This document shows, one piece after another, positions 1 to 64,000 of a stretch of 64,000 bases of DNA. The translations under genes were made by a program, and so were the position numbers. This DNA comes from Candidatus Limnocylindrales bacterium (GTDB lineage Bacteria; Desulfobacterota; Binatia; UBA1149; CAITLU01). Position 1 is the stretch's first letter; every line of letters begins with the position of its first letter. Under the pieces are notes generated by a model. It was not told where the DNA came from. It ran no database searches and saw only the letters and a list, made by a program, of their open reading frames with translations. Location: the NCBI GenBank assembly GCA_035571835.1, contig DATNBU010000013.1, forward strand, positions 112,001 to 176,000, read 5' to 3'.

Positions 1-1227
1 CTTGCGCGGCTTGAGGAAGCCAAGCGCCGCGACCACCGGAAGCTCGGCAAGCAGCTCGGCCTGTTCAGCTTCCACAAGGAAGCGCCCGGGAGCCCGTTCT
101 TCCATCCGGACGGCGCGCTCGTCTACAACCTGCTGGTCGAATACATCCGCGGGCTCTATCGCCAGTACGACTACAGCGAAGTCATCACGCCGCAGGTGCT
201 CGACGTCGACCTCTGGCACCGCTCGGGCCACTACGAGAATTACCGCGAGAACATGTACTTCACGTCGGTCGAAGAGCGCGAGTTCGCGGTCAAGCCGATG
301 AACTGCCCGACCCACTGCCTGATGTACGGCGAAGACCTGCACTCGTACCGCGAGCTGCCGATCCGTTTTGCCGACTTCGGCCGGCTGCACCGCTTCGAGC
401 GCTCCGGCGTCGTGCACGGCCTTACGCGCGTGCGCACCTTCTGCCAGGACGACGCGCACATCTTCTGCGCGCCCGAGCAGATCCAGGCCGAGATCCGCTC
501 GGTCATCGAAATGATCCGCCACATGAACTCGACATTCGGGTTCAGCGAAACCCGCGTCTACCTTTCGACGAGGCCCGAAAAGTCGATCGGCTCCGACGAG
601 ATGTGGAAGCTTGCGGAAGATTCCTTGCGCGAAGTGCTCGCGTCCGAGTCCGTCGAATACAAGCTGAACGCCGGCGATGGCGCGTTCTACGGGCCGAAGA
701 TCGACTTCTGCGTGCTCGACGCCGTCGGCCGCGAATGGCAGCTCTCGACCGTGCAGCTCGACTTCTCGCTGCCGGAGCGGTTCGAGCTCAGCTACATCGA
801 CACCGACGGCAAGGCCAAGCGCCCCGTGATGATCCATCGCGCGGTGCTCGGCTCGCTCGAGCGCTTCCTCGGAATCCTCATCGAGCATACCGCCGGCGCG
901 CTGCCACTGTGGCTTGCGCCGTGCCAGGTGCTGCTCGTGACCGTCACCGACCGGCAGAACGAGTTCGCCGCCGAAGTGACCGCGACACTTAAACGCGCGG
1001 GCATTCGCGCGCGCTCGGATCTCCGCAACGAAAAGCTCGGCTTCAAGATTCGCGAAGCCCAGGCCGCCAGGATCCCGGTGGTCGCCGTCGTCGGCGACAA
1101 GGAAGTTGCCGGCGGCACCGTAGCCCCGCGCCTTCGCGGCGGGGAACAGGTCGACCCAATGACAGTAGAAGAATTCACCGGATGGCTGCGTGAGCGCAGC
1201 CGGTCTGGTGTTGGAGGTGTGCCATAG
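1..1227 (+). CDS. thrS: Threonyl-tRNA synthetase, C-terminal part (5' end outside window)
   Basis: This class II aminoacyl-tRNA synthetase charges tRNA-Thr in the cytoplasm. The frame is open from base 1 with no start, so only about 408 C-terminal residues are present. Visible marks are the zinc/active-site segment FAVKPMNCPTHCLMY, motif 2 around VRTFCQDDAHIFC, motif 3 around VMIHRAVLGSLERFLGILI, and a C-terminal anticodon-binding (HGTP) domain from about LAPCQVLLVTV. The TGS and editing domains would lie upstream. It is the first visible gene of a thrS-infC-rpmI-rplT-pheST operon. Its stop TAG shares two bases with the proposed infC start (ATAG). The family assignment is secure. Confidence 0.97.
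   Translation, partial: LARLEEAKRRDHRKLGKQLGLFSFHKEAPGSPFFHPDGALVYNLLVEYIRGLYRQYDYSEVITPQVLDVDLWHRSGHYENYRENMYFTSVEEREFAVKPMNCPTHCLMYGEDLHSYRELPIRFADFGRLHRFERSGVVHGLTRVRTFCQDDAHIFCAPEQIQAEIRSVIEMIRHMNSTFGFSETRVYLSTRPEKSIGSDEMWKLAEDSLREVLASESVEYKLNAGDGAFYGPKIDFCVLDAVGREWQLSTVQLDFSLPERFELSYIDTDGKAKRPVMIHRAVLGSLERFLGILIEHTAGALPLWLAPCQVLLVTVTDRQNEFAAEVTATLKRAGIRARSDLRNEKLGFKIREAQAARIPVVAVVGDKEVAGGTVAPRLRGGEQVDPMTVEEFTGWLRERSRSGVGGVP
1213..1226 (+). promoter_or_regulatory. Ribosome binding site and AUA start of infC
   Basis: GGAGG at 1213-1217 lies six bases before ATA at 1224-1226. ATA is in frame with the conserved IF-3 N-terminus, where no ATG, GTG or TTG occurs until the TTG at 1281. In E. 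coli, infC uses AUU and IF-3 represses its own translation by rejecting non-canonical starts; AUA here would fit the same autoregulation (inference). Confidence 0.75.
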
Positions 1228-1778
1228 CCAAGTCGCAGGAATTCCGAATCAACAACGAGATCCGTGCTCGCGAGGTCCGGTTGATCGACAGCAAGGGCGA
1301 ACAGCTCGGCATCATGACGATGGCCGACGCCCGCGAGATCGCCGAAACGCGCGCCATGGACCTCGTCGAAGTGGCAGGCGATGCAACGCCGCCCGTCGTG
1401 CGCATCATGGACTTCCACAAGTTCCGCTACGAGGAACGAAAGAAGGTCCAGGAGTCGAAGAAAAAGAGCTCGTCGACTTCGCAGCAGATGAAGGAGGTCA
1501 AGCTCCGATCGCGCACCGAGGCGCACGACATCGAATTCAAGACGAGCCACATCAAGCGTTTCCTGGCCGCCGGGCACCGCGTGAAAGTCACGGTCTTCTT
1601 CAAAGGCCGTGAGATCACCCGGCCCGACATGGGAAAGCAGATGCTACTCAAGGTGCTGTCGACGATCAGCGACGTCGCATCACCGGAAGGCGAGCCGCGG
1701 CTCGAAGGCCGCAACATGTCGGTGATCGTGGTTCCGACCAAGACACCGCCGAAGGGAGAGCGAAATGCCCAAGTGTAA
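1224..1778 (+). CDS. infC: Translation initiation factor IF-3
   Basis: IF-3 binds the 30S subunit and enforces start-codon and initiator-tRNA fidelity. The N-terminal domain reads FRINNEIRAREVRLID and GEQLGIM. A linker with KKKSS follows, then the C-terminal domain with KLRSRTEAHDIEFK, HIKRFLAAGHRVKVTVFFKGRE (two adjoining segments) and a conserved end. Length is 184 residues, normal for the family. The first ordinary start codon (TTG, 1281) would delete about 19 conserved residues, so I place the start at ATA 1224, behind a good Shine-Dalgarno site and overlapping the thrS stop. The 3' end overlaps rpmI by 14 bases, suggesting translational coupling. Confidence 0.93.
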   Translation: MAKSQEFRINNEIRAREVRLIDSKGEQLGIMTMADAREIAETRAMDLVEVAGDATPPVVRIMDFHKFRYEERKKVQESKKKSSSTSQQMKEVKLRSRTEAHDIEFKTSHIKRFLAAGHRVKVTVFFKGREITRPDMGKQMLLKVLSTISDVASPEGEPRLEGRNMSVIVVPTKTPPKGERNAQV

Positions 1779-1962
1779 GACCAAGAGAGGAGCCGCCAAA
1801 CGGTTCTCGGTAACGGGAAGCGGGCGCATCAAGCGCAAGCGCGCGTACCATCGCCACCAGCTGTCGGCCAAGACGAGGAAGCAGAAGCGCAGCCTCGGTC
1901 ATACCGGAATGGTCGCGTCGGTCGACGAGAAGCAGATCAAGCGCATCCTTCCGGGACACTAG
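1765..1962 (+). CDS. rpmI: 50S ribosomal protein L35
   Basis: A small basic ribosomal protein of 65 residues, the usual L35 length. It starts MPKCKTKRGAAKRFSVTGSG and carries the conserved KRKRAYHRH segment. ATG 1765 is preceded by GGGAGAG inside the infC tail. It sits between infC and rplT, the standard order. It is probably co-regulated with L20, which represses this operon in several bacteria (family knowledge, not shown here). Confidence 0.97.
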   Translation: MPKCKTKRGAAKRFSVTGSGRIKRKRAYHRHQLSAKTRKQKRSLGHTGMVASVDEKQIKRILPGH

Positions 1963-1974
1963 GAGAACACGACA

Positions 1975-2331
1975 ATGCCGAGAGTTACCAGAGGAACCAA
2001 GGGCAAGCGCCGCCACAAGAAGATCCTTGCCTATGCAAAGGGCTACGTCGGCGGACGCGGTCTTTACCGCCAGGGCCGCGAGACGGTCGAGAAGGGACTG
2101 ACGTACGCGTATCGCGACCGCAAGGTGCGCAAGCGCGAGTTCCGCTCGCTGTGGATCATCCGCATCAACGCCGCTGCGCGCCTGGAAGGGCTGACGTACG
2201 CGATGCTGATGCACGGGCTCAAGCAAGCGGGCGTCGAGATCGACCGCAAGGCGCTCGCCGAGCTGGCCGTCAACGAGCACGCCGCGTTCGCCGAGCTCGT
2301 CGCGCTCGCCAAGTCGCGGCTGGCGGCCTGA
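1975..2331 (+). CDS. rplT: 50S ribosomal protein L20
   Basis: L20 is an early-assembly 23S rRNA binding protein. The 118-residue length and motifs are canonical: [19 protein letters not shown] at the N-terminus, [12 protein letters not shown], then [15 protein letters not shown] and [16 protein letters not shown] in the globular C-terminal part. ATG 1975 follows AGGAGAA by a few bases. The gene begins 12 bases after rpmI. Confidence 0.97.
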
Positions 2332-2374
2332 TCCGCGAAGCCGCCCGAATGAGCGAAGCCGAAGCTGACATCGC

Positions 2375-3427
2375 ATGAGCGAAGCAGCCGAATCTCCCGA
2401 GACGATCGCGGCCGATGCAGTTGCCTGCGTCGGTCGCGCGATCGATCGCGCGGCGCTCGAGAAGCTTCGGGTCGAATACCTCGGCAAGAAGGGCAGGCTG
2501 ACGGGCGCGCTGCGCGTGCTCGGATCGCTGCCGTCCGGCGAGCGTCCGGTCTTCGGCCAGCGCGTCAATCGCGCCAAGGAAGAAGTCGACCAGGCCATCG
2601 CGGCACGCGAAGCCGAGATCCGGCTCGACGAGCGCACGGCAGCGCTCGCTCGCGGCGCCGTCGACGTGACGCTTCCCGCAGCGGGCGTGCCGCTCGGCAC
2701 GATCCATCCGATCTCGCGCACGATGACCGAGATCTGCGAGATCCTCGGCGGGATGGGCTTCGAAATCGCCGAAGGCCCGGAGATCGAGGACGACTACCAC
2801 AACTTCGAAGCGCTCAATATTCCGGCCGATCATCCCGCCCGCGACATGCACGATACGTTCTTCGTCCAGGGCGGCTCGGTGCTGCGCACGCACACGTCGC
2901 CGGTTCAGATCCGGGTGATGGAAGCGCGCCGGCCTCCGGTGCGGATCATCGCGCCCGGCGCCGTCTACCGGCACGACGACGACGTGACGCACTCGCCGAT
3001 GTTTCATCAGATCGAAGGGCTGATGGTCGATCGCGGAATCACGTTCGCGCACCTCAAGGGCGTGCTCACCGAGTTCCTGCGGCGCGTGTTCGGCCGCGAT
3101 CTCGCCGTGCGCCTGCGCCCGAGCTTCTTTCCGTTCACCGAGCCGAGCGCCGAAGTCGACGTCGCGTGCGTGGTCTGCGAGCAGAAGGGCACAGGCCTCG
3201 GGCCGTTCCAAGGGACATGCCGCGTGTGCAAAGGCACCGGCTGGCTCGAGATCCTCGGCGCCGGAATGGTCCACCCAGCGGTCTTCGAGGCGGTCGGCTA
3301 CGATCCGGAAGAATTCAGCGGCTTCGCGTTCGGTCTCGGCGTCGAGCGCATCGCGATGCTCAAGTACAAGATCGACGACATCCGCCTGTTCTACGGCGGC
3401 GACCTTCGTTTCCTGCGCCAGTTTTAG
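2375..3427 (+). CDS. pheS: Phenylalanyl-tRNA synthetase alpha subunit
   Basis: Catalytic subunit of the (alpha-beta)2 PheRS. An N-terminal coiled-coil region (about residues 1-85) leads into the class II core. Visible are motif 1 around EGPEIEDDYHNFEALNIP, the substrate segment LRTHTSPVQIRVM, motif 2 YRHDDDVTHSPMFHQIEGL, FFPFTEPSAEVDVAC, and motif 3 FGLGVERIAMLKYKIDDIRL. Between these a CVVC...CRVC pair forms the zinc-finger-like insert found in many PheS proteins. Length of 350 residues is typical. It is 44 bases after rplT and 12 before pheT. Confidence 0.97.
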   Translation: MSEAAESPETIAADAVACVGRAIDRAALEKLRVEYLGKKGRLTGALRVLGSLPSGERPVFGQRVNRAKEEVDQAIAAREAEIRLDERTAALARGAVDVTLPAAGVPLGTIHPISRTMTEICEILGGMGFEIAEGPEIEDDYHNFEALNIPADHPARDMHDTFFVQGGSVLRTHTSPVQIRVMEARRPPVRIIAPGAVYRHDDDVTHSPMFHQIEGLMVDRGITFAHLKGVLTEFLRRVFGRDLAVRLRPSFFPFTEPSAEVDVACVVCEQKGTGLGPFQGTCRVCKGTGWLEILGAGMVHPAVFEAVGYDPEEFSGFAFGLGVERIAMLKYKIDDIRLFYGGDLRFLRQF

Positions 3428-3439
3428 GATTACCGATCC

Positions 3440-5866
3440 ATGCGTCTGTCGTACCAGTGGCTCCGTGAGCTCGTGGAAGGTGAATTGCCTTCCGTCGATG
3501 AGGTGGCGCGTCGCCTTACGATGGGCGGCATCGAGGTCGAGGCCGTCCATGCGCCGTCGCAAGCGTGGGACGATCGCCTCGTCGTCGCGCGCATCGAAAA
3601 GAAAGAGCAGCACCCCAACGCCGACCGTTTGACGGTCTGTCATGTGGACGACGGAACCGGCGGGCTTCGCACCATCGTCTGCGGCGCGAAGAACCACAGC
3701 TCGGGCGACACCGTCGTGCTCGCGCGCGTCGGCGCGAAGCTTCCGGGCGGGCTCGAGATACGGAAGAGCAAGCTTCGCGGCGTCGATTCCGAAGGCATGC
3801 TGTGCTCGGCCGCCGAGCTCGGGCTCGAAGGCGGCGAGGACGGCATCATCCTTCTTAACGCCGGGGTTGTCCCCGGCTCGCTCGAAGCGGGACTGGTTCC
3901 CGGCTCGCTCGCCGCTCCGCTTCTCGGGCTCGACGATACGGTTCTCGAGCTCGGCATCACGCCGAACCGCGGCGACTGCCTGAGCATGCTCGGCCTTGCG
4001 CGCGAGACGGCTGCGCTGTGCGGCCTGTCACTGCGCGCGCCGTCGCCGTCGATCGCGCGACCGCAAGGCCCGTCGCAGGTATCCGTCGAGATTCGCGACA
4101 CGGAGGCGTGCCCGCTCTATCACGGCCTCGTCGTCCGCGGTGTGCGCATCGGAGCGTCGCCGACGTGGCTTCGCACGCGCCTTGCGGCCTGCGGGCTGCG
4201 CTCGATCAACAACGTGGTTGACGTGACCAACTTCGTGCTGATGGAACAGGGCCAGCCGCTCCACGCATTCGATCTCGCGCTCATCGGCGGCAGCCGCATC
4301 GTCGTGCGCCGTGCAGGCGAGAGCGAGACGATCCGTACGCTCGACGGACGCGACGTGACGCTCGTGCCGGAAGACCTCGTGATCGCCGACCAGAAACAGC
4401 CGGTCGCGCTCGCAGGCGTGATGGGCGGCGAGCTCTCCGCCGTAAGCGCTGCGACGACCGATCTGTTCATCGAGAGCGCCATGTTCGCGCCGACGTTCGT
4501 ACGCCGCACGTCGCGGCGCCACGGCATGATCACCGACTCGTCGTATCGCTTCGAGCGTGGCGTCGACAGCACGGGCGTCGAGCGTGCGCTGCTTCGCGCC
4601 GCGGAGCTGTTCATCCAAGTCGCCGGCGGAAAGATCGAAGGCGGAGTCGTGCGCGAAGGGCCGGGCCCCGCCGCACGAAGCACGGTGGGCGTGCGGCCCG
4701 CGCGTGTACGCGCAATGCTCGGCGCCGACGTGTCCGACGAGCGCATCCAGTCTGTGCTCGCGTCGATCGGCGCACCGCCACGTGGCGGCGCCGCCGGCTA
4801 CGAAGTGACTCCGCCGAGCTGGCGCTTCGACCTCGCGCGCGAGATCGACTTCGTCGAAGAAGTCGCACGCATCATTGGTTACGAGACGATCGCGCCGTCG
4901 ATGCCAATGATCGAGCTCGCACCGGTGCGCGTACCGGAAAGCGTCAAGGCGACCGAACGTGTTCGCGGCCTGCTGTCGTCGCTCGGCATGAGCGAGCACG
5001 TCAGCGTGTCGTTCACGTCCGAAGCATCGAACGCGCGCTACCCGGGGCTGTTCACCGACGGCGCAAGCGTGCTGGTGCGAAATCCGCTGCGCAGCGATGA
5101 CACGGCGATGCAGCGAAGCGCGCTCGGCGCACTCGTTGCCGCGCTCGCGGCCAACGTCGCCATGCAGCAGCCGCGCGTCGACCTGTTCTCGATTGCGCGA
5201 ACGTTCGTCGCGACCGGTGAAGGCCTGCCCGGCCAGCGCGAGGTCGCGGCGGGACTCCTCTACGGTCCGCGTCCTGGCGTCGCACCGGGCGAGTCGCGGG
5301 ACCTCACGTTCGCCGACCTCAAGGCGGTCGTGGAGAAGCTGCTCGGCGTGCTCGCGCCGGGCACGCCGGTCGACTTCCGTCCGGTCACGGGACGCCCCGA
5401 ATATCACCCGAGGGCAGGCGCCGAGGTCGTGATCGGGGGCCACGTCGTCGGAATGCTCGGGCGCCTCCACCCGGACGTCGCGGAAGGCTCGGAAATCACT
5501 GGAGAAATCTACGTCTTTGAAGTTGACTGCCGGGAGGCGGTCGCGTATAGACGCGCGCACCCGGGGCTGCAGCCGATCCCGCGCTACCCGAGCTCGCAAA
5601 GGGATATTTCGCTCGTCGTCGACATCGACGTACCTGCGGGAACCGCCCTCCGCGAGATCGAGGAATTGCATGAACCCTGCATCGAATCCGTAATGGTGTT
5701 CGATGATTACAGGGGAGCGGGGATCGAAGATGGCCGCAAGGCCCTGGGATACAGGCTTGTGTACCGTGCCGCCGACCGCACGCTGACCGATGCGGAAGTG
5801 ACTTCGTTGCACGAGAAGGTGGTTGGACACCTGACTGGACGCCTCGGCGCCCAGGTACGAATCTGA
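3440..5866 (+). CDS. pheT: Phenylalanyl-tRNA synthetase beta subunit
   Basis: Beta subunit of PheRS, 808 residues, full length for the bacterial form. In order: N-terminal EMAP/tRNA-binding domain ([19 protein letters not shown], about 54-72), B3/B4 editing domain, B5 domain, the catalytic-like core, and a C-terminal FDX-ACB domain ([17 protein letters not shown] near 715-731). The editing site hydrolyses mischarged Tyr-tRNA-Phe in relatives. The start [12 protein letters not shown] is canonical. It follows pheS directly, so the two are probably translated as a pair. Confidence 0.97.
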
Positions 5867-5907
5867 GATTCCGCGCTGCTTTCGGGCAGCCGGCGGAGGC
5901 GTCGCGC

Positions 5908-6198
5908 ATGACAAAGGCCGAGATCGTCGAGCACATCTACGAGCGCGTCGGGTTTTCCAAGAAGGAAGCGGCCGAGGTCGTCGAGTCGATCTTCGAGGTC
6001 ATCAAGGCCCGTCTCGAACAGGGCGAGAAGGTCAAGATCTCCGGATTCGGCAACTTCGTGATCAACGAGAAGCGGCCGCGCAAAGGCCGCAACCCGCAGA
6101 CCGGCGACGAGATCGTGATCTCCGGTCGCCGCGTGCTTTCGTTCAAGCCGAGCCAGGTCCTCAAGCGCACGATCAACGCCGACGAGGCGGCATCGTGA
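5908..6198 (+). CDS. ihfA: Integration host factor alpha subunit
   Basis: A DNA-bending nucleoid protein of the HU/IHF family, 96 residues. The N-terminus [20 protein letters not shown], the core [19 protein letters not shown] and the arm [18 protein letters not shown] match IHF-alpha better than HU. Position directly after pheT is the usual place for ihfA (himA) in Proteobacteria. The stop overlaps the GTG of the next gene by four bases. Confidence 0.94.
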
Positions 6199-6731
6199 CC
6201 CCACCGCCCGGATCCGCCGACTTCCCCGATCCCGAACAGGACGCCGCGCCTGCCGACCCTCGCGACGAGGCCCACGCCGGCGAGGAAAATCAGGACGAGT
6301 CGGAGGACGGCGACGAGCTCGATGATCAGGAAGACGGCGATGAGCCCGACCTTCAAGGCGCCGGCTCCGATGACGACCAGCACGAGGTCAGCGAAGCCGT
6401 CGCGGCGCTGCTCGGCGACAAGCTCTACTTCAAGATCGGCGAGGTCGCCCGCATCGTCGGCGTAAAGCCGTACGTGCTTCGCTACTGGGAAACCGAGTTC
6501 AGCATCCTCAAGCCCGGCAAGACCCGCTCCAAGCACCGCCTGTACCGGCGGCGCGACGTCGAGCTGCTGCTTCGCATCAAGGACCTCCTGCACACGCGCC
6601 GCTTCACGATCGAAGGCGCGCGCAAGAAACTCCGCGAGGAGTCGATGGGCGCCGAGCCGCAGGCCGCCGCCACCGGCGCTCTCGCCGAGATCCGCGAAGC
6701 CCTCGTCCGCATCCGCGACTCCCTCGGCTGA
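6195..6731 (+). CDS. MerR-family transcriptional regulator with acidic N-terminal tail
   Basis: Residues about 77-145 form a MerR winged helix-turn-helix: [20 protein letters not shown], then [20 protein letters not shown] and an arginine-rich helix. The first ~70 residues are a low-complexity Asp/Glu/Pro tail, unusual for MerR proteins. The C-terminus lacks the metal-binding cysteines of metal-sensing members. GTG 6195 overlaps the ihfA stop (GTGA), so it is translationally coupled. A short MerR protein after ihfA is a recurrent arrangement in delta-type proteobacteria; the regulon is unknown. Confidence 0.88.
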
Positions 6732-6846
6732 AACGCCGGCTACTCGAAAACCGCGTCGCCCGCGCCCTGCGAGTGCCGCTCGTTTTGAAAAGCCGGACGG
6801 TCCCGGTTTAAAAGCCCGCGCCCGCTCACTGCCGCCTTCCGGAGGA

Positions 6847-8172
6847 ATGATGCCGATCGTTCGCATGCGCCGCCCGGCGCTTTCTTTTCTCATGCTGATG
6901 CTGGCCGCGACGTGCGGCACCGCCTGGGGCGCCGACGCGCCGGCCGAGTCCACGATCAGCGGCGCCGACACGGCCTGGGTGCTGGTCTCGAGCGCTCTGG
7001 TTCTGTTCATGACGCCGGGCCTCGCGCTGTTCTACGGCGGCATGGTGCGCACCAAGAACGCACTGTCGTCGCTGATGCACAGCTTCATCGCGATGGGCGT
7101 GATCACGCTGCAGTGGGTCGTCATCGGCTACTCGCTCGCGTTCAGCCCCGGCGGTCCGTACATCGGCGGCGTGTCGTGGTTCGTGCTGCACGGCGTTTCG
7201 AACGACGTTGCATGGCCCGGCTACACCATTCCGGCAAGCCTTTTCATGGTCTTCCAGATGATGTTCGCGATCATCACGCCGGCGCTGATCAGCGGCGCGA
7301 TCGCCGAGCGCATCAAATACAGCAGCTACGTGCTGTTCATCCTTTTGTGGGCGACGCTCGTCTACGATCCGATCTGTCACTGGGTGTGGGCGAGCGACGG
7401 GTGGCTGTTCGGAATGGGGGCGCTCGATTTTGCCGGCGGCACGGTCGTGCACATCAGCTCGGGCGTCTCGGCGCTGGCGCTGACTCTCGTGCTCGGGCGC
7501 CGCATCGGTTACCCGCACACCGCGATGAAGCCGCACAACCTCACGATGACGCTCGTCGGCACCGCGATCCTCTGGTTCGGCTGGTTTGGCTTCAACGCCG
7601 GCAGCTCGCTCGGCGCCAACGCCGTCGGAGTCGGCGCATTCATCGCTACCCATGTTGCAGCCGCAACGGCTGCGACCACGTGGAGCGTCATCGAAGCGTA
7701 TCATCGCGGCAAGGCGAGCGCGCTCGGCTTTGCCTCGGGCGCCGTGGCCGGCCTCGTCGGCATCACGCCGGCGTGCGGGTTCGTCGACGTTCCCGGTGCG
7801 ATCGCGATCGGCGCGAGCGTTGCGGCGATCTGCTACGGCGCCATCGTCGTCAAGAGCCGCTTCGGCTACGACGATTCGCTCGATACGTTCGGCGTGCACG
7901 GCGTGGGCGGAAGCTGGGGCGCGATCGCCACCGGGATCTTCTGCGTCGCCGCACTGACTCCCGACAAGGCCGGCGGCCTTATCGACAGTGGAAACGTCCA
8001 CCGCCTGTACGTGCAAGCGATCGGCGTGCTGGCCACGTTCGCGTACTCGTTCGTCGTCACGTTCGTGCTGGCGCGCGTGCTCGATGCGACCATCGGGCTT
8101 CGCGTGAACGAGGAAGACGAGCGCATGGGCCTCGATCTCGCGTGCCACGGCGAGACCGGCTACGACATGTGA
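6847..8172 (+). CDS. amt: Ammonium transporter (Amt/MEP/Rh family)
   Basis: An inner-membrane ammonium channel of about 11 helices after a signal-like N-terminus. Family marks: TPGLALFYGGMVRTKN, VYDPICHWVWASDGWLF with the first twin-His, FAGGTVVHISSGVSALAL, FGWFGFNAGSSLGANA, and LDTFGVHGVGGSWGAIATG with the second His. The tail EEDERMGLDLACHGETGYD is the GlnK-interacting C-terminus, although no glnK or glnB gene adjoins it. GGAGG at 6841 sits very close to ATG 6847, so ATG 6850 is an equally good start. It is a single gene, not clearly in the upstream operon. Confidence 0.95.
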   Translation: MMPIVRMRRPALSFLMLMLAATCGTAWGADAPAESTISGADTAWVLVSSALVLFMTPGLALFYGGMVRTKNALSSLMHSFIAMGVITLQWVVIGYSLAFSPGGPYIGGVSWFVLHGVSNDVAWPGYTIPASLFMVFQMMFAIITPALISGAIAERIKYSSYVLFILLWATLVYDPICHWVWASDGWLFGMGALDFAGGTVVHISSGVSALALTLVLGRRIGYPHTAMKPHNLTMTLVGTAILWFGWFGFNAGSSLGANAVGVGAFIATHVAAATAATTWSVIEAYHRGKASALGFASGAVAGLVGITPACGFVDVPGAIAIGASVAAICYGAIVVKSRFGYDDSLDTFGVHGVGGSWGAIATGIFCVAALTPDKAGGLIDSGNVHRLYVQAIGVLATFAYSFVVTFVLARVLDATIGLRVNEEDERMGLDLACHGETGYDM

Positions 8173-8271
8173 TCGACATCGACGCTCGTGGCGAAAGAGC
8201 CGCGCAGCGCGATTCAGGATGCGGCGGGCGAGTTGTCTTTCGGACTACTCGCCAGTATCGTCGCGACTCTT

Positions 8272-8348
8272 CGGGGTGTAGCGCAGCCTGGTAGCGCACC
8301 TGCTTGGGGTGTAGGTGGTCGCTGGTTCAAATCCAGTCACCCCGACCA
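8272..8348 (+). tRNA. tRNA-Pro (GGG anticodon)
   Basis: A 77-base cloverleaf. Acceptor arms are CGGGGTG (8272-8278) and CACCCCG (8338-8344). The anticodon stem CCTGC/GTAGG encloses loop TTGGGGT, giving anticodon GGG. The T loop is GGTTCAAATCC and the 3' CCA is encoded. A REP-like hairpin ending in a T run begins three bases later and may serve as terminator. Confidence 0.95.
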
Positions 8349-8350
8349 CT

Positions 8351-8408
8351 GAAATCGGGGACAGAGAATGGTTTTGCGCACGTGAAATCAGTGTCTGTCC
8401 CCGATTTT
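8351..8408. repeat. REP-like palindrome 1 (long loop)
   Basis: Arms AAATCGGGGACAGA (8352-8365) and TCTGTCCCCGATTT (8394-8407) are exact complements separated by a 28-base loop that still contains GAAATCAGTG. It ends in a T run. It belongs to the same family as the palindromes at 9750, 17249, 22831 and 41003, but its left arm is cut short. Confidence 0.85.
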
Positions 8409-8467
8409 TTCGACCGAATTGACCTTCCGGGAGCCGGCGGGCACTTAACTGGCAGGATCGCCGGCGC

Positions 8468-9208
8468 ATGATTCTCGCATCCAATGACGATGGCATTCAG
8501 TCGAGCGGGCTCGCCCGGCTGGTCGAGGCGCTGCGCGTGCTCGACGAGGTCATCGTCGTCGCACCCGACCGGGAGCGGTCGGCCGTAAGCCACGCGCTGA
8601 CGATCGAGCGGCCGCTTCGGGCCGACGAGATCCAGCCCGGCTGGATCGCCGTCAACGGAACGCCGACCGACTGCATCAACCTCGCGCTCAACGGACTGCT
8701 GCCGAAAAGGCCGTGGCTGATCGTCTCGGGCATCAACCGCGGGGCAAACCTCGGGGACGACATCACGTACTCGGGAACGGTCTCGGCTGCGATGGAAGCG
8801 GTTCTGCTCGGCGTGCCGGCCGTCGCGTTCTCGCAGGTCGGCCGAGTCGCATTCCACTACGACGCGGCGGCGGCCTTTGCCGTGGGCCTCGTCCGCCAGC
8901 TCAAGGAAGAGGGCCTGCCGCCCGACACGCTTCTCAACGTGAACGTGCCGGACCTTCCTGCTCCGGTCGGTTTCGCGATCACGCGCCAGGGCAAGCGCCG
9001 CTACAGCGATGCGATCGTCGAGAAGGACGACCCGCGCGGCCGCAAGTATTACTGGATCGGCGGCAGCGAGCTCGACTTCGAGGACGCTCCGGGCACCGAC
9101 TTCACCGCGATCCGTGACGGCCTGGTGTCGGTTACGCCGCTGCACCTCGACCTGACCAACTACGAAGCGATGCAGAAACTGGCATCGCTGCGCCTGAACT
9201 GGCCGTGA
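8468..9208 (+). CDS. surE: 5'/3'-nucleotidase SurE
   Basis: A metal-dependent nucleoside monophosphate phosphatase of 246 residues. The N-terminus MILASNDDGIQSSGL holds the Asp-Asp metal motif. Further signatures are VVAPDRERSAVSHALT, VNGTPTDCINLAL, SGINRGANLGDDITYSGTV and NVNVPDLP. The protein is typical length and apparently cytosolic. It is 22 bases before apt, so the pair may form a small nucleotide-metabolism operon. The usual neighbour pcm is absent. Confidence 0.95.
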   Translation: MILASNDDGIQSSGLARLVEALRVLDEVIVVAPDRERSAVSHALTIERPLRADEIQPGWIAVNGTPTDCINLALNGLLPKRPWLIVSGINRGANLGDDITYSGTVSAAMEAVLLGVPAVAFSQVGRVAFHYDAAAAFAVGLVRQLKEEGLPPDTLLNVNVPDLPAPVGFAITRQGKRRYSDAIVEKDDPRGRKYYWIGGSELDFEDAPGTDFTAIRDGLVSVTPLHLDLTNYEAMQKLASLRLNWP

Positions 9209-9230
9209 CGCACGGCGCCCGGAGACACTC

Positions 9231-9749
9231 GTGGACATCGAATCGCTGATCCGGACCGTACCGGACTTTCCGAAGGCCGGCATCCGGTTCAAGGACATCA
9301 CGCCGCTGCTCAGCAACGGCCGTGCGCTGCGGCACGTCGTCGATACGATGGCCGAGCGTTATCGCGGCAACGTCGACGCCATCGTCGGCGTCGAGTCGCG
9401 CGGGTTCCTGTTCGGCGCGCCGGTCGCATACGCACTCGGCGTCGGTCTCTGCATCGTGCGCAAGCCCGGCAAGCTGCCGCACGACACGCACACCGTCACG
9501 TACGCGCTCGAGTACGGGAAGGATTCGCTCGAGATCCACAAGGACGCGCTGCGCCCCGGCGCGCGCGTCGCAATCGTCGACGACCTGCTCGCAACCGGCG
9601 GCACCGCAAAGGCCGCCATCACGCTCGCCGAGGCGTGCGGCGCAAACGTCGTCGAATGCGGATTCCTGATCGAGCTCGAGTTCCTGAAAGGCCGCGCCGC
9701 GCTCGCGCCGGTTCCAGTGCACTCGCTGCTTCAGTACAACGGCGACTAG
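9231..9749 (+). CDS. apt: Adenine phosphoribosyltransferase
   Basis: This purine salvage enzyme converts adenine and PRPP to AMP. The 172-residue protein opens with IRTVPDFPKAGIRFKDITPL and has the PRPP-binding motif VAIVDDLLATGGTAKA (about 105-120) and the VGVESRGFLFGAPVA loop. The start is GTG 9231 after CGGAGA. The stop codon directly abuts REP palindrome 2, which begins at the next base. Confidence 0.96.
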   Translation: MDIESLIRTVPDFPKAGIRFKDITPLLSNGRALRHVVDTMAERYRGNVDAIVGVESRGFLFGAPVAYALGVGLCIVRKPGKLPHDTHTVTYALEYGKDSLEIHKDALRPGARVAIVDDLLATGGTAKAAITLAEACGANVVECGFLIELEFLKGRAALAPVPVHSLLQYNGD

Positions 9750-9799
9750 AAATCGGGGACAGACACCGATTTCACGAAATCGGTGTCTGTCCCCGATTT
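9750..9799. repeat. REP-like palindrome 2, near-perfect hairpin
   Basis: Two 24-base arms (9750-9773 and 9776-9799) are exact complements around a 2-base AC loop. The core is GGGGACAGACACCGATTTC. It sits between the apt stop and the FrhB gene and could terminate or protect the apt transcript. Its right half contains an in-frame GTG (9783) that falsely extends the next gene. Confidence 0.93.
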
Positions 9800-9818
9800 T
9801 CCGATTTCGAAGGGGACG

Positions 9819-11027
9819 ATGGTGGATCAGCAGACCAAGCCGAGCTTCAAGGACATGATGAATGACGTCGTCGCGTACGGCTCGTGCTGCGAGTGCGGCT
9901 CGTGCGTGCTCGTCTGTCCGCACAACGTCATCGAGTACATCGACAGCAAGCCGAAGCAGACCGCGAAGGCGACCGCCCCGTTCGACTTCTGCGGAATCAG
10001 CGAGGGTATCGGCTGCGACGTCTGCGCGCAGGTCTGCCCGCGTCTTACGCCTCGCGAGTTCAACCTTGCCGATCGCGTGTTCGCGAACCAGGAAGGGAAG
10101 ATCCACGCGGGCGGTTTCGGAAAGTACCAGGAAATCTTCGCGGCGCGCGTCAAGGATCCGTTGATCCTCGACGTCGCGCAGGACGGCGGTGTGGTCACTG
10201 CGCTGCTCGTACATGCCCTTCGCACCGGCCGCATCGACGGCGCGGTGGTCTCGGCTGCCGATCCCGAACGTCCGTGTGCGCCGCGGCCGATCTGCGCGAC
10301 CACCGAAGCCGAGATCATCGCCGCCGCCGGCTCCTGGTACACGTACTGCGCCAACGATCTCGCGCTCGAGGAGGCTGGCCAGAAGGGATGCGACCGTGTC
10401 GCCTTCGTCGGCGTGCCCTGCCAGATCACACCCACCCGCAAGGCCGAGCACCGCGATACCGGCTTCATCCACACCGAAAAGAAGCGCGACAAGATGATCG
10501 AGCGCCAGACGCGCAGCCTCAAGGATCCGTCCGACCGCATCGCACTGCGGGTGGGCCTGCTGTGCTCGGAGGTCTTCGACTTCGAAGGACTGATGGTTGG
10601 CAAGATCCAGGGCGAAATGGGTATCCCCCTGACCGACATCGCCAAGTTCAACGTGAAGGGCGAGGTGCTCGTGTATCGCAAGAACGGCGATCTGGTGAAG
10701 ATCCCGCTTGTCGAGGCGCAGGAGCACGCGCGGCCGGAATGTCATCATTGCGGTGACTTTTCGGCCGAGCTCGCCGATGTGTCGTGCGGCGGCGTGGGTT
10801 GCATGGGGTGGACGATCACGATCACGCGGACCGATTTGGGACGGCGCGTCATGCAGGAGCTGATCGAAGCCGACGTGATCGAAGTGAAACCGATCGACGA
10901 GTTCGAAAGCTCGCTCAAAGTGCTGCTGCGTCTTGCGCGCCGCCAGCACCAGCGCGTGCCGGCGGGCACGACGAGCAACAATTCGTTCGTGCGTCCTCCG
11001 TATTACCGCCCCGCACCGAACGCGTAA
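9819..11027 (+). CDS. Coenzyme F420 hydrogenase/dehydrogenase beta-subunit (FrhB/FdhB) family protein
   Basis: A flavin and iron-sulfur protein of about 402 residues. Two ferredoxin-type Cys sets near the N-terminus (CCECGSCVLVCP and CDVCAQVCP) should bind [4Fe-4S] clusters. The FrhB N- and C-terminal domains follow, with AQDGGVVTALLVHALRTG, VAFVGVPCQI and CHHCGDFSAELADVSCGG. Relatives use F420 or ferredoxin as electron partner; the substrate here is unknown. ATG 9819 follows AAGGGGAC, whereas the longer start at 9783 lies inside a REP repeat. No hydrogenase or formate dehydrogenase subunits adjoin it, so it probably acts as a stand-alone F420 oxidoreductase. Confidence 0.88.
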   Translation: MVDQQTKPSFKDMMNDVVAYGSCCECGSCVLVCPHNVIEYIDSKPKQTAKATAPFDFCGISEGIGCDVCAQVCPRLTPREFNLADRVFANQEGKIHAGGFGKYQEIFAARVKDPLILDVAQDGGVVTALLVHALRTGRIDGAVVSAADPERPCAPRPICATTEAEIIAAAGSWYTYCANDLALEEAGQKGCDRVAFVGVPCQITPTRKAEHRDTGFIHTEKKRDKMIERQTRSLKDPSDRIALRVGLLCSEVFDFEGLMVGKIQGEMGIPLTDIAKFNVKGEVLVYRKNGDLVKIPLVEAQEHARPECHHCGDFSAELADVSCGGVGCMGWTITITRTDLGRRVMQELIEADVIEVKPIDEFESSLKVLLRLARRQHQRVPAGTTSNNSFVRPPYYRPAPNA

Positions 11028-11155
11028 GCTCACGCAACGCCGCACCGCAGCGACGATGTTGGCTTGACTCAACCTTGTGCCGACGATTACCTTCTCCGCG
11101 GTTTCGGCCGTTCGGCTGACATATTTTACCGCTCGTTCTGCCTTTGGGAGGGCTC

Positions 11156-14100
11156 ATGAAAAGTTGGAGAAAGCTCGGCATCGCCGGGCTCGCAGCAGTC
11201 GCTTTGGCTTTTGGCGTTCAGCGGGCGGATGCGCGGTGCATCGACCCCAACACGAATACGGTCGAAACCGCGGCCGATTGCCGCTTTGCCACCGGTGGTA
11301 CGGGCGATGTCTGCCGCGTTGCAGTCGGCCTCCCGCAGGACTCTTCTGGAACGCCGTTCGTCGATCCCAAGAAGATCGTCTGCATTGACGGCGAGGCTTG
11401 CGACGCCGACGGCACCGCCGACGGCACGTGCACGTTCCGCGTCGGCATCTGTGTGAACGTACCGAACGGCGGCTGTGACACCGCTCCCATTACGGCGTCC
11501 CTGCTCAGCAAGCCGGGCGTCAAGGAAGCCACCAACGCGTTCAAAACGCCTCTGGCCGTCTATAACCAGATCACGCTGGAGAACGGACTGGCCAGTCTCG
11601 AAGGCTCGGCGGTCAACGCATGCACCGACGCCGACCTGCCGGTCAAGGTGAATCTCAAGCTCAAAGGCGCGTGCGCGAGCGGCGGCGGCTGTACGAGCGA
11701 CCTCGAATGTACCGCCGACGAGACCGACTCGTGCATTTTCTCGGCGAAGAAGAACAAGGCGAACGTCTCGTTCAGCGTAAGCGACGCCGCGGATGACTAC
11801 GGCGTCAAGTTCAAGCTGACCTGCGCGCCGTCGGCGACCAATCCGGCGCATGCCTTCGTGATCGCGGACTCCAACGACCTGATCGGCGGCCCGCTCGCGA
11901 TGGGCAGGGTCGGCGACTTCATGATCCGCAATGGCAACGTGCGCGCCGTCGTACGCGCGCCGGGCCGCCAGCACTCGTTCATGCTGCTCAACGGCGGCGA
12001 GATCATGGACGCGGATCTCGTGCGCAGTGACCCCTCCGAGGATCGCGACAGCTTCAAGGGCATCCAGCCGGAGATCAACATCTGCTCGTCACAGGCGACG
12101 ACCAACGTCGACGTGCTCAACGCCGGAACGGATCCGGAGCTCTCGCCGGCCGCGATCATCGAGTCGAGCGGCGACGACGATCTGTTCGACCCGATCAAGC
12201 CCGACGTCCTCGTGACCGCGGCCAACAGCGCGCTGACCGTGCCCGCCGAAGCCAACGACGTCGACATCCCGATCTCCGTGAAAACGCACCTGATCCTGAG
12301 CCCGTACTCGAACGTCATCGAGATGGCGACGACGATCACGAACAACGGGGGCAGCGGCACCGCCCACTACTTCATGGGCGACTTCATCAATCCCGGTGGT
12401 CAGCTCGAGCCGTTCGGGCCCGGGCAGGGCTACGGCGAAACGCAGATTCGAAACGGCAGCAACACGGCATCGCCCGGGCAGACGCTCGACTTCCTTGCGT
12501 TCCAGGGACGCATGGACGCCGCCGGCCTGACGTACGGTGTCGTCTTCCCGCAGGCTGGCGCATCGCCGCAGGTGGGCGCGACCAAGACCGGGACTTTCGC
12601 ATCCTCGGGCGTGTACGCCTACGTGAGCAACAACAACCTGTTCGACACGCTGTTCGGGAACATGAACGCCAAGGACCAGGGTGGCTTTGCCGTCACCGGC
12701 AATGGAGGTGAGAAAACCTTCCGCCGCTGGTTCGTGATCGGGAAGACGATCTCCGACGTGACGAAGGCTCATACCGAGATTTTCCTGCGGCCGAAGTCCG
12801 CTCTTCAGGGATTCGTGAAAGACACCGACGGCAATCCGGTCGCCGATGCGCACGTGACCCTGGTCAAGAACGGCAACACCATCAACGGCTCCTGCAGTCC
12901 CAACACGGACTGTCACGACATCTTCACGTCCACGCTGACCGATGAAAACGGGTTCTACCGCTTCATCATTCCGGCGGGCGATTACGACATCTACTACCGC
13001 AAGGGCGGGACGCCGTATCCGGGTCACGACGACGTTCCGACGCTGCTGGCGGGAGTCATCACGGAAGAGAAGAAGACCACGGTTGCGGCGGATCTCGTGC
13101 TGCCAAAGACCGGTACGGTAACCGTCAACGTCGTGGACGAGCTCGGGAACCCGATCGCAGCGAAAGTTTCGATCGTCGGACCGCAGGCAAGTCCTGACCC
13201 GCTCAACAGAGAGCCGTTCGTCATTCCCCAGTTCGGCCGCTTCTTCGGTTATGATTTCGAGGAGAAGGGCGACGTATTCGGCCTTGCGGAAGCGAAGTTC
13301 GCCGATGCAAGTGGCACGACCGGCACGTTCGACCTCGAGCCGGGCACGTACCGCGTGGTCGTCTCGCACGGTTACGAATACGACGCCGACAATCAGGCAC
13401 TGGTGGTGACCGAAGGCGCCAATACGACGATCAATGCGGTGGTGCGCCACGTGGTCGATACGACCGGCTTCGTGTCGATCGATACCCACGTTCACATGAT
13501 CAACAGCCCGGACAGCACGATCACCCGCGAGCGCCGCATCACGTCGATGATCGCCGAAGGCGTGGATTTCTTCGTGAACACCGATCACGATTTCATCCAT
13601 TCGCTGGCGGACGAGATCTCGAGCATGGGCGTCGGCTCGCTGATCGCGAACTCTCCGTCGGACGAAGTCACGACCAGCCACTACGGTCATTTCAACGTCT
13701 GGCCGCTGACGGTCGATAGCGCCCAGCTTGCCGGCGGTGCGATCGACTGGAGTGCCCATCTCGGGATCGGAACCGGCTACCCGTCCGGTGGGTTCTATGA
13801 TTCGCTGCCGAGCGAGATCTTCACCGTCGGTGCTGCGTATCCGGGCACGCAGGTTGTCCAGGTCAACCACTTCAACAGCGGGACGCTCGGCCACTTCAAT
13901 GCGCTCGGCATCGATACCGCGCAGAACCCGCCGATCAGCAGCAATGACGTGTATCGTTGCGTTGGCGGACCCGACGCGCCGACGAGCGGTTTTGGCAAGC
14001 CTTGCCAGATCCGGATCTGCCTTGGTGGCGTCAACGACGGCAACACCTGCACCGGTGCCGGCGACTGTACCGGTGGAACGTGCGGGGCCGGTAGCGCCTG

Positions 14101-15058
14101 TCAGGCGCCCGGAGTCTGCACGGCGGCCGGTAACCTCAGCAGTTACCTCCGCTTGCCGCCGAGCTCGACCAACCTGTACGGTGACAACTTCACGGCCCTC
14201 GAGGTCTGGATCGAAGCCAGCCGCGGGCAGACTGCGCTGCTGCGCGGTGACAACATGGCCGACTGGTTCAACCTGCTGAGCCAGGGCCGTTTCCGCGCCG
14301 GCACGGCGGACTCGGACACGCACAGCTCGATCTCGGTCCAGGCAGGCGGTCCGCGTACGTTCGTCGCATCGTCGACGGATGCGCCGGGGTCCATCAGCGC
14401 GGAAGAGCTCGCGCAGAACGTCAACGGGATGCGTGCCATCGGATCGAACGGCCCGTTCATGCGAGTCTCGCTCAACGGAACGGCGTCCCAGGCGCTGGGC
14501 AGCCCGCGGACGACCACGTACCTGCCGGGCGTAGACGCGAACACGATCTCGGTTCATGTCGAGGCTCCGACGTGGGCCGAATACGATACGATCGACGTGT
14601 ACATCAACTCGCCCACGAGCTGTCAGTCGGAGTGGACGTTCTTCGGATCCGTCAATCCGTCGAAGTGCTCGACGGTGGTTCCGCAGAAGACGCTGACGAA
14701 GGCGCTGGTTGCGGACGCGACGCACTTCACCGTCGGGACATCGACAGGCGTTTCGGGCTTCGGCACGCGCCTGGTCTCCGACGTTTCCATTCCGGTGACG
14801 GTCGCGGCCGACTCGTGGGTCGTCGTGGTCGTGCGCGGCACCGATGGCGTGTCGCATCCGCTGTTCCCGATCGAGCCGCAGGACATCAGCGAGACCGGCA
14901 ACGACACGCTGTCGCAGCTCACCGATGGCGGCGCGGCGCTGCCGTGGAACCTGAACGAGAGCGGCCAGCTTGCGCTCGCGTACTCGAACCCGCTGTTCTT
15001 CGACGACGGCGACAACACGTGCACTTTCAGCAATGGAAGTGCAGCCTGTCCGCTCTGA
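11156..15058 (+). CDS. Large secreted CehA/McbA-type (PHP-like) metallohydrolase
   Basis: A 1300-residue exported protein with signal peptide LGIAGLAAVALAFGV...ADA. An N-terminal Cys-containing region (about 25-210) is followed by a beta-rich domain. Two carboxypeptidase-regulatory-like folds come next (LQGFVKDTDGNPVADAHVTL and VTVNVVDELGNPIAAKVSI). The CehA/McbA domain starts at about residue 770: FVSIDTHVHMINSPDSTI, VDFFVNTDHDF, and later GTADSDTHSS, where the His/Asp residues should bind metals. A Cys-rich insert of about 40 residues (CLGGVNDGNTCTGAGDC...) interrupts this domain. CehA and McbA hydrolyse carbaryl, but this substrate is unknown. ATG 11156 has GGGAGGG behind it. A strong terminator follows. 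Confidence 0.85.
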   Translation: MKSWRKLGIAGLAAVALAFGVQRADARCIDPNTNTVETAADCRFATGGTGDVCRVAVGLPQDSSGTPFVDPKKIVCIDGEACDADGTADGTCTFRVGICVNVPNGGCDTAPITASLLSKPGVKEATNAFKTPLAVYNQITLENGLASLEGSAVNACTDADLPVKVNLKLKGACASGGGCTSDLECTADETDSCIFSAKKNKANVSFSVSDAADDYGVKFKLTCAPSATNPAHAFVIADSNDLIGGPLAMGRVGDFMIRNGNVRAVVRAPGRQHSFMLLNGGEIMDADLVRSDPSEDRDSFKGIQPEINICSSQATTNVDVLNAGTDPELSPAAIIESSGDDDLFDPIKPDVLVTAANSALTVPAEANDVDIPISVKTHLILSPYSNVIEMATTITNNGGSGTAHYFMGDFINPGGQLEPFGPGQGYGETQIRNGSNTASPGQTLDFLAFQGRMDAAGLTYGVVFPQAGASPQVGATKTGTFASSGVYAYVSNNNLFDTLFGNMNAKDQGGFAVTGNGGEKTFRRWFVIGKTISDVTKAHTEIFLRPKSALQGFVKDTDGNPVADAHVTLVKNGNTINGSCSPNTDCHDIFTSTLTDENGFYRFIIPAGDYDIYYRKGGTPYPGHDDVPTLLAGVITEEKKTTVAADLVLPKTGTVTVNVVDELGNPIAAKVSIVGPQASPDPLNREPFVIPQFGRFFGYDFEEKGDVFGLAEAKFADASGTTGTFDLEPGTYRVVVSHGYEYDADNQALVVTEGANTTINAVVRHVVDTTGFVSIDTHVHMINSPDSTITRERRITSMIAEGVDFFVNTDHDFIHSLADEISSMGVGSLIANSPSDEVTTSHYGHFNVWPLTVDSAQLAGGAIDWSAHLGIGTGYPSGGFYDSLPSEIFTVGAAYPGTQVVQVNHFNSGTLGHFNALGIDTAQNPPISSNDVYRCVGGPDAPTSGFGKPCQIRICLGGVNDGNTCTGAGDCTGGTCGAGSACQAPGVCTAAGNLSSYLRLPPSSTNLYGDNFTALEVWIEASRGQTALLRGDNMADWFNLLSQGRFRAGTADSDTHSSISVQAGGPRTFVASSTDAPGSISAEELAQNVNGMRAIGSNGPFMRVSLNGTASQALGSPRTTTYLPGVDANTISVHVEAPTWAEYDTIDVYINSPTSCQSEWTFFGSVNPSKCSTVVPQKTLTKALVADATHFTVGTSTGVSGFGTRLVSDVSIPVTVAADSWVVVVVRGTDGVSHPLFPIEPQDISETGNDTLSQLTDGGAALPWNLNESGQLALAYSNPLFFDDGDNTCTFSNGSAACPL

Positions 15059-15091
15059 GACTGGAACCGACCGTAAGGTTGGTGCAAGAAG

Positions 15092-15129
15092 AAGCGGGGG
15101 TCCCCATGGGGCCCCCGCTTTTTTCTTTT
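15092..15129 (+). terminator. Intrinsic terminator after the CehA-like gene
   Basis: A GC-rich hairpin with arms AAGCGGGGG (15092-15100) plus CCCC and GGGG plus CCCCCGCTT (to 15120), a single bulged T and a 2-base AT turn, followed by TTTTCTTTT. It is the clearest rho-independent terminator in the window. The next gene's ribosome site begins immediately after it. Confidence 0.93.
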
Positions 15130-15139
15130 GAGGAGACAG

Positions 15140-16402
15140 ATGCTGAAGCGTCGGGTTCTTTTTTCGCTGTGTGTCCTGTCACTGGCCGTCTCTTCCCGAG
15201 CCGAGATCACGCCCGAACCTGGCACGCTGTTCGAGTTCGCGAAGAAGGCGTGGGTCGTGGGTGTCGTATCGCTCGGCCATCCGCAGTCATTCGACAACGG
15301 CGGAATCCTGGCCTTCCCGGCGCAGATCGATGAGCTCGTGTGGTCGCGCGGCGCGACGCCGCAGACGCTGACGCTGATGTACGACGTTCCCAGGGAAGAG
15401 AAGAACACCCCGTACTTCAAGGAGCACGACGTGTTTCTGGCTCCGTTTCGCCAGCTTCCGGATTACTCGTCCTGGCGCGAGAAGCTGCCGGGCAAACGCC
15501 GTTACCAGGTCTACGGCGGCCGCCGATACGTGTTCCGCGGCGACGACATTCCGCAAGTGAAACGGATCCTTGCCGATTTTCTCGCAGCGTCGGACGCGAA
15601 GGCGAGCGACCACGAAGTCGCCGAAGTGCGCGTCGTCATAACTGCCCTCGGCTCCGGCAACGCGGTCGTTCGTGAGGACGCCGCCAGGTTCCTGACCAGC
15701 TATCCGAATCTCGCACGCGACTTCGCAGACTCCGATGTTGCGCCGCTTGCTGCCTATCTTGGCGGGGACGCGCCGTTCGAGGAGAAGATGCCGCTCGTCG
15801 ACGCGCTTGCTGCGGCGAAGGTGACGGCGATCAAGCCGTCTCTGGCAGAGCTCGGAAAGAGGGACGATGCGTCCGGAGCTGTCGGCCTCCGCGGCCTCGC
15901 CGGTTTCGGTGAGTGGCCGCAGACCGGTCGTCTCCTCGAGCTGTCGCGCTCGTCTTCCAAGGAGATGCGATGCTATGCCGCAGAGGCGCTTGGCCGACGT
16001 GCAGCAACGGATCCCCAGGCGATGCAGCGGGTGAAGGATCTTTTCGTCCAGCAGGAAGATCCCAGGATCATCGACAGCGTCGGCGTAGGTCTTGCACACA
16101 GCGGCGGTGAGAACGTCATCGTGTTTCTCGGCGAGGCGCTCGCACGCGGTGATGCGACCAGTATATCGGCCGGCAAATCCCTGGCCGCCATCGGCGGACC
16201 GGCAGCTACCGCAGTGCTGAAGAAGACGCTCGAAGAAAAGCAGGGGCCGGCGGCGACTGCGGCGGCCAACGGGCTCCGCAGCATGGAAGGATGCCCGGAC
16301 TGCGGCGTCATCCTCGAGACCCAGTATAAACAGCATCCGGATCCGGAAGTCCGCAGCCTCATCGGCATCATTCTGGGCGTCCGGCTGCAGCATAAGCATT
16401 GA
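15140..16402 (+). CDS. Exported HEAT-repeat-like protein, first of two tandem paralogues
   Basis: A 420-residue protein with a signal peptide (LKRRVLFSLCVLSLAVSSRA) and no recognised enzyme motif. The N-terminal ~160 residues include EFAKKAWVVGVV, YFKEHDVFLAPFRQL and RRYVFRGDDIPQVKRIL, all matched in the downstream gene. The C-terminal ~250 residues are Ala/Leu-rich helical repeats resembling HEAT or PBS-lyase repeats (CYAAEALGRRA, SAGKSLAAIGGPAATAVLKK), suggesting a protein-binding solenoid. ATG 15140 follows AGGAGA. The two paralogues are 22 bases apart. Function unknown; periplasmic location is inferred. Confidence 0.8.
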   Translation: MLKRRVLFSLCVLSLAVSSRAEITPEPGTLFEFAKKAWVVGVVSLGHPQSFDNGGILAFPAQIDELVWSRGATPQTLTLMYDVPREEKNTPYFKEHDVFLAPFRQLPDYSSWREKLPGKRRYQVYGGRRYVFRGDDIPQVKRILADFLAASDAKASDHEVAEVRVVITALGSGNAVVREDAARFLTSYPNLARDFADSDVAPLAAYLGGDAPFEEKMPLVDALAAAKVTAIKPSLAELGKRDDASGAVGLRGLAGFGEWPQTGRLLELSRSSSKEMRCYAAEALGRRAATDPQAMQRVKDLFVQQEDPRIIDSVGVGLAHSGGENVIVFLGEALARGDATSISAGKSLAAIGGPAATAVLKKTLEEKQGPAATAAANGLRSMEGCPDCGVILETQYKQHPDPEVRSLIGIILGVRLQHKH

Positions 16403-16424
16403 TCCGAAAGGCGAGAGGTGTGCA

Positions 16425-17237
16425 GTGAAACCATCGCGGAAAATCCGAAACGTCTTCGTCGCAGCACTTCTTTCGTTCGCAGCGACCGCAACTGCCGAGA
16501 ACGCGGAACCAAAGACCATCTACGAAGCAGCCGAGAAATCCTGGGCCGTCGGAACCGTTCAGCTCGGCCGCGCGCTCAAGTTCCGCCAGGGACAGCTGCT
16601 GGCGTTTCCGTCCACGATCAATGAGCTGCTGTGGGCTCCGAAGAAGACCAAGCCGCGCAACCTGATGTTCATCTACGAAGTACCGGAGGCAGAAAAAGAC
16701 CATCCGTACTACAACGAGCACGACGTATTCTTCGCGCCGATCCGACTGCTGTCCGAGCATGCGTACTGGAAGGACAACCTGCCCACCACGCGCCGCCATG
16801 ATGTGGCCGGTCGTCGCTACGTGTTCCGCGGCGACGACATTGCCGAAGCGAAGAAGATCCTCGGAGGCTTCCTGCCCGCGACCGAGCTGCACGGCCGCGA
16901 CAGGTGGAAGGGAGAGGTCCGCGGGTTAGTGGCTGCGCTCGGTGCGCACAACGCGGTGCTGCGCGAGGATGCCGTCGTGTTCCTGTCGTCTTTGCCGCAA
17001 CTGAAGGATGGATTCGAAGACACCGACGTTGCGGCCGTGGCGAGCTACCTCTCGGGCGATGCGCCGGCAGCGGAAAAGACGAAGCTCATCGACGCCGCCG
17101 CCGCGGCCAACCTGACAGCGCTCAAGCCCACTTTCGACGAGCTCGCCAAGCGGACCGACACGGTGGGCGCGGCGGCCCGCAAAGCGGCCGACCGTCTCGG
17201 CGGCGTCGCGGACCAGGCGCAGGCCGCCCAGCACTGA
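16425..17237 (+). CDS. Exported protein, second tandem paralogue lacking most HEAT-like repeats
   Basis: 270 residues with a signal peptide (VFVAALLSFAATATA). It shares the N-terminal unit of the upstream gene: EAAEKSWAVGTVQLG, YYNEHDVFFAPIRLL and RRYVFRGDDIAEAKKILGGFL, then ALGAHNAVLREDAVVFLSSL and YLSGDAPAAEKTKLIDAAAA. It ends where the neighbour's helical repeats would continue, so it is a shortened duplicate. The start is GTG 16425 after GAGAGG. REP palindrome 3 follows 11 bases downstream. Function unknown. Confidence 0.78.
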   Translation: MKPSRKIRNVFVAALLSFAATATAENAEPKTIYEAAEKSWAVGTVQLGRALKFRQGQLLAFPSTINELLWAPKKTKPRNLMFIYEVPEAEKDHPYYNEHDVFFAPIRLLSEHAYWKDNLPTTRRHDVAGRRYVFRGDDIAEAKKILGGFLPATELHGRDRWKGEVRGLVAALGAHNAVLREDAVVFLSSLPQLKDGFEDTDVAAVASYLSGDAPAAEKTKLIDAAAAANLTALKPTFDELAKRTDTVGAAARKAADRLGGVADQAQAAQH

Positions 17238-17248
17238 GACCGCAGTTT

Positions 17249-17300
17249 GAAATCGGGGACAGACACCGATTTCGGGAAATCGGTGTCTGTCCCCGATTTC
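17249..17300. repeat. REP-like palindrome 3, perfect 25-bp arms
   Basis: Arms 17249-17273 and 17276-17300 are perfect complements around a GG loop. Its sequence is almost identical to palindrome 2. It separates the tandem paralogue pair from the glutathione transferase-like gene. Confidence 0.94.
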
Positions 17301-17418
17301 TCCGAACCGGACACGGTCGCCCGGATGGCGGGGGCCGGCTTACGCGGACAACCGCCACAGACGCATTGCGCCAGTGCAGGGTTTCGTCTACTAACCAGCG
17401 ATTGCGCAGGCTCAGACG

Positions 17419-18027
17419 ATGACAATTTACGATTACCCAGGGTGCCCATTCGGCAGGAAAGTCCGGATCGTGCTGGCCGAGAAGGAGCTCTCCTTCGACT
17501 CGGTCAATGTCGATCTGGCCAAGGGTCAGCAGCGGAGCGAAGAGTTCCGCCGCTTGAATCCTTTCGGCAAAGTTCCCGTCCTCGTTGACGAATCGAGCGT
17601 GGTCTACGAGTCCACGATCATCAACGAGTACCTCAACGACGAGTATCCGCATCCGCCCGAGCTGCTCCCGGAAGACTCCGGCGAGCGCGCCCGCGTACGG
17701 CTTCTCGTCGACTTCGCCGATCGCGCCTTCACGCTTCCGGTCATGGCGCTCGAGCGCGAGACCAAAGCCGCCGAGAAGGACGAGACCCGCGTCCAGGCCG
17801 CCAAGGACGCCGTCGCCAAGGCGCTGCAGATGCTCGAGCGCGAGCTCGCCGGCCGCGAGTACCTCGCCGAGAGCTTCTCGCTCGCCGACGTCGCGTTCGC
17901 CCCGGCGCTGCTGATGCTGCCGAACGTCGGCGTCACGATCGATCCGTCACTGGCGAACGTGGCCGCATGGAAGGCGCGCCTGCTCGCACGGCCGAGCATC
18001 GGCCGGGTCGCGAAGAGCGCGGCCTGA
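17419..18027 (+). CDS. Glutathione S-transferase family protein (SspA-like)
   Basis: 202 residues. The N-terminal thioredoxin fold starts MTIYDYPGCPFGRKVRIVL and has the cis-Pro segment NPFGKVPVLVDE and the ESTIINEYL glutathione-site motif (about 64-72). The C-terminal helical domain has FSLADVAFAPALLML, a GST N-capping-box region. A CPFG motif replaces a typical Ser/Tyr active site, as in stringent starvation protein A and omega/beta-like GSTs. Substrate unknown. It is 16 bases before nuoI, but any functional link is unclear. Confidence 0.87.
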   Translation: MTIYDYPGCPFGRKVRIVLAEKELSFDSVNVDLAKGQQRSEEFRRLNPFGKVPVLVDESSVVYESTIINEYLNDEYPHPPELLPEDSGERARVRLLVDFADRAFTLPVMALERETKAAEKDETRVQAAKDAVAKALQMLERELAGREYLAESFSLADVAFAPALLMLPNVGVTIDPSLANVAAWKARLLARPSIGRVAKSAA

Positions 18028-18043
18028 GGCCAGCCCACCGGCA

Positions 18044-18655
18044 ATGAGACGCCCCGACGATCTCAATTTCCGCGAACGCATGTTCGTGCCCGAAGTGATT
18101 CGTGGCCTGTTCGTGACGGGCGGTCGCTTCTGGCGCAACCTGTTCCTTCACATCGGCCATCAGCTGGGCATCGCAAAGGATACGAAGGCGGCGGTGACGC
18201 TGCAGTACCCCGAGCAGCATTTCGATTACGGTCCGTCGTATCGCGGAAGCCACCGCCTGACGCTCAAGGACGACGGCTCGGTGCGCTGCACCGCGTGTTT
18301 TCTGTGCGCCACCGCGTGCCCGGCGCGCTGCATCCACATCGAAGCGGGCGAGCATCCGGATCCGACGGTGGAAAAGTTTCCGCTTCGCTACGAGATCGAC
18401 ACGCTTCGCTGCATCTACTGCGGCATGTGCGTGGAAGCCTGCCCCTGCGATGCGATCCGCATGGACACCTCGGTGCATCCGCGTGTCTCCGGCTACACGC
18501 GCGAAGAGTTCATCGAGGACAAGCAGCAGCTGATGGAACGTTCGCGCATCATGCGCGACCAGGGCGAAGGCGAGCTGATGCGGCAGATGATCGATTCGTA
18601 CAAGCGCGCGAAACCCGGTGAGGCGATGGCCGACGAGGCCGTGGCCGACGCGTGA
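18044..18655 (+). CDS. nuoI: NADH-quinone oxidoreductase subunit I
   Basis: The iron-sulfur subunit of respiratory complex I that carries clusters N6a and N6b on the membrane-facing arm. Two complete 4Fe-4S motifs are CTACFLCATACPARCI (about 85-100) and CIYCGMCVEACPCDAI (about 125-140). The length of 203 residues is slightly long because of an extended C-terminus. It stands apart from the nuoB-nuoF-nuoG group by about 5 kb, and other nuo genes are not in the window. Its stop overlaps the next small ORF by four bases (GTGA). Confidence 0.94.
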   Translation: MRRPDDLNFRERMFVPEVIRGLFVTGGRFWRNLFLHIGHQLGIAKDTKAAVTLQYPEQHFDYGPSYRGSHRLTLKDDGSVRCTACFLCATACPARCIHIEAGEHPDPTVEKFPLRYEIDTLRCIYCGMCVEACPCDAIRMDTSVHPRVSGYTREEFIEDKQQLMERSRIMRDQGEGELMRQMIDSYKRAKPGEAMADEAVADA

Positions 18656-18876
18656 TCTTTTACTACCTGTGGCGCGCCGGCCTTCTCGGTCGGGCAGACG
18701 GGGAAAAACTTCGTTTCTTCCTCGGCGCCACCGGTAACCCGCTGTTCCTGTCGCGTCGCATGCCGCTGGTCTCGGCGCTGAGCTGGCCGCGGGCGCTCGT
18801 GCAGCCTTCGTATGCACGCGCGATCGCATCGTGGCTCGCGTACCGCGCCGATCTCTACGACGGCCACCAGGGCTAG
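18652..18876 (+). CDS. Small hypothetical protein coupled to nuoI
   Basis: 74 residues starting at GTG 18652, which overlaps the nuoI stop as GTGA. It begins MIFYYLWRAGLLGRADGEK and has one moderately hydrophobic stretch. No family is recognised. Two hairpins follow its stop immediately, consistent with it being the last gene of the transcript. The tight coupling is the main reason to accept it; the association with complex I is inferred. Confidence 0.55.
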   Translation: MIFYYLWRAGLLGRADGEKLRFFLGATGNPLFLSRRMPLVSALSWPRALVQPSYARAIASWLAYRADLYDGHQG

Positions 18877-18879
18877 AAG

Positions 18880-18899
18880 AAGGCGGCCTGTCGCCTTTT
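18880..18899 (+). terminator. Short hairpin with T run after the small ORF
   Basis: AAGGCG (18880-18885) pairs with CGCCTT (18892-18897) around GCCTGT and is followed by TT. Alone it is weak; it stands just ahead of a stronger hairpin. Confidence 0.55.
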
Positions 18900-18909
18900 C
18901 GCGCGGCTA

Positions 18910-18935
18910 GAAAAAGGGGCCGTGTCCCCTTTTTC
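18910..18935 (+). terminator. Bidirectional-type terminator hairpin
   Basis: GAAAAAGGGG (18910-18919) and CCCCTTTTTC (18926-18935) are perfect complements around CCGTGT. The A run and T run make it a good rho-independent terminator in either direction. It closes the GST-nuoI transcript before the moeB gene. Confidence 0.82.
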
Positions 18936-19018
18936 GTGGAATGGACCGGTTACCAATCGTCGCGCGATCCGTTTACCATTGTCGGCCTCGTTGCAGCAGA
19001 AGAGAGGCAAAACAAGCC

Positions 19019-20218
19019 ATGGCGAAGACGTATCAACAGATTCTCGACGAAGCGCGACGCGCGGTGCCGGAAGTAACGGCCGACGACGTCAAGCGCTCGA
19101 TCGACTCGAAAACCGGCGCCGTCGTGCTCGACGTGCGCGAGAAAGACGAGTTCCGCGACGGGCACCTTGCCGGCGCCGTCAGCGTGCCGCGCGGGTTCCT
19201 CGAGATGCAGGTCGAAGGTCACGTGCCCGACAAGCAGACGCCGATCATCGCGTACTGCCAGAGCGGCGTACGCTCGCTGCTGGCCGGCCGCATCCTGAAG
19301 GAAATGGGCTACTCGAACGTGCGCTCGATGGGCGGCGGTTTCGGCGCGTGGAAAAACGGCGGCTTCCCGTGGGTCCAGGACTTCGCGTTCACGCGCGAGC
19401 AGGTCAGCCGCTACAGCCGGCACTTCCTGCTCGACGAAGTCGGTGAAGCGGGGCAGGCGAAGCTTCTGAACGCCAAGGTGCTTTGCCTCGGCGCCGGCGG
19501 CCTCGGCTCGCCGGTTGCGCTGTATCTTGCTGCGGCCGGTGTCGGCACGCTCGGCATCGTCGACGACGACGTCGTCGATCTTTCGAACCTGCAGCGCCAG
19601 ATCCTGCATACGACCGACCGCGTCGGCACGCCGAAAGTCGAGTCCGCAAGGATCGCGATCAATGCGCTCAACCCCGACGTGCGCGTCGTCGAGCACCGCA
19701 CGCGCCTCGATTCGTCGAACATCCTCGACATCATCGCGGACTACGACATCATCGTCGACGGATGCGACAACTTCCCGACACGTTATCTCGTCAACGACGC
19801 GTGCGTGATGACGAACAAGACCAACGTGCACGGGAGCATCTTCCAGTTCGAAGGTCAGGTGACGGTGTTCAAACCGCACGAGGGCCCCTGCTATCGCTGC
19901 CTGTTCCCGGAGCCTCCGCCGCCGGGCATGGCGCCGAGTTGCGCGGAGGCCGGAGTGCTCGGCGTGCTGCCGGGCCTCGTCGGCTGCATGCAGGCACTCG
20001 AGACGATCAAGCTCATCCTCGGCGCCGGCGAGCCGCTGATCGGACGCATCGCCAAGCTCGACACGCTCGCGTTCGACATCACGATGCTGCGCCTGCGCCG
20101 CGATCCGAAGTGTCCGATCTGCGGCGAGCACCCGACGATAACCGGGCTGATCGACTATGAGGAGTTCTGCGGACTTCGCCCGCCGTCTGGCGGCGGCGAC
20201 GACCGTCATGTTCATTGA
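19019..20218 (+). CDS. moeB: Rhodanese-MoeB/ThiF fusion, sulfur-carrier adenylyltransferase
   Basis: A 399-residue E1-like enzyme that should adenylate the C-terminus of a small sulfur carrier (MoaD or ThiS type). Residues about 20-120 are a rhodanese domain with active-site Cys in YCQSGVRS. Residues about 135-390 are the ThiF/MoeB domain: LGAGGLGSPVALYLAAAGVG nucleotide loop, DLSNLQRQILHT, and CYRC plus CPIC as the zinc-binding pairs. Known fusions usually carry rhodanese at the C-terminus; here it is N-terminal. ATG 19019 gives MAKTYQQILDEARR; the longer upstream start lies close to the terminator. It overlaps the next gene by 11 bases. Confidence 0.92.
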   Translation: MAKTYQQILDEARRAVPEVTADDVKRSIDSKTGAVVLDVREKDEFRDGHLAGAVSVPRGFLEMQVEGHVPDKQTPIIAYCQSGVRSLLAGRILKEMGYSNVRSMGGGFGAWKNGGFPWVQDFAFTREQVSRYSRHFLLDEVGEAGQAKLLNAKVLCLGAGGLGSPVALYLAAAGVGTLGIVDDDVVDLSNLQRQILHTTDRVGTPKVESARIAINALNPDVRVVEHRTRLDSSNILDIIADYDIIVDGCDNFPTRYLVNDACVMTNKTNVHGSIFQFEGQVTVFKPHEGPCYRCLFPEPPPPGMAPSCAEAGVLGVLPGLVGCMQALETIKLILGAGEPLIGRIAKLDTLAFDITMLRLRRDPKCPICGEHPTITGLIDYEEFCGLRPPSGGGDDRHVH

Positions 20219-20852
20219 TGGCGGAACCGCGACCGCAATTCTGATGCGTCACGGCGAGACCGCCTGGAACCGCGACAGGCGGGTCATGGGCGATCTCGAC
20301 ATTCCGCTGAGCGATGACGGGCGGCTGCAGTCCGGACACGCCGCGCGCCTGCTCGAATCGTTCGCGATCGACCGCATCGTCTCGAGCCCGCTCGTGCGCG
20401 CGAAGGAGACCGCCGAGATCGTCGCGCAGCATCTCGGCCGCACCATCGAAACCGATCCGCGCCTTGTCGAAGTGCGCTTCGGCGAGTGGCAGGGAAAGAC
20501 CTACGAAGAAGTTGCGACCGACCCGCGCTACCACGGCTTCGCGACCGATCCGGTGGCCAACGCGACGCCCGGCGGCGACACCGCCGAGAGCGTGCAGCGG
20601 CGCGGGCTCGAAAGCCTCGCCACGCTGCGCGCAGGCGAGTGCGTTCTTTTCGTCACGCACGGCGACATCATCCGTACGCTCATCTGCCACTTCCTTGCGA
20701 CGCCGCTCGTAGCGTACCGGCGCATCCGCACGGACAACGGCGGCCTGTCGGCGATTGCGATAGGCGCAGGCGCGCCCGAGGTGAAGTTCCTCAACATGCT
20801 CGCCGACCCGGAACGCGCACGAAGTCACACGCACTGGAGCGCGACGGCGTAG
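20208..20852 (+). CDS. Histidine phosphatase family protein (phosphoglycerate mutase/CobC-like)
   Basis: 214 residues of the branch-1 histidine phosphatase superfamily. The phosphohistidine motif is LMRHGETAWNRD, the second catalytic His lies in VLFVTHGDIIRTL, and VEVRFGEWQGKTYEEV is the acid-loop region. The substrate cannot be told; relatives include GpmB and alpha-ribazole phosphatase. I start at ATG 20208, which overlaps moeB by 11 bases; an ATG at 20157 is also in frame. Its stop codon lies in a 32-bp tandem repeat. Confidence 0.88.
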   Translation: MFIDGGTATAILMRHGETAWNRDRRVMGDLDIPLSDDGRLQSGHAARLLESFAIDRIVSSPLVRAKETAEIVAQHLGRTIETDPRLVEVRFGEWQGKTYEEVATDPRYHGFATDPVANATPGGDTAESVQRRGLESLATLRAGECVLFVTHGDIIRTLICHFLATPLVAYRRIRTDNGGLSAIAIGAGAPEVKFLNMLADPERARSHTHWSATA

Positions 20853-20911
20853 TCGCGCGGTCGGATGGAAGCGCGACGGCGTAGTCGCGCGGTCGGATGG
20901 GAGCGCGACGA
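20837..20911. repeat. 32-bp tandem repeat, about 2.4 copies
   Basis: AGCGCGACGGCGTAGTCGCG starts at 20838 and again at 20870, with a third partial copy from 20902. The period is 32 bases. The first copy includes the stop codon of the histidine phosphatase gene, so the repeat expanded across the gene's 3' end. Confidence 0.85.
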
Positions 20912-20979
20912 CATGACCCGCACAAACCTCGACTGAGGTGTATTGACTAGCGCGGCAGGCAAAGGCACGTTTCGTCGGC

Positions 20980-21798
20980 ATGTCAGCCGAGCAACTCCAG
21001 GGAATCGCACGAGAGCTTCGCATCGAATCGCTGCGCATGATTCACGCGGCCGCTTCCGGTCATCCCGGCGGTTCACTGTCAGCCGCGGAAATCGTCGCGT
21101 GTCTGTATTTCCGGATCCTGCGTCATCAGCCGGGGAAACCCGACGATCCGTCGCGCGATCGTTTCGTTCTCTCCAAAGGACATTGCGTGCCGGTCGTGTA
21201 CGCCGCTCTGGCGCGCGCAGGCTCGATCCCTCGCGACGAGCTTCGCACGCTGCGCCACATCGGCAGCCGTCTGCAGGGCCATCCCGATCACGTGCGGCTT
21301 CCGTACATGGAAGCGGCGACCGGCTCTCTCGGACAGGGCCTGTCGGTGGCGGTCGGCATGGCGCTCGCGGAGCGGCTCGACCGCCAGAATGATTATCGCG
21401 TCTACTGCCTGCTCGGCGACGGCGAGCTGCAGGCCGGCCAGAACTGGGAAGCCGCGATGTCGGCCGGCAAGTTCGGGCTCGCCAAGCTGTGTGCGATCGT
21501 CGATTGCAACAAGGTCCAGCTCGACGGGCACGTCGCCGGTACGCTCGACGTCGAGCCGCTCGCGCAGAAGTTTGCGGCGTTCGGATGGAACGTCTGCGAC
21601 GTCGACGGCCATTCGGTCGAAGCGCTGCTCGACGCGTTCGACAGCACGCGGCTCGAGAAAGCGCGGCCGACCGTGATCCTGGCGCGCACGGTCAAGGGCA
21701 AGGGCGTCTCGTTCATGGAAGACACGCACGCGTGGCACGGCAAGGCGCCGTCGGCCGAAGAGCTCGAGCGCGCGCTCGCCGAGCTCGAGGCGGCGTAG
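20980..21798 (+). CDS. Transketolase, N-terminal (thiamine pyrophosphate-binding) subunit
   Basis: The first half of a split transketolase, 272 residues. HAAASGHPGGSLSAAEIVA is the TPP-contacting N-terminal motif. GDGELQAGQNWEA followed by AIVDCNKVQLDG is the GDG...N cofactor motif (about 145-185). Split transketolases of this type act in the non-oxidative pentose phosphate pathway. The partner subunit starts two bases after the stop, so the two should be co-translated. The tail VKGKGVSFMEDTHAWHGKAP is canonical. Confidence 0.94.
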   Translation: MSAEQLQGIARELRIESLRMIHAAASGHPGGSLSAAEIVACLYFRILRHQPGKPDDPSRDRFVLSKGHCVPVVYAALARAGSIPRDELRTLRHIGSRLQGHPDHVRLPYMEAATGSLGQGLSVAVGMALAERLDRQNDYRVYCLLGDGELQAGQNWEAAMSAGKFGLAKLCAIVDCNKVQLDGHVAGTLDVEPLAQKFAAFGWNVCDVDGHSVEALLDAFDSTRLEKARPTVILARTVKGKGVSFMEDTHAWHGKAPSAEELERALAELEAA

Positions 21799-21800
21799 CC

Positions 21801-22754
21801 ATGGCCAAGGCGACACGCGCAGCGTTCGGCGAAGCACTCGTCCGGATCGGAGGCACCCATCCGAAGGTCGTTGTGCTCGACGCCGACCTCGCGAGCTCGG
21901 TGCACACCAGGAAGTTCGCCGATGCGTTCCCGTCGAGGTTCTTCGAGATCGGCATTGCCGAGGGCAACATGGTCGGGATCGCGGCCGGGATGGCACTCGG
22001 CGGGCTGGTCCCGTTCGCCGCAAGCTTTGCGTGCTTCCTGACGGGCCGGTTCGAGCAGGTCCGCATGTCGGTCGGGTACAACAACGCCAACGTGCGGCTG
22101 GTCGGCACGCATTCGGGCGTCGGCGTCGGCGAGGACGGCTACTCGCAGATGGGCCTCGAGGACATCGCGCTGATGCGGTCGTTGCCGAACATGGTCGTGC
22201 TCCAGCCGGCCGATGCGATCGAGGCCGAGCGTGCGACCGAGTTTCTTGCGGACTATGTGGGCGGCCCGGCCTACCTGCGGCTGACCAGGCAGGCGGTCGC
22301 GGACGTGAACGGGCCGGACTATCGGTACGAGTTCGGCAAGGCGGTTGAGCTTCGCGACGGCAGCGACCTCATGATCGTCGCCTCCGGGGCAGTCGTCGCC
22401 GAGGCCCTCGGTGCTGCGGAAAAGCTTTCCAAGGCAGGGATTTCGGCGGGGGTTCTCAACCTCCACACGATCAAGCCTCTGGACGTCGATGCCCTGCATC
22501 GGGCCGCCGACCGCTGCGGCCGGCTGCTGACGGTCGAGGACCATGGGATTGCCGGTGGGGTCGGTGGTGCGGTGGTCGAGGCGCTGTCCGAAGTGCGCGA
22601 CGTCGCGATCCGCATCCACGGGGTGCACGGCTACGGCGAGTCCGGCACCGCCGAAGCGCTCTACGCCAAGCACGGCCTCGACGCCGAGGGCATCGCCCGC
22701 GTCGCCCGCAACTTCATCAGCAGCACCACCCGATCCCACCGCGGCGTCGCCTGA
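21801..22754 (+). CDS. Transketolase, C-terminal (pyrimidine-binding) subunit
   Basis: 317 residues forming the second half of the split transketolase. RFFEIGIAEGNMVGIAAGMA contains the catalytic Glu of the pyrimidine domain. THSGVGVGEDGYSQMGLEDI and LQPADAIEAE are further family motifs, and the C-terminal domain ends with VEDHGIAGGVGGAVVEAL. ATG 21801 follows directly on the N-terminal subunit. DXS and E1-beta are alternatives in the same superfamily, but the pairing fits transketolase best. The stop codon abuts the repeat cluster at 22755. Confidence 0.93.
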   Translation: MAKATRAAFGEALVRIGGTHPKVVVLDADLASSVHTRKFADAFPSRFFEIGIAEGNMVGIAAGMALGGLVPFAASFACFLTGRFEQVRMSVGYNNANVRLVGTHSGVGVGEDGYSQMGLEDIALMRSLPNMVVLQPADAIEAERATEFLADYVGGPAYLRLTRQAVADVNGPDYRYEFGKAVELRDGSDLMIVASGAVVAEALGAAEKLSKAGISAGVLNLHTIKPLDVDALHRAADRCGRLLTVEDHGIAGGVGGAVVEALSEVRDVAIRIHGVHGYGESGTAEALYAKHGLDAEGIARVARNFISSTTRSHRGVA

Positions 22755-22759
22755 AAATA

Positions 22760-23021
22760 GGGACAGGTACATTTAAAAAAACGCAGCGAATTCAACGGCC
22801 GCGCTTTCAAGGTAATCGGGGTAATCGGGGACAGACCCCGATTTCCGTTAATCCGGGACAGTCCCCGATTTGCCGAAATCAGTGTCTGTCCCCGATTTGC
22901 CGAAATCAGTGTCTGTCCCCGATTTGCCGAAATCAGTGTCTGTCCCCGATTTCCCGCAACCGGTGTCTGTCTCGGATTGATGGGGCGGATTTTGTTGCGG
23001 AAAATTAAATGTACCTGTCCC
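22760..23021. repeat. Composite REP-like island bounded by a long inverted repeat
   Basis: GGGACAGGTACATTTAA at 22760-22776 is exactly complementary to 23005-23021. The 228 bases between them hold the tandem array of the other repeat type. There is no coding sequence inside, so it resembles a small non-autonomous mobile unit or nested REP insertion. The right end supplies the trmB stop codon. Confidence 0.85.
22831..22979. repeat. Tandem array of 27-bp half-palindrome units
   Basis: The unit beginning GCCGAAATCAGTGTCTGTCC starts at 22872, 22899 and 22926, giving three exact copies with a period of 27. Decayed copies flank it at 22831-22871 and 22953-22979. The unit is the right arm of the palindromes at 9750 and 17249. 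The absence of unique spacers rules out CRISPR. Confidence 0.9.
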
Positions 23022-23586
23022 CATTTATGAAGCGGGCCTGCTCGAAGCGGCGGCCTTGGCGGCGGTATTTGTTTTCGTAGGCGCTGGCGGCGGTGACGGG
23101 GCGCTCCCAAGGTTCGGTGAGGAAGCCGGCGGCTTCCATGCGCTCGCGGATCTCGGCGAACAGCGGCACGACGTCCGTTACGACATCGACGGTCCCGCCC
23201 CGGACCAGCACCGTAGCCAGCGACTCGCACAGCTCGGGCTGGAAGAGCCGGCGCTTGTGGTGGCGCTTTTTCCACCACGGATCCGGGAAATAGACGTGCA
23301 CCGCATCGATGCTGCGCTCGGCCAGCAGGTGCCGCACGATCCACGAGCCGTCGCCCTCGAACAGCCGCAGGTTGGCGGGCAGGGGCCCGGCGCGGTGCGC
23401 ACGCACGACCGAGCTCGGCAGCCACTCGATCCCGACAAAGAGCGTGCGCGGATCGGCCACCGCCGCGCTTCGCAGGAAGCCGCAGTTGCCCGGCCCGATC
23501 TCGATCTCGACGCGGTCGAACCGGCCGCCCTCGAGCCAGAACTCGCGGGTGACTTCCCGCCGTGGGCCGAAGATTCCGAACTGCAT
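23005..23586 (-). CDS. trmB: tRNA (guanine-N7)-methyltransferase
   Basis: A SAM-dependent enzyme that makes m7G46 in tRNA, 193 residues. The start FGIFGPRREVTREFW is family-like. Motif I is VEIEIGPGNCGFLRSA and the signature is VYFPDPWWKKRHHKRRL (about 98-114). Later VVTDVVPLFAEI and NKYRRQGR occur. The last residues (FINGDRYI) and the TAA stop are encoded by the left-facing arm of the composite REP island, so the natural C-terminus was altered or replaced. It is transcribed opposite to its neighbours. Confidence 0.93.
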   Translation of the reverse strand: MQFGIFGPRREVTREFWLEGGRFDRVEIEIGPGNCGFLRSAAVADPRTLFVGIEWLPSSVVRAHRAGPLPANLRLFEGDGSWIVRHLLAERSIDAVHVYFPDPWWKKRHHKRRLFQPELCESLATVLVRGGTVDVVTDVVPLFAEIRERMEAAGFLTEPWERPVTAASAYENKYRRQGRRFEQARFINGDRYI

Positions 23587-23755
23587 GGGAGTAGTCTCTG
23601 TCGATGACCGAGCGCCCGCCGAATCCGGAGGCGTGCGCGCGCGGATTGCAGGGTGGGCGCGCTCTTACCGGCGATGGGACGCCGGCGCAATGAATGCCGC
23701 GCCTGCCGACGGTGCGCTGTTGAAAACTACGCGAACCAACCTTAGAACTCTCGCC

Positions 23756-24295
23756 ATGGCCAAACCGATCACGACGCTGCCGAGAATCGCCGACGTCCGC
23801 GGCGACGCAGGAATTCTCGCCGAATCCGTCGTCTGCACGCGAGTGGACCAAGCCCTCGCCTGGGCCCGCAAGTACTCGCTCTTTCCATACCCGTTCGCGA
23901 CCGCCTGCTGCGCAATGGAATACATGTCGCTGTCGATGGCGCCGTACGACATCGACCGCTTCGGCGCGCTGCTGCCGCGTTTCACGCCGCGCCAGTCCGA
24001 CCTCTTGATGGTCATCGGCACCGTGACCGCGCGCCAGGCTCCGATCCTGATCCGCGTCTACGAACAGATGGCGGAGCCTAAGTGGGTGATGGCGTTCGGG
24101 GCGTGCGCGTCGAGCGGCGGGTTCTACGACAACTACACGACGATTCCGGGAATCGACAAGCTGATCCCCGTCGACGTCTACGTCGCCGGATGTCCGCCGC
24201 GTCCCGAAGGCGTGCTCGACGCGCTGATGGCCCTGCAGCGCAAGATCCAGGGTGAGCCGTCGATGACCGCGTTCTCGGCGAAGCCGGCAGCGTAA
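23756..24295 (+). CDS. nuoB: NADH-quinone oxidoreductase subunit B
   Basis: The complex I subunit that holds the terminal cluster N2. About 179 residues from ATG 23756; an in-frame ATG at 23690 would add 22 poorly conserved residues. The cluster ligands appear in FATACCAMEYMSL (tandem Cys), GACASSGGFYDNYTTI and VYVAGCPPRPEGVLDALM. It lies 61 bases before nuoF without nuoA, nuoC, nuoD or nuoE between them, an unusual arrangement. Confidence 0.94.
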   Translation: MAKPITTLPRIADVRGDAGILAESVVCTRVDQALAWARKYSLFPYPFATACCAMEYMSLSMAPYDIDRFGALLPRFTPRQSDLLMVIGTVTARQAPILIRVYEQMAEPKWVMAFGACASSGGFYDNYTTIPGIDKLIPVDVYVAGCPPRPEGVLDALMALQRKIQGEPSMTAFSAKPAA

Positions 24296-24356
24296 ACCAC
24301 GCCGGACACACCGTCCGGTCTTCTTCTCGATCAGCGAACAGCGAGTCTTTCAGCGT

Positions 24357-25652
<1,296 letters not shown>

Positions 25653-25673
25653 CCGGGCCGCGCAGGACGAACG

Positions 25674-27284
25674 ATGGCAAGCGTAACGATCAACGGAAAG
25701 ACAATCGTCGTGCCGGACGGCACCAACGTCGTGCAGGCCGCCGAGATGGCCGGCGAAGAGATCCCGCACTACTGCTATCACCCCGGCCTCAGCATCGCCG
25801 GCAACTGCCGCATGTGTCTGGTCGACATCCGCGCGATGTCGTCCAAGCAGCCGAATCCGCTCCCGAAGCTGCAGATCGGCTGCAACACGTTCGTGCAGGA
25901 CGGCATGGTCATCGAGTCGAACAACCCCCGGGTGCAGGAAGCACGCCAGGGCGTCCTCGAGTTCCTGCTGATCAATCATCCGATCGATTGCCCGATCTGC
26001 GACCAGGCAGGCGAGTGCAAGCTGCAGGAATATTACATGGACTACGGGCGCTACCATTCCAGGTTCGCGCTCGAAGAGAAGGTCGAGAAAGGCAAGGTCA
26101 TTCCGGTCGGCCCCGACATCATGCTCGACCAGGAGCGCTGCATCCTGTGTACGCGCTGCGTGCGCTTCCTCGAGGAGTACACGCATACCTGCGAGCTCGG
26201 CCTTACCGAGCGCGGCGATCACCAGGAGCTGCATCTTGCGAGCGGCAAGCAGGTTGACAACCCGTACTCGACCAACATCGTCGACATCTGTCCGGTCGGC
26301 GCGCTCACGAGCCGCGAGTTCCGCTTCCGTGCGCGCGTCTGGTACCTCGACACCGCGCCGTCGATCTGCGCGGGCTGCGCGAACGGCTGTAACATCGACG
26401 TCGATTCGCGCGAGAACAAAATCTTCCGTCTCAAACCCCGTGCCAACCTGGATGTGAACGGGTACTGGATGTGTGACGACGGCCGCCGCACCTGGCACCG
26501 AAACGAAGGCGAGCATCGCCTCGTCTCCAGTTACCTGCGCGCGGGCGAAGAGTTCGTCGAGACATCGCTTGCAGATGTGACCGCAAGGTCCGCTGCGGCG
26601 CTGAAGAATCGCACGCGCGTCGCGGTCGTCGCATCGGCCGCATGCTCGATCGAAGAAGGCTATCTCGCGCGCGAAATTGCCGCCCGACTCGGTGGCGGCC
26701 CGCTCATTGTCGCTTCACCGCCAACTTCGGCGATTCCCGACGATGACAAACTGATCTCGACCGATCGCTTCCCGAACCGCGCAGGACTGGTCGCGCTCGG
26801 TTACGTCGAGCAGCTCACGCCGCCGTCCGGCGTCGACGCCGTTCTTGCGCTGCGCGGAGACATCGTCGAAGACAACGAAGCCGCATGGTGTCCGTTCCTC
26901 GAAAATCTGGCGGAAACGGTCGTCGTCGCCGATTCCGTCAGCAAGACGATGGCGTATGCGAACCAGGTGCTCGCAATCGGAAGCCATTTCGAATCGGCGG
27001 GCTCGTTCGTCAACCGTCATGGAAGGCTGCAGATCTTTCCGGCAACGATTGCGCCGCCGGGACAAGCCGCACCGGGCTGGCAGGTTCTCGCGAACTTCCT
27101 CGCCGAGCTCGGCGGTCCGCTGTATCTGAGCGCCGACGAAGTGTTCCGGGCAGCCTGCATCGAAATGGGTCTCGGCGAAGGTCGAACATACGCTCAGGTC
27201 GGAGCACACGGCGTGCCACTGGAATCCTGGAAAGGGCGGGAACGCACGCCGGTTCGCACACCAGGCGAACAGCCGACCGCCTGA
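25674..27284 (+). CDS. nuoG: NADH-quinone oxidoreductase subunit G (short form)
   Basis: An iron-sulfur subunit of complex I, 536 residues. [2Fe-2S]: CYHPGLSIAGNCRMCLVDI near 35-53. The His-Cys cluster follows in IDCPICDQAGECKLQ. Further 4Fe-4S ligands are in CILCTRCVRF, DICPVGAL and CAGCANGCNIDV. The C-terminal molybdopterin-like domain is much shorter than in E. coli NuoG (about 900 residues), ending around EQPTA, as in other short NuoG forms. It ends the nuoB-nuoF-nuoG group, and a long non-coding gap follows. Confidence 0.94.
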   Translation: MASVTINGKTIVVPDGTNVVQAAEMAGEEIPHYCYHPGLSIAGNCRMCLVDIRAMSSKQPNPLPKLQIGCNTFVQDGMVIESNNPRVQEARQGVLEFLLINHPIDCPICDQAGECKLQEYYMDYGRYHSRFALEEKVEKGKVIPVGPDIMLDQERCILCTRCVRFLEEYTHTCELGLTERGDHQELHLASGKQVDNPYSTNIVDICPVGALTSREFRFRARVWYLDTAPSICAGCANGCNIDVDSRENKIFRLKPRANLDVNGYWMCDDGRRTWHRNEGEHRLVSSYLRAGEEFVETSLADVTARSAAALKNRTRVAVVASAACSIEEGYLAREIAARLGGGPLIVASPPTSAIPDDDKLISTDRFPNRAGLVALGYVEQLTPPSGVDAVLALRGDIVEDNEAAWCPFLENLAETVVVADSVSKTMAYANQVLAIGSHFESAGSFVNRHGRLQIFPATIAPPGQAAPGWQVLANFLAELGGPLYLSADEVFRAACIEMGLGEGRTYAQVGAHGVPLESWKGRERTPVRTPGEQPTA

Positions 27285-27910
27285 AAAAAATCCACGCCTT
27301 TTTTTCGCTCGAAAAGAATTTACGGACACTTCGTTGCCGGCGCTCGCTTCGATTTTGCGCCTGCGCTACTCAGATGTCCGCGCAAGCCGCGACCATACCA
27401 GCCACGCATCACTCTTTTTCTTCATCGAAAATTCTGGTCGACCATAAAGTGATTTGTCACACATCGCGTGCTTCGCGTTGTGCGCGGCTGCGCGTGCGTG
27501 CGCGAATGCAGCGCTGCAAATTCACTCCGCACGTCGATTCACAAGTTATTCACAGCCTGCATGTGCGCACTGCGATTCTCTCGATAGAACGCGCACTAGT
27601 TATCCACCATCAACCCCCGCTATTTCGTGGCCGCAAAATTTCACTGCAAAAATAACATCCGTGGTTTTTTAAGTTGCGGCAGACGTCGCAGCCGCGTACA
27701 CACTGCGCACCGCGAAGGGCACAGGGAAAACAAATGCAGACGCGCGCAGAGAAGGGGCGCGTGTCGCATTGGTGAAACGGTTCGTCGCGGTTCTTCCAAA
27801 AAAAGACATTTGTCGCTTTTTTACCAACGGCGTCGCGCCACGCGACGAACAGACCAACTCCTGTGTATCGGCCACCAGGCCCGAACCGGAGTCACCGTGG
27901 AGGTGAATAG
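27285..27910. other. 626-bp intergenic region upstream of dnaA, candidate replication origin
   Basis: This gap has no convincing gene. It is visibly richer in A+T than its surroundings, with A and T runs at 27283-27306, 27633-27675 and 27798-27822. Two 9-mers match or nearly match the DnaA box TTATCCACA: TTATTCACA at 27546-27554 and TTATCCACC at 27600-27608, both in the same orientation. A weaker TTGTCACAC is at 27454-27462. The AT stretch at 27633-27675 follows the boxes. Together with the adjacent dnaA gene this suggests oriC, but there are few boxes and flanking genes do not diverge. Confidence 0.5.
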
Positions 27911-29305
27911 GTGAACGGAACCAACGAAGCAGAACGGCTCTGGACCGGAGCATGCGCGCTGATCGAAGCGCGCGTTTCGGAAAAGGATTTCCAGACCTGG
28001 ATTCTCGAGCTCGGAGCACGATCGTTCGACGGCGAGACGCTGACACTCGAAGCGCCGTTCGGTCTGTTCCGTGACCGGGTCAAGCAGTCGTTCCTGCCGA
28101 CCATCGAAGCTGCAGTCGCCGCGGCTGCAAAAAAAACCTGCCAGGTTGTCGTTGTCGTGGGCCAGCTCGGCATGTCGCTTGCTGCGCAGCGCGGAAAAAG
28201 CAGCGTGCGTCCGTCGCCGACTCCGGTGCGAACCGTTCCCGCGGCCAAAGCCAAGCCGGTTCGCGAAAAGACTTTCGACGGCTTTCTCGTCGGCGAAGGT
28301 AACCGCCTTGCGTATCTCGGCGCGCGCCAGCTTGCCGAAGGCAGTCCGCGCGAAGGCGGCAATCCGTTGTTTCTCTACGGCGGCGTCGGTCTCGGCAAGA
28401 CCCATCTGCTGCTTGCGGTTGCCCATTCGCTTCGAAGCCGCGGCAAGAAAGTCCTTTACTATCAGGGCGAAGACTTCACGCGTCGCATGGTCGAAGCGCT
28501 GCAGGGCGGACGCATGGACGCGTTCCACCGCGAGTTCCGCGGCTGCGACGCGCTGCTGATCGACGACGTGCAGTTTCTCGCCGGCAAGAAGCGTACGCAG
28601 CAGGAGCTCTACCACGTCTTCAACCTTCTCCATCAGAGCGGCAAGCCGATCGCGCTCGCGAGCGATCGTCCGCCCGATGAGCTCGAGCATCTCGAGCGCG
28701 GCCTGCAGAGCCGTTTTGCCGGCGGTCTTCTTGCCGATCTCGGTCCGCTCGACCGCGAGCTTCGCCTGCGCATCCTCAAGGGAAAGCTGAGCGAGGCCGG
28801 CATCCACCTCGACGACCACATCCTCGAGCGCCTTGCCGTGCAGCTGCAGGGTAGCGTGCGCGAGGTCGAAGGCCTCGTCTCGCGCCTTCGCGCTGCGAGC
28901 AACCATCAGTCGCTTCCGCTCGACGATGGCGTCGTCGAAACGATGATCACGCCGTACCTGTCGCGCCGCGGCCCGATCGACCTCGATGTCGTCATCGACA
29001 CGGTCGCCTGGGTACACGGCCTTTCGCGCGACGAGCTGCTGTCGCGCGACCGCTCACGGCGCGTCGCGTGGCCGCGGCACATTGCCGCGTACATGTGCCG
29101 CAAGCTTACGGCCGCTTCGCTTCCGGAGATCGGTCACGCGCTCGGAGGCCGCAACCACACGTCGATCCTTCGCGCCGTACGCTCGGTCGCCGAGCGTCAG
29201 TCCGGTGACACCGGCTTTGCCGCCAAGCTGCAGCAGATGGAGAAGATGCTCGGCACTTCGCCGTCGCTGCGAGGACGCGCGCCGATTGCGGCGGCGACGG
29301 CGTAG
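27911..29305 (+). CDS. dnaA: Chromosomal replication initiator protein DnaA
   Basis: An AAA+ initiator ATPase, 464 residues. Domain I covers about 1-80 (FQTWILELGARSF), then a short linker rich in Pro/Lys. The AAA+ core has Walker A in YGGVGLGKTHLL (about 155) and Walker B in ALLIDDVQFLAGK, then sensor-like segments. Domain IV has RHIAAYMCRKLT and the DnaA-box signature LGGRNHTSILRAVRSV. The start is GTG 27911 after GGAGGTG. dnaN and recF do not follow, so the classic origin cluster is broken. DnaA may autoregulate through the boxes upstream. Confidence 0.96.
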   Translation: MNGTNEAERLWTGACALIEARVSEKDFQTWILELGARSFDGETLTLEAPFGLFRDRVKQSFLPTIEAAVAAAAKKTCQVVVVVGQLGMSLAAQRGKSSVRPSPTPVRTVPAAKAKPVREKTFDGFLVGEGNRLAYLGARQLAEGSPREGGNPLFLYGGVGLGKTHLLLAVAHSLRSRGKKVLYYQGEDFTRRMVEALQGGRMDAFHREFRGCDALLIDDVQFLAGKKRTQQELYHVFNLLHQSGKPIALASDRPPDELEHLERGLQSRFAGGLLADLGPLDRELRLRILKGKLSEAGIHLDDHILERLAVQLQGSVREVEGLVSRLRAASNHQSLPLDDGVVETMITPYLSRRGPIDLDVVIDTVAWVHGLSRDELLSRDRSRRVAWPRHIAAYMCRKLTAASLPEIGHALGGRNHTSILRAVRSVAERQSGDTGFAAKLQQMEKMLGTSPSLRGRAPIAAATA

Positions 29306-29341
29306 GGGATCTGCGCACGGCGAATACGAGGCGCGAATACG

Positions 29342-29434
29342 GGGGCAGGTACAATTTCGCTGGGGACTGGTACGATTTCGCCAAATCGACGGCCCGTTCC
29401 ATCGCGCCGTCGCTGCGAAATTGTACCTGTCCCC
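29342..29434. repeat. REP-like element, variant with GGTACAATTTCG core
   Basis: The left arm at 29342-29360 and right arm at 29415-29434 are complementary apart from one missing base. A third decayed copy (TGGGGACTGGTACGATTTCG) lies at 29361-29380. It is a relative of the GGGGACAGGTACATTTAA arms at 22760 and 23005. The region 29306-29499 contains nothing else notable. Confidence 0.82.
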
Positions 29435-29499
29435 AATTTACAACCCCGCGAAATCGCAACTATTCGTTTTACGACCGGCCGTCTGCTAGCAGACCGGCA

Positions 29500-30042
29500 A
29501 TGACGCAGGCGGTAGGCGACATCATCCGGGAGGCATCGCGGCTCGAATCGCTCGCGATGGGCATCTACACGCGGCTTGCGGCCACGTTTCGCGACGAGCC
29601 CGACCTTCACCGCTTCTGGATGTCGATGGCACGGCACGAGGCCGGCCACGTCGGCGCACTCGCGCTCATCGCTGCGCTGATCGAACAGGCCGGCGACTCG
29701 CTGCGCTTCGAGGTCGAGGACAGCGTCGTTCATGAAGCGGCAGCCGTCATCGAAGCGCTCCACAGCGAAGCCGCAGGGCGGGTTTCCGTGGACCGCGCCT
29801 TCGAGATCGCGGTCGAGCTCGAAAGCCTCGAGCTCGAAGACCTCGTGCTCGATCTGATCCACATCCTTTCCGATCCTGCTGCTCGCGCGCAGGCCGAACA
29901 GATGCTGCTGCACGACCTGAGCGACCTGTCGCTGATGATCGAGAAGCACTGCAAGAGCGAAGACCTGCTGGCCAAAGCCGATGTGCTCGTCGAAAGCAGG
30001 GTAGGCCAGCGCGAGGGCGGCGGATTCGTGCGCCGTTGCTGA
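29500..30042 (+). CDS. Ferritin-like (rubrerythrin-type) domain protein
   Basis: 180 residues, almost entirely helical. Spaced Glu/His residues suggest a di-iron four-helix bundle: IIREASRLESLAMGIYTRL (about 8-26), MARHEAGHVGALALIAALI (about 46-64), VDRAFEIAVELESLELEDL and LHDLSDLSLMIEKH. There is no C-terminal rubredoxin domain. Relatives bind iron for storage or peroxide reduction, but this member is uncharacterised. The gene stands alone after the REP element. Confidence 0.7.
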   Translation: MTQAVGDIIREASRLESLAMGIYTRLAATFRDEPDLHRFWMSMARHEAGHVGALALIAALIEQAGDSLRFEVEDSVVHEAAAVIEALHSEAAGRVSVDRAFEIAVELESLELEDLVLDLIHILSDPAARAQAEQMLLHDLSDLSLMIEKHCKSEDLLAKADVLVESRVGQREGGGFVRRC

Positions 30043-30111
30043 GCGCCGCCGGAACCGTAGCGTTCGCCGGCTCGCTCCACATCGCATGACGGGGGCGATC
30101 CCGGTTTCGTG

Positions 30112-31128
30112 ATGCCGCGCTTTTCGATCCTCATCCTGAACTGGAACGGTCGCGACCTGGTGGCCGACTGCCTTGCGTCGCTGCGCGAGCAGACGTTTCG
30201 CGACTTCGAAGTGATCGTCGTCGACAACGGCTCGACCGACGGCAGCGCCGAATTCCTCGCCCGCGAGCATTCCGAAGCACGCCTGCTCGCGATGCCAGAG
30301 AACATCGGCTTCTGCGGCGGAAACAACGCCGCGTATGCCGTGTCCACCGGGAACCTCATCGTTCTACTGAACAACGATGCCGAGCTCGACGCGCGTTTCC
30401 TTGCCGAGATGGATGCGGCCGCCGGGCGCGACGCGGCGTTCGGTATGTTCGCCGCAAACGTGCGCATGTTCGACCGCCGCGACGTCTACGACTCGACGGG
30501 CCTGCTCGTCTATCCCGACGGCATCTGCCGCTCGCGCGGATGGCTCGAGGAAGACGTCGGCCAGTACGCCGAAGCCGACGAGGTGCTGTGCCCGAACGGC
30601 TGCGCTGCCGTCTACCGCCGCGAGATGATCGACGAAGTGGGTCTGTTCGACGACGCGTACTTTGCGTATCTCGAAGACCTCGACCTCGGCCTTCGCGGCC
30701 AGCTTCGCGGATGGCGCTGCCGGTACGTGCCGAGCGCCGTCGCCTACCACAAGAAGTCGATGACCAGCGGGTACCATTCGGCGTTCAAGGCGTACCTCGT
30801 CGAGCGGAACCGGATCTGGAACGCGGTGCGTCTTCTGCCGCTGCGCCTTCTGTTCGTGAGCCCGCTGTGGACGATCGCGCGCTACGCCATGCAGGGCTAC
30901 GCCGCAGCGAGCGGGCGAGGCATGTCGAGCACGTTCCGGCGCGACTACTCGCGCGGCTCCCTCGCGCGCATCCTCGTCAAATCGTACGCATCGGCATTCG
31001 CCCGGCTGCCCGAGGTCTGGCGGCAACGGCGCGAGATCCAGGGCAACCGCAAGCTCGGCATGGTCGAGGTCTACCGGCTGCTCCGAAAATACCGGCTTCC
31101 GCTTCGCGAGCTGGCGTTCAAGGACTGA
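30112..31128 (+). CDS. Glycosyltransferase family 2 protein
   Basis: About 338 residues. The GT-A fold starts FSILILNWNGRDLVADCLAS, with VIVVDNGSTDGS and the metal-binding acidic motif in LIVLLNNDAELDARF. NGCAAVYRREMIDEVGLFDD and YFAYLEDLDLGLR are typical of rhamnosyltransferase-like members. A C-terminal amphipathic or hydrophobic stretch (LLPLRLLFVSPLWTIARYAM) may attach it to the membrane. Sugar donor and acceptor are unknown. GTG 30109 is an alternative start. Confidence 0.9.
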   Translation: MPRFSILILNWNGRDLVADCLASLREQTFRDFEVIVVDNGSTDGSAEFLAREHSEARLLAMPENIGFCGGNNAAYAVSTGNLIVLLNNDAELDARFLAEMDAAAGRDAAFGMFAANVRMFDRRDVYDSTGLLVYPDGICRSRGWLEEDVGQYAEADEVLCPNGCAAVYRREMIDEVGLFDDAYFAYLEDLDLGLRGQLRGWRCRYVPSAVAYHKKSMTSGYHSAFKAYLVERNRIWNAVRLLPLRLLFVSPLWTIARYAMQGYAAASGRGMSSTFRRDYSRGSLARILVKSYASAFARLPEVWRQRREIQGNRKLGMVEVYRLLRKYRLPLRELAFKD

Positions 31129-31187
31129 CCTCATCCGGTCCACCGGTGCGCTTGTCCGGCCTTTCGGCCGCGTGTAAGCAATCACGC

Positions 31188-32603
31188 ATGAATCCGAATA
31201 CCTCGGCCATCGAGCTCGCCGCGGCCATCCGACGTGGTGAGCGAGATCCCGTCGAGGTCCTCGACGCGTACCTGGCCCGTGTCGACGCGCTCAACCCGAT
31301 CCTGAACGCCGTCATCTGGCGCGACGACGAGCGCGCCCGCGCCGAAGCCCTGCGGGCTCGCGAGGCCGTCCGCAGCGGAGCAAAGCTCGGGCCGCTTCAC
31401 GGCGTTCCGATTCCGATCAAGGACCTGACCGACGTCGAAGGCTGGCCGACCACGTTCGGTTCGCGCGGGGGACTCGGCCGCATTTCGACGTTCACACAGC
31501 ACATCGCGCAGTCGCTGCGCGACGCCGGCGCGGTGCTCGCGTATCGCACGAACACTCCCGAGTTCGGCACCGTTCCCGTTACGGAAAACGACGCGTACGG
31601 CGCGACGCGCAACCCATGGAATCCGGACCGTTCGCCAGGGGGCTCGAGCGGCGGGGCCGCAGCGGCCGTCGCTTCGGGCATGGCGCCGATCGCACACGCG
31701 AACGACGGCGGCGGCTCGATCCGCATTCCTGCGTCGTGCTGCGGCCTGGTCGGTCTCAAGCCGAGCCGCGGGCGCGTGCCGAACGGTCCGATGGTCTCCG
31801 ACGTGATGCACGGGGGCGCAGTCGAAGGCACCGTCACGCACACGGTTGCCGATACGGCGCTCGCGCTCGACGTGGCCGCCACGTTCGACGCCGGCGCCTG
31901 GTACAACGCTCCGGCGCCGGAGCGTCCGTTCCTGAAGGAAGTCGGCGCCGACCCGGGCCGTCTTCGCATCGCTTTTACGACCAAGGCGCCGACCGGAACC
32001 CCCGTCGACAAGGAATGCATCGCAGCCGTCGAGAAGACCGCAAAGCTGCTCGAAGCCGCGGGTCACGACGTCTTCGAAGGCGAGCCCGAGTGGCCGGAAT
32101 ACTCCGACATCATGCCGTCGTTCCTGGTCGTCTGGAACACCGGCTCGGTCTACTTCCAGATGGACGACTATTCGAAGGTCGAGCCGCTCAACGCCGCGCT
32201 TCGCGAGCAGGCCTCGCAGATGGACAGTCTCGCGTACGTTCGCGGCCTGATGCATCTTCAGGTTCTCTCGAGAGCGCTCGTCGCCGCGTGGGGACGCGAC
32301 TTCGACATGCTGCTGACGCCGACCATCGCTACCGAGCCGCCGCGCATCGGCGAGCTGTTCGAAGACTCGGCCGCCGATCCGACGATGCCGATGATGAAGG
32401 CCGGAGCGATGTGTCCGTTCACGCCGTTGTTCAACGTAAGCGGGCAGCCGGCGATCTCGCTGCCGATGCACTGGAGCCAAAGTGGTCTTCCGATCGGCGT
32501 GCAGCTGGTCGGAAAGCCGTGGGGAGAAGCCGAGCTGATCCGGGTTTCGTCGCAGCTCGAACAGGCCGCGCCGTGGATCACGCGCCGGCCGCCGGTCTGC
32601 TGA
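31188..32603 (+). CDS. Amidase (amidase-signature family)
   Basis: 471 residues with the Ser-cisSer-Lys triad: Lys in GVPIPIKDLTD, cis-Ser in GGGSIRIPASCCG and nucleophile region SPGGSSGGAAAAVASG (about 145-160). GLVGLKPSRGRVPNGP follows. Glutamyl-tRNA amidotransferase subunit A is in the same family, but no gatB or gatC adjoins and the sequence resembles general amidases. Substrate unknown. ATG 31188 is the first start in frame near AATCACGC; it lacks a clear Shine-Dalgarno site. Confidence 0.9.
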   Translation: MNPNTSAIELAAAIRRGERDPVEVLDAYLARVDALNPILNAVIWRDDERARAEALRAREAVRSGAKLGPLHGVPIPIKDLTDVEGWPTTFGSRGGLGRISTFTQHIAQSLRDAGAVLAYRTNTPEFGTVPVTENDAYGATRNPWNPDRSPGGSSGGAAAAVASGMAPIAHANDGGGSIRIPASCCGLVGLKPSRGRVPNGPMVSDVMHGGAVEGTVTHTVADTALALDVAATFDAGAWYNAPAPERPFLKEVGADPGRLRIAFTTKAPTGTPVDKECIAAVEKTAKLLEAAGHDVFEGEPEWPEYSDIMPSFLVVWNTGSVYFQMDDYSKVEPLNAALREQASQMDSLAYVRGLMHLQVLSRALVAAWGRDFDMLLTPTIATEPPRIGELFEDSAADPTMPMMKAGAMCPFTPLFNVSGQPAISLPMHWSQSGLPIGVQLVGKPWGEAELIRVSSQLEQAAPWITRRPPVC

Positions 32604-32622
32604 CCTTTCGAAGGAGATTGCG

Positions 32623-33774
32623 GTGAGTATCGCGCACGATCTTCGCATAGCCGCGCGCCGCTGGTCGGCCGCTCGCAAGTCGCAGCCGCCGACCGCGGCC
32701 GCCAACACCGAACGCGACGAGCTTCGCGTCTGGTTCGCCAAGTTCCGCGACACCAAACATTCGCCGATCCGCGACGCGCAGATCTTCGAGATCGACGCCA
32801 CGCAGGTGCCGTGGTTCGACACCGGCATTCACCTGGCGCGAGGAGAATGGGTCACGACGCTTGCCGCCGGCCGCGTCGTGCTGTCCGACAAGCTCGACAT
32901 CTGGGTCGGCCCGCAGTTCCAGCTGTGGATGCGCGTCGGCGAGAGCGGAAAGATCTTCAACGGCACGCGCGACACGCACAGCTTCCGCGCCGAGGCCGAA
33001 GGACGGCTCTACCTGGCGGGATGCTTTCCCGGGCAGTGGGGTGATCGCGAAGGCCGCGTCTCGACGCCGCTTTCCGACTACAGCAAGTTCAAGGGCGGTC
33101 TTACCGTCGCCGTGCTGCGCTGGAAGTCGAACGCGCAGGACGGGCTCGATTCGCTGTCGGATCGCGACGAGAGGCTCGCCGACGAAGCCGAACGCCTTCG
33201 GCACCCGCTGCCCCCGCCGAAGAACTGGGAATACCTTTGGTTCCTCGGCCGCAGTGAGATCTTCTGGGATGCGACCGACGGCAAGCGTCCGTGCATCGCG
33301 TGCTACACCGAGAAGAACGTCAGCATTCTCCAGCACGAAGCCGCGTTCGACCTCAACCCGGATACGCGCATCAAGTGGAGCTGGAAGGTCGACGAGCTAC
33401 CGTCGGAGATGCGTGAGGACACGCAGGCTTCGCACGATTACCTGAGCATTGCGGTCGAGTTCGAGAACGGGCGCGACATTACTTACACGTGGAGCTCGGA
33501 GCTTGCGGCCGGCACGGGGTACTGGTGTCCGCTGGCGACGTGGAAGGATCGCGAGTTTCACGTGGTCGTTCGCAGCGGCAAGGAGGGGCTCGGGCAGTGG
33601 CTGGATGAGAGCCGCGATCTTCAGGCGGACTATCGCAAGTATATGGGCGAGCCGCCGAAGCGTGTCGTGCGGGTTTGGCTGATTGCGGTCAGTATCTTCC
33701 AGAGGCGGAAGGGCAGGGCGTCGTTCCGGGATATCAGGATTGATGGTGGGGGGCGGACGCTCGATATCGACTGA
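32623..33774 (+). CDS. DUF3047-like protein with N-terminal lectin-like beta domain
   Basis: 383 residues. Residues about 60-170 (WFDTGIHLARGEWVTTLAAG, FRAEAEGRLYLAGCFPGQWG) resemble the PA-IL/LecA-like beta-sandwich seen in carbohydrate-binding proteins. The C-terminal ~170 residues (IKWSWKVDELPSEM, HDYLSIAVEFENGRDITY, ASFRDIRIDGGG) look like the DUF3047 fold. There is no signal peptide, so secretion is unlikely. The start is GTG 32623 after AAGGAGA. Function unknown; it is 19 bases after the amidase and may be in its operon. Confidence 0.72.
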   Translation: MSIAHDLRIAARRWSAARKSQPPTAAANTERDELRVWFAKFRDTKHSPIRDAQIFEIDATQVPWFDTGIHLARGEWVTTLAAGRVVLSDKLDIWVGPQFQLWMRVGESGKIFNGTRDTHSFRAEAEGRLYLAGCFPGQWGDREGRVSTPLSDYSKFKGGLTVAVLRWKSNAQDGLDSLSDRDERLADEAERLRHPLPPPKNWEYLWFLGRSEIFWDATDGKRPCIACYTEKNVSILQHEAAFDLNPDTRIKWSWKVDELPSEMREDTQASHDYLSIAVEFENGRDITYTWSSELAAGTGYWCPLATWKDREFHVVVRSGKEGLGQWLDESRDLQADYRKYMGEPPKRVVRVWLIAVSIFQRRKGRASFRDIRIDGGGRTLDID

Positions 33775-33858
33775 TCTCGCGGCCCGCCGTTCGTCTTCGT
33801 CTTTCGCTTGGGTGGACCGTTGCCGCAGGGCAGGCTAGAGAAGCCTGCTCCGCCTTGT

Positions 33859-33935
33859 GCCCTCGTAGCTCAGGTGGATAGAGCACAGGATTCCTAATCC
33901 TGGGGCCGCTGGTTCGAGTCCAGCCGAGGGCACCA
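33859..33935 (+). tRNA. tRNA-Arg (CCT anticodon)
   Basis: 77 bases with acceptor arms GCCCTCG (33859-33865) and CGAGGGC (33925-33931), anticodon stem CAGGA/TCCTG with loop TTCCTAA (anticodon CCT), T loop GGTTCGAGTCC and encoded CCA. tRNA 3' ends are common integration sites, and an accessory region begins just after it. Confidence 0.95.
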
Positions 33936-34298
33936 AATAAGCCCGTGACGTCAATAGATTACGGTTGGTTCCTTTTTCGGTCCCCACGCAGTCAACTTGC
34001 GATCTTGCCGCCAAGTCACCTAACAAGTCACCCACACCTGAATGCGAGGGCTCTTTCGGACCGCTTGCCGTCCCCGGCATGAGGAGAGACCCGATCCATC
34101 CCTTTGCTCGATCGTCCGCACCCGCGCTCCAACCGGACGAATCCAGACCATTCTAGACGGTGCCCGTAACCCAGACCCGATCAGAGACGTAGCTCACCGA
34201 CCGCGGGTGGGCGAGGACTTGGGAGTTAGCGACACCCGAGCCGGAGTGAAAAGCTGCGCATTCAGCTGAGCGCGGTAGTGAATGAAGGACGCAATGCG
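33936..34298. other. Non-coding stretch at the tRNA-Arg side of the accessory region
   Basis: No convincing gene. It contains a short imperfect direct repeat (AAGTCACC at 34013 and again at 34025) and is less G+C-rich than the core genome. It may be the remnant of an integrated element's end. I found no copy of the tRNA 3' end further downstream to serve as the second attachment site. Confidence 0.35.
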
Positions 34299-36188
34299 AT
34301 GAATCGTAGGCTAGGCAATGAGCCGCGGGCTGCTGGCTCCTGCCATCCGCAGAAAAGCTCATGGTCAGTCGGAACTCGATTCTGCCCCGGCATTTTCGCT
34401 ACAATTCTCACGTGTCACGCCGCTGTCGCTGGCGCATACTGCTTAGCATCTCAGGTTAGTGCAGGTGGACTCTTTGCCTGCAAGATCGAGCTTGGCGGAA
34501 CAATTCAATGCTGGGGCCGCAATGAGGCTGGCCAGACGCTCGCACCGCCGGGCGTCTTCAAACAGATAGCCACTGGCGGCAACCACGCCTGCGGACTCGC
34601 CGACGATGGACGCGTCCGGTGCTGGGGCAATAACTCAGCGAAGCAATCGGATGCGCCTGGTACCAAATTTGTCGCGATTTCTGCCGGGGAAAGACATACG
34701 TGCGGTATCGACGTCTCCGGAGGACTTCATTGCTGGGGAGACAACAGCAAAGGTGAGAGTGTGACTCCGCCGGGAACGTTCAGCGGGATTGCCGCGGGCG
34801 GCGACTTCACATGCGGACTGAGAAGCAACGGCAACATAAGTTGCTGGGGTGCAATAGCCGCTGCGCCAAGCGGGCAGTTCACGACGGTATCCGTCGGTCA
34901 CGCTCATGCTTGTGCGATTCGGACGGACTCCACCGCGCTGTGCTGGGGTTCGAATGATGAAGGTCAAGCGACGGCACCAATCGGCGCTTTTTTGCGAGTT
35001 TCGGCGGGCGGCTTCCACAGTTGCGGAATTCGCGACACCGGCAATCTCGAATGCTGGGGCAGAAATATTGAGGGACAATCCGTCCCTCCTCTCGGGGTCT
35101 TCCAAGATCTCTCTGCCGGAGCATACAACACGTGCGCAGTGACCGTCGCTGGTATCGTGAAGTGTTGGGGCAATAGCCACTGGGGGCAGTCATCAGTTCC
35201 CGGCGCGCCATTCGTGAGTATCGCGGCCGGCGGGAATTTCCTGTCGCATGCTTGTGGAATTCACGAAGGCGGCAAAGTGGATTGCTGGGGTTACAATATC
35301 GAGGGGGAAGGCTCGCCGCCTGACGAACGATTTAAATCACTCGCAGCTGGTGCGTTTCACACTTGCGGCATTCGCGAAGACGGAGGCTTGAGGTGCTGGG
35401 GCCAGTACGGCGCGTGGAATGCGCGCGAGTTCCTTGGCTCCTTTTCTGCGGTGGCCGGCAGTGGCTATGGAACGTGTGCCATCAAGGCCGATTCTCACGA
35501 GGCAGCGTGTTGGGATCTCGCGGATCCACCACCCGGACCATTTCAGGCAATCTCTGCTGGCGGCGATGGAATTACGTCCTTTGGATGCGGCATAAGAAAT
35601 GATGGAAAGGTGGAGTGTTGGGGAAGGACCGGTGGGGGAACCTCGCCGCCTGACGGCACCTTCACGTCGATTGTCAGCGGCGTGAGTCACTCCTGCGGAC
35701 TTCGAACAGACGGAACGATCTATTGCTGGGGCAGTGCTGTTCCTCCGCTGGGTGGCACATTTACGCAGCTTTCCGCTGCGGGTTTCCGGACGTGCGGCCT
35801 CCGGCCCGATGGCGAAATTCTCTGCTCGGGTAGTGCATATTCACCACTGTCGGGGCCGTTCACCTCAGTTTCGATAGGCGGAGATTTAGGATGCGGTATA
35901 CGCGCCGAGGGGACTGTCGAGTGTTGGGGCGTTCTACCGTCGGTGCTTCCCATCTGCACTAGTAATGCTGTGTGTGGCGCGCCAGTTTCCGGACCGACGG
36001 CCACTGCGCCAGCGGCTAGCGATGCCTTAGCAATTCTGAGAGCGTCAGTTGGCCAGCCGACGTTCTGCGAGGTAGCGCCATGCATCTGCGACGTGGACGG
36101 GAATGGCGTCGTGGCGACCGGCGACGCGCTCAAAACGCTACGCGCTGCTGTGAACGCCAGCGTGGAACTGCATTGCTCGTGCGTCTAA
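34299..36188 (+). CDS. Secreted RCC1-repeat protein with C-terminal dockerin-like motif
   Basis: 629 residues. About 13 tandem units of the form G-x-x-H/F-x-C-G-(I/L)-x-x-x-G-x-(I/V)-x-C-W-G form an RCC1-like beta-propeller, each with paired Cys that could make disulfides. After about residue 560 comes DALAILRASVGQPTFC and then CDVDGNGVVATGDALKTLRA, a dockerin-like calcium-loop pattern shared with the gene at 51416. A hydrophobic leader ends near the AVAGAYCLAS segment. ATG 34299 is preceded by GAAGGA; GTG 34278 is an alternative. Codon use is visibly less GC-rich than its neighbours, suggesting transfer. Ligand unknown. Confidence 0.8.
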   Translation: MNRRLGNEPRAAGSCHPQKSSWSVGTRFCPGIFATILTCHAAVAGAYCLASQVSAGGLFACKIELGGTIQCWGRNEAGQTLAPPGVFKQIATGGNHACGLADDGRVRCWGNNSAKQSDAPGTKFVAISAGERHTCGIDVSGGLHCWGDNSKGESVTPPGTFSGIAAGGDFTCGLRSNGNISCWGAIAAAPSGQFTTVSVGHAHACAIRTDSTALCWGSNDEGQATAPIGAFLRVSAGGFHSCGIRDTGNLECWGRNIEGQSVPPLGVFQDLSAGAYNTCAVTVAGIVKCWGNSHWGQSSVPGAPFVSIAAGGNFLSHACGIHEGGKVDCWGYNIEGEGSPPDERFKSLAAGAFHTCGIREDGGLRCWGQYGAWNAREFLGSFSAVAGSGYGTCAIKADSHEAACWDLADPPPGPFQAISAGGDGITSFGCGIRNDGKVECWGRTGGGTSPPDGTFTSIVSGVSHSCGLRTDGTIYCWGSAVPPLGGTFTQLSAAGFRTCGLRPDGEILCSGSAYSPLSGPFTSVSIGGDLGCGIRAEGTVECWGVLPSVLPICTSNAVCGAPVSGPTATAPAASDALAILRASVGQPTFCEVAPCICDVDGNGVVATGDALKTLRAAVNASVELHCSCV

Positions 36189-36230
36189 GAGCGACAGGCA
36201 GCCGCTCGCGAGATTCTGCGGCCGGTACTC

Positions 36231-36863
36231 TCACAGAGAATTCTTGATCGGGTCAATCCCGATGTCGGCAATCTTCAGAGCCATCTCGGCCGCGGCAATG
36301 CACACCTCGGCGTCCTCGCGTTTAGTCGTTTCCGGACGGCTGGGGGCGAATCCTGACTTATCAACAGCAACGTACTGAAAGCGTTGCCGGAGTCGGTCCC
36401 GCTGCTTTCCGTCCTGCATCTGCTTCATTGCCTTGAGTCCCAACTCGGTAATTTTCTGCTTGTCGTTAAGCAAACTAGCCACGGAAGCGATTGCTGCGAG
36501 AGGAGCCGTCTTCGCTTGCTCAACAACGCTCCGCACGATGATCTCGGCATACTGGATCATGGCTTGTGAGATTGCCTGCTTAGAGCCGTGATCTCGGAGT
36601 CCTTCGTACAATACCGAGTCCCACCGTCCGTCACGCGCACTTACGGATAGGATGAACGATTTCGAGGACTCCTCCTCAGAGAATATCGCGAGTACTCCGG
36701 CACGGGCGAACGCCGTATCCGACAAAAGTAATTTCGCTTCCCTCAATAATTCGCTTGCATTGTCGCGCGCCAACTTCGCTGTCCCGAGCAAACGCTTACG
36801 TAAGGGCTCGTCCACCACGCTATTCCACGAACTTTTCCCTACGGCTTTCGAATCACCTGACAT
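36231..36863 (-). CDS. AbiV-like abortive infection family protein
   Basis: 210 residues, mostly helical. Residues about 25-80 contain LLGTAKLARDNASELLREAK, FARAGVLAIFSEEESSKSFI and then RDGRW, close to the AbiV pattern of a helix with an EE-x-x-K motif. AbiV of Lactococcus blocks phage translation during infection. The remainder is unlike known domains. Low G+C and the position beside tRNA-Arg fit a mobile defence locus. Phage resistance is an inference from the family. It is convergent with the RCC1 gene. Confidence 0.65.
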   Translation of the reverse strand: MSGDSKAVGKSSWNSVVDEPLRKRLLGTAKLARDNASELLREAKLLLSDTAFARAGVLAIFSEEESSKSFILSVSARDGRWDSVLYEGLRDHGSKQAISQAMIQYAEIIVRSVVEQAKTAPLAAIASVASLLNDKQKITELGLKAMKQMQDGKQRDRLRQRFQYVAVDKSGFAPSRPETTKREDAEVCIAAAEMALKIADIGIDPIKNSL

Positions 36864-37318
36864 CTTGCGAGTGAGCGAGCCGAGAAGGGGGCGAAGGCTA
36901 ACTATTCGACGGTTGTCTAACCGTGACCTCGCGTCATCTATCGACGCAGCATCCCGTGCGTTTCCACGCCGGACATACGTGGACGCACGTCACGCATGCC
37001 TCTCACCGAGGATTGTCACATGAACGCCGCCGAATCGCCGACTTCGTGCCTCCGGCTTAGCTGGGTGGCTTCTTACTTTGCGGAATAGGCGCACCCGCCG
37101 GCACGACGTAGTTACGGCAGCCAGTCGTCGCGGCAATTCCGGGTGCGACGGTGCCGCGACATTTGCGGACATCGAGGCCGCCATCACGACGAAGGGAACG
37201 TCGGTAAATGAACGGACCGACCGAGCAGCCGGCGGCGAGGCTGAGTTGTGAAGACAAGAGAAGAACCGACCCAACGCCGGTTTCGGGGGTTGGGATTGTG
37301 GCCGAATCCACACAGTGA
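36864..37318. other. 455-bp gap at the far side of the accessory region
   Basis: No gene is well supported. The minus strand has a weak 84-codon ORF at 37057-37311 (GTG start) with a lipobox-like LSLAAGC segment, which could be a small lipoprotein but has few other signs of coding. The upstream region of the AbiV-like gene lies at the left end. No tRNA-derived direct repeat was seen. Confidence 0.3.
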
Positions 37319-40300
37319 CTATTCCGCCCGCGTAATCCACCGTATCGGCCGATCCGGATCCGGCCGATACGTACAGAACGTCCCCGTCCGAATCTCCCGC
37401 GCCAGCACGCGCCCCAGCACGGGATTCGCCTCCGCAATCCTGCGCATCGCCAGACCGATCACCTTCGTCACGCGCACGCGCACCTGTTCGCTCGGCGAGC
37501 CGCTGCCGCGACGCCGGCCGCCGAGGCCCATCGCGGCGGCAATCTCTCGCGTGACGAACTCGCGTTCCGCCTTCAACAGATCGACGCGACCGGTGTCATG
37601 GAACGCCTCTGCCGCTGCGAGATCGGAATCGATCTCGCGCAGCCGGTTCCTGTAGGCGGATAGGGCAGCCGCGTCGACGATCGGGCCGGTGTCGCCCTCG
37701 CGTCCCGGCATCAGCTCTTCGTCGAATGCGCTCGATGCCGACGGCAGCGAACCCTCGACGGCGGCCACGAGGTCGAACACGTGGAACTCCTTCTCAGGAT
37801 TCTCGATCAGGTAGTGCAGGTACCGCAGCCCCTTGCTGTCTCGCAGCCGCAACGCATGACCGCCGGCGGCGAGCGTCCAGAAATCGGTGCCGCGATGGAA
37901 CACGGCTTCACCCGGGGAGAGTGCGCGAGCCGATAAAGCGCCGAGCTCCGCCGTCGCCACGAGACGCGACAATTCCCGTTCGCACTCGTCGACCACGCTG
38001 CGGCAGCGAACGACGCGCCCAAACTCCGCAGCCGCTTCGAGATGACCGATCGCTACCTCTCGATCGCCTGTCAATTCGAAAAGCAGGCCGAGGAAGAACC
38101 GTACCGGCCCTGGAACGGAAATCGCGGTGACCGACACGACCCATGCATCGCGGAATGGAAGCAGCAGCTCGCGGAGGCATGCACCGCCTTCGCGATCGCC
38201 GAGCCCGACGGCAAGACGCGACAGCACGGCGATCGTCGCCAGCCATAGTCCGTCGCGAGGCACTGACGCGAACCCGTGTGCAGCGAATCGCTCGTAATCC
38301 CGACGCGCATCCGGCTCGCTGCCCGCAGCGAGAGCCGCCTCGGCCGCACAGACGGTCCAGATCGGCATCAGAGGCAGCGCATCGGCAGTGCGCCGGAGCG
38401 GCGCCTGAAGCAGCGGCATGCGTCTTTCGGCGGTACGCAGCTGCAGCACCTGCGCAAGATGGAACACTCTTGCGTTGGGAAGCTCGGCGCTCAATCCGAT
38501 CGCGAGCGCATTGTCGGCTTCGCGCTGCGCGTCGTCGGAGCGTCCTTCGAGGAACGCGAACGTGGACCGGAGCATCGCCGCGTGCCAGCGGTGAACAGGC
38601 AGCCGGGCAGCCTCAGCATCGGCGTCGTACGACTCGTGCTCGATCCGCGCTCGCGGGACCTGCCCGAGCTCGATCAGATCGGCGATGCGCCACAGCCTGG
38701 CCTCGAGCGCGGCCTCTTTCTCGTTGACGCGAGCGCAAAGCGCGATGAGCGATTCCGCCACGCGCAGGCGCTCGGGCGCGGTCCCCGGTCTCCAAAGGAC
38801 GAAATGCTGCGCGACCAGCGCATCGGCATGCGCGCGCGCGTCTCCGGTCCGCTCGGCCATCGTAACGGCGCGCTGGCCGAGCACGACGCACTCGGTCGAT
38901 CCGGGGACGAAGTAGAGCGCCATTGCAAGTCTCGCCAGAAGGCTCGCGTGAAGTGCGGAGTCGGCGCCATCGAACAGAGCAAGTGCTTCCTTAAGCAGCG
39001 CGACGAGCTCGTCGTCGATGGTTCCGGTTTCGCTGACCTTGCCGAATCCGAGCGCCGCGCGCGCGAAGCAGTCGCGGATCGCCATGTCGGTGCCCGACCC
39101 GCCGCAGTGTTGTCTCAGCAGCGATGCGGCACGCCGGAACGTCTCGCGAGCCTTTCCAAGCTGGCCGCCGTAGCGCAACGCTTGTCCGTACTCGACCAGG
39201 ATCGCGGCAAGCGCGACGGCCTGCGAAGCGTCCGGCGTCGAGGCGGTTGAGCCCTGCTCGAGCAAGTCGATCGCGCGGGCGAAGTCGCGCGCAGCTTCCT
39301 CGAACGCGAGGGTGGACATCCCTTCTCGAGCCGAGTCGAGGAGCGCCGCCAGCACGATCGACGGATCTGCAAGCGGCAAGGCTTCCACCAGATGATACGC
39401 CACACCGGCCATGCGAACGGGCACCCCGCGTTGCCGATCCTCGGAAAGCAGGCCCGCGATACGCAGATGAAGCTCCCGTGCCGCCGGCGGCTCCTGGTCC
39501 TCGCGCAGGGTTTCGCGAATCAGCATGTGCACGAATCGCCACGCGCGGCCCTGGCTGTCGGCTGCTTCGACGAGACCTTCGCGCGTCACGTGCTCGAGCA
39601 GCGCGCGGCATTCCTCGACAGGCTGCGAGACGGCGCGGGCAAGTAGTCGGCCATCGAACTCGCGTCCCAGCACGGCGGCTGCCTCGAGCAGACGCCGCGC
39701 CCGTTCTTCCAGCGGCTCGAGTCTCTGCCGGATGAATTCCTTGACGGTGAAAGGAATTTCCATGCGGGTGCGTGCGGCATCGGTCGGGCGTGCAAGCAGG
39801 GCTTTGGTCACCTCGTCGACGAAAAACGGATTGCCTTCGGTGATCCTGCAGACATCGTCGCGAAGACCCGAATCGAACGTCGCATCGCTGACGATATCCA
39901 GAAACTCTTCGAGCTCGTGGCGCGCGAAGCCTCTGAGAAGATGGCTATGGCTCTCGCGGGCCAGCGCGGCGAAAGCAGTCGTCAGTGACGCGGAACGACG
40001 GATCTCGGCCTCGCGGCAGGTGCCGAGCATGAGGATGGGCGAGCGGCGGAGATCGCGAGCCAGGAAGTGGAGCAGCAATAGCGAAGCGTCGTCGGCATCG
40101 TGAAGGTCGTCGAGCACCAGTACCAGCGGCCGCGAGCGGGCGTGCGCGTGCAGAAAACTGGCGACGGCATCGAAGAGACGGAAGCGCGCCTGATCGACGT
40201 CGAGTGCTGCGCCGGCCTCTTCGCGCGGTTCGCCTTGATGAAGCAGCGCATCGACGCGTGCGGTCGCCCACGCAACGCGGCCCGCATCGTCGGGCGGCAG

Positions 40301-40579
40301 CGCGCGCTCGCGGCACGAACGAAGCAGCTGCAGCCACGGCCAGAACACCGGAGCGCCGCCTCCCTGCCAGCATCTGCCCCAGTGCACGTCGAAATCCTGA
40401 GCGGCGGCCATCGAAGCCACACGATCGGCGAGGCGGGTCTTTCCGATACCGGGCTCGCCGATGATCAGAGTAAAGCGGCCGGCGCCCGAGCGCACCGCTG
40501 CGAGATCGGCGGCGAGCAGCTCGAGCTCGCGCGCACGTCCTACGAATGGCGTCATCGTCGCAATCCCCGCACGCATCAT
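37319..40579 (-). CDS. Large STAND-type AAA ATPase with TPR-like helices
   Basis: About 1086 residues. The N-terminal ATPase has MTPFVGRARELELLAADLA, Walker A IIGEPGIGKTRLADRV (about 35-50) and Walker B LVLVLDDLHDADDASLLLL. It resembles AAA_16/MalT-like signal-transduction ATPases. About 600 residues of TPR-like helices follow. The C-terminal ~200 residues (GLRYLHYLIENPEKEFHVFD, GGRRRGSGSPSEQVRVRVTK, RTGTFCTYRPDP) match the tail of a family often annotated as predicted ATPases or regulators in soil bacteria. No clear DNA-binding domain is seen. The start is uncertain: ATG at 40705, 40579 or 40555. Signal and target unknown. Confidence 0.8.
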   Translation of the reverse strand: MMRAGIATMTPFVGRARELELLAADLAAVRSGAGRFTLIIGEPGIGKTRLADRVASMAAAQDFDVHWGRCWQGGGAPVFWPWLQLLRSCRERALPPDDAGRVAWATARVDALLHQGEPREEAGAALDVDQARFRLFDAVASFLHAHARSRPLVLVLDDLHDADDASLLLLHFLARDLRRSPILMLGTCREAEIRRSASLTTAFAALARESHSHLLRGFARHELEEFLDIVSDATFDSGLRDDVCRITEGNPFFVDEVTKALLARPTDAARTRMEIPFTVKEFIRQRLEPLEERARRLLEAAAVLGREFDGRLLARAVSQPVEECRALLEHVTREGLVEAADSQGRAWRFVHMLIRETLREDQEPPAARELHLRIAGLLSEDRQRGVPVRMAGVAYHLVEALPLADPSIVLAALLDSAREGMSTLAFEEAARDFARAIDLLEQGSTASTPDASQAVALAAILVEYGQALRYGGQLGKARETFRRAASLLRQHCGGSGTDMAIRDCFARAALGFGKVSETGTIDDELVALLKEALALFDGADSALHASLLARLAMALYFVPGSTECVVLGQRAVTMAERTGDARAHADALVAQHFVLWRPGTAPERLRVAESLIALCARVNEKEAALEARLWRIADLIELGQVPRARIEHESYDADAEAARLPVHRWHAAMLRSTFAFLEGRSDDAQREADNALAIGLSAELPNARVFHLAQVLQLRTAERRMPLLQAPLRRTADALPLMPIWTVCAAEAALAAGSEPDARRDYERFAAHGFASVPRDGLWLATIAVLSRLAVGLGDREGGACLRELLLPFRDAWVVSVTAISVPGPVRFFLGLLFELTGDREVAIGHLEAAAEFGRVVRCRSVVDECERELSRLVATAELGALSARALSPGEAVFHRGTDFWTLAAGGHALRLRDSKGLRYLHYLIENPEKEFHVFDLVAAVEGSLPSASSAFDEELMPGREGDTGPIVDAAALSAYRNRLREIDSDLAAAEAFHDTGRVDLLKAEREFVTREIAAAMGLGGRRRGSGSPSEQVRVRVTKVIGLAMRRIAEANPVLGRVLAREIRTGTFCTYRPDPDRPIRWITRAE

Positions 40580-40907
40580 TCCATGACGGCATCGCTGCTG
40601 CGAGAGCGGACGTGCGGCGATCGTCGCGACCCGCATGACGTCGCAATCGTCGGCATGCGCATCTTCGAACCACGACGTCGCGAACCCGCGGCGACGAAGA
40701 TTCATGCGTCTGTCTAAAAGACGTCCCGGAAAACCGCGCGTTCGTCGATCGTGCGGCCGCAGACGTCACACTGTTCCATCCGAATTCACGCCTTGTCTTT
40801 CGAGAGGAGAGACGGGGGAACGTCTTAACACTCATTCAGAGCTGGATGTACTTCCGCGCGCCGCGCAAGCGACGCGAATGGAAAACTTTTCTCGAAGGGG
40901 AGCCGTC
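40580..40907. other. Divergent intergenic region between the ATPase and DUF1800 genes
   Basis: About 330 bases separate the two divergent genes if the ATPase starts at 40579. It probably holds both promoters. No hairpin or repeat stands out. If the ATPase starts at 40705 the gap shrinks to about 200 bases. Confidence 0.35.
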
Positions 40908-43106
40908 ATGGACCATCGTTTCAGAATGACGTCGGGATGCGCGCATTACCGCGCTCGTTCCGACAAGGCGCAGCAGCACACGCGCGGAGCATGCACGACA
41001 CAGAAAACGGGGACAGACACTGATTTCCGGAAATCGGTGTCTGTCTCCGTTTTCTTATTCGCACTGACGCTGCTGCTCCCGACCCTCGCAATGGCGGCAT
41101 CCGTCGTGGTCTCTCCGGCAACCGTCACGCTGCCCGTCAGCGGCAGCCGCACGTTTGTCGCGGCGGTCTCCGGCCTCGCTAGCAGCGCGGTCACATGGGA
41201 AGTCAACGGTCATCCGGGCGGCAGCTTGCAGGAAGGCCTTGTCACGACCGCTGGCGTCTACACCGCGCCGAAGGCGCTCACCGTGGCGCCGACGGTTGTC
41301 ACCTTGACCGCTCGTTCGATGGCCGACGCGACGGTCACGGGCTCATCGATCGTCACCGTGCGGAACCAGGTTCCCTGGCTTACGTCGGTGACTCCGAGCG
41401 CGCTCACGGCCGGCAGCGCGTTCACCATCGACGTCGTCGGCAGCCGCTTCGTTCCCGGCGCGCAGGTCTTTCTCGGAACCACGGCGCTGACGACGACATT
41501 TCTCGGCGACACGCAGCTTCAGGCGAGCGGCAGCCTCAGCGCGAGCCAGCTCGGCGGTCTCAACCTGCACGTCGAAAACCCCGGGCCGGTAAGCTCGACG
41601 GACCTGGCGCTGGTCATCGTTCCCGCGGCTTCGCCCGGCTCCATCAATCCGGACACGCTCGCCGCCATCCGTTTCCTGCAGCAGGCGACGTTCGGGCCAA
41701 CCGATCCGGACATCGCCGAAGTACAGCAGATCGGCATCGACGCGTGGATCGCCAAGCAGATGAATCCGGCGCTTACGCCGCCTTCGGTCATGCCGGACGG
41801 TCTCACTGTGTCTCAGGTGCCGACCGAATGGATCCGCCAGATGGCGATGGCCCCCGACCAGCTTCGACTGCGCGTCGCCTTTGCGCTGTCGCAGCTGTTC
41901 GTCGTCTCGATGAACAAGAATACCAACGGCGAGGAGCTAAGCCCGTACGTACGGCTGCTCGCGAACAACGCGTTCGGCAACTTCCGCACGCTGCTCCAGG
42001 AAGTCACGCTGAGCCCGACGATGGGCAAGTACCTGGACATGGTGAACAGCAAGAAGCCGGCGATAAACGGCATGTCGGGCGCCAACGAAAACTATCCGCG
42101 CGAGTTGATGCAGCTGTTCACGATCGGAACCTACAAGCTCGACCAGGACGGATTCGCGTCGCTCGACGCGGCCGGCCACACGATCGCGACCTACGATCAG
42201 GACGTCGTGCGAAACCTTGCCAATGCGTTCACGGGCTGGGTGTATCCGACGCTGCCGGGCAAGGTGACGGGACCCAACAATCCGGCGAACTTCAACGGCT
42301 GGATGACCTCGTACGATCCGAGCCACGACAAATCGCAGAAGACGATCTTCGACGGGATCGTCGTGCCGTACGGCATGACCGCGAGCGCCGAGCTGAGCTT
42401 CGTGCTCGATCGCCTGTTCCAGCACCCGAACGTCCCGCCGTTCTTCGCCACGCGGATCATCCGCAGCCTCGTGACGAGCAATCCGAGCCCCGAGTACATC
42501 GAGCGCGTGGCGGATGTGTTCGTGAACAACGGACAAGGCGTTCGCGGCGACCTGGCGGCCGTCATCAAGGCCGTGCTGACCGATGCCGAAGCACGGCAGG
42601 ACACTCCGACCTCCACGCAGGGGCGCCTCAAGGATCCGATGCTGCACGTGCTCGGGCTGGTGCGTGCGCTTGGCGGGCAGGTGATCGATGCGAGCCAGGT
42701 GCTCTACCTGTTCCTTGGGCTCGGCGAAGAACCGCTGGCGCCGCTCAGCGTGTTCTCGTTCTACTCGCCGCTTGCCGCGTTCCCGAAACACCCGGAGCTC
42801 TACGGACCGGAGTTCCAGATCTTCACGCCGGCCATGGCGATCCAGCGTGCGAACTTCATTTATACGTTGCTCACCGGGCAGCTCAGCACCGCGTTCACGC
42901 TCGACATCACGCCGTTCGTGACGGCGGCGCCGAATGCGACGAACCTGGTCAACCTGGTCGACGCCAGGCTCTTCCACGGCGCCATGTCGCTGCCGCTCCG
43001 GCAGGCGATCCTGAACGACTGCTACGTCGTCACCGATCCCAAGCAGCGCGCCATCGGTGCTCTCTACATTGCCGCGATCTCCAGCGAGTACGCGGTCATT
43101 CGCTGA
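40908..43106 (+). CDS. Exported DUF1800 protein with a REP element inside its leader
   Basis: 732 residues from ATG 40908 (AGGGGAG upstream). A long N-terminal leader ends in a hydrophobic segment, FLFALTLLLPTLAMAA (about 49-64). A beta-sandwich part (VVVSPATVTLPVSGSRTF, an IPT-like TSVTPSALTAGSAFTIDVVG) precedes the DUF1800 domain from about residue 250: AAIRFLQQATFGPTDPDIAE, GANENYPRELMQLFTIG. DUF1800 proteins pair with DUF1501 proteins, and the partner follows after 14 bases. The leader codons around KTGTDTDFRKSVSVS come from REP palindrome 6. Function unknown; probably a secreted or periplasmic pair. Confidence 0.88.
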   Translation: MDHRFRMTSGCAHYRARSDKAQQHTRGACTTQKTGTDTDFRKSVSVSVFLFALTLLLPTLAMAASVVVSPATVTLPVSGSRTFVAAVSGLASSAVTWEVNGHPGGSLQEGLVTTAGVYTAPKALTVAPTVVTLTARSMADATVTGSSIVTVRNQVPWLTSVTPSALTAGSAFTIDVVGSRFVPGAQVFLGTTALTTTFLGDTQLQASGSLSASQLGGLNLHVENPGPVSSTDLALVIVPAASPGSINPDTLAAIRFLQQATFGPTDPDIAEVQQIGIDAWIAKQMNPALTPPSVMPDGLTVSQVPTEWIRQMAMAPDQLRLRVAFALSQLFVVSMNKNTNGEELSPYVRLLANNAFGNFRTLLQEVTLSPTMGKYLDMVNSKKPAINGMSGANENYPRELMQLFTIGTYKLDQDGFASLDAAGHTIATYDQDVVRNLANAFTGWVYPTLPGKVTGPNNPANFNGWMTSYDPSHDKSQKTIFDGIVVPYGMTASAELSFVLDRLFQHPNVPPFFATRIIRSLVTSNPSPEYIERVADVFVNNGQGVRGDLAAVIKAVLTDAEARQDTPTSTQGRLKDPMLHVLGLVRALGGQVIDASQVLYLFLGLGEEPLAPLSVFSFYSPLAAFPKHPELYGPEFQIFTPAMAIQRANFIYTLLTGQLSTAFTLDITPFVTAAPNATNLVNLVDARLFHGAMSLPLRQAILNDCYVVTDPKQRAIGALYIAAISSEYAVIR
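41003..41054. repeat. REP-like palindrome 6, inside a coding sequence
   Basis: Arms 41003-41028 and 41029-41054 pair with two G-T type mismatches and no loop. It keeps the DUF1800 reading frame open with a 52-base insertion-like block. The core is the same as palindromes 2 and 3, with an AAAACGG outer end instead of AAATCGG. Confidence 0.92.
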
Positions 43107-43120
43107 GGCGAGGAAGCAAC

Positions 43121-44464
43121 ATGAAATACTTCGACAAGAGATTCTCGCGGCGCAATTTTCTCAAGGCCGGAGCCGGCCTCGGCGCGCTCGCCGCGTTCGG
43201 ACGGCCCGGCGAAGCCTTCGCGACCACCGCCGGTGACTACAAGGCACTGGTCTGCATCTACCTTGCCGGTGGCTGCGACGGCAACAACATGATCATCCCG
43301 CTCGACGCCGCGCGCTATGGAAGTTACGCGTCGGCCCGCACAGCGCTCGCGATTCCGATGAGCAAGCTCGGCTCGACGAGCTTCACGCACCAGGGCATGC
43401 CGTACGCATTCCATTACGGGCTGCCGAAGCTGCACGCCCGCTACCAGCAGGGCAGGGTCGCGATGGCGCTCAACACCGGTAACCTGCTCGAGCCGCTGAC
43501 GCGCTACGATTTTCTCCACAATACGAAACAAGTGCCGTCCAATCTGTTCTCGCACTCCGACCAGATGGTGCAGATCCAGATGGGCGGAGTTCCTCGCGAG
43601 GATGCGACGGGGTGGGGCGGACGGCTTCTCGACTGCGTGTCGGCCGGCAACAAGAGTCTCGGCGGCATTTCCACCGCGTCGTCGGCGCCGTTCATCTGCA
43701 GCCTGAACGACTCGGGCAACGTCGTTCCGCCGGGTACGAACCTGAACCTGGCCGGCCTCAACCTGTGGCCGTCGAGCGCAAGCCTGAACCGGCGGCAGGC
43801 CATCGTGGGCCTGCTCAGCTTCGACGGCGGCAGTCTGCTGCGCGCAGCGGCGAACAAGGCGTTCGCCGAGGGCATGCAGCTCGGCACGGATCTGGCCGCA
43901 GCCAGCACGTCAACACCGCTCGCCACGACGTTCCCGCAAACGACGCTCGGCAAGCAGCTGAAGCTCATCGCCAGCCTGATGCAGCTTCGCGCCGGGCAGG
44001 GACCGGGACGTCAGGTATTCATTGCAACGCTCGGCGGATTCGACACGCACAGCGGCCAGGACTGGCAGCAGTGGGACCTGTTTCTCGAGCTCGACGCGGC
44101 GCTCGACGCGTTCCACACGTGCGTGGAAAACGATCTGCATCTCGGCAGCCAGGTCACGTCGTTCAGCCTCGCGGATTTCGGCCGCACGCTGCAGTCGAAC
44201 GGTCTCGGATCGGATCACGCATGGGGAAACCACCAGTTCGTGATCGGCGGCGCGGTCCATGGCGGCCTCTACGGACAGATGCCGAACTTCCAGCTGAGCG
44301 GGCCCGACGACGCGAACACGCGCGGCGTATGGATTCCCCAACAGTCGACCGAACAGTTCGCGTTCACGCTCGGGCGATGGTTCGGAGCAAGCGACGACGA
44401 GCTCGCGTGGGCGTTTCCGTCGGTCGAGAAGTTCACCGCGCAGGATCTCGGGTTCATGGGCTGA
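43121..44464 (+). CDS. DUF1501 protein with twin-arginine leader
   Basis: 447 residues. The N-terminus FSRRNFLKAGAGLGALAAFG is a Tat signal, so the protein is exported folded. The DUF1501 (sulfatase/alkaline-phosphatase-like) fold shows CIYLAGGCDGNNMIIPLD, IATLGGFDTHSGQDW and a late DHAWGNHQFVIGGAVHGG motif where His/Asp residues could bind metal. It follows the DUF1800 gene in the same operon, the standard pairing. Enzyme activity and substrate are unknown. Confidence 0.9.
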   Translation: MKYFDKRFSRRNFLKAGAGLGALAAFGRPGEAFATTAGDYKALVCIYLAGGCDGNNMIIPLDAARYGSYASARTALAIPMSKLGSTSFTHQGMPYAFHYGLPKLHARYQQGRVAMALNTGNLLEPLTRYDFLHNTKQVPSNLFSHSDQMVQIQMGGVPREDATGWGGRLLDCVSAGNKSLGGISTASSAPFICSLNDSGNVVPPGTNLNLAGLNLWPSSASLNRRQAIVGLLSFDGGSLLRAAANKAFAEGMQLGTDLAAASTSTPLATTFPQTTLGKQLKLIASLMQLRAGQGPGRQVFIATLGGFDTHSGQDWQQWDLFLELDAALDAFHTCVENDLHLGSQVTSFSLADFGRTLQSNGLGSDHAWGNHQFVIGGAVHGGLYGQMPNFQLSGPDDANTRGVWIPQQSTEQFAFTLGRWFGASDDELAWAFPSVEKFTAQDLGFMG

Positions 44465-44518
44465 CGCGGACGGGGACTTTCGATCGAACGCTGGTCGGAT
44501 TGCACAAGCGGAAGAGGG

Positions 44519-45421
44519 CTATGCGCCCACTGTCGCGGCAATCAGCATCGGTGCGGTCATGTCGGCAAAACAGACAAAGACGAAGACCAGCAGATACGCA
44601 AGGCGAAGGCGGCGCTGTTCGGTGGGACATTGCGCGAATCCCATGATCGTCAGAATCAAGCCAAAGTGCGAAACCTGCGCAAGCAGATAGGTCGGCAGCA
44701 CGAAAAGGAAAAGCAGGTAGTGGCGCCAGCGCGTGAGCCATCGCGGCCCAGGCAGCAGGAACGACAGGCCTACCGAAGCTTCGAGCAGAAGTACGAGGTA
44801 TCCGAGTACGAAGGTTCCCAGACGAAGGCGCTCGCTCGTCACGAAGGAAACGCTTTCGACAGCCCACGGCATGAAGCCGAGGGCGCTCTTCAACTGACTG
44901 TTGATCGCGAGGTCCTTCGCGTCGAGTCCTCCGAGCAGGCTGGCCACGCTGCGAAAGCGCTCGTCCCAAAGCACAAGGCCATGCATGAAAGAGCCGTCGA
45001 AATAGCCACCGCGAAGCGCCTTCTGCGTCGCCGCCAGGGTAAACGTAAGTCCGATCAGCAGTCTTCCGTTACGGGCAAGCACGCGGTCGCATTCGTCTGC
45101 AGTCAAGCCGGAGGCCAAACAGCACGCGAGCACCCAGTAAGCATCGAGATAGCGGTTGTTCTCGGTAACGGGCCAGCGCGTCACGAGACCCCACACGAGA
45201 ACCGCGAACACGCCAGCCCATGTCCACCGACTTTCGAGAAGACGCGGGCTGAGCAGCATCATGACACCGAGCGCTGCAGCAAAAACGCTTGCGGGGTGCC
45301 ATGCGAACAGGACGTGGCTCGTTGCAAGAAGAAAGACGGCGGTCAGGCGCAGCGCCGTGCGTCCTCGAGGCTCTGCAATAAGGTCCTCGACGAAGACCGT
45401 CACAGCCGAGCCCGCGATCAT
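44519..45421 (-). CDS. Multi-pass membrane protein (HTTM/gamma-carboxylase-like, uncertain)
   Basis: 300 residues with about 7-8 hydrophobic helices (LTAVFLLATSHVLFAW, VFAVLVWGLVTRWPVT, HYLLFLFVLPTYLLAQVSHF, LAYLLVFVFVCFADM). It resembles HTTM/vitamin K-dependent carboxylase-like membrane proteins in layout, but the catalytic Lys/His of that family could not be confirmed. ATG 45421 overlaps the upstream stop (ATGA) and has GGAGAGG behind it. It is translated with the next gene and is likely its partner. Confidence 0.7.
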   Translation of the reverse strand: MIAGSAVTVFVEDLIAEPRGRTALRLTAVFLLATSHVLFAWHPASVFAAALGVMMLLSPRLLESRWTWAGVFAVLVWGLVTRWPVTENNRYLDAYWVLACCLASGLTADECDRVLARNGRLLIGLTFTLAATQKALRGGYFDGSFMHGLVLWDERFRSVASLLGGLDAKDLAINSQLKSALGFMPWAVESVSFVTSERLRLGTFVLGYLVLLLEASVGLSFLLPGPRWLTRWRHYLLFLFVLPTYLLAQVSHFGLILTIMGFAQCPTEQRRLRLAYLLVFVFVCFADMTAPMLIAATVGA

Positions 45422-46095
45422 GGCTGGCGACTCGCCTCTCCGGGCTCTCCAATGGCTTCGGTCCGGAAACGCGCGGATTTCGTGTCGAACCCCAGTCGCC
45501 AAGCGCGCGCACGGGCATGAACCAGGCCAAGATCGGACGACGCGTCGTCGCTCGACTGCGCGCGGACAACCTCAATCTTCGAGAGTGTGGCGGCGTCCTC
45601 TCGCAGGGTCAGGCGGTCGAGGAGTTTTGCCTTATCAAGCGTGACCAGGAGTTGCCTTACGGCTCCTGCATTCGGCGAGCGGCGGGAGTTGAGCGCATAG
45701 CCGGCTGTGACAGACAGCGCCTTCGCGTTCGGCTGCGCACCAAGCTTGTCGCGTTCGGTGTGATCCGACCATTCCGGAATCCACTCCACCAGGTAGCGCT
45801 TTCCTGCTGCGTCTTCGGCTTCCAGCGAAAGCGACTGCGGCCACGGCCGGTCGGTCGTGGAAAACATCCCGAATCCGCCGCCGAACCACGGATTGAGGTT
45901 CGCGGTCCAGTTCTGGTGGAGATGGATGAGGGCGACGAGAACGAACAGGCTCGCCGGTGCCCAGAGTGCGAATCGTTCCGCCGACGCAGGCGTCTTCGTT
46001 GGCGGAGCGGTGTTGTCAGGATGATGCGAACCGTTCACGTGGAGGCGCCACCGTGTGCCGCTGTCAGACGGCACGTGTGTTCGCGAGCCGGCCAT
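45418..46095 (-). CDS. Single-pass membrane protein with GGFGMFST motif
   Basis: 225 residues from ATG 46095. One N-terminal transmembrane helix (FALWAPASLFVLVALIHL, about 47-64) is followed by WFGGGFGMFSTTDRPWPQSL, then a soluble domain. GGFGMFST proteins are often found next to HTTM-like membrane proteins, as here, with a 4-base stop/start overlap. The role is unknown; a shared membrane complex is inferred. Alternative TTG start at 46110. Confidence 0.7.
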   Translation of the reverse strand: MAGSRTHVPSDSGTRWRLHVNGSHHPDNTAPPTKTPASAERFALWAPASLFVLVALIHLHQNWTANLNPWFGGGFGMFSTTDRPWPQSLSLEAEDAAGKRYLVEWIPEWSDHTERDKLGAQPNAKALSVTAGYALNSRRSPNAGAVRQLLVTLDKAKLLDRLTLREDAATLSKIEVVRAQSSDDASSDLGLVHARARAWRLGFDTKSARFRTEAIGEPGEASRQP

Positions 46096-46133
46096 CGCCC
46101 GTAGCTGCAATTCGAGGCGTGTCGTATTCGGCC

Positions 46134-46170
46134 GAGGCGCCCGATGCTGAGCGACAGCATCGGGCGCCTC
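46134..46170. terminator. Perfect 15-bp inverted repeat between minus-strand genes
   Basis: Arms 46134-46148 and 46156-46170 match exactly around GAGCGAC. It lies just downstream of the Cys-rich gene on the minus strand. There is no T run, so it may be a transcript-stabilising hairpin or weak terminator. Confidence 0.6.
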
Positions 46171-46181
46171 GAAAGATTACG

Positions 46182-47054
46182 CTACGGGTTGCACGAATTG
46201 GATCCCTCGACGAACTGGCACGAGCCGCTGCAACAAGCTACGCCGCCCGGGGTGCACGGCGCAAAGAGTCCGATGCAGGGCACGCACTGAAACCCGGTGC
46301 TTCCGCTACCGGTATTCTGGCAAGCCGTTTCGCAGCAAGCCTCGCCGCCCAGGCTGCAATCGCCACTGGTCGGAATGCATCCGAGCGTCGTGCTCGTCGT
46401 CGAAGTCGTCGAGGTCGTGGTGGTGGAGGTGGTGGAGGTTGATGGTGGCGTCGGCGTGCACGTATTCGTGCAGACTCCACCTGCGCCGCAACATGAATTG
46501 ATTGCGCAGACCTGGCCTGGTGCGCAGTCGCTGGTCTGGGTGCAGTTCGGCGTCACGCACTCAAAATTACTGGCGCAAACGCCGCACGTGCTGTCGGGGT
46601 TCTGGAACACGTAGCAATCCGAGAAGCCGCCACTTCCACCGGTCTCGCTGCAGAGCGGCGACGAATCGGTACCACAGAAGTGATTGCCGCAGCCGTCGAT
46701 GTTCGTCGTCGTCGTCGTCGAAGACGTCGTGGTCGTCGAAGTCGTCGTGGTCGTCGTCGTGCCGGCCACGCACTGGTTGTTCACGCAGTTACTGCCGGGA
46801 TCGCAGTCGCCGCACTGGATCGGAATCCCGCAGCCGTTGTCGATCTCTCCGCACTGCTTGTTCTGCTCAGCGCAGTCCTGCTGGTCGCAGCACTTGCCGA
46901 ATTTGTCGGTCGGCTGCTGGCGCAGGCAGAGCTTGCTCTGGCAGCTCTTGTGAACGTGGCAGGTTGCACCGTCGGGTTTGCCGCCGGCGACGCTCAAGTC
47001 GGCGAACGCAAAGACTGCGATCAAGGTAAGTGTAACGGAGAAAGACTTTTTCAT
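46182..47054 (-). CDS. Secreted Cys-rich protein with poly-Thr/Ser linkers
   Basis: 290 residues from ATG 47054 (AGAAGGGGG upstream). Signal peptide: KKSFSVTLTLIAVFAFADLSVAGG. Several Cys-rich modules (CHVHKSCQSKLCL, CGVCASNFECV, CCGAGGVCTNTC, CCETACQNTG) are separated by Thr/Ser linkers of about 15-20 residues. These are encoded by long ACG/ACC runs that appear as GTC/GTGG runs on the + strand at 46383-46450 and 46697-46770. It probably sits on the cell surface or is secreted; disulfide-linked. No enzyme motif. Confidence 0.82.
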   Translation of the reverse strand: MKKSFSVTLTLIAVFAFADLSVAGGKPDGATCHVHKSCQSKLCLRQQPTDKFGKCCDQQDCAEQNKQCGEIDNGCGIPIQCGDCDPGSNCVNNQCVAGTTTTTTTSTTTTSSTTTTTNIDGCGNHFCGTDSSPLCSETGGSGGFSDCYVFQNPDSTCGVCASNFECVTPNCTQTSDCAPGQVCAINSCCGAGGVCTNTCTPTPPSTSTTSTTTTSTTSTTSTTLGCIPTSGDCSLGGEACCETACQNTGSGSTGFQCVPCIGLFAPCTPGGVACCSGSCQFVEGSNSCNP

Positions 47055-47328
47055 CGGACCCCCTTCTTGGGACCGGCGTCCGCCAGCCCAGCGTGTTCCA
47101 GGGAGCAACCTTTCATGACAGGTGGTCCGGGACAAGAGAGCCAGGCGATCAGCGCGTTATTTCGCGGCCTTTCCCGCGTATACTGCAAGATGTTTCTGCA
47201 TTGGATCGCGATGGCAAAGCGCGCCGAAACGCGCTCGGCCAATCCAGATCCTGCCGGGGCACGGAACCTGCACTCTACTCTGCACCGCACCAGCCAATGG
47301 AACGCGTCGCAAGCACAAGGAGACATGC

Positions 47329-48804
47329 ATGGGACCGGAGCGCTCGAAGCAAAAACGCAGTCCGACTGAGCACTTCGGCCGCTATCGGCAATCGCAGGCA
47401 CGCATGCTCGCGTTGTGCTTCGGCGTCGCAGCAGTCCTCTTCGGCATTCCCACTTTCGCGAATGCCGCCGCCGTTTTCCCAGAAGAGAAAGCGGTTCTCA
47501 CGCACGCACCGCAGGTTCCTCCGCCGATCAAACGACTGACGCCGGCGAAGATGGTCATCGATGTCGAGGTCCGCGAGTTCACCGCGCGGCTGGCCGACGG
47601 CGTCGATTATACGTTCTGGGGTTTCGGCGGGAGCGTCCCCGGGCCGTTCATGCGCGTGCGGCAGGGCGATCTCGTCGAGTTCCACCTCGACAACCATCCT
47701 GACAACAAGCTGCCGCACAACATCGACCTGCACGCGGTGACGGGCCCGGGAGGCGGAGCGGCATCATCGTTCACGGCGCCCGGGCACACTTCGATCTTCT
47801 CGTTCACGGCGCGCAACCCGGGGCTTTACGTCTACCACTGCGCGACGGCGCCGGTCGGCATGCACATTGGCAACGGAATGTACGGACTGATCCTCGTCGA
47901 GCCCGAAGGCGGGCTTACGCCGGTCGATCATGAGTACTACGTGATGCAGGGCGAGTTCTACACGACCGGACGCTACGGCGAACAGGGCCTGCAGCCGTTC
48001 TCGATGGAAAAAGCTCTGCGCGAGGATGCCGACTACGTGGTCTTCAACGGCTCGGTCGGTGCGCTGGTCGGAGACAACGCGCTGCACGCGAACGTGGGCG
48101 AAACCGTCCGGCTTTTTGTCGGCAACGGCGGACCCAACCTGGTCTCGTCCTTTCATGTCATTGGAGAGATCTTCGACAATGTCTTCGCCGAAGGCGGGAC
48201 GTTCGCGAACCACCACGTGCAGACCACGCTCGTCCCGGCCGGCGGTTCTGCGATCGTCGAGTTCAAGGTGGAAGTGCCCGGCACGTACGTGATCGTCGAT
48301 CATTCGATCTTCCGCACGTTCAACAAGGGCTCGCTCGGCATGCTCAAGGTCGATGGCGAGCTCGCTCCCGAAATCTATTCCGGAAAACAGTTCGACGAGG
48401 TCTATCTGCCCGAAGGCCAGCCCACGCAGGTCCCAAAGCCGGCCGCCCCGACGCATGCTCTGTCGATGGCCGAACGCATCTCGGAAGGCGAGCGGGTCTT
48501 CAATCGCACGTGCATGGCGTGCCATCAGTCGAGCGGCCAGGGTCTGCCCGGCATCTTCCCGCCGCTTGCCGGTTCGGACTTCCTCTTGGCCGACCCGCAA
48601 CGTGCGATTCACATCGTGATCGAAGGCAAGCAGGGCGAAGTCGTCGTCAACGGGAACAAGTACAACCAGGTGATGACGCCGCAGAACCTGTCCGACGACG
48701 AGATTGCCAACGTGCTGACGTTCGTGATGAACAGCTGGGGCAATCACTCGCCGATGCTGAGTCCGGACGATGTCGCCAAAGTGCGCGCGACGATTCCGAA
48801 GTAG
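47329..48804 (+). CDS. nirK: Copper nitrite reductase NirK (AniA type) fused to cytochrome c
   Basis: 491 residues reducing nitrite to NO in the periplasm. After a signal ([21 protein letters not shown]) come two cupredoxin domains. Type 1 Cu ligands: [18 protein letters not shown] (about 168-185), almost identical to Neisseria AniA. Type 2 Cu His residues lie in [12 protein letters not shown] (about 127) and [10 protein letters not shown] plus VIVDHSIFR. The C-terminal ~90 residues are a class I cytochrome c: CMACH (about 394) with a later Met in [13 protein letters not shown]. This gives the enzyme its own electron entry. ATG 47329 follows AAGGAGA. nirV and SCO follow. Confidence 0.94.
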
Positions 48805-48813
48805 GAGAGGGCG

Positions 48814-49662
48814 GTGACGCGGCGCAATCGCGCGCGACGCAGCGCGACCGCCGCCGTCGTCGTTCTTGCGCTGGCCGCGATGGCCGAAGCGGCGCCCGAA
48901 CGCGTCGCGGCAGGTTCCGCATCAGCGATCGTCAACGCGCCGCCGGGGATGATCCTGATCCCGGCAGGCACGTACGAGCCGCTCTACAAGAACGAAGGCA
49001 CCAGTCCGGTCGCGGCGTTCTTTCTCGACGAGGTGCCGGTCACCAACGCCGAGTTCCTCGACTTCGTCGAAGCCAATCCGCGCTGGCGGCGCTCCCAGGC
49101 TCCGAAGCTCTTCGTGGACGGGCATTATCTCGAACAGTGGCAGAGCGATCTCGAGCTTGGCTCTCCCGACAGGATCCGCCCGGACGGTCCGGTGACCAAC
49201 GTGTCGTGGTTTGCCGCGCGTGCGTACGCAAAATGGCGCGGCAAACGGCTGCCGAGCCTCGCCGAATGGGAAATGGCCGCTGCAGCGAGCGACACCAGCG
49301 CGCGCGGCAAAGACGACCCTGCGCACTACCAGAAGATCCTCGCATGGTATGCGCAGCCGACGCATTTCCCGCTTCCCGCCGTCCGTTCGATGCCGCCCGA
49401 CTTCCACGGCGTGCGCGGTCTTCACGGGCTGGTCTGGGAATGGGTCGAGGACTTCAACACAGCCATGGTCACCGGCGAGTCGCGCGCCGACACCGGCCTC
49501 GATCGGAATCTCTTCTGCGGATCCGGAGCTGCCGGTGCATCCGACTTTCGCGACTATGCAGCCTTCATGCGCTACGCGTTCCGCAGCAGTCTCGAAGCAA
49601 AGTATTCCGTTCCCAACCTCGGATTTCGCTGCGCGCGCAGCACAACGGACGAAAGCAGATGA
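48814..49662 (+). CDS. nirV: NirV-like formylglycine-generating-enzyme-family protein
   Basis: 282 residues with signal peptide and a SUMF1/FGE-sulfatase fold: GMILIPAGTYEPLYKNEG, LDEVPVTNAEFLDFVE, PVTNVSWFAARAYAKWRGKR and HGLVWEWVEDF, ending NLGFRCAR. The FGE catalytic Cys pair does not appear, so it is probably not a Cys oxidase. NirV proteins with this fold are encoded beside nirK in denitrifiers and their role is unsettled. GTG 48814 is ten bases after nirK; the stop overlaps the SCO gene by four bases. Confidence 0.85.
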   Translation: MTRRNRARRSATAAVVVLALAAMAEAAPERVAAGSASAIVNAPPGMILIPAGTYEPLYKNEGTSPVAAFFLDEVPVTNAEFLDFVEANPRWRRSQAPKLFVDGHYLEQWQSDLELGSPDRIRPDGPVTNVSWFAARAYAKWRGKRLPSLAEWEMAAAASDTSARGKDDPAHYQKILAWYAQPTHFPLPAVRSMPPDFHGVRGLHGLVWEWVEDFNTAMVTGESRADTGLDRNLFCGSGAAGASDFRDYAAFMRYAFRSSLEAKYSVPNLGFRCARSTTDESR

Positions 49663-50264
49663 AAACTCCGACCCTGCTTCTCGCGGCAACACTGCTCATG
49701 TGCGCAGCCGCCGGTGCAGTCTCTGCGGCGACGCCGCAAGTGTCCGCAGCGGCAGCCGGCGAGATCGATCCGGCGTCGATCTACCAGGTGGAATCGCGCT
49801 GGACGCGTGCCGACGGCGAAAAGATCGCGCTCGCGTCGCTTCGCGGCAAGGTGCGCGTGCTCGCCATCTTCTATTCGGCCTGCGAGTACGCATGCCCGAT
49901 CATCATCGGCCGCATCAAGTCGGTCGAAGCCTCGCTACCGGACAAGCTGCGCAGCGACGTCGGCTTCGTCCTGGTGTCGATGGACCCTGCCCACGACGAT
50001 CCCGCGCAGCTTCGGGCGTATGCCGAACGCATGGAGCTCAAAGGCGACTGGACGCTGCTCCATGGTAGCGACGACGACGTCCGCGAGCTGGCCGCACTTC
50101 TCGGCTTCCGCTACCGGCAGGAAAAAGACGGCGGCTACTCCCACAGCAACATGATCACCGTGCTCGACGCCGAAGGCAGGATCGTCAAGCAAAGTATCGG
50201 ACTGGATGCGGATGCAGGCGACGTCGTCGAAGCCGTAACGTCGCTCGTCGCTCACGCAAAGTAA
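49659..50264 (+). CDS. SCO1/SenC family copper chaperone
   Basis: 201 residues with a signal peptide (LLLAATLLMCAAAGAVSA) and a thioredoxin fold. Copper ligands: CEYACP (CxxxC, about 72-77) and a distal His in YSHSNMITVLD. SCO proteins deliver copper to CuA oxidases or related copper enzymes. Its place in the nirK-nirV operon suggests it metallates NirK (inference). The start ATG 49659 overlaps the nirV stop. Confidence 0.9.
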   Translation: MKTPTLLLAATLLMCAAAGAVSAATPQVSAAAAGEIDPASIYQVESRWTRADGEKIALASLRGKVRVLAIFYSACEYACPIIIGRIKSVEASLPDKLRSDVGFVLVSMDPAHDDPAQLRAYAERMELKGDWTLLHGSDDDVRELAALLGFRYRQEKDGGYSHSNMITVLDAEGRIVKQSIGLDADAGDVVEAVTSLVAHAK

Positions 50265-50486
50265 TTTGCCGGCATCTGCGCCCTGTTTCCCCGGATGCGG
50301 GAGATGCATGCGAGTGCGCCTCGTTCGCGGCGACTCGCACGCGGCTCTTTATGGGCACTTCGGGGAATATCGTCTCCTCAGCATTCGTCCATTGCTGCAA
50401 GCTCAGTGACTGCGACGCACTTTAGCGGGTGGCGTCACCACGCCGTCGAAGGGTCGGCGATGACACGGTCTCTGAAGGAGAAAGCC

Positions 50487-51287
50487 ATGATCGAACGACA
50501 TCCCACGAAATTTTTGCTGGCAGCAGGTGCCGCGGTCGCGCTGACGCTTGCGCCGCTTCCCGCTCGCGCCCAGGTCCACGTCTCCGTTGGTATCGGGCTT
50601 CCTCCGCCGGTCGTGTTCGCGGCTCCGCCGCAGCTCGTGGTCCTGCCGGGAACGTACGTGTACGCAGTTCCCGATTACGGCGAGGACATCTTCTTCGTCG
50701 ATGGCTGGTGGTGGCGGCCGTGGCACGGCCACTGGTACCGGTCGCACTACTACGACCGCGACTGGGAGTCATATTCGAGCGTGCCGTACTTCTATCGCTC
50801 CGTTCCGCATGACTGGCGAACCGAGTACAGCCGTCACGAATGGAGAGGCCGCCCGTGGAACTATGAGAGGGTTTCGTACGACGATGCCCATCAGAACTGG
50901 AGCAACTGGAAGCGCGAGCGGCGCTGGAGCTCGGACCACAACGGTGAGGCTCGTACAGTGACGCGCGACGTAAGGTCGGCGCCGACTGCGCGCCACGAGT
51001 ACCGCGGCACGACCACGCACAGCGAGACGCGTGCAACGACGACGCGCCACGAGGGACACGGAGCCGGGCCTGCGCATCACGAGACGCGCGGCACCGCTCA
51101 CGAATACCGCGGTCCGCAGCACCAGAGCCATCCGCAGGGTCATCAGCCGCAGATGCACGAGGCCAGTCGCCCCCAGGGTGAGCATGCAACGCACGGAGGC
51201 CATGGAGGCCAAGGCGGCCAGCATTCGCCGTCGCATGGGCCTCAGGGACACTCGGGCGGCGGACACGGCAACGCGCACAACAAATAG
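50487..51287 (+). CDS. Secreted His-rich protein of unknown function
   Basis: 266 residues with signal peptide FLLAAGAAVALTLAPLPARA. The mature N-terminus is Tyr/Trp/Asp-rich (FFVDGWWWRPWHGHWYRSHY), a pattern of exported proteins with YXWXD-type repeats. The last ~100 residues are His/Gly/Gln-rich (HATHGGHGGQGGQHSPSHGP) and likely bind metal ions. ATG 50487 has GAAGGAG; in-frame ATGs upstream add a poor leader. It is separated from the copper nitrite reductase operon by about 220 bases, and copper binding there is a guess. Confidence 0.72.
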   Translation: MIERHPTKFLLAAGAAVALTLAPLPARAQVHVSVGIGLPPPVVFAAPPQLVVLPGTYVYAVPDYGEDIFFVDGWWWRPWHGHWYRSHYYDRDWESYSSVPYFYRSVPHDWRTEYSRHEWRGRPWNYERVSYDDAHQNWSNWKRERRWSSDHNGEARTVTRDVRSAPTARHEYRGTTTHSETRATTTRHEGHGAGPAHHETRGTAHEYRGPQHQSHPQGHQPQMHEASRPQGEHATHGGHGGQGGQHSPSHGPQGHSGGGHGNAHNK

Positions 51288-51303
51288 CGCACGGGGCTGG
51301 CGG

Positions 51304-51330
51304 CGGTCGGGGTAGGGGAGACCCCGGCCG
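51304..51330 (+). terminator. GC-rich hairpin after the His-rich gene
   Basis: CGGTCGGGGT (51304-51313) pairs with ACCCCGGCCG (51321-51330) with one mismatch. No strong T tract follows, so it is only a possible terminator. Confidence 0.5.
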
Positions 51331-51415
51331 TCGTCTTCGACGTGCTCACTGCAACTGGAGGCGGGCGCTTCCTCGACGTATCTTGCGCCGCACCACCTTC
51401 CAGGAGCACCAGCCA

Positions 51416-52144
51416 ATGCGCATCCGTACCGTTCTGTCTGCCGCGTTCGTCGGCCTTCTCGCAATTCCAGCCCAATCCCGCGCCGCAGATCCGATCTGCG
51501 GCGACGTCAATACCAGCGGGACGGTGACGACGGCGGATGCGCTGTCGGTGCTGAAGCGGGCGGTCGGCCAGCCGGTGGCGCTTCAGTGCCCTGCGGCGGC
51601 AACGCCGCTCGAGTCGGGTCAGAGCGAGTGCTTCAACGAGGGCGGTGACGTCATCAACTGCGCCGGCACGGGTCAGGATGCGGCGCTCAAAAAAGGCGTG
51701 CCGGCGACATACACCGACAACGGCAACGGCACGATCACCGACGAGACGACCGGGCTTACGTGGGAGAAGCTGTCGGAGGACGGCAGCATCCACGATGAAG
51801 GCAACGTCTATACGTGGAGCGAAGCGCTCGACCGCGTCGATACGCTCAACTCGCAGTCGTTCGCCGGACACAACGACTGGCGGCTGCCGAACATCGTCGA
51901 GGCGCGCACGCTTCTCAATTTCGATACGTTCAGTCCCGCCGTCGCTCCCGAATTCGACAGCAACTGCGGAACCGGCTGCACGGTGCTGACCTGCAACTGC
52001 ATCCAGCCGGACTGGTACTGGACGTCGACGACGTACCAGGAGACCAACGAGGACGCGTGGTTCGTCGACATGTACAACGGCTACACCGACTCGACGACGA
52101 AGACCGAGCAGAACTTCGCGCGCGCGGTTCGCGGCGGCCTCTGA
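51416..52144 (+). CDS. Secreted DUF1566 (Lcl C-terminal) protein with dockerin-like motif
   Basis: 242 residues. A signal peptide (VLSAAFVGLLAIPAQSRAA) precedes CGDVNTSGTVTTADALSVL with KRAVGQPVALQC, a dockerin-type calcium loop with flanking Cys. The C-terminal ~150 residues are DUF1566: GTITDETTGLTWEKLSEDG, HNDWRLPNIVEARTLLNF and WTSTTYQETNEDAWFVDM. The protein is probably surface-attached or secreted; activity unknown. The start ATG 51416 is favoured by the signal peptide. Confidence 0.83.
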   Translation: MRIRTVLSAAFVGLLAIPAQSRAADPICGDVNTSGTVTTADALSVLKRAVGQPVALQCPAAATPLESGQSECFNEGGDVINCAGTGQDAALKKGVPATYTDNGNGTITDETTGLTWEKLSEDGSIHDEGNVYTWSEALDRVDTLNSQSFAGHNDWRLPNIVEARTLLNFDTFSPAVAPEFDSNCGTGCTVLTCNCIQPDWYWTSTTYQETNEDAWFVDMYNGYTDSTTKTEQNFARAVRGGL

Positions 52145-52350
52145 CGGCGCGCACAGAGCCGGATCGATCGTCCCCGCACGGCCGAGCCGCGGCCGCTTCG
52201 GCAGCCCGAAACCGCCTCTTACGCCGGGCCAGGCGCCGAGGTACGCACCGGTGCCGCCGGATGTGCAGCGACGGCTTTGAAACCGGCAAGTTGCGCCGCT
52301 AAGGTGCGCCGGATTCCAGCTTTTCCCGATTGAAAAAGGGGCCTCACCCG

Positions 52351-53799
52351 GTGCGAAATCCTGTTTCTCGTCGTTCCACGTTCCGTCTTGCGCCTGGCGC
52401 AACCTCCACGATCATGGCCTCGGCCTTTGCCCTGGCGATGCTTCTGTCGGCCGATTGCGGCGGCAGCAAGGACAAGAAGAACCCGCCGCCACCGCGCATC
52501 GTCATCGAGGAAAACGAGTCCATTCAGGATGTTGGCGAGCGATTCGTCCTCGATGCCGGCCAGACGACCGATCCCAACGGTCCCCAGGACGGCCTCGAGT
52601 TCCAGTGGCGAATCGTCAGCGGCGGCAGCGACGACACCGCGCTGGATGACCACTGCCGCAACGACGCCAACGTGGTCTGTACGACCAACGACGACGACCA
52701 CTGCAGCACCGACGACTCCATTTTCTGCCACGAGAACGACGACTGCCCGAGTCCCGGGACCTGCGTAATCAACTCCGGCACGTCCTCTCCGGACTGCGAA
52801 ACCGGGATCTGCGGGCTGGGCGAGGGCGACGAGGGCGTCGTCGCGACCTTCCGCGCCGACGTGGCCGGTCCGTTCGAGGTGCGCCTGACCGCCATCGGCG
52901 ACGAGTCGAACGCGACCAAGACGATCGAGCTCAATACGTTCCCGTCGCTCTATCTGGTCGGCTCGCTGCTTCAGTTCGGCGGCACCGAGGGCAAGCTTCT
53001 CGGACCGGTCGCCGACGCCGACGAGTTCACGACCGAGCCGGTGCAGGGGGCTTCGGATCCGGCCAACGGCAACCTCGTCATCATCGACGATTCACTCGAT
53101 CTGGTGCGCGTGTTCGACCTGCGCACCGGCACGATCGTAGGCGCGTTCGGCGACAGCGATCGCCAGGTCAACGATCCGGCCGCGCTGACTTTCCATCCGG
53201 TCACGAACCGCCTGTACATCGCCGAAGCTTCGGGACGCGTGCTGGTGTTCGACGACACGACGCAGCTGCTGATCAACAAGTTCGGCGACGTCGAAGATCA
53301 TCCGACCGCGCTGCGCTTCTCGCCGCTCGGCGACGATCCGGACCTGCTCGTCGTCGACGGAACTCCGGGCGTCAAGGTCTACGACGCGAACGGTGTCGCG
53401 CAGGGCGTGCTCGGCGAGACCGCGACGGCAACGGACGAGCCCGTCGATCTCGACTTCCTCGACAACGGCACGCTCCTGATCGCTGACCGCACCGGCAAGG
53501 TCGTGCGCTGCGATTCGGACGGCACGGGGTGCGGAAGCTTCAGTGCCGAGCTCGACGGTATGCTGGCGAACGGCAGCCCGACGGCGATTGCCGTCAATCC
53601 GTCGGCCGAGTTCACCGACAACGACGTGCTCGTCACCGATCCGGTCGGCCAGCGCGTGATCGCATGCAAGTCGAACGGCAACGGTTGCGCGACGTTCGGC
53701 GAAACCGACGACGTCGATTCCGAATACCGCGACATCTTCTTCGCACCGCAGGAGACGCCTACCACGGCGTCCTCTACGACTACGACGACGCTCGACTGA
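52351..53799 (+). CDS. Exported beta-propeller (NHL/Kelch-like) protein
   Basis: About 482 residues. A signal-like stretch (IMASAFALAMLLSADCGGS) leads to a PKD-like region (about 45-180) with a Cys-rich insert (CRNDANVVCTTNDDDHC). The C-terminal ~280 residues carry repeats like RVFDLRTGTIVGAFGDSD and LDFLDNGTLLIADRTGKVVR, a six-bladed propeller fold. The tail is Thr-rich (TTASSTTTTTLD). GTG 52351 follows AAAAAGGGG, with TTG 52330 as an alternative. Function unknown. Confidence 0.75.
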   Translation: MRNPVSRRSTFRLAPGATSTIMASAFALAMLLSADCGGSKDKKNPPPPRIVIEENESIQDVGERFVLDAGQTTDPNGPQDGLEFQWRIVSGGSDDTALDDHCRNDANVVCTTNDDDHCSTDDSIFCHENDDCPSPGTCVINSGTSSPDCETGICGLGEGDEGVVATFRADVAGPFEVRLTAIGDESNATKTIELNTFPSLYLVGSLLQFGGTEGKLLGPVADADEFTTEPVQGASDPANGNLVIIDDSLDLVRVFDLRTGTIVGAFGDSDRQVNDPAALTFHPVTNRLYIAEASGRVLVFDDTTQLLINKFGDVEDHPTALRFSPLGDDPDLLVVDGTPGVKVYDANGVAQGVLGETATATDEPVDLDFLDNGTLLIADRTGKVVRCDSDGTGCGSFSAELDGMLANGSPTAIAVNPSAEFTDNDVLVTDPVGQRVIACKSNGNGCATFGETDDVDSEYRDIFFAPQETPTTASSTTTTTLD

Positions 53800-53824
53800 G
53801 AAACCACGGAAAACGCGGCGGAGA

Positions 53825-54985
53825 ATGACGACACGGGATCGAGCGTTCTTCGAAGCGCAGGAAAGGCAGGCGCTGGCTCCGTACGCGATGCGCTCGGAGA
53901 ACAGCCGCGGCCGCGAGTATCCCGAGCCGGAGCACCCGCTGCGGCCTGCCTTTCAGCGCGACCGCGACCGCATCATTCATTCGAGCGCGTTCCGCCGGCT
54001 CGAGTACAAGACGCAGGTCTTCGTCAATCACGAAGGCGATTACTACCGGACGCGCCTGACGCACACGATGGAATGCGCGCAGATCACGCGCACCGTCGCC
54101 GGTACGCTCGGCCTCAACCGCGATCTCGCCGAAGCCGTCGCGCTCGCGCACGATCTCGGCCACACGCCGTTCGGTCACGCCGGCGAGCACGTGCTCGACG
54201 ACCTGATGAAGGACTACGGCGGCTTCGATCACAACAGCCAGAGCCTTCGCATCGTCGAGGTGCTCGAGCAGCGTTATCCCCAGTTTGACGGCCTCAACCT
54301 CACGTACGAAGTGCGCGAAGGCATCGTCAAGCATTCGGGCCGCTTCGACCGCCCGCGAGTGTCCGACTTCGATGCGTCGAGCGCGCCGCCGCTCGAAGCC
54401 CAGATCGTCGACTACTGCGACGAGGTTGCCTACAACGGCCACGACATCGACGACGGCATCCAGTCGGGCCTGATCACGCTCGAGGACCTCGACGGCGTCG
54501 AGCTGTGGGACGAAGCGTTCGCCGAAGTGCGGCGGCTGTGGCCGTCGGCGAGCTTCTCGGTGCTGCGCTACCAGGCCGTGCGCCTGCTCATCGATCGCAT
54601 GGTGCGCGATCTCATCGAAGCGATCGAAGGCCGCATCCAGGGCCTCGGCATCGAGACGATCGAGGACCTGCGCCGCTCGCTGCCGCCGATTGCCGAGCCG
54701 AGCCCGGAGATGGGCGCCAAGGTGCGCCAGCTCAAGGCGCGGCTGATGGACCGGCTTTACCAGCACCGGCGCGTGCGAAGGATGGGTGCGAAAGCGCTGC
54801 GCGTGATGCGCGGCCTGTTCGAAGCCTACATGATCGATCCGCGCCAGATGCCGCTCCACATCTGCGAGCGTGCGGTCGGCGACACGACCATGCCGCGCGT
54901 GATCGCCGACTACATCGCCGGCATGACCGACCGCTTCGCGTTCGAGGAATACGCGAAACTCTTCGACCCGTTCGAAAAGGTCTGA
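53825..54985 (+). CDS. dgt: Deoxyguanosinetriphosphate triphosphohydrolase-like protein
   Basis: 386 residues of the HD-domain dNTP triphosphohydrolase family, which removes triphosphate from dNTPs. Signatures are FRRLEYKTQVFVNHEGDYYR, RTRLTHTMECAQI (His) and EAVALAHDLGHTPFGHAGE (His-Asp), then GGFDHNSQSLRIVEVLE and YCDEVAYNGHDIDDGI. Length and motifs fit the bacterial dGTPase-like branch. ATG 53825 is 25 bases after the beta-propeller gene. Confidence 0.93.
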   Translation: MTTRDRAFFEAQERQALAPYAMRSENSRGREYPEPEHPLRPAFQRDRDRIIHSSAFRRLEYKTQVFVNHEGDYYRTRLTHTMECAQITRTVAGTLGLNRDLAEAVALAHDLGHTPFGHAGEHVLDDLMKDYGGFDHNSQSLRIVEVLEQRYPQFDGLNLTYEVREGIVKHSGRFDRPRVSDFDASSAPPLEAQIVDYCDEVAYNGHDIDDGIQSGLITLEDLDGVELWDEAFAEVRRLWPSASFSVLRYQAVRLLIDRMVRDLIEAIEGRIQGLGIETIEDLRRSLPPIAEPSPEMGAKVRQLKARLMDRLYQHRRVRRMGAKALRVMRGLFEAYMIDPRQMPLHICERAVGDTTMPRVIADYIAGMTDRFAFEEYAKLFDPFEKV

Positions 54986-55024
54986 GCGTCTTACGATGCG
55001 CCCGCGACGGGATGTGACCGGGCA

Positions 55025-56869
55025 TCATGGCGTACGGATGACGTGAATCCGATTGTGTCCGGGCGGCAGCCACCGCACGTACTCGACTACGGGCAGGTCT
55101 TCTTCGAGGAATCCGGAAACCGGCGACAGAGTGATCCACCAGCGCGGCTGAATGCTGGGTGCGTGATTCAGGAACCAGAAGGGCAGAGCGAGGTCGGTTC
55201 GTCGTCGGTAGGATGCCCGGACTTCGGGTGGACGCCGGACCGCCGGATGGGCCACGAAGCCGGCTGCGTCGATCTGCGTCAACCCGTCGATCTCGAAACC
55301 GCCGCAGATCGACGTCGCAGGAACGCCGCGCGCCCGAAGCTGATCGAACGCTTCGCGTCTCGCTCGGAGCGCCGCGAACATGTCGTGCGTGATCGCAATT
55401 CCGTAGAATCCCCACAACGTGACGAGCACGGCTCCCATCGCCATGACCCCGGCCGGCATTGCGCCCGAGCGTCGGCGCAGCAACAGGACGATGGCGAACG
55501 GCAGCAGCGGTATCACATAGCGGTCGTACGAGGTCGCCCGGAACAGGAACAGAGCCATCATCGCAGCGTAGGCGACGGCGGAACTTGCCAGCAGTGCCAC
55601 GACGAGCCGCTCGCATTGCGTTGCGCCGTCGCGTCGAAACGGGCTTCTCATCGTTGCGACGAGAAGCGGCATGCTCGCATAACTTGCCAGCGCGATTGCC
55701 TGCTGCACGGCAGGCGCGAGCGTCAACTGGCCTTCGCCGATGACCGTCATTCCGGCACCGACGAGCCCGGTCCTCGACAGGAGATTGTCCAGCCACGGCG
55801 CCGAACCCGACGACGAAAGCAACATCGGTGCCGTGATCGCTGCGACGACAGCGGCTACGCCAAGGCGGATTCGCATCGCGGTGTCGCCGCTGCATGCTTC
55901 GCCTGCGATGCGGCAGACCGACAGCGGGAGCACGAGCGCCAGGATCGAGTACAGCAGCGGGAGCAGCGCCTGCACGGACCGCGGAAGGCCGTGAAGCACC
56001 GGCAGCACCGCGTCACCAAGACTCTTGAGCTCGACGACGTATGGCTGCGCGGCACGCCAGTGGACGGCTGCGACGGCGAGCAGCACACTCGCAGCCGCCA
56101 GCCCGAGCGCGACGAGCCCGAGCCGTGGTCGTCGGCATTCGAACGCGGCAAAGCACGCAAGCATCGCAATCGGAGCGAGCCACGCCGTCTGCCGCACGGA
56201 AGCGCCGAGCGCACCGCCGACGAACGCAACAAGGAGATACCCGATCGCCGGTCGAAGCTCGGCCTGCCGGCTCGAGTGCACGAGCGCAAGCGCGCACAGA
56301 AGGCCTCCGGCGAGCGCGGGGAGGTCCGTCATGAACGACGTTGCGAGGGGAATCACCAGTGGCGACAGACCGAACGCCAGCGCTCCGAGGCTGGCCGGCA
56401 GCGAGCGCACGCCGGCAAGTCGGAGAAGCGCGCGAAGCAGGAGCGCTGTCCCGACGGCAATCGGCAACGTCGAGACACGTACCGCGATCAGTGACGGGCC
56501 GAACAGGCGGACCGACGCGGCGCCGAGCCAGGCCTGGGCGCCGATCATCGGCGAAGCCCATCCGTTGTAGCGAAGCTCGCCGGAGCTCGAGAGGTCGAGA
56601 GCGGTGCGAATGTAGGACCAGTCGTCGAGGACGCCGGTATTCGTGAATGGCCAGGTGGCGAGATACGCCGCCGCGAGCACGACGACGCACGCCAGCAGGT
56701 CTCGTCGGGCATTGTCTGGCTGATGTGAAACGGGCGCGCCCGGATCGCGCGGGTCGGCCGATCCGGTTGCTGCGAAGGGCACGCGGGCGTTGTCACACGC
56801 CGAACGGCGCCCCGCAACACACGGCCGGACAGAACCGGGGAAGGGCCTGCGCCAATCCGGTTTCCGCAT
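55025..56869 (-). CDS. GT39-like membrane glycosyltransferase
   Basis: 614 residues. After a proline/arginine-rich N-terminus, about 10-11 helices span the membrane (LLACVVVLAAAYLATWPF, LVIPLATSFMTDLPALAGGL, LLPFAIVLLL). WSYIRTALDLSSSGELRYNG and AWLGAASVRLFGP fit the PMT/ArnT (dolichyl-phosphate mannosyltransferase-like) first loop. Sugar donor likely a polyprenyl phosphate sugar. The final ~130 residues are a soluble domain. ATG 56869 follows a GGGGAA stretch; GTG starts further in (56782, 56731) are possible. Confidence 0.75.
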   Translation of the reverse strand: MRKPDWRRPFPGSVRPCVAGRRSACDNARVPFAATGSADPRDPGAPVSHQPDNARRDLLACVVVLAAAYLATWPFTNTGVLDDWSYIRTALDLSSSGELRYNGWASPMIGAQAWLGAASVRLFGPSLIAVRVSTLPIAVGTALLLRALLRLAGVRSLPASLGALAFGLSPLVIPLATSFMTDLPALAGGLLCALALVHSSRQAELRPAIGYLLVAFVGGALGASVRQTAWLAPIAMLACFAAFECRRPRLGLVALGLAAASVLLAVAAVHWRAAQPYVVELKSLGDAVLPVLHGLPRSVQALLPLLYSILALVLPLSVCRIAGEACSGDTAMRIRLGVAAVVAAITAPMLLSSSGSAPWLDNLLSRTGLVGAGMTVIGEGQLTLAPAVQQAIALASYASMPLLVATMRSPFRRDGATQCERLVVALLASSAVAYAAMMALFLFRATSYDRYVIPLLPFAIVLLLRRRSGAMPAGVMAMGAVLVTLWGFYGIAITHDMFAALRARREAFDQLRARGVPATSICGGFEIDGLTQIDAAGFVAHPAVRRPPEVRASYRRRTDLALPFWFLNHAPSIQPRWWITLSPVSGFLEEDLPVVEYVRWLPPGHNRIHVIRTP

Positions 56870-57014
56870 GATTCCCCGGTGTTTTCATGCGGCTTGGTTT
56901 ACATAATATATCTTATCAGACGTTGTTGATGAGCCGGAAAAAGCTCGCGCGCCGCGTTTTGCGCGCCTTTTCTTTCGTACGCATCCCGGCGATGTTCGGT
57001 CCCGACTCCGACCT

Positions 57015-57473
57015 GTGTTGCGCAGCCATCTCATAACGGCCGGAGACGGCCGTTCGACCGAAGAGCTCGTCGAGGCCGGGCGCTATGCCTACGCGCATTC
57101 GTGCGTGTACTCCGAGAACTTTCCCGCGCGGAATCAGGGCGGACCCCGGACCCATGAAATCGTGCTGCTGGAGTTCGACCACGACGTGATGGCAAAGGAC
57201 GCCATTGACGAGGCAAGCCGGCTCGGCCTCAAGCCTCCGAGCTACGAGGACGCGCTCTACTTCGGCATTGAACATCCCGAGGTCCAGCGCGAGCGGCCCG
57301 TCGTCTTCCTCCATGACCCCTGGTACGGATACTTCGCTCGTCGCGACGTGCTTCTTCTGTGGACCAACGTCGGCGGCCGCGAGCTCGGTCTCGAAGGCTT
57401 CGACGATCTGATGAGCTGCGGCTACTGGTTCGCGTTTGTTCGCGAACCGTCCGATGCGAAGCCCGTGAAATAA
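57015..57473 (+). CDS. Conserved hypothetical protein
   Basis: 152 residues starting at GTG 57015. It has THEIVLLEFDHDVMAKDAID followed by EASRLGLKPPSYEDALYFGI and HPEVQRERPVVFLHDPW, a pattern shared with hypothetical proteins found in many bacterial phyla. There is no signal or membrane segment, so it is probably cytosolic. An AT-rich stretch at 56895-56916 upstream may hold its promoter. Function unknown. Confidence 0.55.
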   Translation: MLRSHLITAGDGRSTEELVEAGRYAYAHSCVYSENFPARNQGGPRTHEIVLLEFDHDVMAKDAIDEASRLGLKPPSYEDALYFGIEHPEVQRERPVVFLHDPWYGYFARRDVLLLWTNVGGRELGLEGFDDLMSCGYWFAFVREPSDAKPVK

Positions 57474-57648
57474 AGCCCGTTTCGGACGGCCATCGAGTCG
57501 CTCGTATCGAAGAGTCAAGGCCCCCGCTCCGGGCTGGCCGATCCGCTTCGCTGGCTCGCCGCAGCGCCGGCCTGGCGCCGCAGGCGTTGACCATTGTCGA
57601 TGCCGCTACGTCAGCGCTCTGTCTGCATCGAAGGCTGACACGTCAACT

Positions 57649-59715
57649 CTAGTCGCTCGATAGCCGAACGCTCGTGTCCGTATTGTCGATCGGCTCCGCG
57701 TACGTCGCTTCCCAGCACGCACCGAGATCGTTGACGAGTTGCGCGCGAACCGGAAAAGCCAGGAGCGGCAGCGACGGCAGCTCCAGGTTTTCGCCGGCGG
57801 CCGAAAGGCCGATGGAGGTTTTCGTTGCAGTTCCTTTGACCGTGAGCTTGGTCATCCCATTCGGCATGCCATCTCTGCTCCGGTACTGCGTCGCAGCGGA
57901 TCTCTTCCAGCAGCCGCCCGTAACGCCATTGCCGCAGATCGGCCCCGCGGGTGCATCGACGCGTGCCAGAAGCCCGCTCGGATCGAACACGCACAACCCA
58001 TAATTCGTCCCGCCAAGACCGGCGGCGATCTCATCCGGTGCCGACGCTTCTCCCTTCGGCCACTTCCAGCGCAGCGATCGCGCGGCCGGATCGGTACTGT
58101 CTTCCATCTGCAATCGCGTAGCTGCCAGGGGCTGCTTGCAGCCGGTATGCGCCTCGAGGACGTGCTCGCAGGTCGCTGCGCCGTCGCAGCGATCGAACGT
58201 GCAGAGGTCGTCGTCCGCCGTGCAGGCAGTTCCTGCCGGTGCAGTCTGATGCAGGCAAGTCCCGCTGCCGTCGCAGCGCTCGAGCGTGCAAAGGTCGTCG
58301 TCGGGCGCGCAGGCCGTATCAGCCGCGACGAGCGTGCAGGCTCGAGTACAGCAGTCGATGTTGCCGCGATTCCCGTCATCGCATTCTTCGCCGGGATCGC
58401 TCAGCCCGTTGCCGCATGGGTGACCGGCCAGTGCGTACACCATGTCGAGACCGGGACCCTTGGTGCCGCTGGCGAGCCGCCTGTCCTTCGACGACCACAA
58501 TGCCAGCCAGTGACCCGAAGGATCGTACGCGACGAACGGATGGATCTCGTCATCGCCCGAGGGGTCCGTCTGGGCGTCGTTCAGCGGAAACCATGGGGAC
58601 CAGGTCGCGCCATCATCGTCAGTGCTCGCCATGAAGACGTCCGCGTCCAGGCCGTAGGCGTCAGGGGTCCCGTGAGCACCCCGCTGCCAGACCACGACGA
58701 ACTCGCCGTCCGGTCCGGCGGCGACGCTGACAGGCCCATCATTGCCGTTAAAATCCGAAGCGACCGCGATCGGTGCGCTCCACGTCGTGGCGCCGTCCGA
58801 CGAGCGTGCGGCGTAAATGAAAGAGGCATCTGTCCCGTACGAGGGCCAGGTCGCGATCCAGTTGCCGGCGCCGTCGCTTGCAAGCCGCGCGGAGTCGTCG
58901 TCGGTCTGATCGTCGGCGTGAAGCGCCGAAGGCGCAGCCCACGTAAGTCCGCCATCGGTCGAATGCGATGCGAACAAATCGCGATCGACCTGCTGGTCGG
59001 TAGATATATCGTAGCCACCGGTCACCCACGTGACTACCCAGGCCCCGCCGGACCAGAACACCTGCGTGCCGATCACGCCTGGTGCATCGCCGGCGGCATC
59101 TGCGACGAGCGTCGCCGGAGGGCTCCAGGTATTTCCGCCGTCGGTTGAACGCGTAGCGTAGATGTCCGTGTAGATCGCTCCGCCGATGTTATGCCCGGGC
59201 CACACGATGATCCACGTCCCCTCTCCGTCCGTCGCAATTCCCGGAGACCGTGCACCCTCCGCCAGTGTTCCCGGAGGACTCCACGACGTTCCCAGATCGT
59301 CGGAATGCGCGACGAGGATCTGTTCGCCCTGTTCGCTCGTCCTCGACCATACCGCGATGAACCGGCCGTTCGTATCGGCAGCCAGCGATGGCGCAAAATC
59401 ATTATCCTCAACGACGTTGTCGAAAAAAACGTAATCGTCCGTTGCGAAATCCGTATTGAGAATGGCGGCCGGGCCGAACGTGAGGCCATTGTCGGTCGAT
59501 CGCGAAAACGCGATCTCGCGTATCGTGCTCCATGCGACGACCCATGTACCCGCACCGTTCGTTGCAGCGACTGGCGAAACGGCGTTGGTCCCGGCGTCGT
59601 TCAACTGAGGGTCCAGCACAACGGGCGGCTCAAAGACGGGCGACGCCGCCTGCACCGGCAGATTCGGAAGAAGGCAGAGGGCCAGAAGTATCGGTAGTTG
59701 CTTGTGGAAGATCAT
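57649..59715 (-). CDS. Secreted sialidase-like (BNR) protein with myxobacterial Cys repeats
   Basis: 688 residues. A signal peptide (LPILLALCLLPNLPVQAA) is followed by about 400 residues with Asp-box motifs (STDNGLTFGP, STDGGNTWSP, SSDGATTWSA), a sialidase-like propeller. From about 440, NGLSDPGEECDDGNRGNIDC is the myxobacterial-type disulfide repeat. Two near-duplicate Cys units follow (ACAPDDDLCTLERCDG, ACTADDDLCTFDRCDG). The last ~155 residues form the WKW/CW domain shared with the gene at 60289. Catalytic Arg triad not identified. ATG 59715 is preferred over 59760. Confidence 0.8.
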   Translation of the reverse strand: MIFHKQLPILLALCLLPNLPVQAASPVFEPPVVLDPQLNDAGTNAVSPVAATNGAGTWVVAWSTIREIAFSRSTDNGLTFGPAAILNTDFATDDYVFFDNVVEDNDFAPSLAADTNGRFIAVWSRTSEQGEQILVAHSDDLGTSWSPPGTLAEGARSPGIATDGEGTWIIVWPGHNIGGAIYTDIYATRSTDGGNTWSPPATLVADAAGDAPGVIGTQVFWSGGAWVVTWVTGGYDISTDQQVDRDLFASHSTDGGLTWAAPSALHADDQTDDDSARLASDGAGNWIATWPSYGTDASFIYAARSSDGATTWSAPIAVASDFNGNDGPVSVAAGPDGEFVVVWQRGAHGTPDAYGLDADVFMASTDDDGATWSPWFPLNDAQTDPSGDDEIHPFVAYDPSGHWLALWSSKDRRLASGTKGPGLDMVYALAGHPCGNGLSDPGEECDDGNRGNIDCCTRACTLVAADTACAPDDDLCTLERCDGSGTCLHQTAPAGTACTADDDLCTFDRCDGAATCEHVLEAHTGCKQPLAATRLQMEDSTDPAARSLRWKWPKGEASAPDEIAAGLGGTNYGLCVFDPSGLLARVDAPAGPICGNGVTGGCWKRSAATQYRSRDGMPNGMTKLTVKGTATKTSIGLSAAGENLELPSLPLLAFPVRAQLVNDLGACWEATYAEPIDNTDTSVRLSSD

Positions 59716-59767
59716 GTTTTCGCACCTGGAGGCAATACAGTTGTCAGTCAGACCGACCATCGAGGAG

Positions 59768-60285
59768 TCAGGGCACCCGCTGCCGCGCGACGCGATCGCT
59801 TATGTCGGCGAGCAGCTCGTCAAGATCGATCCCGGAACGATCCGCGCCTCGGCCGGCAATGCGTCGGCCGTGTTCGGTCCGAACGTGATAGATACCGGTT
59901 TCGAGACCTACCGGGCTCGTGAAGCCGCGAGCGCTTTCGCGGCGCAAAAATACGACGACCTCTTCGCCGACCGAATACATCGGCAGATCCGGGATGCGAC
60001 CGATCGGGGTCGTGCTCGAAGCATCCGAATTTCCGAACTGCTTGATCGTGAGCCGCCGGCCGCTCTCGCCCTTCACCGCTTTGTCGACGTCGAATGTAAC
60101 CCAAGTCGCCGCCAGTCCCGACGCATCCCTGCCGGTACGAACGTTCGTCACCGTGGCATGAACGATCCGGTCCGCGCCGCGGACCGTTTCATCGAGCGTC
60201 AACTCCCGCGCCACCGTCATCGCGCCGGCGGATGTGGCGGCGAGAACGGCGGCGAGCGAAGCGATCCGAATGAACTTTCGTCTCA
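59768..60285 (-). CDS. Exported protein of unknown function
   Basis: 172 residues from ATG 60285. Signal peptide: IRIASLAAVLAATSAGAMTV. The mature part (ELTLDETVRGADRIVHATV, AATWVTFDVDKAVKGE, MYSVGEEVVVFLRRES) is beta-rich, like small domains annotated only as hypothetical exported proteins. It starts three bases after the upstream matrixin-like gene, so the two are an operon. Confidence 0.72.
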
Positions 60286-60288
60286 TCC

Positions 60289-62391
60289 CTAACCTCTTGC
60301 GCGAAGCTCGTCGGTGTCGTTCCGGAGCATGCCATTCGACGGAAAAGCGCTCGACCAGCAGTGTCCGTCGCTGTTCATCCATTGCACCGACAGCGGGAAT
60401 ACGAGCGGCAGTACCGGCATACCGAGCGCGTCGCCGGCTCCTTTGAGCTTGAACTTCGCACGCCCGGCATCATCGGCTTTGAGCTTGGCCGATCCGAGAC
60501 CGTCCGGAAGCAGCCCGGCATCTTTGTAGCTCAGGCCCGAGCTCTTCACGCTCCAGCAGCCCTCGAGCCCCGAGCCGCAGCGAGTGCCCGCCGGCGCCCT
60601 CGCCATCAGACGGAGCGAATTCGCGGCGTCGTAGACGCACAGCGCGTAGCTGGTTCCAGCGTCTGTCGAGGGATCGCCGAGCTCCGCGGCCGACGCGTCG
60701 CCGGGTCCCCATTTCCATTGCAGCGCGAAGTTCGATGGATCCCCGCGACGAAGACGAAGCGACGAGTGTCCGACCGAGGACGGCGCGGAGCAGTCGTTGC
60801 GCGGCGCCGGCGGACACGCGGCGGCCGGTGCAAAGTCGAATGCAATCTCCATCAGTCCCCCGCCCTGCACACGCGCGGCGACATCGAACAGATAGGGAAC
60901 TCCCGCATCGGCCGCGACGACCAGATCCGATGTGACATTCGGTCCGCTGTCGTTGTCGCAGGCCTCCTGCGTCAATATGCCGCATTGTCCACTCAGTGCG
61001 CTGACGATCGTATCATAGTTGCTGCCGGACGTGGCTGCGTGGATCACCCCGTCGACAGAGGGCGTGAACTGATACCAGACGCTGTTGTAGTTCTGCGAAA
61101 AAAACTCCGTGCATGTCTGGATAGGGTCGAATGCACCGAGCGTTGCGCCGGTGACGTCGATCGCATCGGCAAATGGCATCTCATCGATGTCGATCGCACC
61201 GCTGCATTCGTCATTGACCGGGATCGGGCCCTGGTTCGCGATGAAGTCGATGTCGTCGATTACGCTGCCGGCCGTGACGACGATTGCCTGTGCGACCGCC
61301 GGATCGTCCGGCGGATTGCTGGCCGCCTCGTCACTGCCATTCCAGAACTCCGGAGCGCCCGGCAGCCCTGTCGGAGTTTCGGACGGTCCGACGCTCGAGC
61401 CGCCGATAAAAGCGGCATAGACCGGCTCGATCTCCACCGTGTAAGACCCCGGCGGCAGTCCCTTCAATTCATACCGCCCTCTCAATGCGGCGTCCGCCGG
61501 TCCACCCGGATTGGACGGAAAGTAGTAGGCCCCGGAAACCTGCGACACGGCCGTCACAAGCGAATCGCCAACGGCGCGCGCCACGACGTTCGCACCCTGA
61601 AACAGCGTAACGCCGTCGGCGAAAAGCACGGATCCCGCTATCGTCCCGTTCTCGGTGTCGAACGACGCGGCCGGATACAGCGAAGAGACCGAGGCCATGT
61701 CGTCGAGGTGAAGCGATGTCATCGCCGTTCCGTTGACCAGAATCGGGAACATCGTCGCGACCGCTGCATCGTTCAAAGGGTCTCCATCGAACGCGACGGA
61801 CAGGCCCACCTGCGAATGGTCAAGGTTGAGATAGTGTCCGAGTTCGTGGATCAGGACGGCATCGAACTGTTCCGGGGTCAGCTCGGGATTGGAATCGGAA
61901 TCGACGCCGTCGAGGAATACCCCGTTCATCACCGAATAACCTTCGGTAAGTTCGGGAGGGACATACGTCCCGCAGGCCGGTGCCGCGAATCCGATGATGT
62001 GCTCACTGGCGCCGTCACCGAAGAGGTCATCGGTGATCTTTCCATCCGTATCGAAAACAATCGGGCTCAATCCATCATCGCATGACGACAGGATGCCCGT
62101 GTAGTTGGCCGACGTCACGTCCATCGAAAGTTGAGATCCCGCGCTCAGCGAGACATCTGCCGTCGCCACGTCGTTCCAGGCGTCGGCGGCAGCCGCCAGG
62201 CGCGCTGTCGCGGATGCATTCGACAGTGCGCCGAGCGAGCCGCGATCCGGATTGTACGACGCCGTGCCGCCCGGCCAGGTCAGTGGCTGCCCCCCACCGT
62301 TCACGATCAGTGGGCCGGCCGCATCTGACGACCGGGCAGCTACCGCGATGCACAGCGCTGCGGCGAACAGGCAATGAAGAAGCCGCGTCAC
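60289..62391 (-). CDS. Secreted matrixin-like zinc metalloprotease with shared WKW/CW C-terminal domain
   Basis: 700 residues from GTG 62391 (GAGGG upstream). Signal peptide: LHCLFAAALCIAVAARSSDA. The zinc site HELGHYLNLDHS (about 190) is HExxHxxxxxH, with a Met-turn candidate (MASVSSLYP) downstream, as in metzincins. Then a carboxypeptidase-regulatory-like domain (IAGSVLFADGVTLFQGAN) and a PPC-like domain. The final ~155 residues carry FALQWKWGPGDASAAELGD, CVYD, GCWSVKSSGLSYKDAG and HCWSS, matching the C-terminus of the gene at 57649. Peptidase activity is inferred. Confidence 0.85.
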   Translation of the reverse strand: MTRLLHCLFAAALCIAVAARSSDAAGPLIVNGGGQPLTWPGGTASYNPDRGSLGALSNASATARLAAAADAWNDVATADVSLSAGSQLSMDVTSANYTGILSSCDDGLSPIVFDTDGKITDDLFGDGASEHIIGFAAPACGTYVPPELTEGYSVMNGVFLDGVDSDSNPELTPEQFDAVLIHELGHYLNLDHSQVGLSVAFDGDPLNDAAVATMFPILVNGTAMTSLHLDDMASVSSLYPAASFDTENGTIAGSVLFADGVTLFQGANVVARAVGDSLVTAVSQVSGAYYFPSNPGGPADAALRGRYELKGLPPGSYTVEIEPVYAAFIGGSSVGPSETPTGLPGAPEFWNGSDEAASNPPDDPAVAQAIVVTAGSVIDDIDFIANQGPIPVNDECSGAIDIDEMPFADAIDVTGATLGAFDPIQTCTEFFSQNYNSVWYQFTPSVDGVIHAATSGSNYDTIVSALSGQCGILTQEACDNDSGPNVTSDLVVAADAGVPYLFDVAARVQGGGLMEIAFDFAPAAACPPAPRNDCSAPSSVGHSSLRLRRGDPSNFALQWKWGPGDASAAELGDPSTDAGTSYALCVYDAANSLRLMARAPAGTRCGSGLEGCWSVKSSGLSYKDAGLLPDGLGSAKLKADDAGRAKFKLKGAGDALGMPVLPLVFPLSVQWMNSDGHCWSSAFPSNGMLRNDTDELRARG

Positions 62392-62601
62392 GTGTACAGC
62401 CCTCAGTCGACGCGCGCGACGCGAAACGGCACGCCGACGGATGCGAACGATCCTCGAGCGATGACGATCGACTGAGAAAGAACGAAAAGACTGATTTTCT
62501 CCAAGTTGGTCAGACAATACCTCCCCCGAGCGAGGCCAATCAACCCGGAAACTCGCAGGTTCGAGCCGAATCGTACGGTGCCGGAACGCTTGATCCACAC
62601 T

Positions 62602-62895
62602 TCATTCGTCCACTTTCGTCGCCGATCCTTCAAAGCATTCGTCGCCCACGATCACGGTGACGGTGGTAGTCACTGTCGTTTCGTCGGCGAGACCCGCGGC
62701 CAGCGTCAGGCCTTCGGCGGTGATGTCGAAGATCTCGAGGGGGTTGTCGGGAATGTTGCAGACGAAAAGCCGGTTGCCGTCCGGCGACATCGCACGCGGG
62801 CGAACCGGCCCGGATTCGAAAGTTACGAACGCAGCGGCCGGCGCTGCGACGACGGGAAGCGCGAGTGCAAGCGCTCGACGAGCGAGATGATGCAT
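62602..62895 (-). pseudogene. Truncated exported beta-propeller protein (probable remnant)
   Basis: 97 residues: signal peptide (ARRALALALPVVAAPAAAF), then one propeller strand (SPDGNRLFVCNIPDNPLEIF) that in complete relatives repeats for hundreds of residues. The remainder (TTVTTTVTVIVGDECFEG) has no repeat. It therefore looks like the start of a larger YNCE/YVTN-type propeller gene cut short by a deletion. Expression as a small secreted protein cannot be excluded. Confidence 0.55.
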
Positions 62896-62992
62896 GCCCC
62901 TCCCGGAGATCCTGCACCTTGATGCACGACCCGGCGATACTACGTGGCCGGTTCGTGCCGACGCAAGGCAGGAACTCCGGGGTGCTGCGTAG

Positions 62993-63898
62993 CTAGTATC
63001 CCGGCGGCGGAGCGACGCCGACCCACGACGGCGTGCTTCCCGAGTACGCCTGCTGGTACCACGACGAACCGCACTGCAGATAGCTTACGCCACCGACCAT
63101 CACCGTGGCGCCAGCGCACGGAGGCGCGGAAACAGCCGAGTTCACAACAGCCGATCCGACGGCAGCCGCGGCGCCGACAGCCAGGCCGACCGCGAGACCT
63201 TCGCCTTCGTCCCACTCGCCGTTTCCCCAATCGTCGTCCCAGTCGCCGTTGTGATCGTGATTGTCCTCGGCGAAGTCCTGGCGATCGTCCTGACGGTTGC
63301 TGGCGGCGTTCTGGCGGTCTTCGCGCGCGCCGGTGGCGTAGTCCTGACGGTCCTGCTGGCTTCTGGTTCCCGCCTTCTGGCTGGCCGATCCGCTTCGCTG
63401 GCTCGCGGCAGCGCCGGCCTGACGGTTCTGCGATCCGGACTGCGGCACGTTCTGTACCGACGGAGGCATTGTGCGCTGCCCGGAGGATGCCGCCGGAGAA
63501 CGCGAGGCACCGGGCGCCGTGCGCGAGCTCGCCGACGGTGCGGCACTCGCTCCAGGCCGAGTCGTCGAGTTGCCACCGCGACTCAACGAGTTCCCACCGC
63601 GACTCGTCGAAGCTGCGCCGCGACTCGCTGACGCTCCACTGCGACTCGCTGACGCTCCGCCGCGACTCGCGGGCGAAGCACCCGAGCGTCCGCTCGAAAG
63701 GCTTCCGCCCGACGCCGCGCCGCCGCGACTGAAACCTCCACCGGCACCGCCGCGTGAAGCGCCACCACCGCCGCGGCCTCCGCCGCCGCCGCCGCCGCCG
63801 AATCCACGCGCGAGCGCTTCGTTCGCGCCGGTCGCGAAGAGCGCGAACATGGCCATCGTCACGATCGCTGCAAATGCTCTACGGTTGCGCTGCTTCAT
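62993..63898 (-). CDS. Exported Gly/Ser/Arg-rich low-complexity protein
   Basis: 301 residues. Signal peptide (AIVTMAMFALFATGANEALA), a Gly-rich run, then Ser-Arg-Gly-rich tandem repeats of the type SRGGxSxSRxGASxSR (about 50-115). A Gln/Asp/Arg-rich segment (QDRQDYATGAREDRQN, DRQDFAEDNHDHNGDWDD) follows. A small C-terminal domain ends with CAGATVMVGGVSYLQCGSSW, whose two Cys may form a disulfide. Similar exported proteins are found in many Proteobacteria without known function. ATG 63898 overlaps the upstream stop. Confidence 0.72.
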   Translation of the reverse strand: MKQRNRRAFAAIVTMAMFALFATGANEALARGFGGGGGGGGRGGGGASRGGAGGGFSRGGAASGGSLSSGRSGASPASRGGASASRSGASASRGAASTSRGGNSLSRGGNSTTRPGASAAPSASSRTAPGASRSPAASSGQRTMPPSVQNVPQSGSQNRQAGAAASQRSGSASQKAGTRSQQDRQDYATGAREDRQNAASNRQDDRQDFAEDNHDHNGDWDDDWGNGEWDEGEGLAVGLAVGAAAAVGSAVVNSAVSAPPCAGATVMVGGVSYLQCGSSWYQQAYSGSTPSWVGVAPPPGY

Positions 63899-64000
63899 GG
63901 CTTCTTCTCCTTGGCCGCGGTTGCAGCTTTCGGCACCGATGCGGCGATCTGAGGCGCGACCTGAGGAAGGAACGCGATCCTGTGAGCGTTCTTGTCGGCC
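63895..64000 (-). CDS. 3' end of a gene continuing outside the window
   Basis: The minus strand is open from base 64000 to TGA at 63897-63895, giving a C-terminal tail DKNAHRIAFLPQVAPQIAAS with VPKAATAAKEKKP. The stop overlaps the next start (ATGA), so it is coupled with the Gly/Ser-rich gene. The family cannot be told from about 34 residues. Confidence 0.5.
   Translation of the reverse strand, partial: ADKNAHRIAFLPQVAPQIAASVPKAATAAKEKKP

Follow-up and report, generated by a model that had tools for sequence, protein, structure and literature searches.

Two neighboring exported proteins share a C-terminal domain

The window, by which we mean the whole stretch of 64,000 nucleotides that was analyzed, carries two neighboring genes for exported proteins, P0001 and P0002. 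The genome to which it belongs is called the own genome below. Both proteins and their tails were found where the earlier note had placed them:

57649..59760, minus strand: P0001, exported BNR/sialidase-like protein (translation, BNR_2 match and signal peptide)
59715, minus strand: alternative start of P0001
58171..58419, minus strand: cysteine-rich acidic repeats ahead of the P0001 tail (TIGR02232 and by eye)
57652..58170, minus strand: type 1 tail domain of P0001, residues 531-703 (own-genome profile, E 6.9e-41)
60289..62391, minus strand: P0002, exported matrixin-like metalloprotease (Peptidase_M10 below cut-off, heuristic signal peptide)
60292..60816, minus strand: type 1 tail domain of P0002, residues 595-769 (own-genome profile, E 4e-45)

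The signal peptide of P0001 was recognized both heuristically and by eye (MIFHKQLPILLALCLLPNLPVQAA). Its core matched the BNR repeat-like family BNR_2 (PF13088) with 55.6 bits, above the curated cut-off of 31.4, which upholds the description as sialidase-like, while the activity itself is a prediction from sequence. Within the repeat stretch, the NCBIfam model TIGR02232 (myxo_disulf_rpt) scored above its cut-off at residues 448-477, and the remainder was recognized by eye. The likely start of P0002 is GTG 62391 in a reading frame that stays open to 62598. Its designation as matrixin-like is backed by an HExxHxxNxxH motif but not by the family model, since Peptidase_M10 (PF00413) reached 18.4 bits against a curated cut-off of 24. 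An alignment of the two tails spans 142 residues at 38% identity (77.4 bits, E 4e-23), and they are homologous, as had been proposed, while in a full-length comparison no stretch outside the tails exceeded 19 bits, in agreement with the claim that the cores are unrelated.

Sequence and predicted structure of the type 1 tail

The domain is nearer 170 residues in length than the approximately 155 first estimated. Conservation was analyzed in alignment A2, which comprises 49 of 54 own-genome tails and leaves out five that are long or divergent (d42, d43, d50, d51 and d52). Four cysteines (C1, C9, C60 and C153) and one tryptophan (W88) were present in all 49 tails, followed by W34 (43 tails), W36 (42 tails) and the tryptophan of the final CW (38 tails). 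The cysteine pair C80/C87 was optional and covarying, with both residues in 20 tails, neither in 29 and a single one in none. Of the motifs described earlier, W34, W36, W88 and CW are thus largely kept, whereas the cysteines of 'PAGxxCG...GCW' belong to a sub-type only (20/49). Divergence among the copies is wide, with a mean identity of 28%.

The structure model of the P0002 tail was all-beta (pLDDT 96.3, pTM 0.91) and suggests a beta-sandwich module, which is probably stabilized by disulphides. On a predicted strand, the LxWKW tryptophans occupy alternating positions and probably belong to the core instead of forming a binding patch. Searches of Pfam, NCBIfam and PDB sequences gave no consistent match to the type 1 tail apart from isolated hits to unconnected families, and the domain can still be regarded as undescribed. 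Foldseek comparison of the models of type 1 and of a second tail type, type 2, with the PDB returned no match at E <= 0.001. Searches for PDB folds likewise gave no significant relative; the C-terminal domains (CTDs) of type IX secretion (T9SS) were absent among the matches listed, which in itself is uninformative. No paper on the tail was among the matches listed in a literature search by title or abstract start, whose coverage lay mostly outside subscription journals, and a plasmid search with one tail as query gave no match. A word search of the Binatota paper (PMC8262859) found no instance of secretion, secreted, extracellular or outer membrane.

Copies and carriers in the own genome

Recurrence of the tail in the own genome is far beyond chance, because a profile search recovered 56 copies at E <= 6e-15. 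The 12 weak matches consisted of eight type 2 tails, one relative located at an N-terminus (L120), one chance-like match (L124) and two short frames. One copy (C27:50652) is interrupted by a stop within the domain. The distance to the protein end was at most 10 residues for 52 of the 56 copies and at most 28 residues for 55, the exception being the internal copy C28, which is followed by 501 residues. Carriers ending at the model end numbered 35/55, a coincidence that is partly circular because these same ends went into building the model (1/56 was not recovered); the same holds for the type 2 ends.

The cores of the 56 carriers matched 42 Pfam families at E <= 0.001, a count that includes overlapping families and cysteine-rich repeats. 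They span penicillin amidase, trypsin, lysyl oxidase, lactonase, phosphodiesterase, beta-helix and DUF5122 propeller proteins, among others. Among the 52 carriers whose 5' end is complete, 48 had signal-peptide-like starts, and three of the other four looked so by eye. As this first count allowed carriers more alternative starts than control ORFs, it was repeated evenly: 45/52 carriers versus 9/32 other window ORFs were positive when starts were sought over 150 codons, and 48/52 versus 10/32 over 300 codons, three 5'-truncated carriers being left out of both counts. No convincing cytosolic carrier was seen. These results support one shared module on exported proteins with unrelated cores.

Tails keep with their cores through duplication, with 52% and 50% identity within two paralogous pairs compared to 32-37% across pairs. 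Local gene conversion between the P0001 and P0002 genes was considered and rejected, since each tail is nearer to that of its C11 paralogue (52% and 50%) than to that of its neighbor (32%).

Distribution and position in other genomes

Of the 148 class genomes, 54 had type 1 tails, whereas 191 further genomes sampled across the phylum had none; within this sample, the tails are thus limited to certain lineages of a single class. Copy numbers outside the own genome are lower bounds, as at most 18-25 candidates per genome were scored. Closer examination of 40 loci, picked by hand from the best matches listed, revealed that 36/41 copies stop no more than 10 residues short of the C-terminus, while five are internal or N-terminal (L136, L148, L149, L162 and L163); L136, L148 and L149 are flanked by Pro/Thr-rich linkers. 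The expectation of an invariably C-terminal position thus holds for most copies but not for the internal ones (1/56 in the own genome, 5/41 elsewhere), which are the kind of case that the earlier note had named as a refutation. Proteins in other class genomes stopped exactly at the model end in 29/39 cases and within three residues of it in 34/39, figures that are free of the own-genome circularity and exclude L148 and L149, which had no stop in the fetched stretch. Two type 1 copies in the same protein were not observed (0/94 proteins).

Exchange of tails on related cores

A new observation of this study is that, from one genome to another, related enzyme cores bear a type 1 tail, an unrelated one or no tail. 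The metalloprotease core, tailed with type 1 in the own genome, bears type 3 in three genomes (44-50% identity). Matches to this core were found in 20/148 genomes, 18 of them with type 1; in the other two (G268 and G269 of family f83) the likeness to P0002 is confined to the region after the protease, and in tail-negative families the search of the 148 genomes found no such core. Depending on the genome, penicillin-amidase cores bear a tail of type 1, 3 or 4 or lack all three. In the amidase tree, one type 4 protein grouped with two type 1 proteins (support 99/97), and types 1 and 4 each require at least two changes. Among 20 amidase loci, chosen by frame length, 12 lacked all four tails, some of them from tail-rich genomes.

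Profile comparison revealed no relation of types 3 and 4 to type 1. Type 4 contains a repeat corresponding to DUF7450 (PF24247), which occurs on related penicillin-amidase cores. Of two type 4 sequences compared with this model, one scored above the cut-off and the other below, and no relation of the repeat to type 1 could be detected. A further new observation is that the distributions of types 1, 3 and 4 over the 148 class genomes nearly coincide: types 1 and 3 occurred together in 53, singly in three and not at all in 92, and the corresponding values for types 1 and 4 were 47, 10 and 91. The pattern breaks inside some families, as genus g182 of f83 lacks types 1, 2 and 4, while genus g157 of f81 has types 2 and 4 and, in a single genome, type 1. 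The Fisher values for this co-occurrence ignore phylogeny, and the shared distribution of types 1, 3 and 4 may largely reflect clade membership. The type 2 model weakly matches some type 1 tails, so its genome count is not independent. Type 3 was also found at the N-terminus of one window protein; this, together with the internal or N-terminal copies C28, L136, L148, L149, L162 and L163 and the weak N-terminal relative L120, counts against a true C-terminal signal.

Candidate machinery

No machinery following the tail distribution was found when the GspD family and exosortase were compared with it over the 148 class genomes. Of the 54 type 1 genomes, 50 gave a match to the type II secretin GspD far above its cut-off (best E <= 6e-128) and the other four gave weaker or partial ones. 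A tail-specific role for it was rejected, as GspD-family matches at E <= 0.001 occurred in 146/148 genomes with or without tails (109 above cut-off; the weaker ones may be other secretins). A second copy seemed linked to the tails in some families but not in family f82 on inspection by eye, and this lead was dropped. Exosortase (PF09721) was detected in 42/148 class genomes, 28/54 type 1 genomes and one of 14 controls. It was dismissed as the tail machinery, as it was not found in the own genome and does not track the tails. That neither candidate tracks the tails, and that 12/20 amidase loci carry none of them, counts against a sorting role.

Interpretation

In our judgement there is about an even chance that type 1 is one of several interchangeable tails that sort or retain exported proteins at the surface. 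The carrier would be exported by Sec, its core would then fold in the periplasm, and the folded carrier would cross the outer membrane, perhaps via type II secretion. An envelope or extracellular-matrix component would then recognize the tail, and the protein would be sorted or retained at the surface, while other tail types would play an equivalent part with different partners or at different sites. The tail may decide where proteins go after export, because it sits on dozens of exported proteins and is swapped on the same enzyme. The best new support for a putative role in secretion, anchoring or attachment comes from related enzymes that carry unrelated tails instead. Only tentatively do we extend this to a novel sorting or anchoring system in part of one class, with at least four tail families (two of them homologous) that are interchangeable and gained or lost together.

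The alternative that survives best, although we consider it unlikely, is a module that binds a ligand such as a surface or environmental polysaccharide or matrix, is usually placed last and has no dedicated partner or sorting machine. Carbohydrate-binding modules occur internally with Pro/Thr-rich linkers, as do copies L136, L148 and L149; sandwich folds are common among binding modules, and CBM9 gave an insignificant match (E 0.1) to the type 2 model. However, the tail is never repeated within one protein, the cores are not chiefly carbohydrate-active, the exact coincidence with the protein end in other genomes is frequent, and the LxWKW tryptophans are probably core residues. It is improbable that the tail only caps the protein for folding or stability, perhaps as a pro-domain cleaved after export, and has no role in location: the high predicted order, the cysteine pattern and the existence of tail-less amidase relatives agree with this, but one domain sits on cores of quite different folds, where one would expect an aid to folding to be specific to its core, and unrelated tails substitute on one core. 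Spread of the domain family by recombination alone, with scant selective value, would fit the differing tails of related enzymes and the divergence of the copies, but is very improbable given residues that are invariant over 49 copies despite that divergence and tails that follow their cores through duplication. Least credible is a type IX secretion CTD or remote relative of one, which is alike in layout but differs in the respects detailed below.

Comparison with known systems

The type 1 and type 2 models share a general beta-sandwich arrangement with archaellins and the archaellum FlaF/FlaG domains (type 1: VIA Z 4.8, 96 aligned, rmsd 3.4; type 2: VIA Z 6.5, 94 aligned, rmsd 3.2), although Foldseek gave no match at E <= 0.001 and Z values below 8 may indicate a common arrangement only.

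T9SS CTDs are roughly 80-100 residues long, while the type 1 tail comprises some 170 residues, contains 4 or 6 cysteines and also occurs internally. T9SS proteins likewise combine a signal peptide, a diverse core and a C-terminal beta-sandwich, with dozens of carriers per genome and several sequence-unrelated tail types (PMC10202324, PMC4804311). The CTDs, described as restricted to Bacteroidota, are of type A (PF18962/TIGR04183) or type B (PF13585/TIGR04131) (PMC10202324). None of the 49 tails matched either CTD type in Pfam/NCBIfam at E <= 0.5, and an assignment to T9SS was rejected on this basis. SprA_N was found in 0/148 class genomes, which is weak evidence of absence as it was also found in 0/14 controls. 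With respect to the Ig-like sandwich of T9SS CTDs, the tail model is all-beta with high confidence and its structural matches are weak; with respect to their extreme C-terminal position, one own-genome copy and five elsewhere are clearly not terminal.

PEP-CTERM/exosortase and MYXO-CTERM/myxosortase (PMC1569441, PMC11980579), as well as GlyGly-CTERM/rhombosortase, resemble type 1 in that lineage-limited tags sit on many diverse exported proteins. PEP-CTERM and MYXO-CTERM consist of a short motif, a transmembrane helix and a basic end, whereas type 1 is a folded domain that lacks a terminus of this kind. Over the last 60 residues of the 49 tails, mean hydropathy in 19-residue stretches peaked at 1.45, a value of 1.6 being reached further upstream in the domain by only two, and 41/49 tails have at most two K/R in their last eight residues. 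According to the same sources, such C-terminal domains served as a handle to whole sorting systems, PEP-CTERM by phylogenetic profiling and likewise MYXO-CTERM (PMC1569441, PMC11980579). The type 1 tail offers a comparable handle, being present on 56 proteins in one genome, lacking a model in Pfam and NCBIfam, swapped for unrelated tails on related enzymes and lineage-confined in the sample searched. With a profile of the tail, many hypothetical exported proteins could be annotated, and the pattern of its presence across the 148 genomes can be used for finding the partner machinery.

A C-terminal domain shared by unrelated cores

57649-59760, minus strand: P0001, an exported BNR/sialidase-like protein
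59768-60382, minus strand: 204-residue ORF without Pfam match
60289-62391, minus strand: P0002, a matrixin-like metalloprotease

The earlier note gave correct coordinates for both protein genes and claimed an undescribed domain at their C-termini, joined to unrelated cores. This claim is borne out: the C-termini are 38% identical over 142 aligned residues (E 4e-23), no P0001-P0002 stretch outside the tails exceeds 19 bits, and neither tail has a Pfam or NCBIfam match at E <= 1. The BNR core of P0001 scores above cut-off, in line with its sialidase-like label; the matrixin label of P0002 is weaker, its score lying under the cut-off. The 204-residue ORF separates the two genes, its start overlapping the P0002 end. 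A paralogous BNR-like and matrixin-like gene pair occurs elsewhere in the source genome (locus L057, contig C11:9246-11871), both with tails of the same kind (type 1), 50-52% identical to those of the window; the two loci represent a duplicated gene pair.

Searching the source genome with a single tail returned 56 matches at E <= 10, two of which were left out of the alignment, one because the domain was followed by a long extension, the other for an apparent wrong frame (the latter absent from the later profile search of this genome). The profile of 49 tails yielded 56 strong (E <= 6e-15) and 12 weak matches. Scanned one by one against Pfam and NCBIfam, the 49 tails gave no consistent match, and a search of PDB chains with their profile was empty at E <= 1. 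All 49 keep four cysteines and one tryptophan; an additional pair of cysteines is complete in 20/49 and missing altogether in 29/49, with neither cysteine ever found alone, as expected of a disulphide. AlphaFold2 predicted an all-beta fold (175 residues, pLDDT 96.3, pTM 0.91) for which Foldseek found no PDB match at E <= 0.001; a second structure comparison gave weak matches only, the best being a viral glycoprotein (Z 6.6) followed by archaellum proteins. The last 60 residues of the tails contain no transmembrane-like stretch.

The cores of the 56 carriers are diverse, matching 42 Pfam families at E <= 0.001, among them penicillin amidase, esterase-like, beta-helix, lysyl oxidase with P-domain, trypsin with PPC, lactonase, phosphodiesterase, PKD, DUF5122 propeller and a hydrazine-synthase-alpha-like domain. 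A simple heuristic assigned signal-peptide-like starts to 48 of the 52 carriers whose 5' end is complete; over equal ranges of 150 and 300 codons, carriers scored 45/52 and 48/52 versus 9/32 and 10/32 for other ORFs of the window. Three of the four carriers missed look signal-peptide-like by eye, and the fourth is an odd ORF of short length. Matches to a loose lipobox pattern, mostly unconvincing, occurred in 6/52.

Position within the protein

Of 56 copies in the source genome, 50 end within 5, 52 within 10 and 55 within 28 residues of the stop, and one (contig C28) is followed by 501 residues that by eye include a Gly-rich, beta-helix-like region. Among 41 full copies from 40 hand-chosen loci in 34 other genomes of the class, 36 end no more than 10 residues before the protein does. 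The other five comprise three with Pro/Thr-rich linkers on both sides of the domain (L136, L148, L149), one directly after a signal peptide and followed by a linker and CxxCH region (L162), and one with 34 residues beyond it (L163). Where the stop lay inside the fetched stretch, 29/39 finished exactly at the model end and 34/39 within 3 residues; for source-genome copies recovered as ORFs the exact figure, 35/55, is partly circular. No protein held two copies (0/94; 55 own, 39 elsewhere). The proposed C-terminal placement thus stands as a strong preference but not as a rule: given the internal copies, type 1 is a module that strongly prefers the protein end without being a signal that must stand there.

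A weak type 1 relative (L120, source-genome contig C42:58947-59354, E 0.0039) lies N-terminally, directly after the signal peptide, in an 804-residue protein. The window also holds a protein with a domain resembling another tail family, type 3:

11144-15058, plus strand: 1304-residue ORF with signal-peptide-like start, N-terminal type-3-like domain (E 1.8e-6) and mid-protein CarboxypepD_reg domain

Its N-terminal domain indicates that the tail families also occur away from C-termini.

Exchange of tails on related cores

The weak profile matches in the source genome led to a type 2 family, homologous to type 1 (profile comparison probability 98.4, E 8.8e-15) and modelled with a similar strand order (pLDDT 89.9); it occurs on eight additional proteins of that genome, all of which finish within 3 residues of it. 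Profile comparison detected no relation of types 3 and 4 to type 1. Type 4 corresponds to DUF7450 (one of two sequences above cut-off), and type 3 has no Pfam match.

The main new result is that related cores bear differing, unrelated tails elsewhere. The metalloprotease core is represented in the source genome by two paralogues with type 1 tails, in G334, G337 and G338 by proteins 44-50% identical with a type 3 tail, and in G253 by a protein 48% identical with still another C-terminal end. The G253 relative (L166, contig C176:60500-65000) has a cysteine-bearing tail that looks helical and may represent a fifth type. A short G335 protein matches only the post-protease region and carries a type 2 tail.

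Twenty amidase loci, picked by frame length, bore type 1 in one case (G334), type 3 in two (G336, and G279 with a more distant core), type 4 in five (source-genome contig C8, G274, G018, G275, G257) and none of the four types in 12. Type 1 amidases total three (source-genome contig C18, G333, G334), and three of the 12 without any of these tails (G256, G257, G258) end directly after a core that is 38-39% identical to the source-genome one. A maximum-likelihood tree built from the amidase cores places the type 4 protein of G257 with the G333 and G334 type 1 proteins (99/97), apart from those of family f1 that bear type 4, and at least two changes are required for type 1 and likewise for type 4. 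The own type 1 core sits on a long branch and its placement is unsure; the exchange between G257 and G333/G334 is independent of it.

Range and co-distribution

Type 1 was found in 5/198 genomes searched across the phylum, all in this class (two of its seven members there lacked it, as did all 191 non-class genomes), and in 54/148 class genomes. It is present in all or most genomes of families f1, f2, f3, f78, f79, f80, f82, f83, f84, f86 and f90, in one f81 genome, and in no other class family. Binatota, the group named in the earlier note, is a plausible placement. Types 2, 3 and 4 occur in 54, 55 and 50 of the 148. Types 1 and 3 are both present in 53, one only in 3 and neither in 92; for types 1 and 4 the figures are 47, 10 and 91. 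Breaks within families agree at two places: genus g182 of f83 lacks types 1, 2 and 4, and its two genomes each show one weaker match to type 3; in genus g157 of f81, types 2 and 4 are present, type 3 is absent and type 1 occurs in a single genome. Elsewhere in f81, a type 4 match (G209) is the sole tail. These counts, uncorrected for phylogeny, hint at a shared function; clade membership may explain most of the co-distribution.

Possible role of the tail

Unrelated tails swapped on related enzymes argue for a job that does not depend on the core, for instance sorting or retention. The internal copies speak for a module that binds or retains, and against an export signal working only at the C-terminus. 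Sorting or retention through a specific envelope or matrix partner has about an even chance of being the tail's role. A plain ligand-binding module, which the internal copies would also suit, appears rather unlikely. A folding cap, a tail of little function, or T9SS export share the remaining probability.

GspD-family matches occurred in 146/148 class genomes (109 above cut-off) and exosortase in 42/148, with no exosortase match in the source genome; SprA_N matched none of the 148, in a search in which control genomes gave no match either. PMC1569441 argued that PEP-CTERM acts in sorting on the strength of its many copies, the signal peptides and diversity of its carriers, its position at the C-terminus and its limited range. 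Type 1 shares these features, and its carriers have the layout of T9SS substrates as described in PMC10202324 and PMC4804311.
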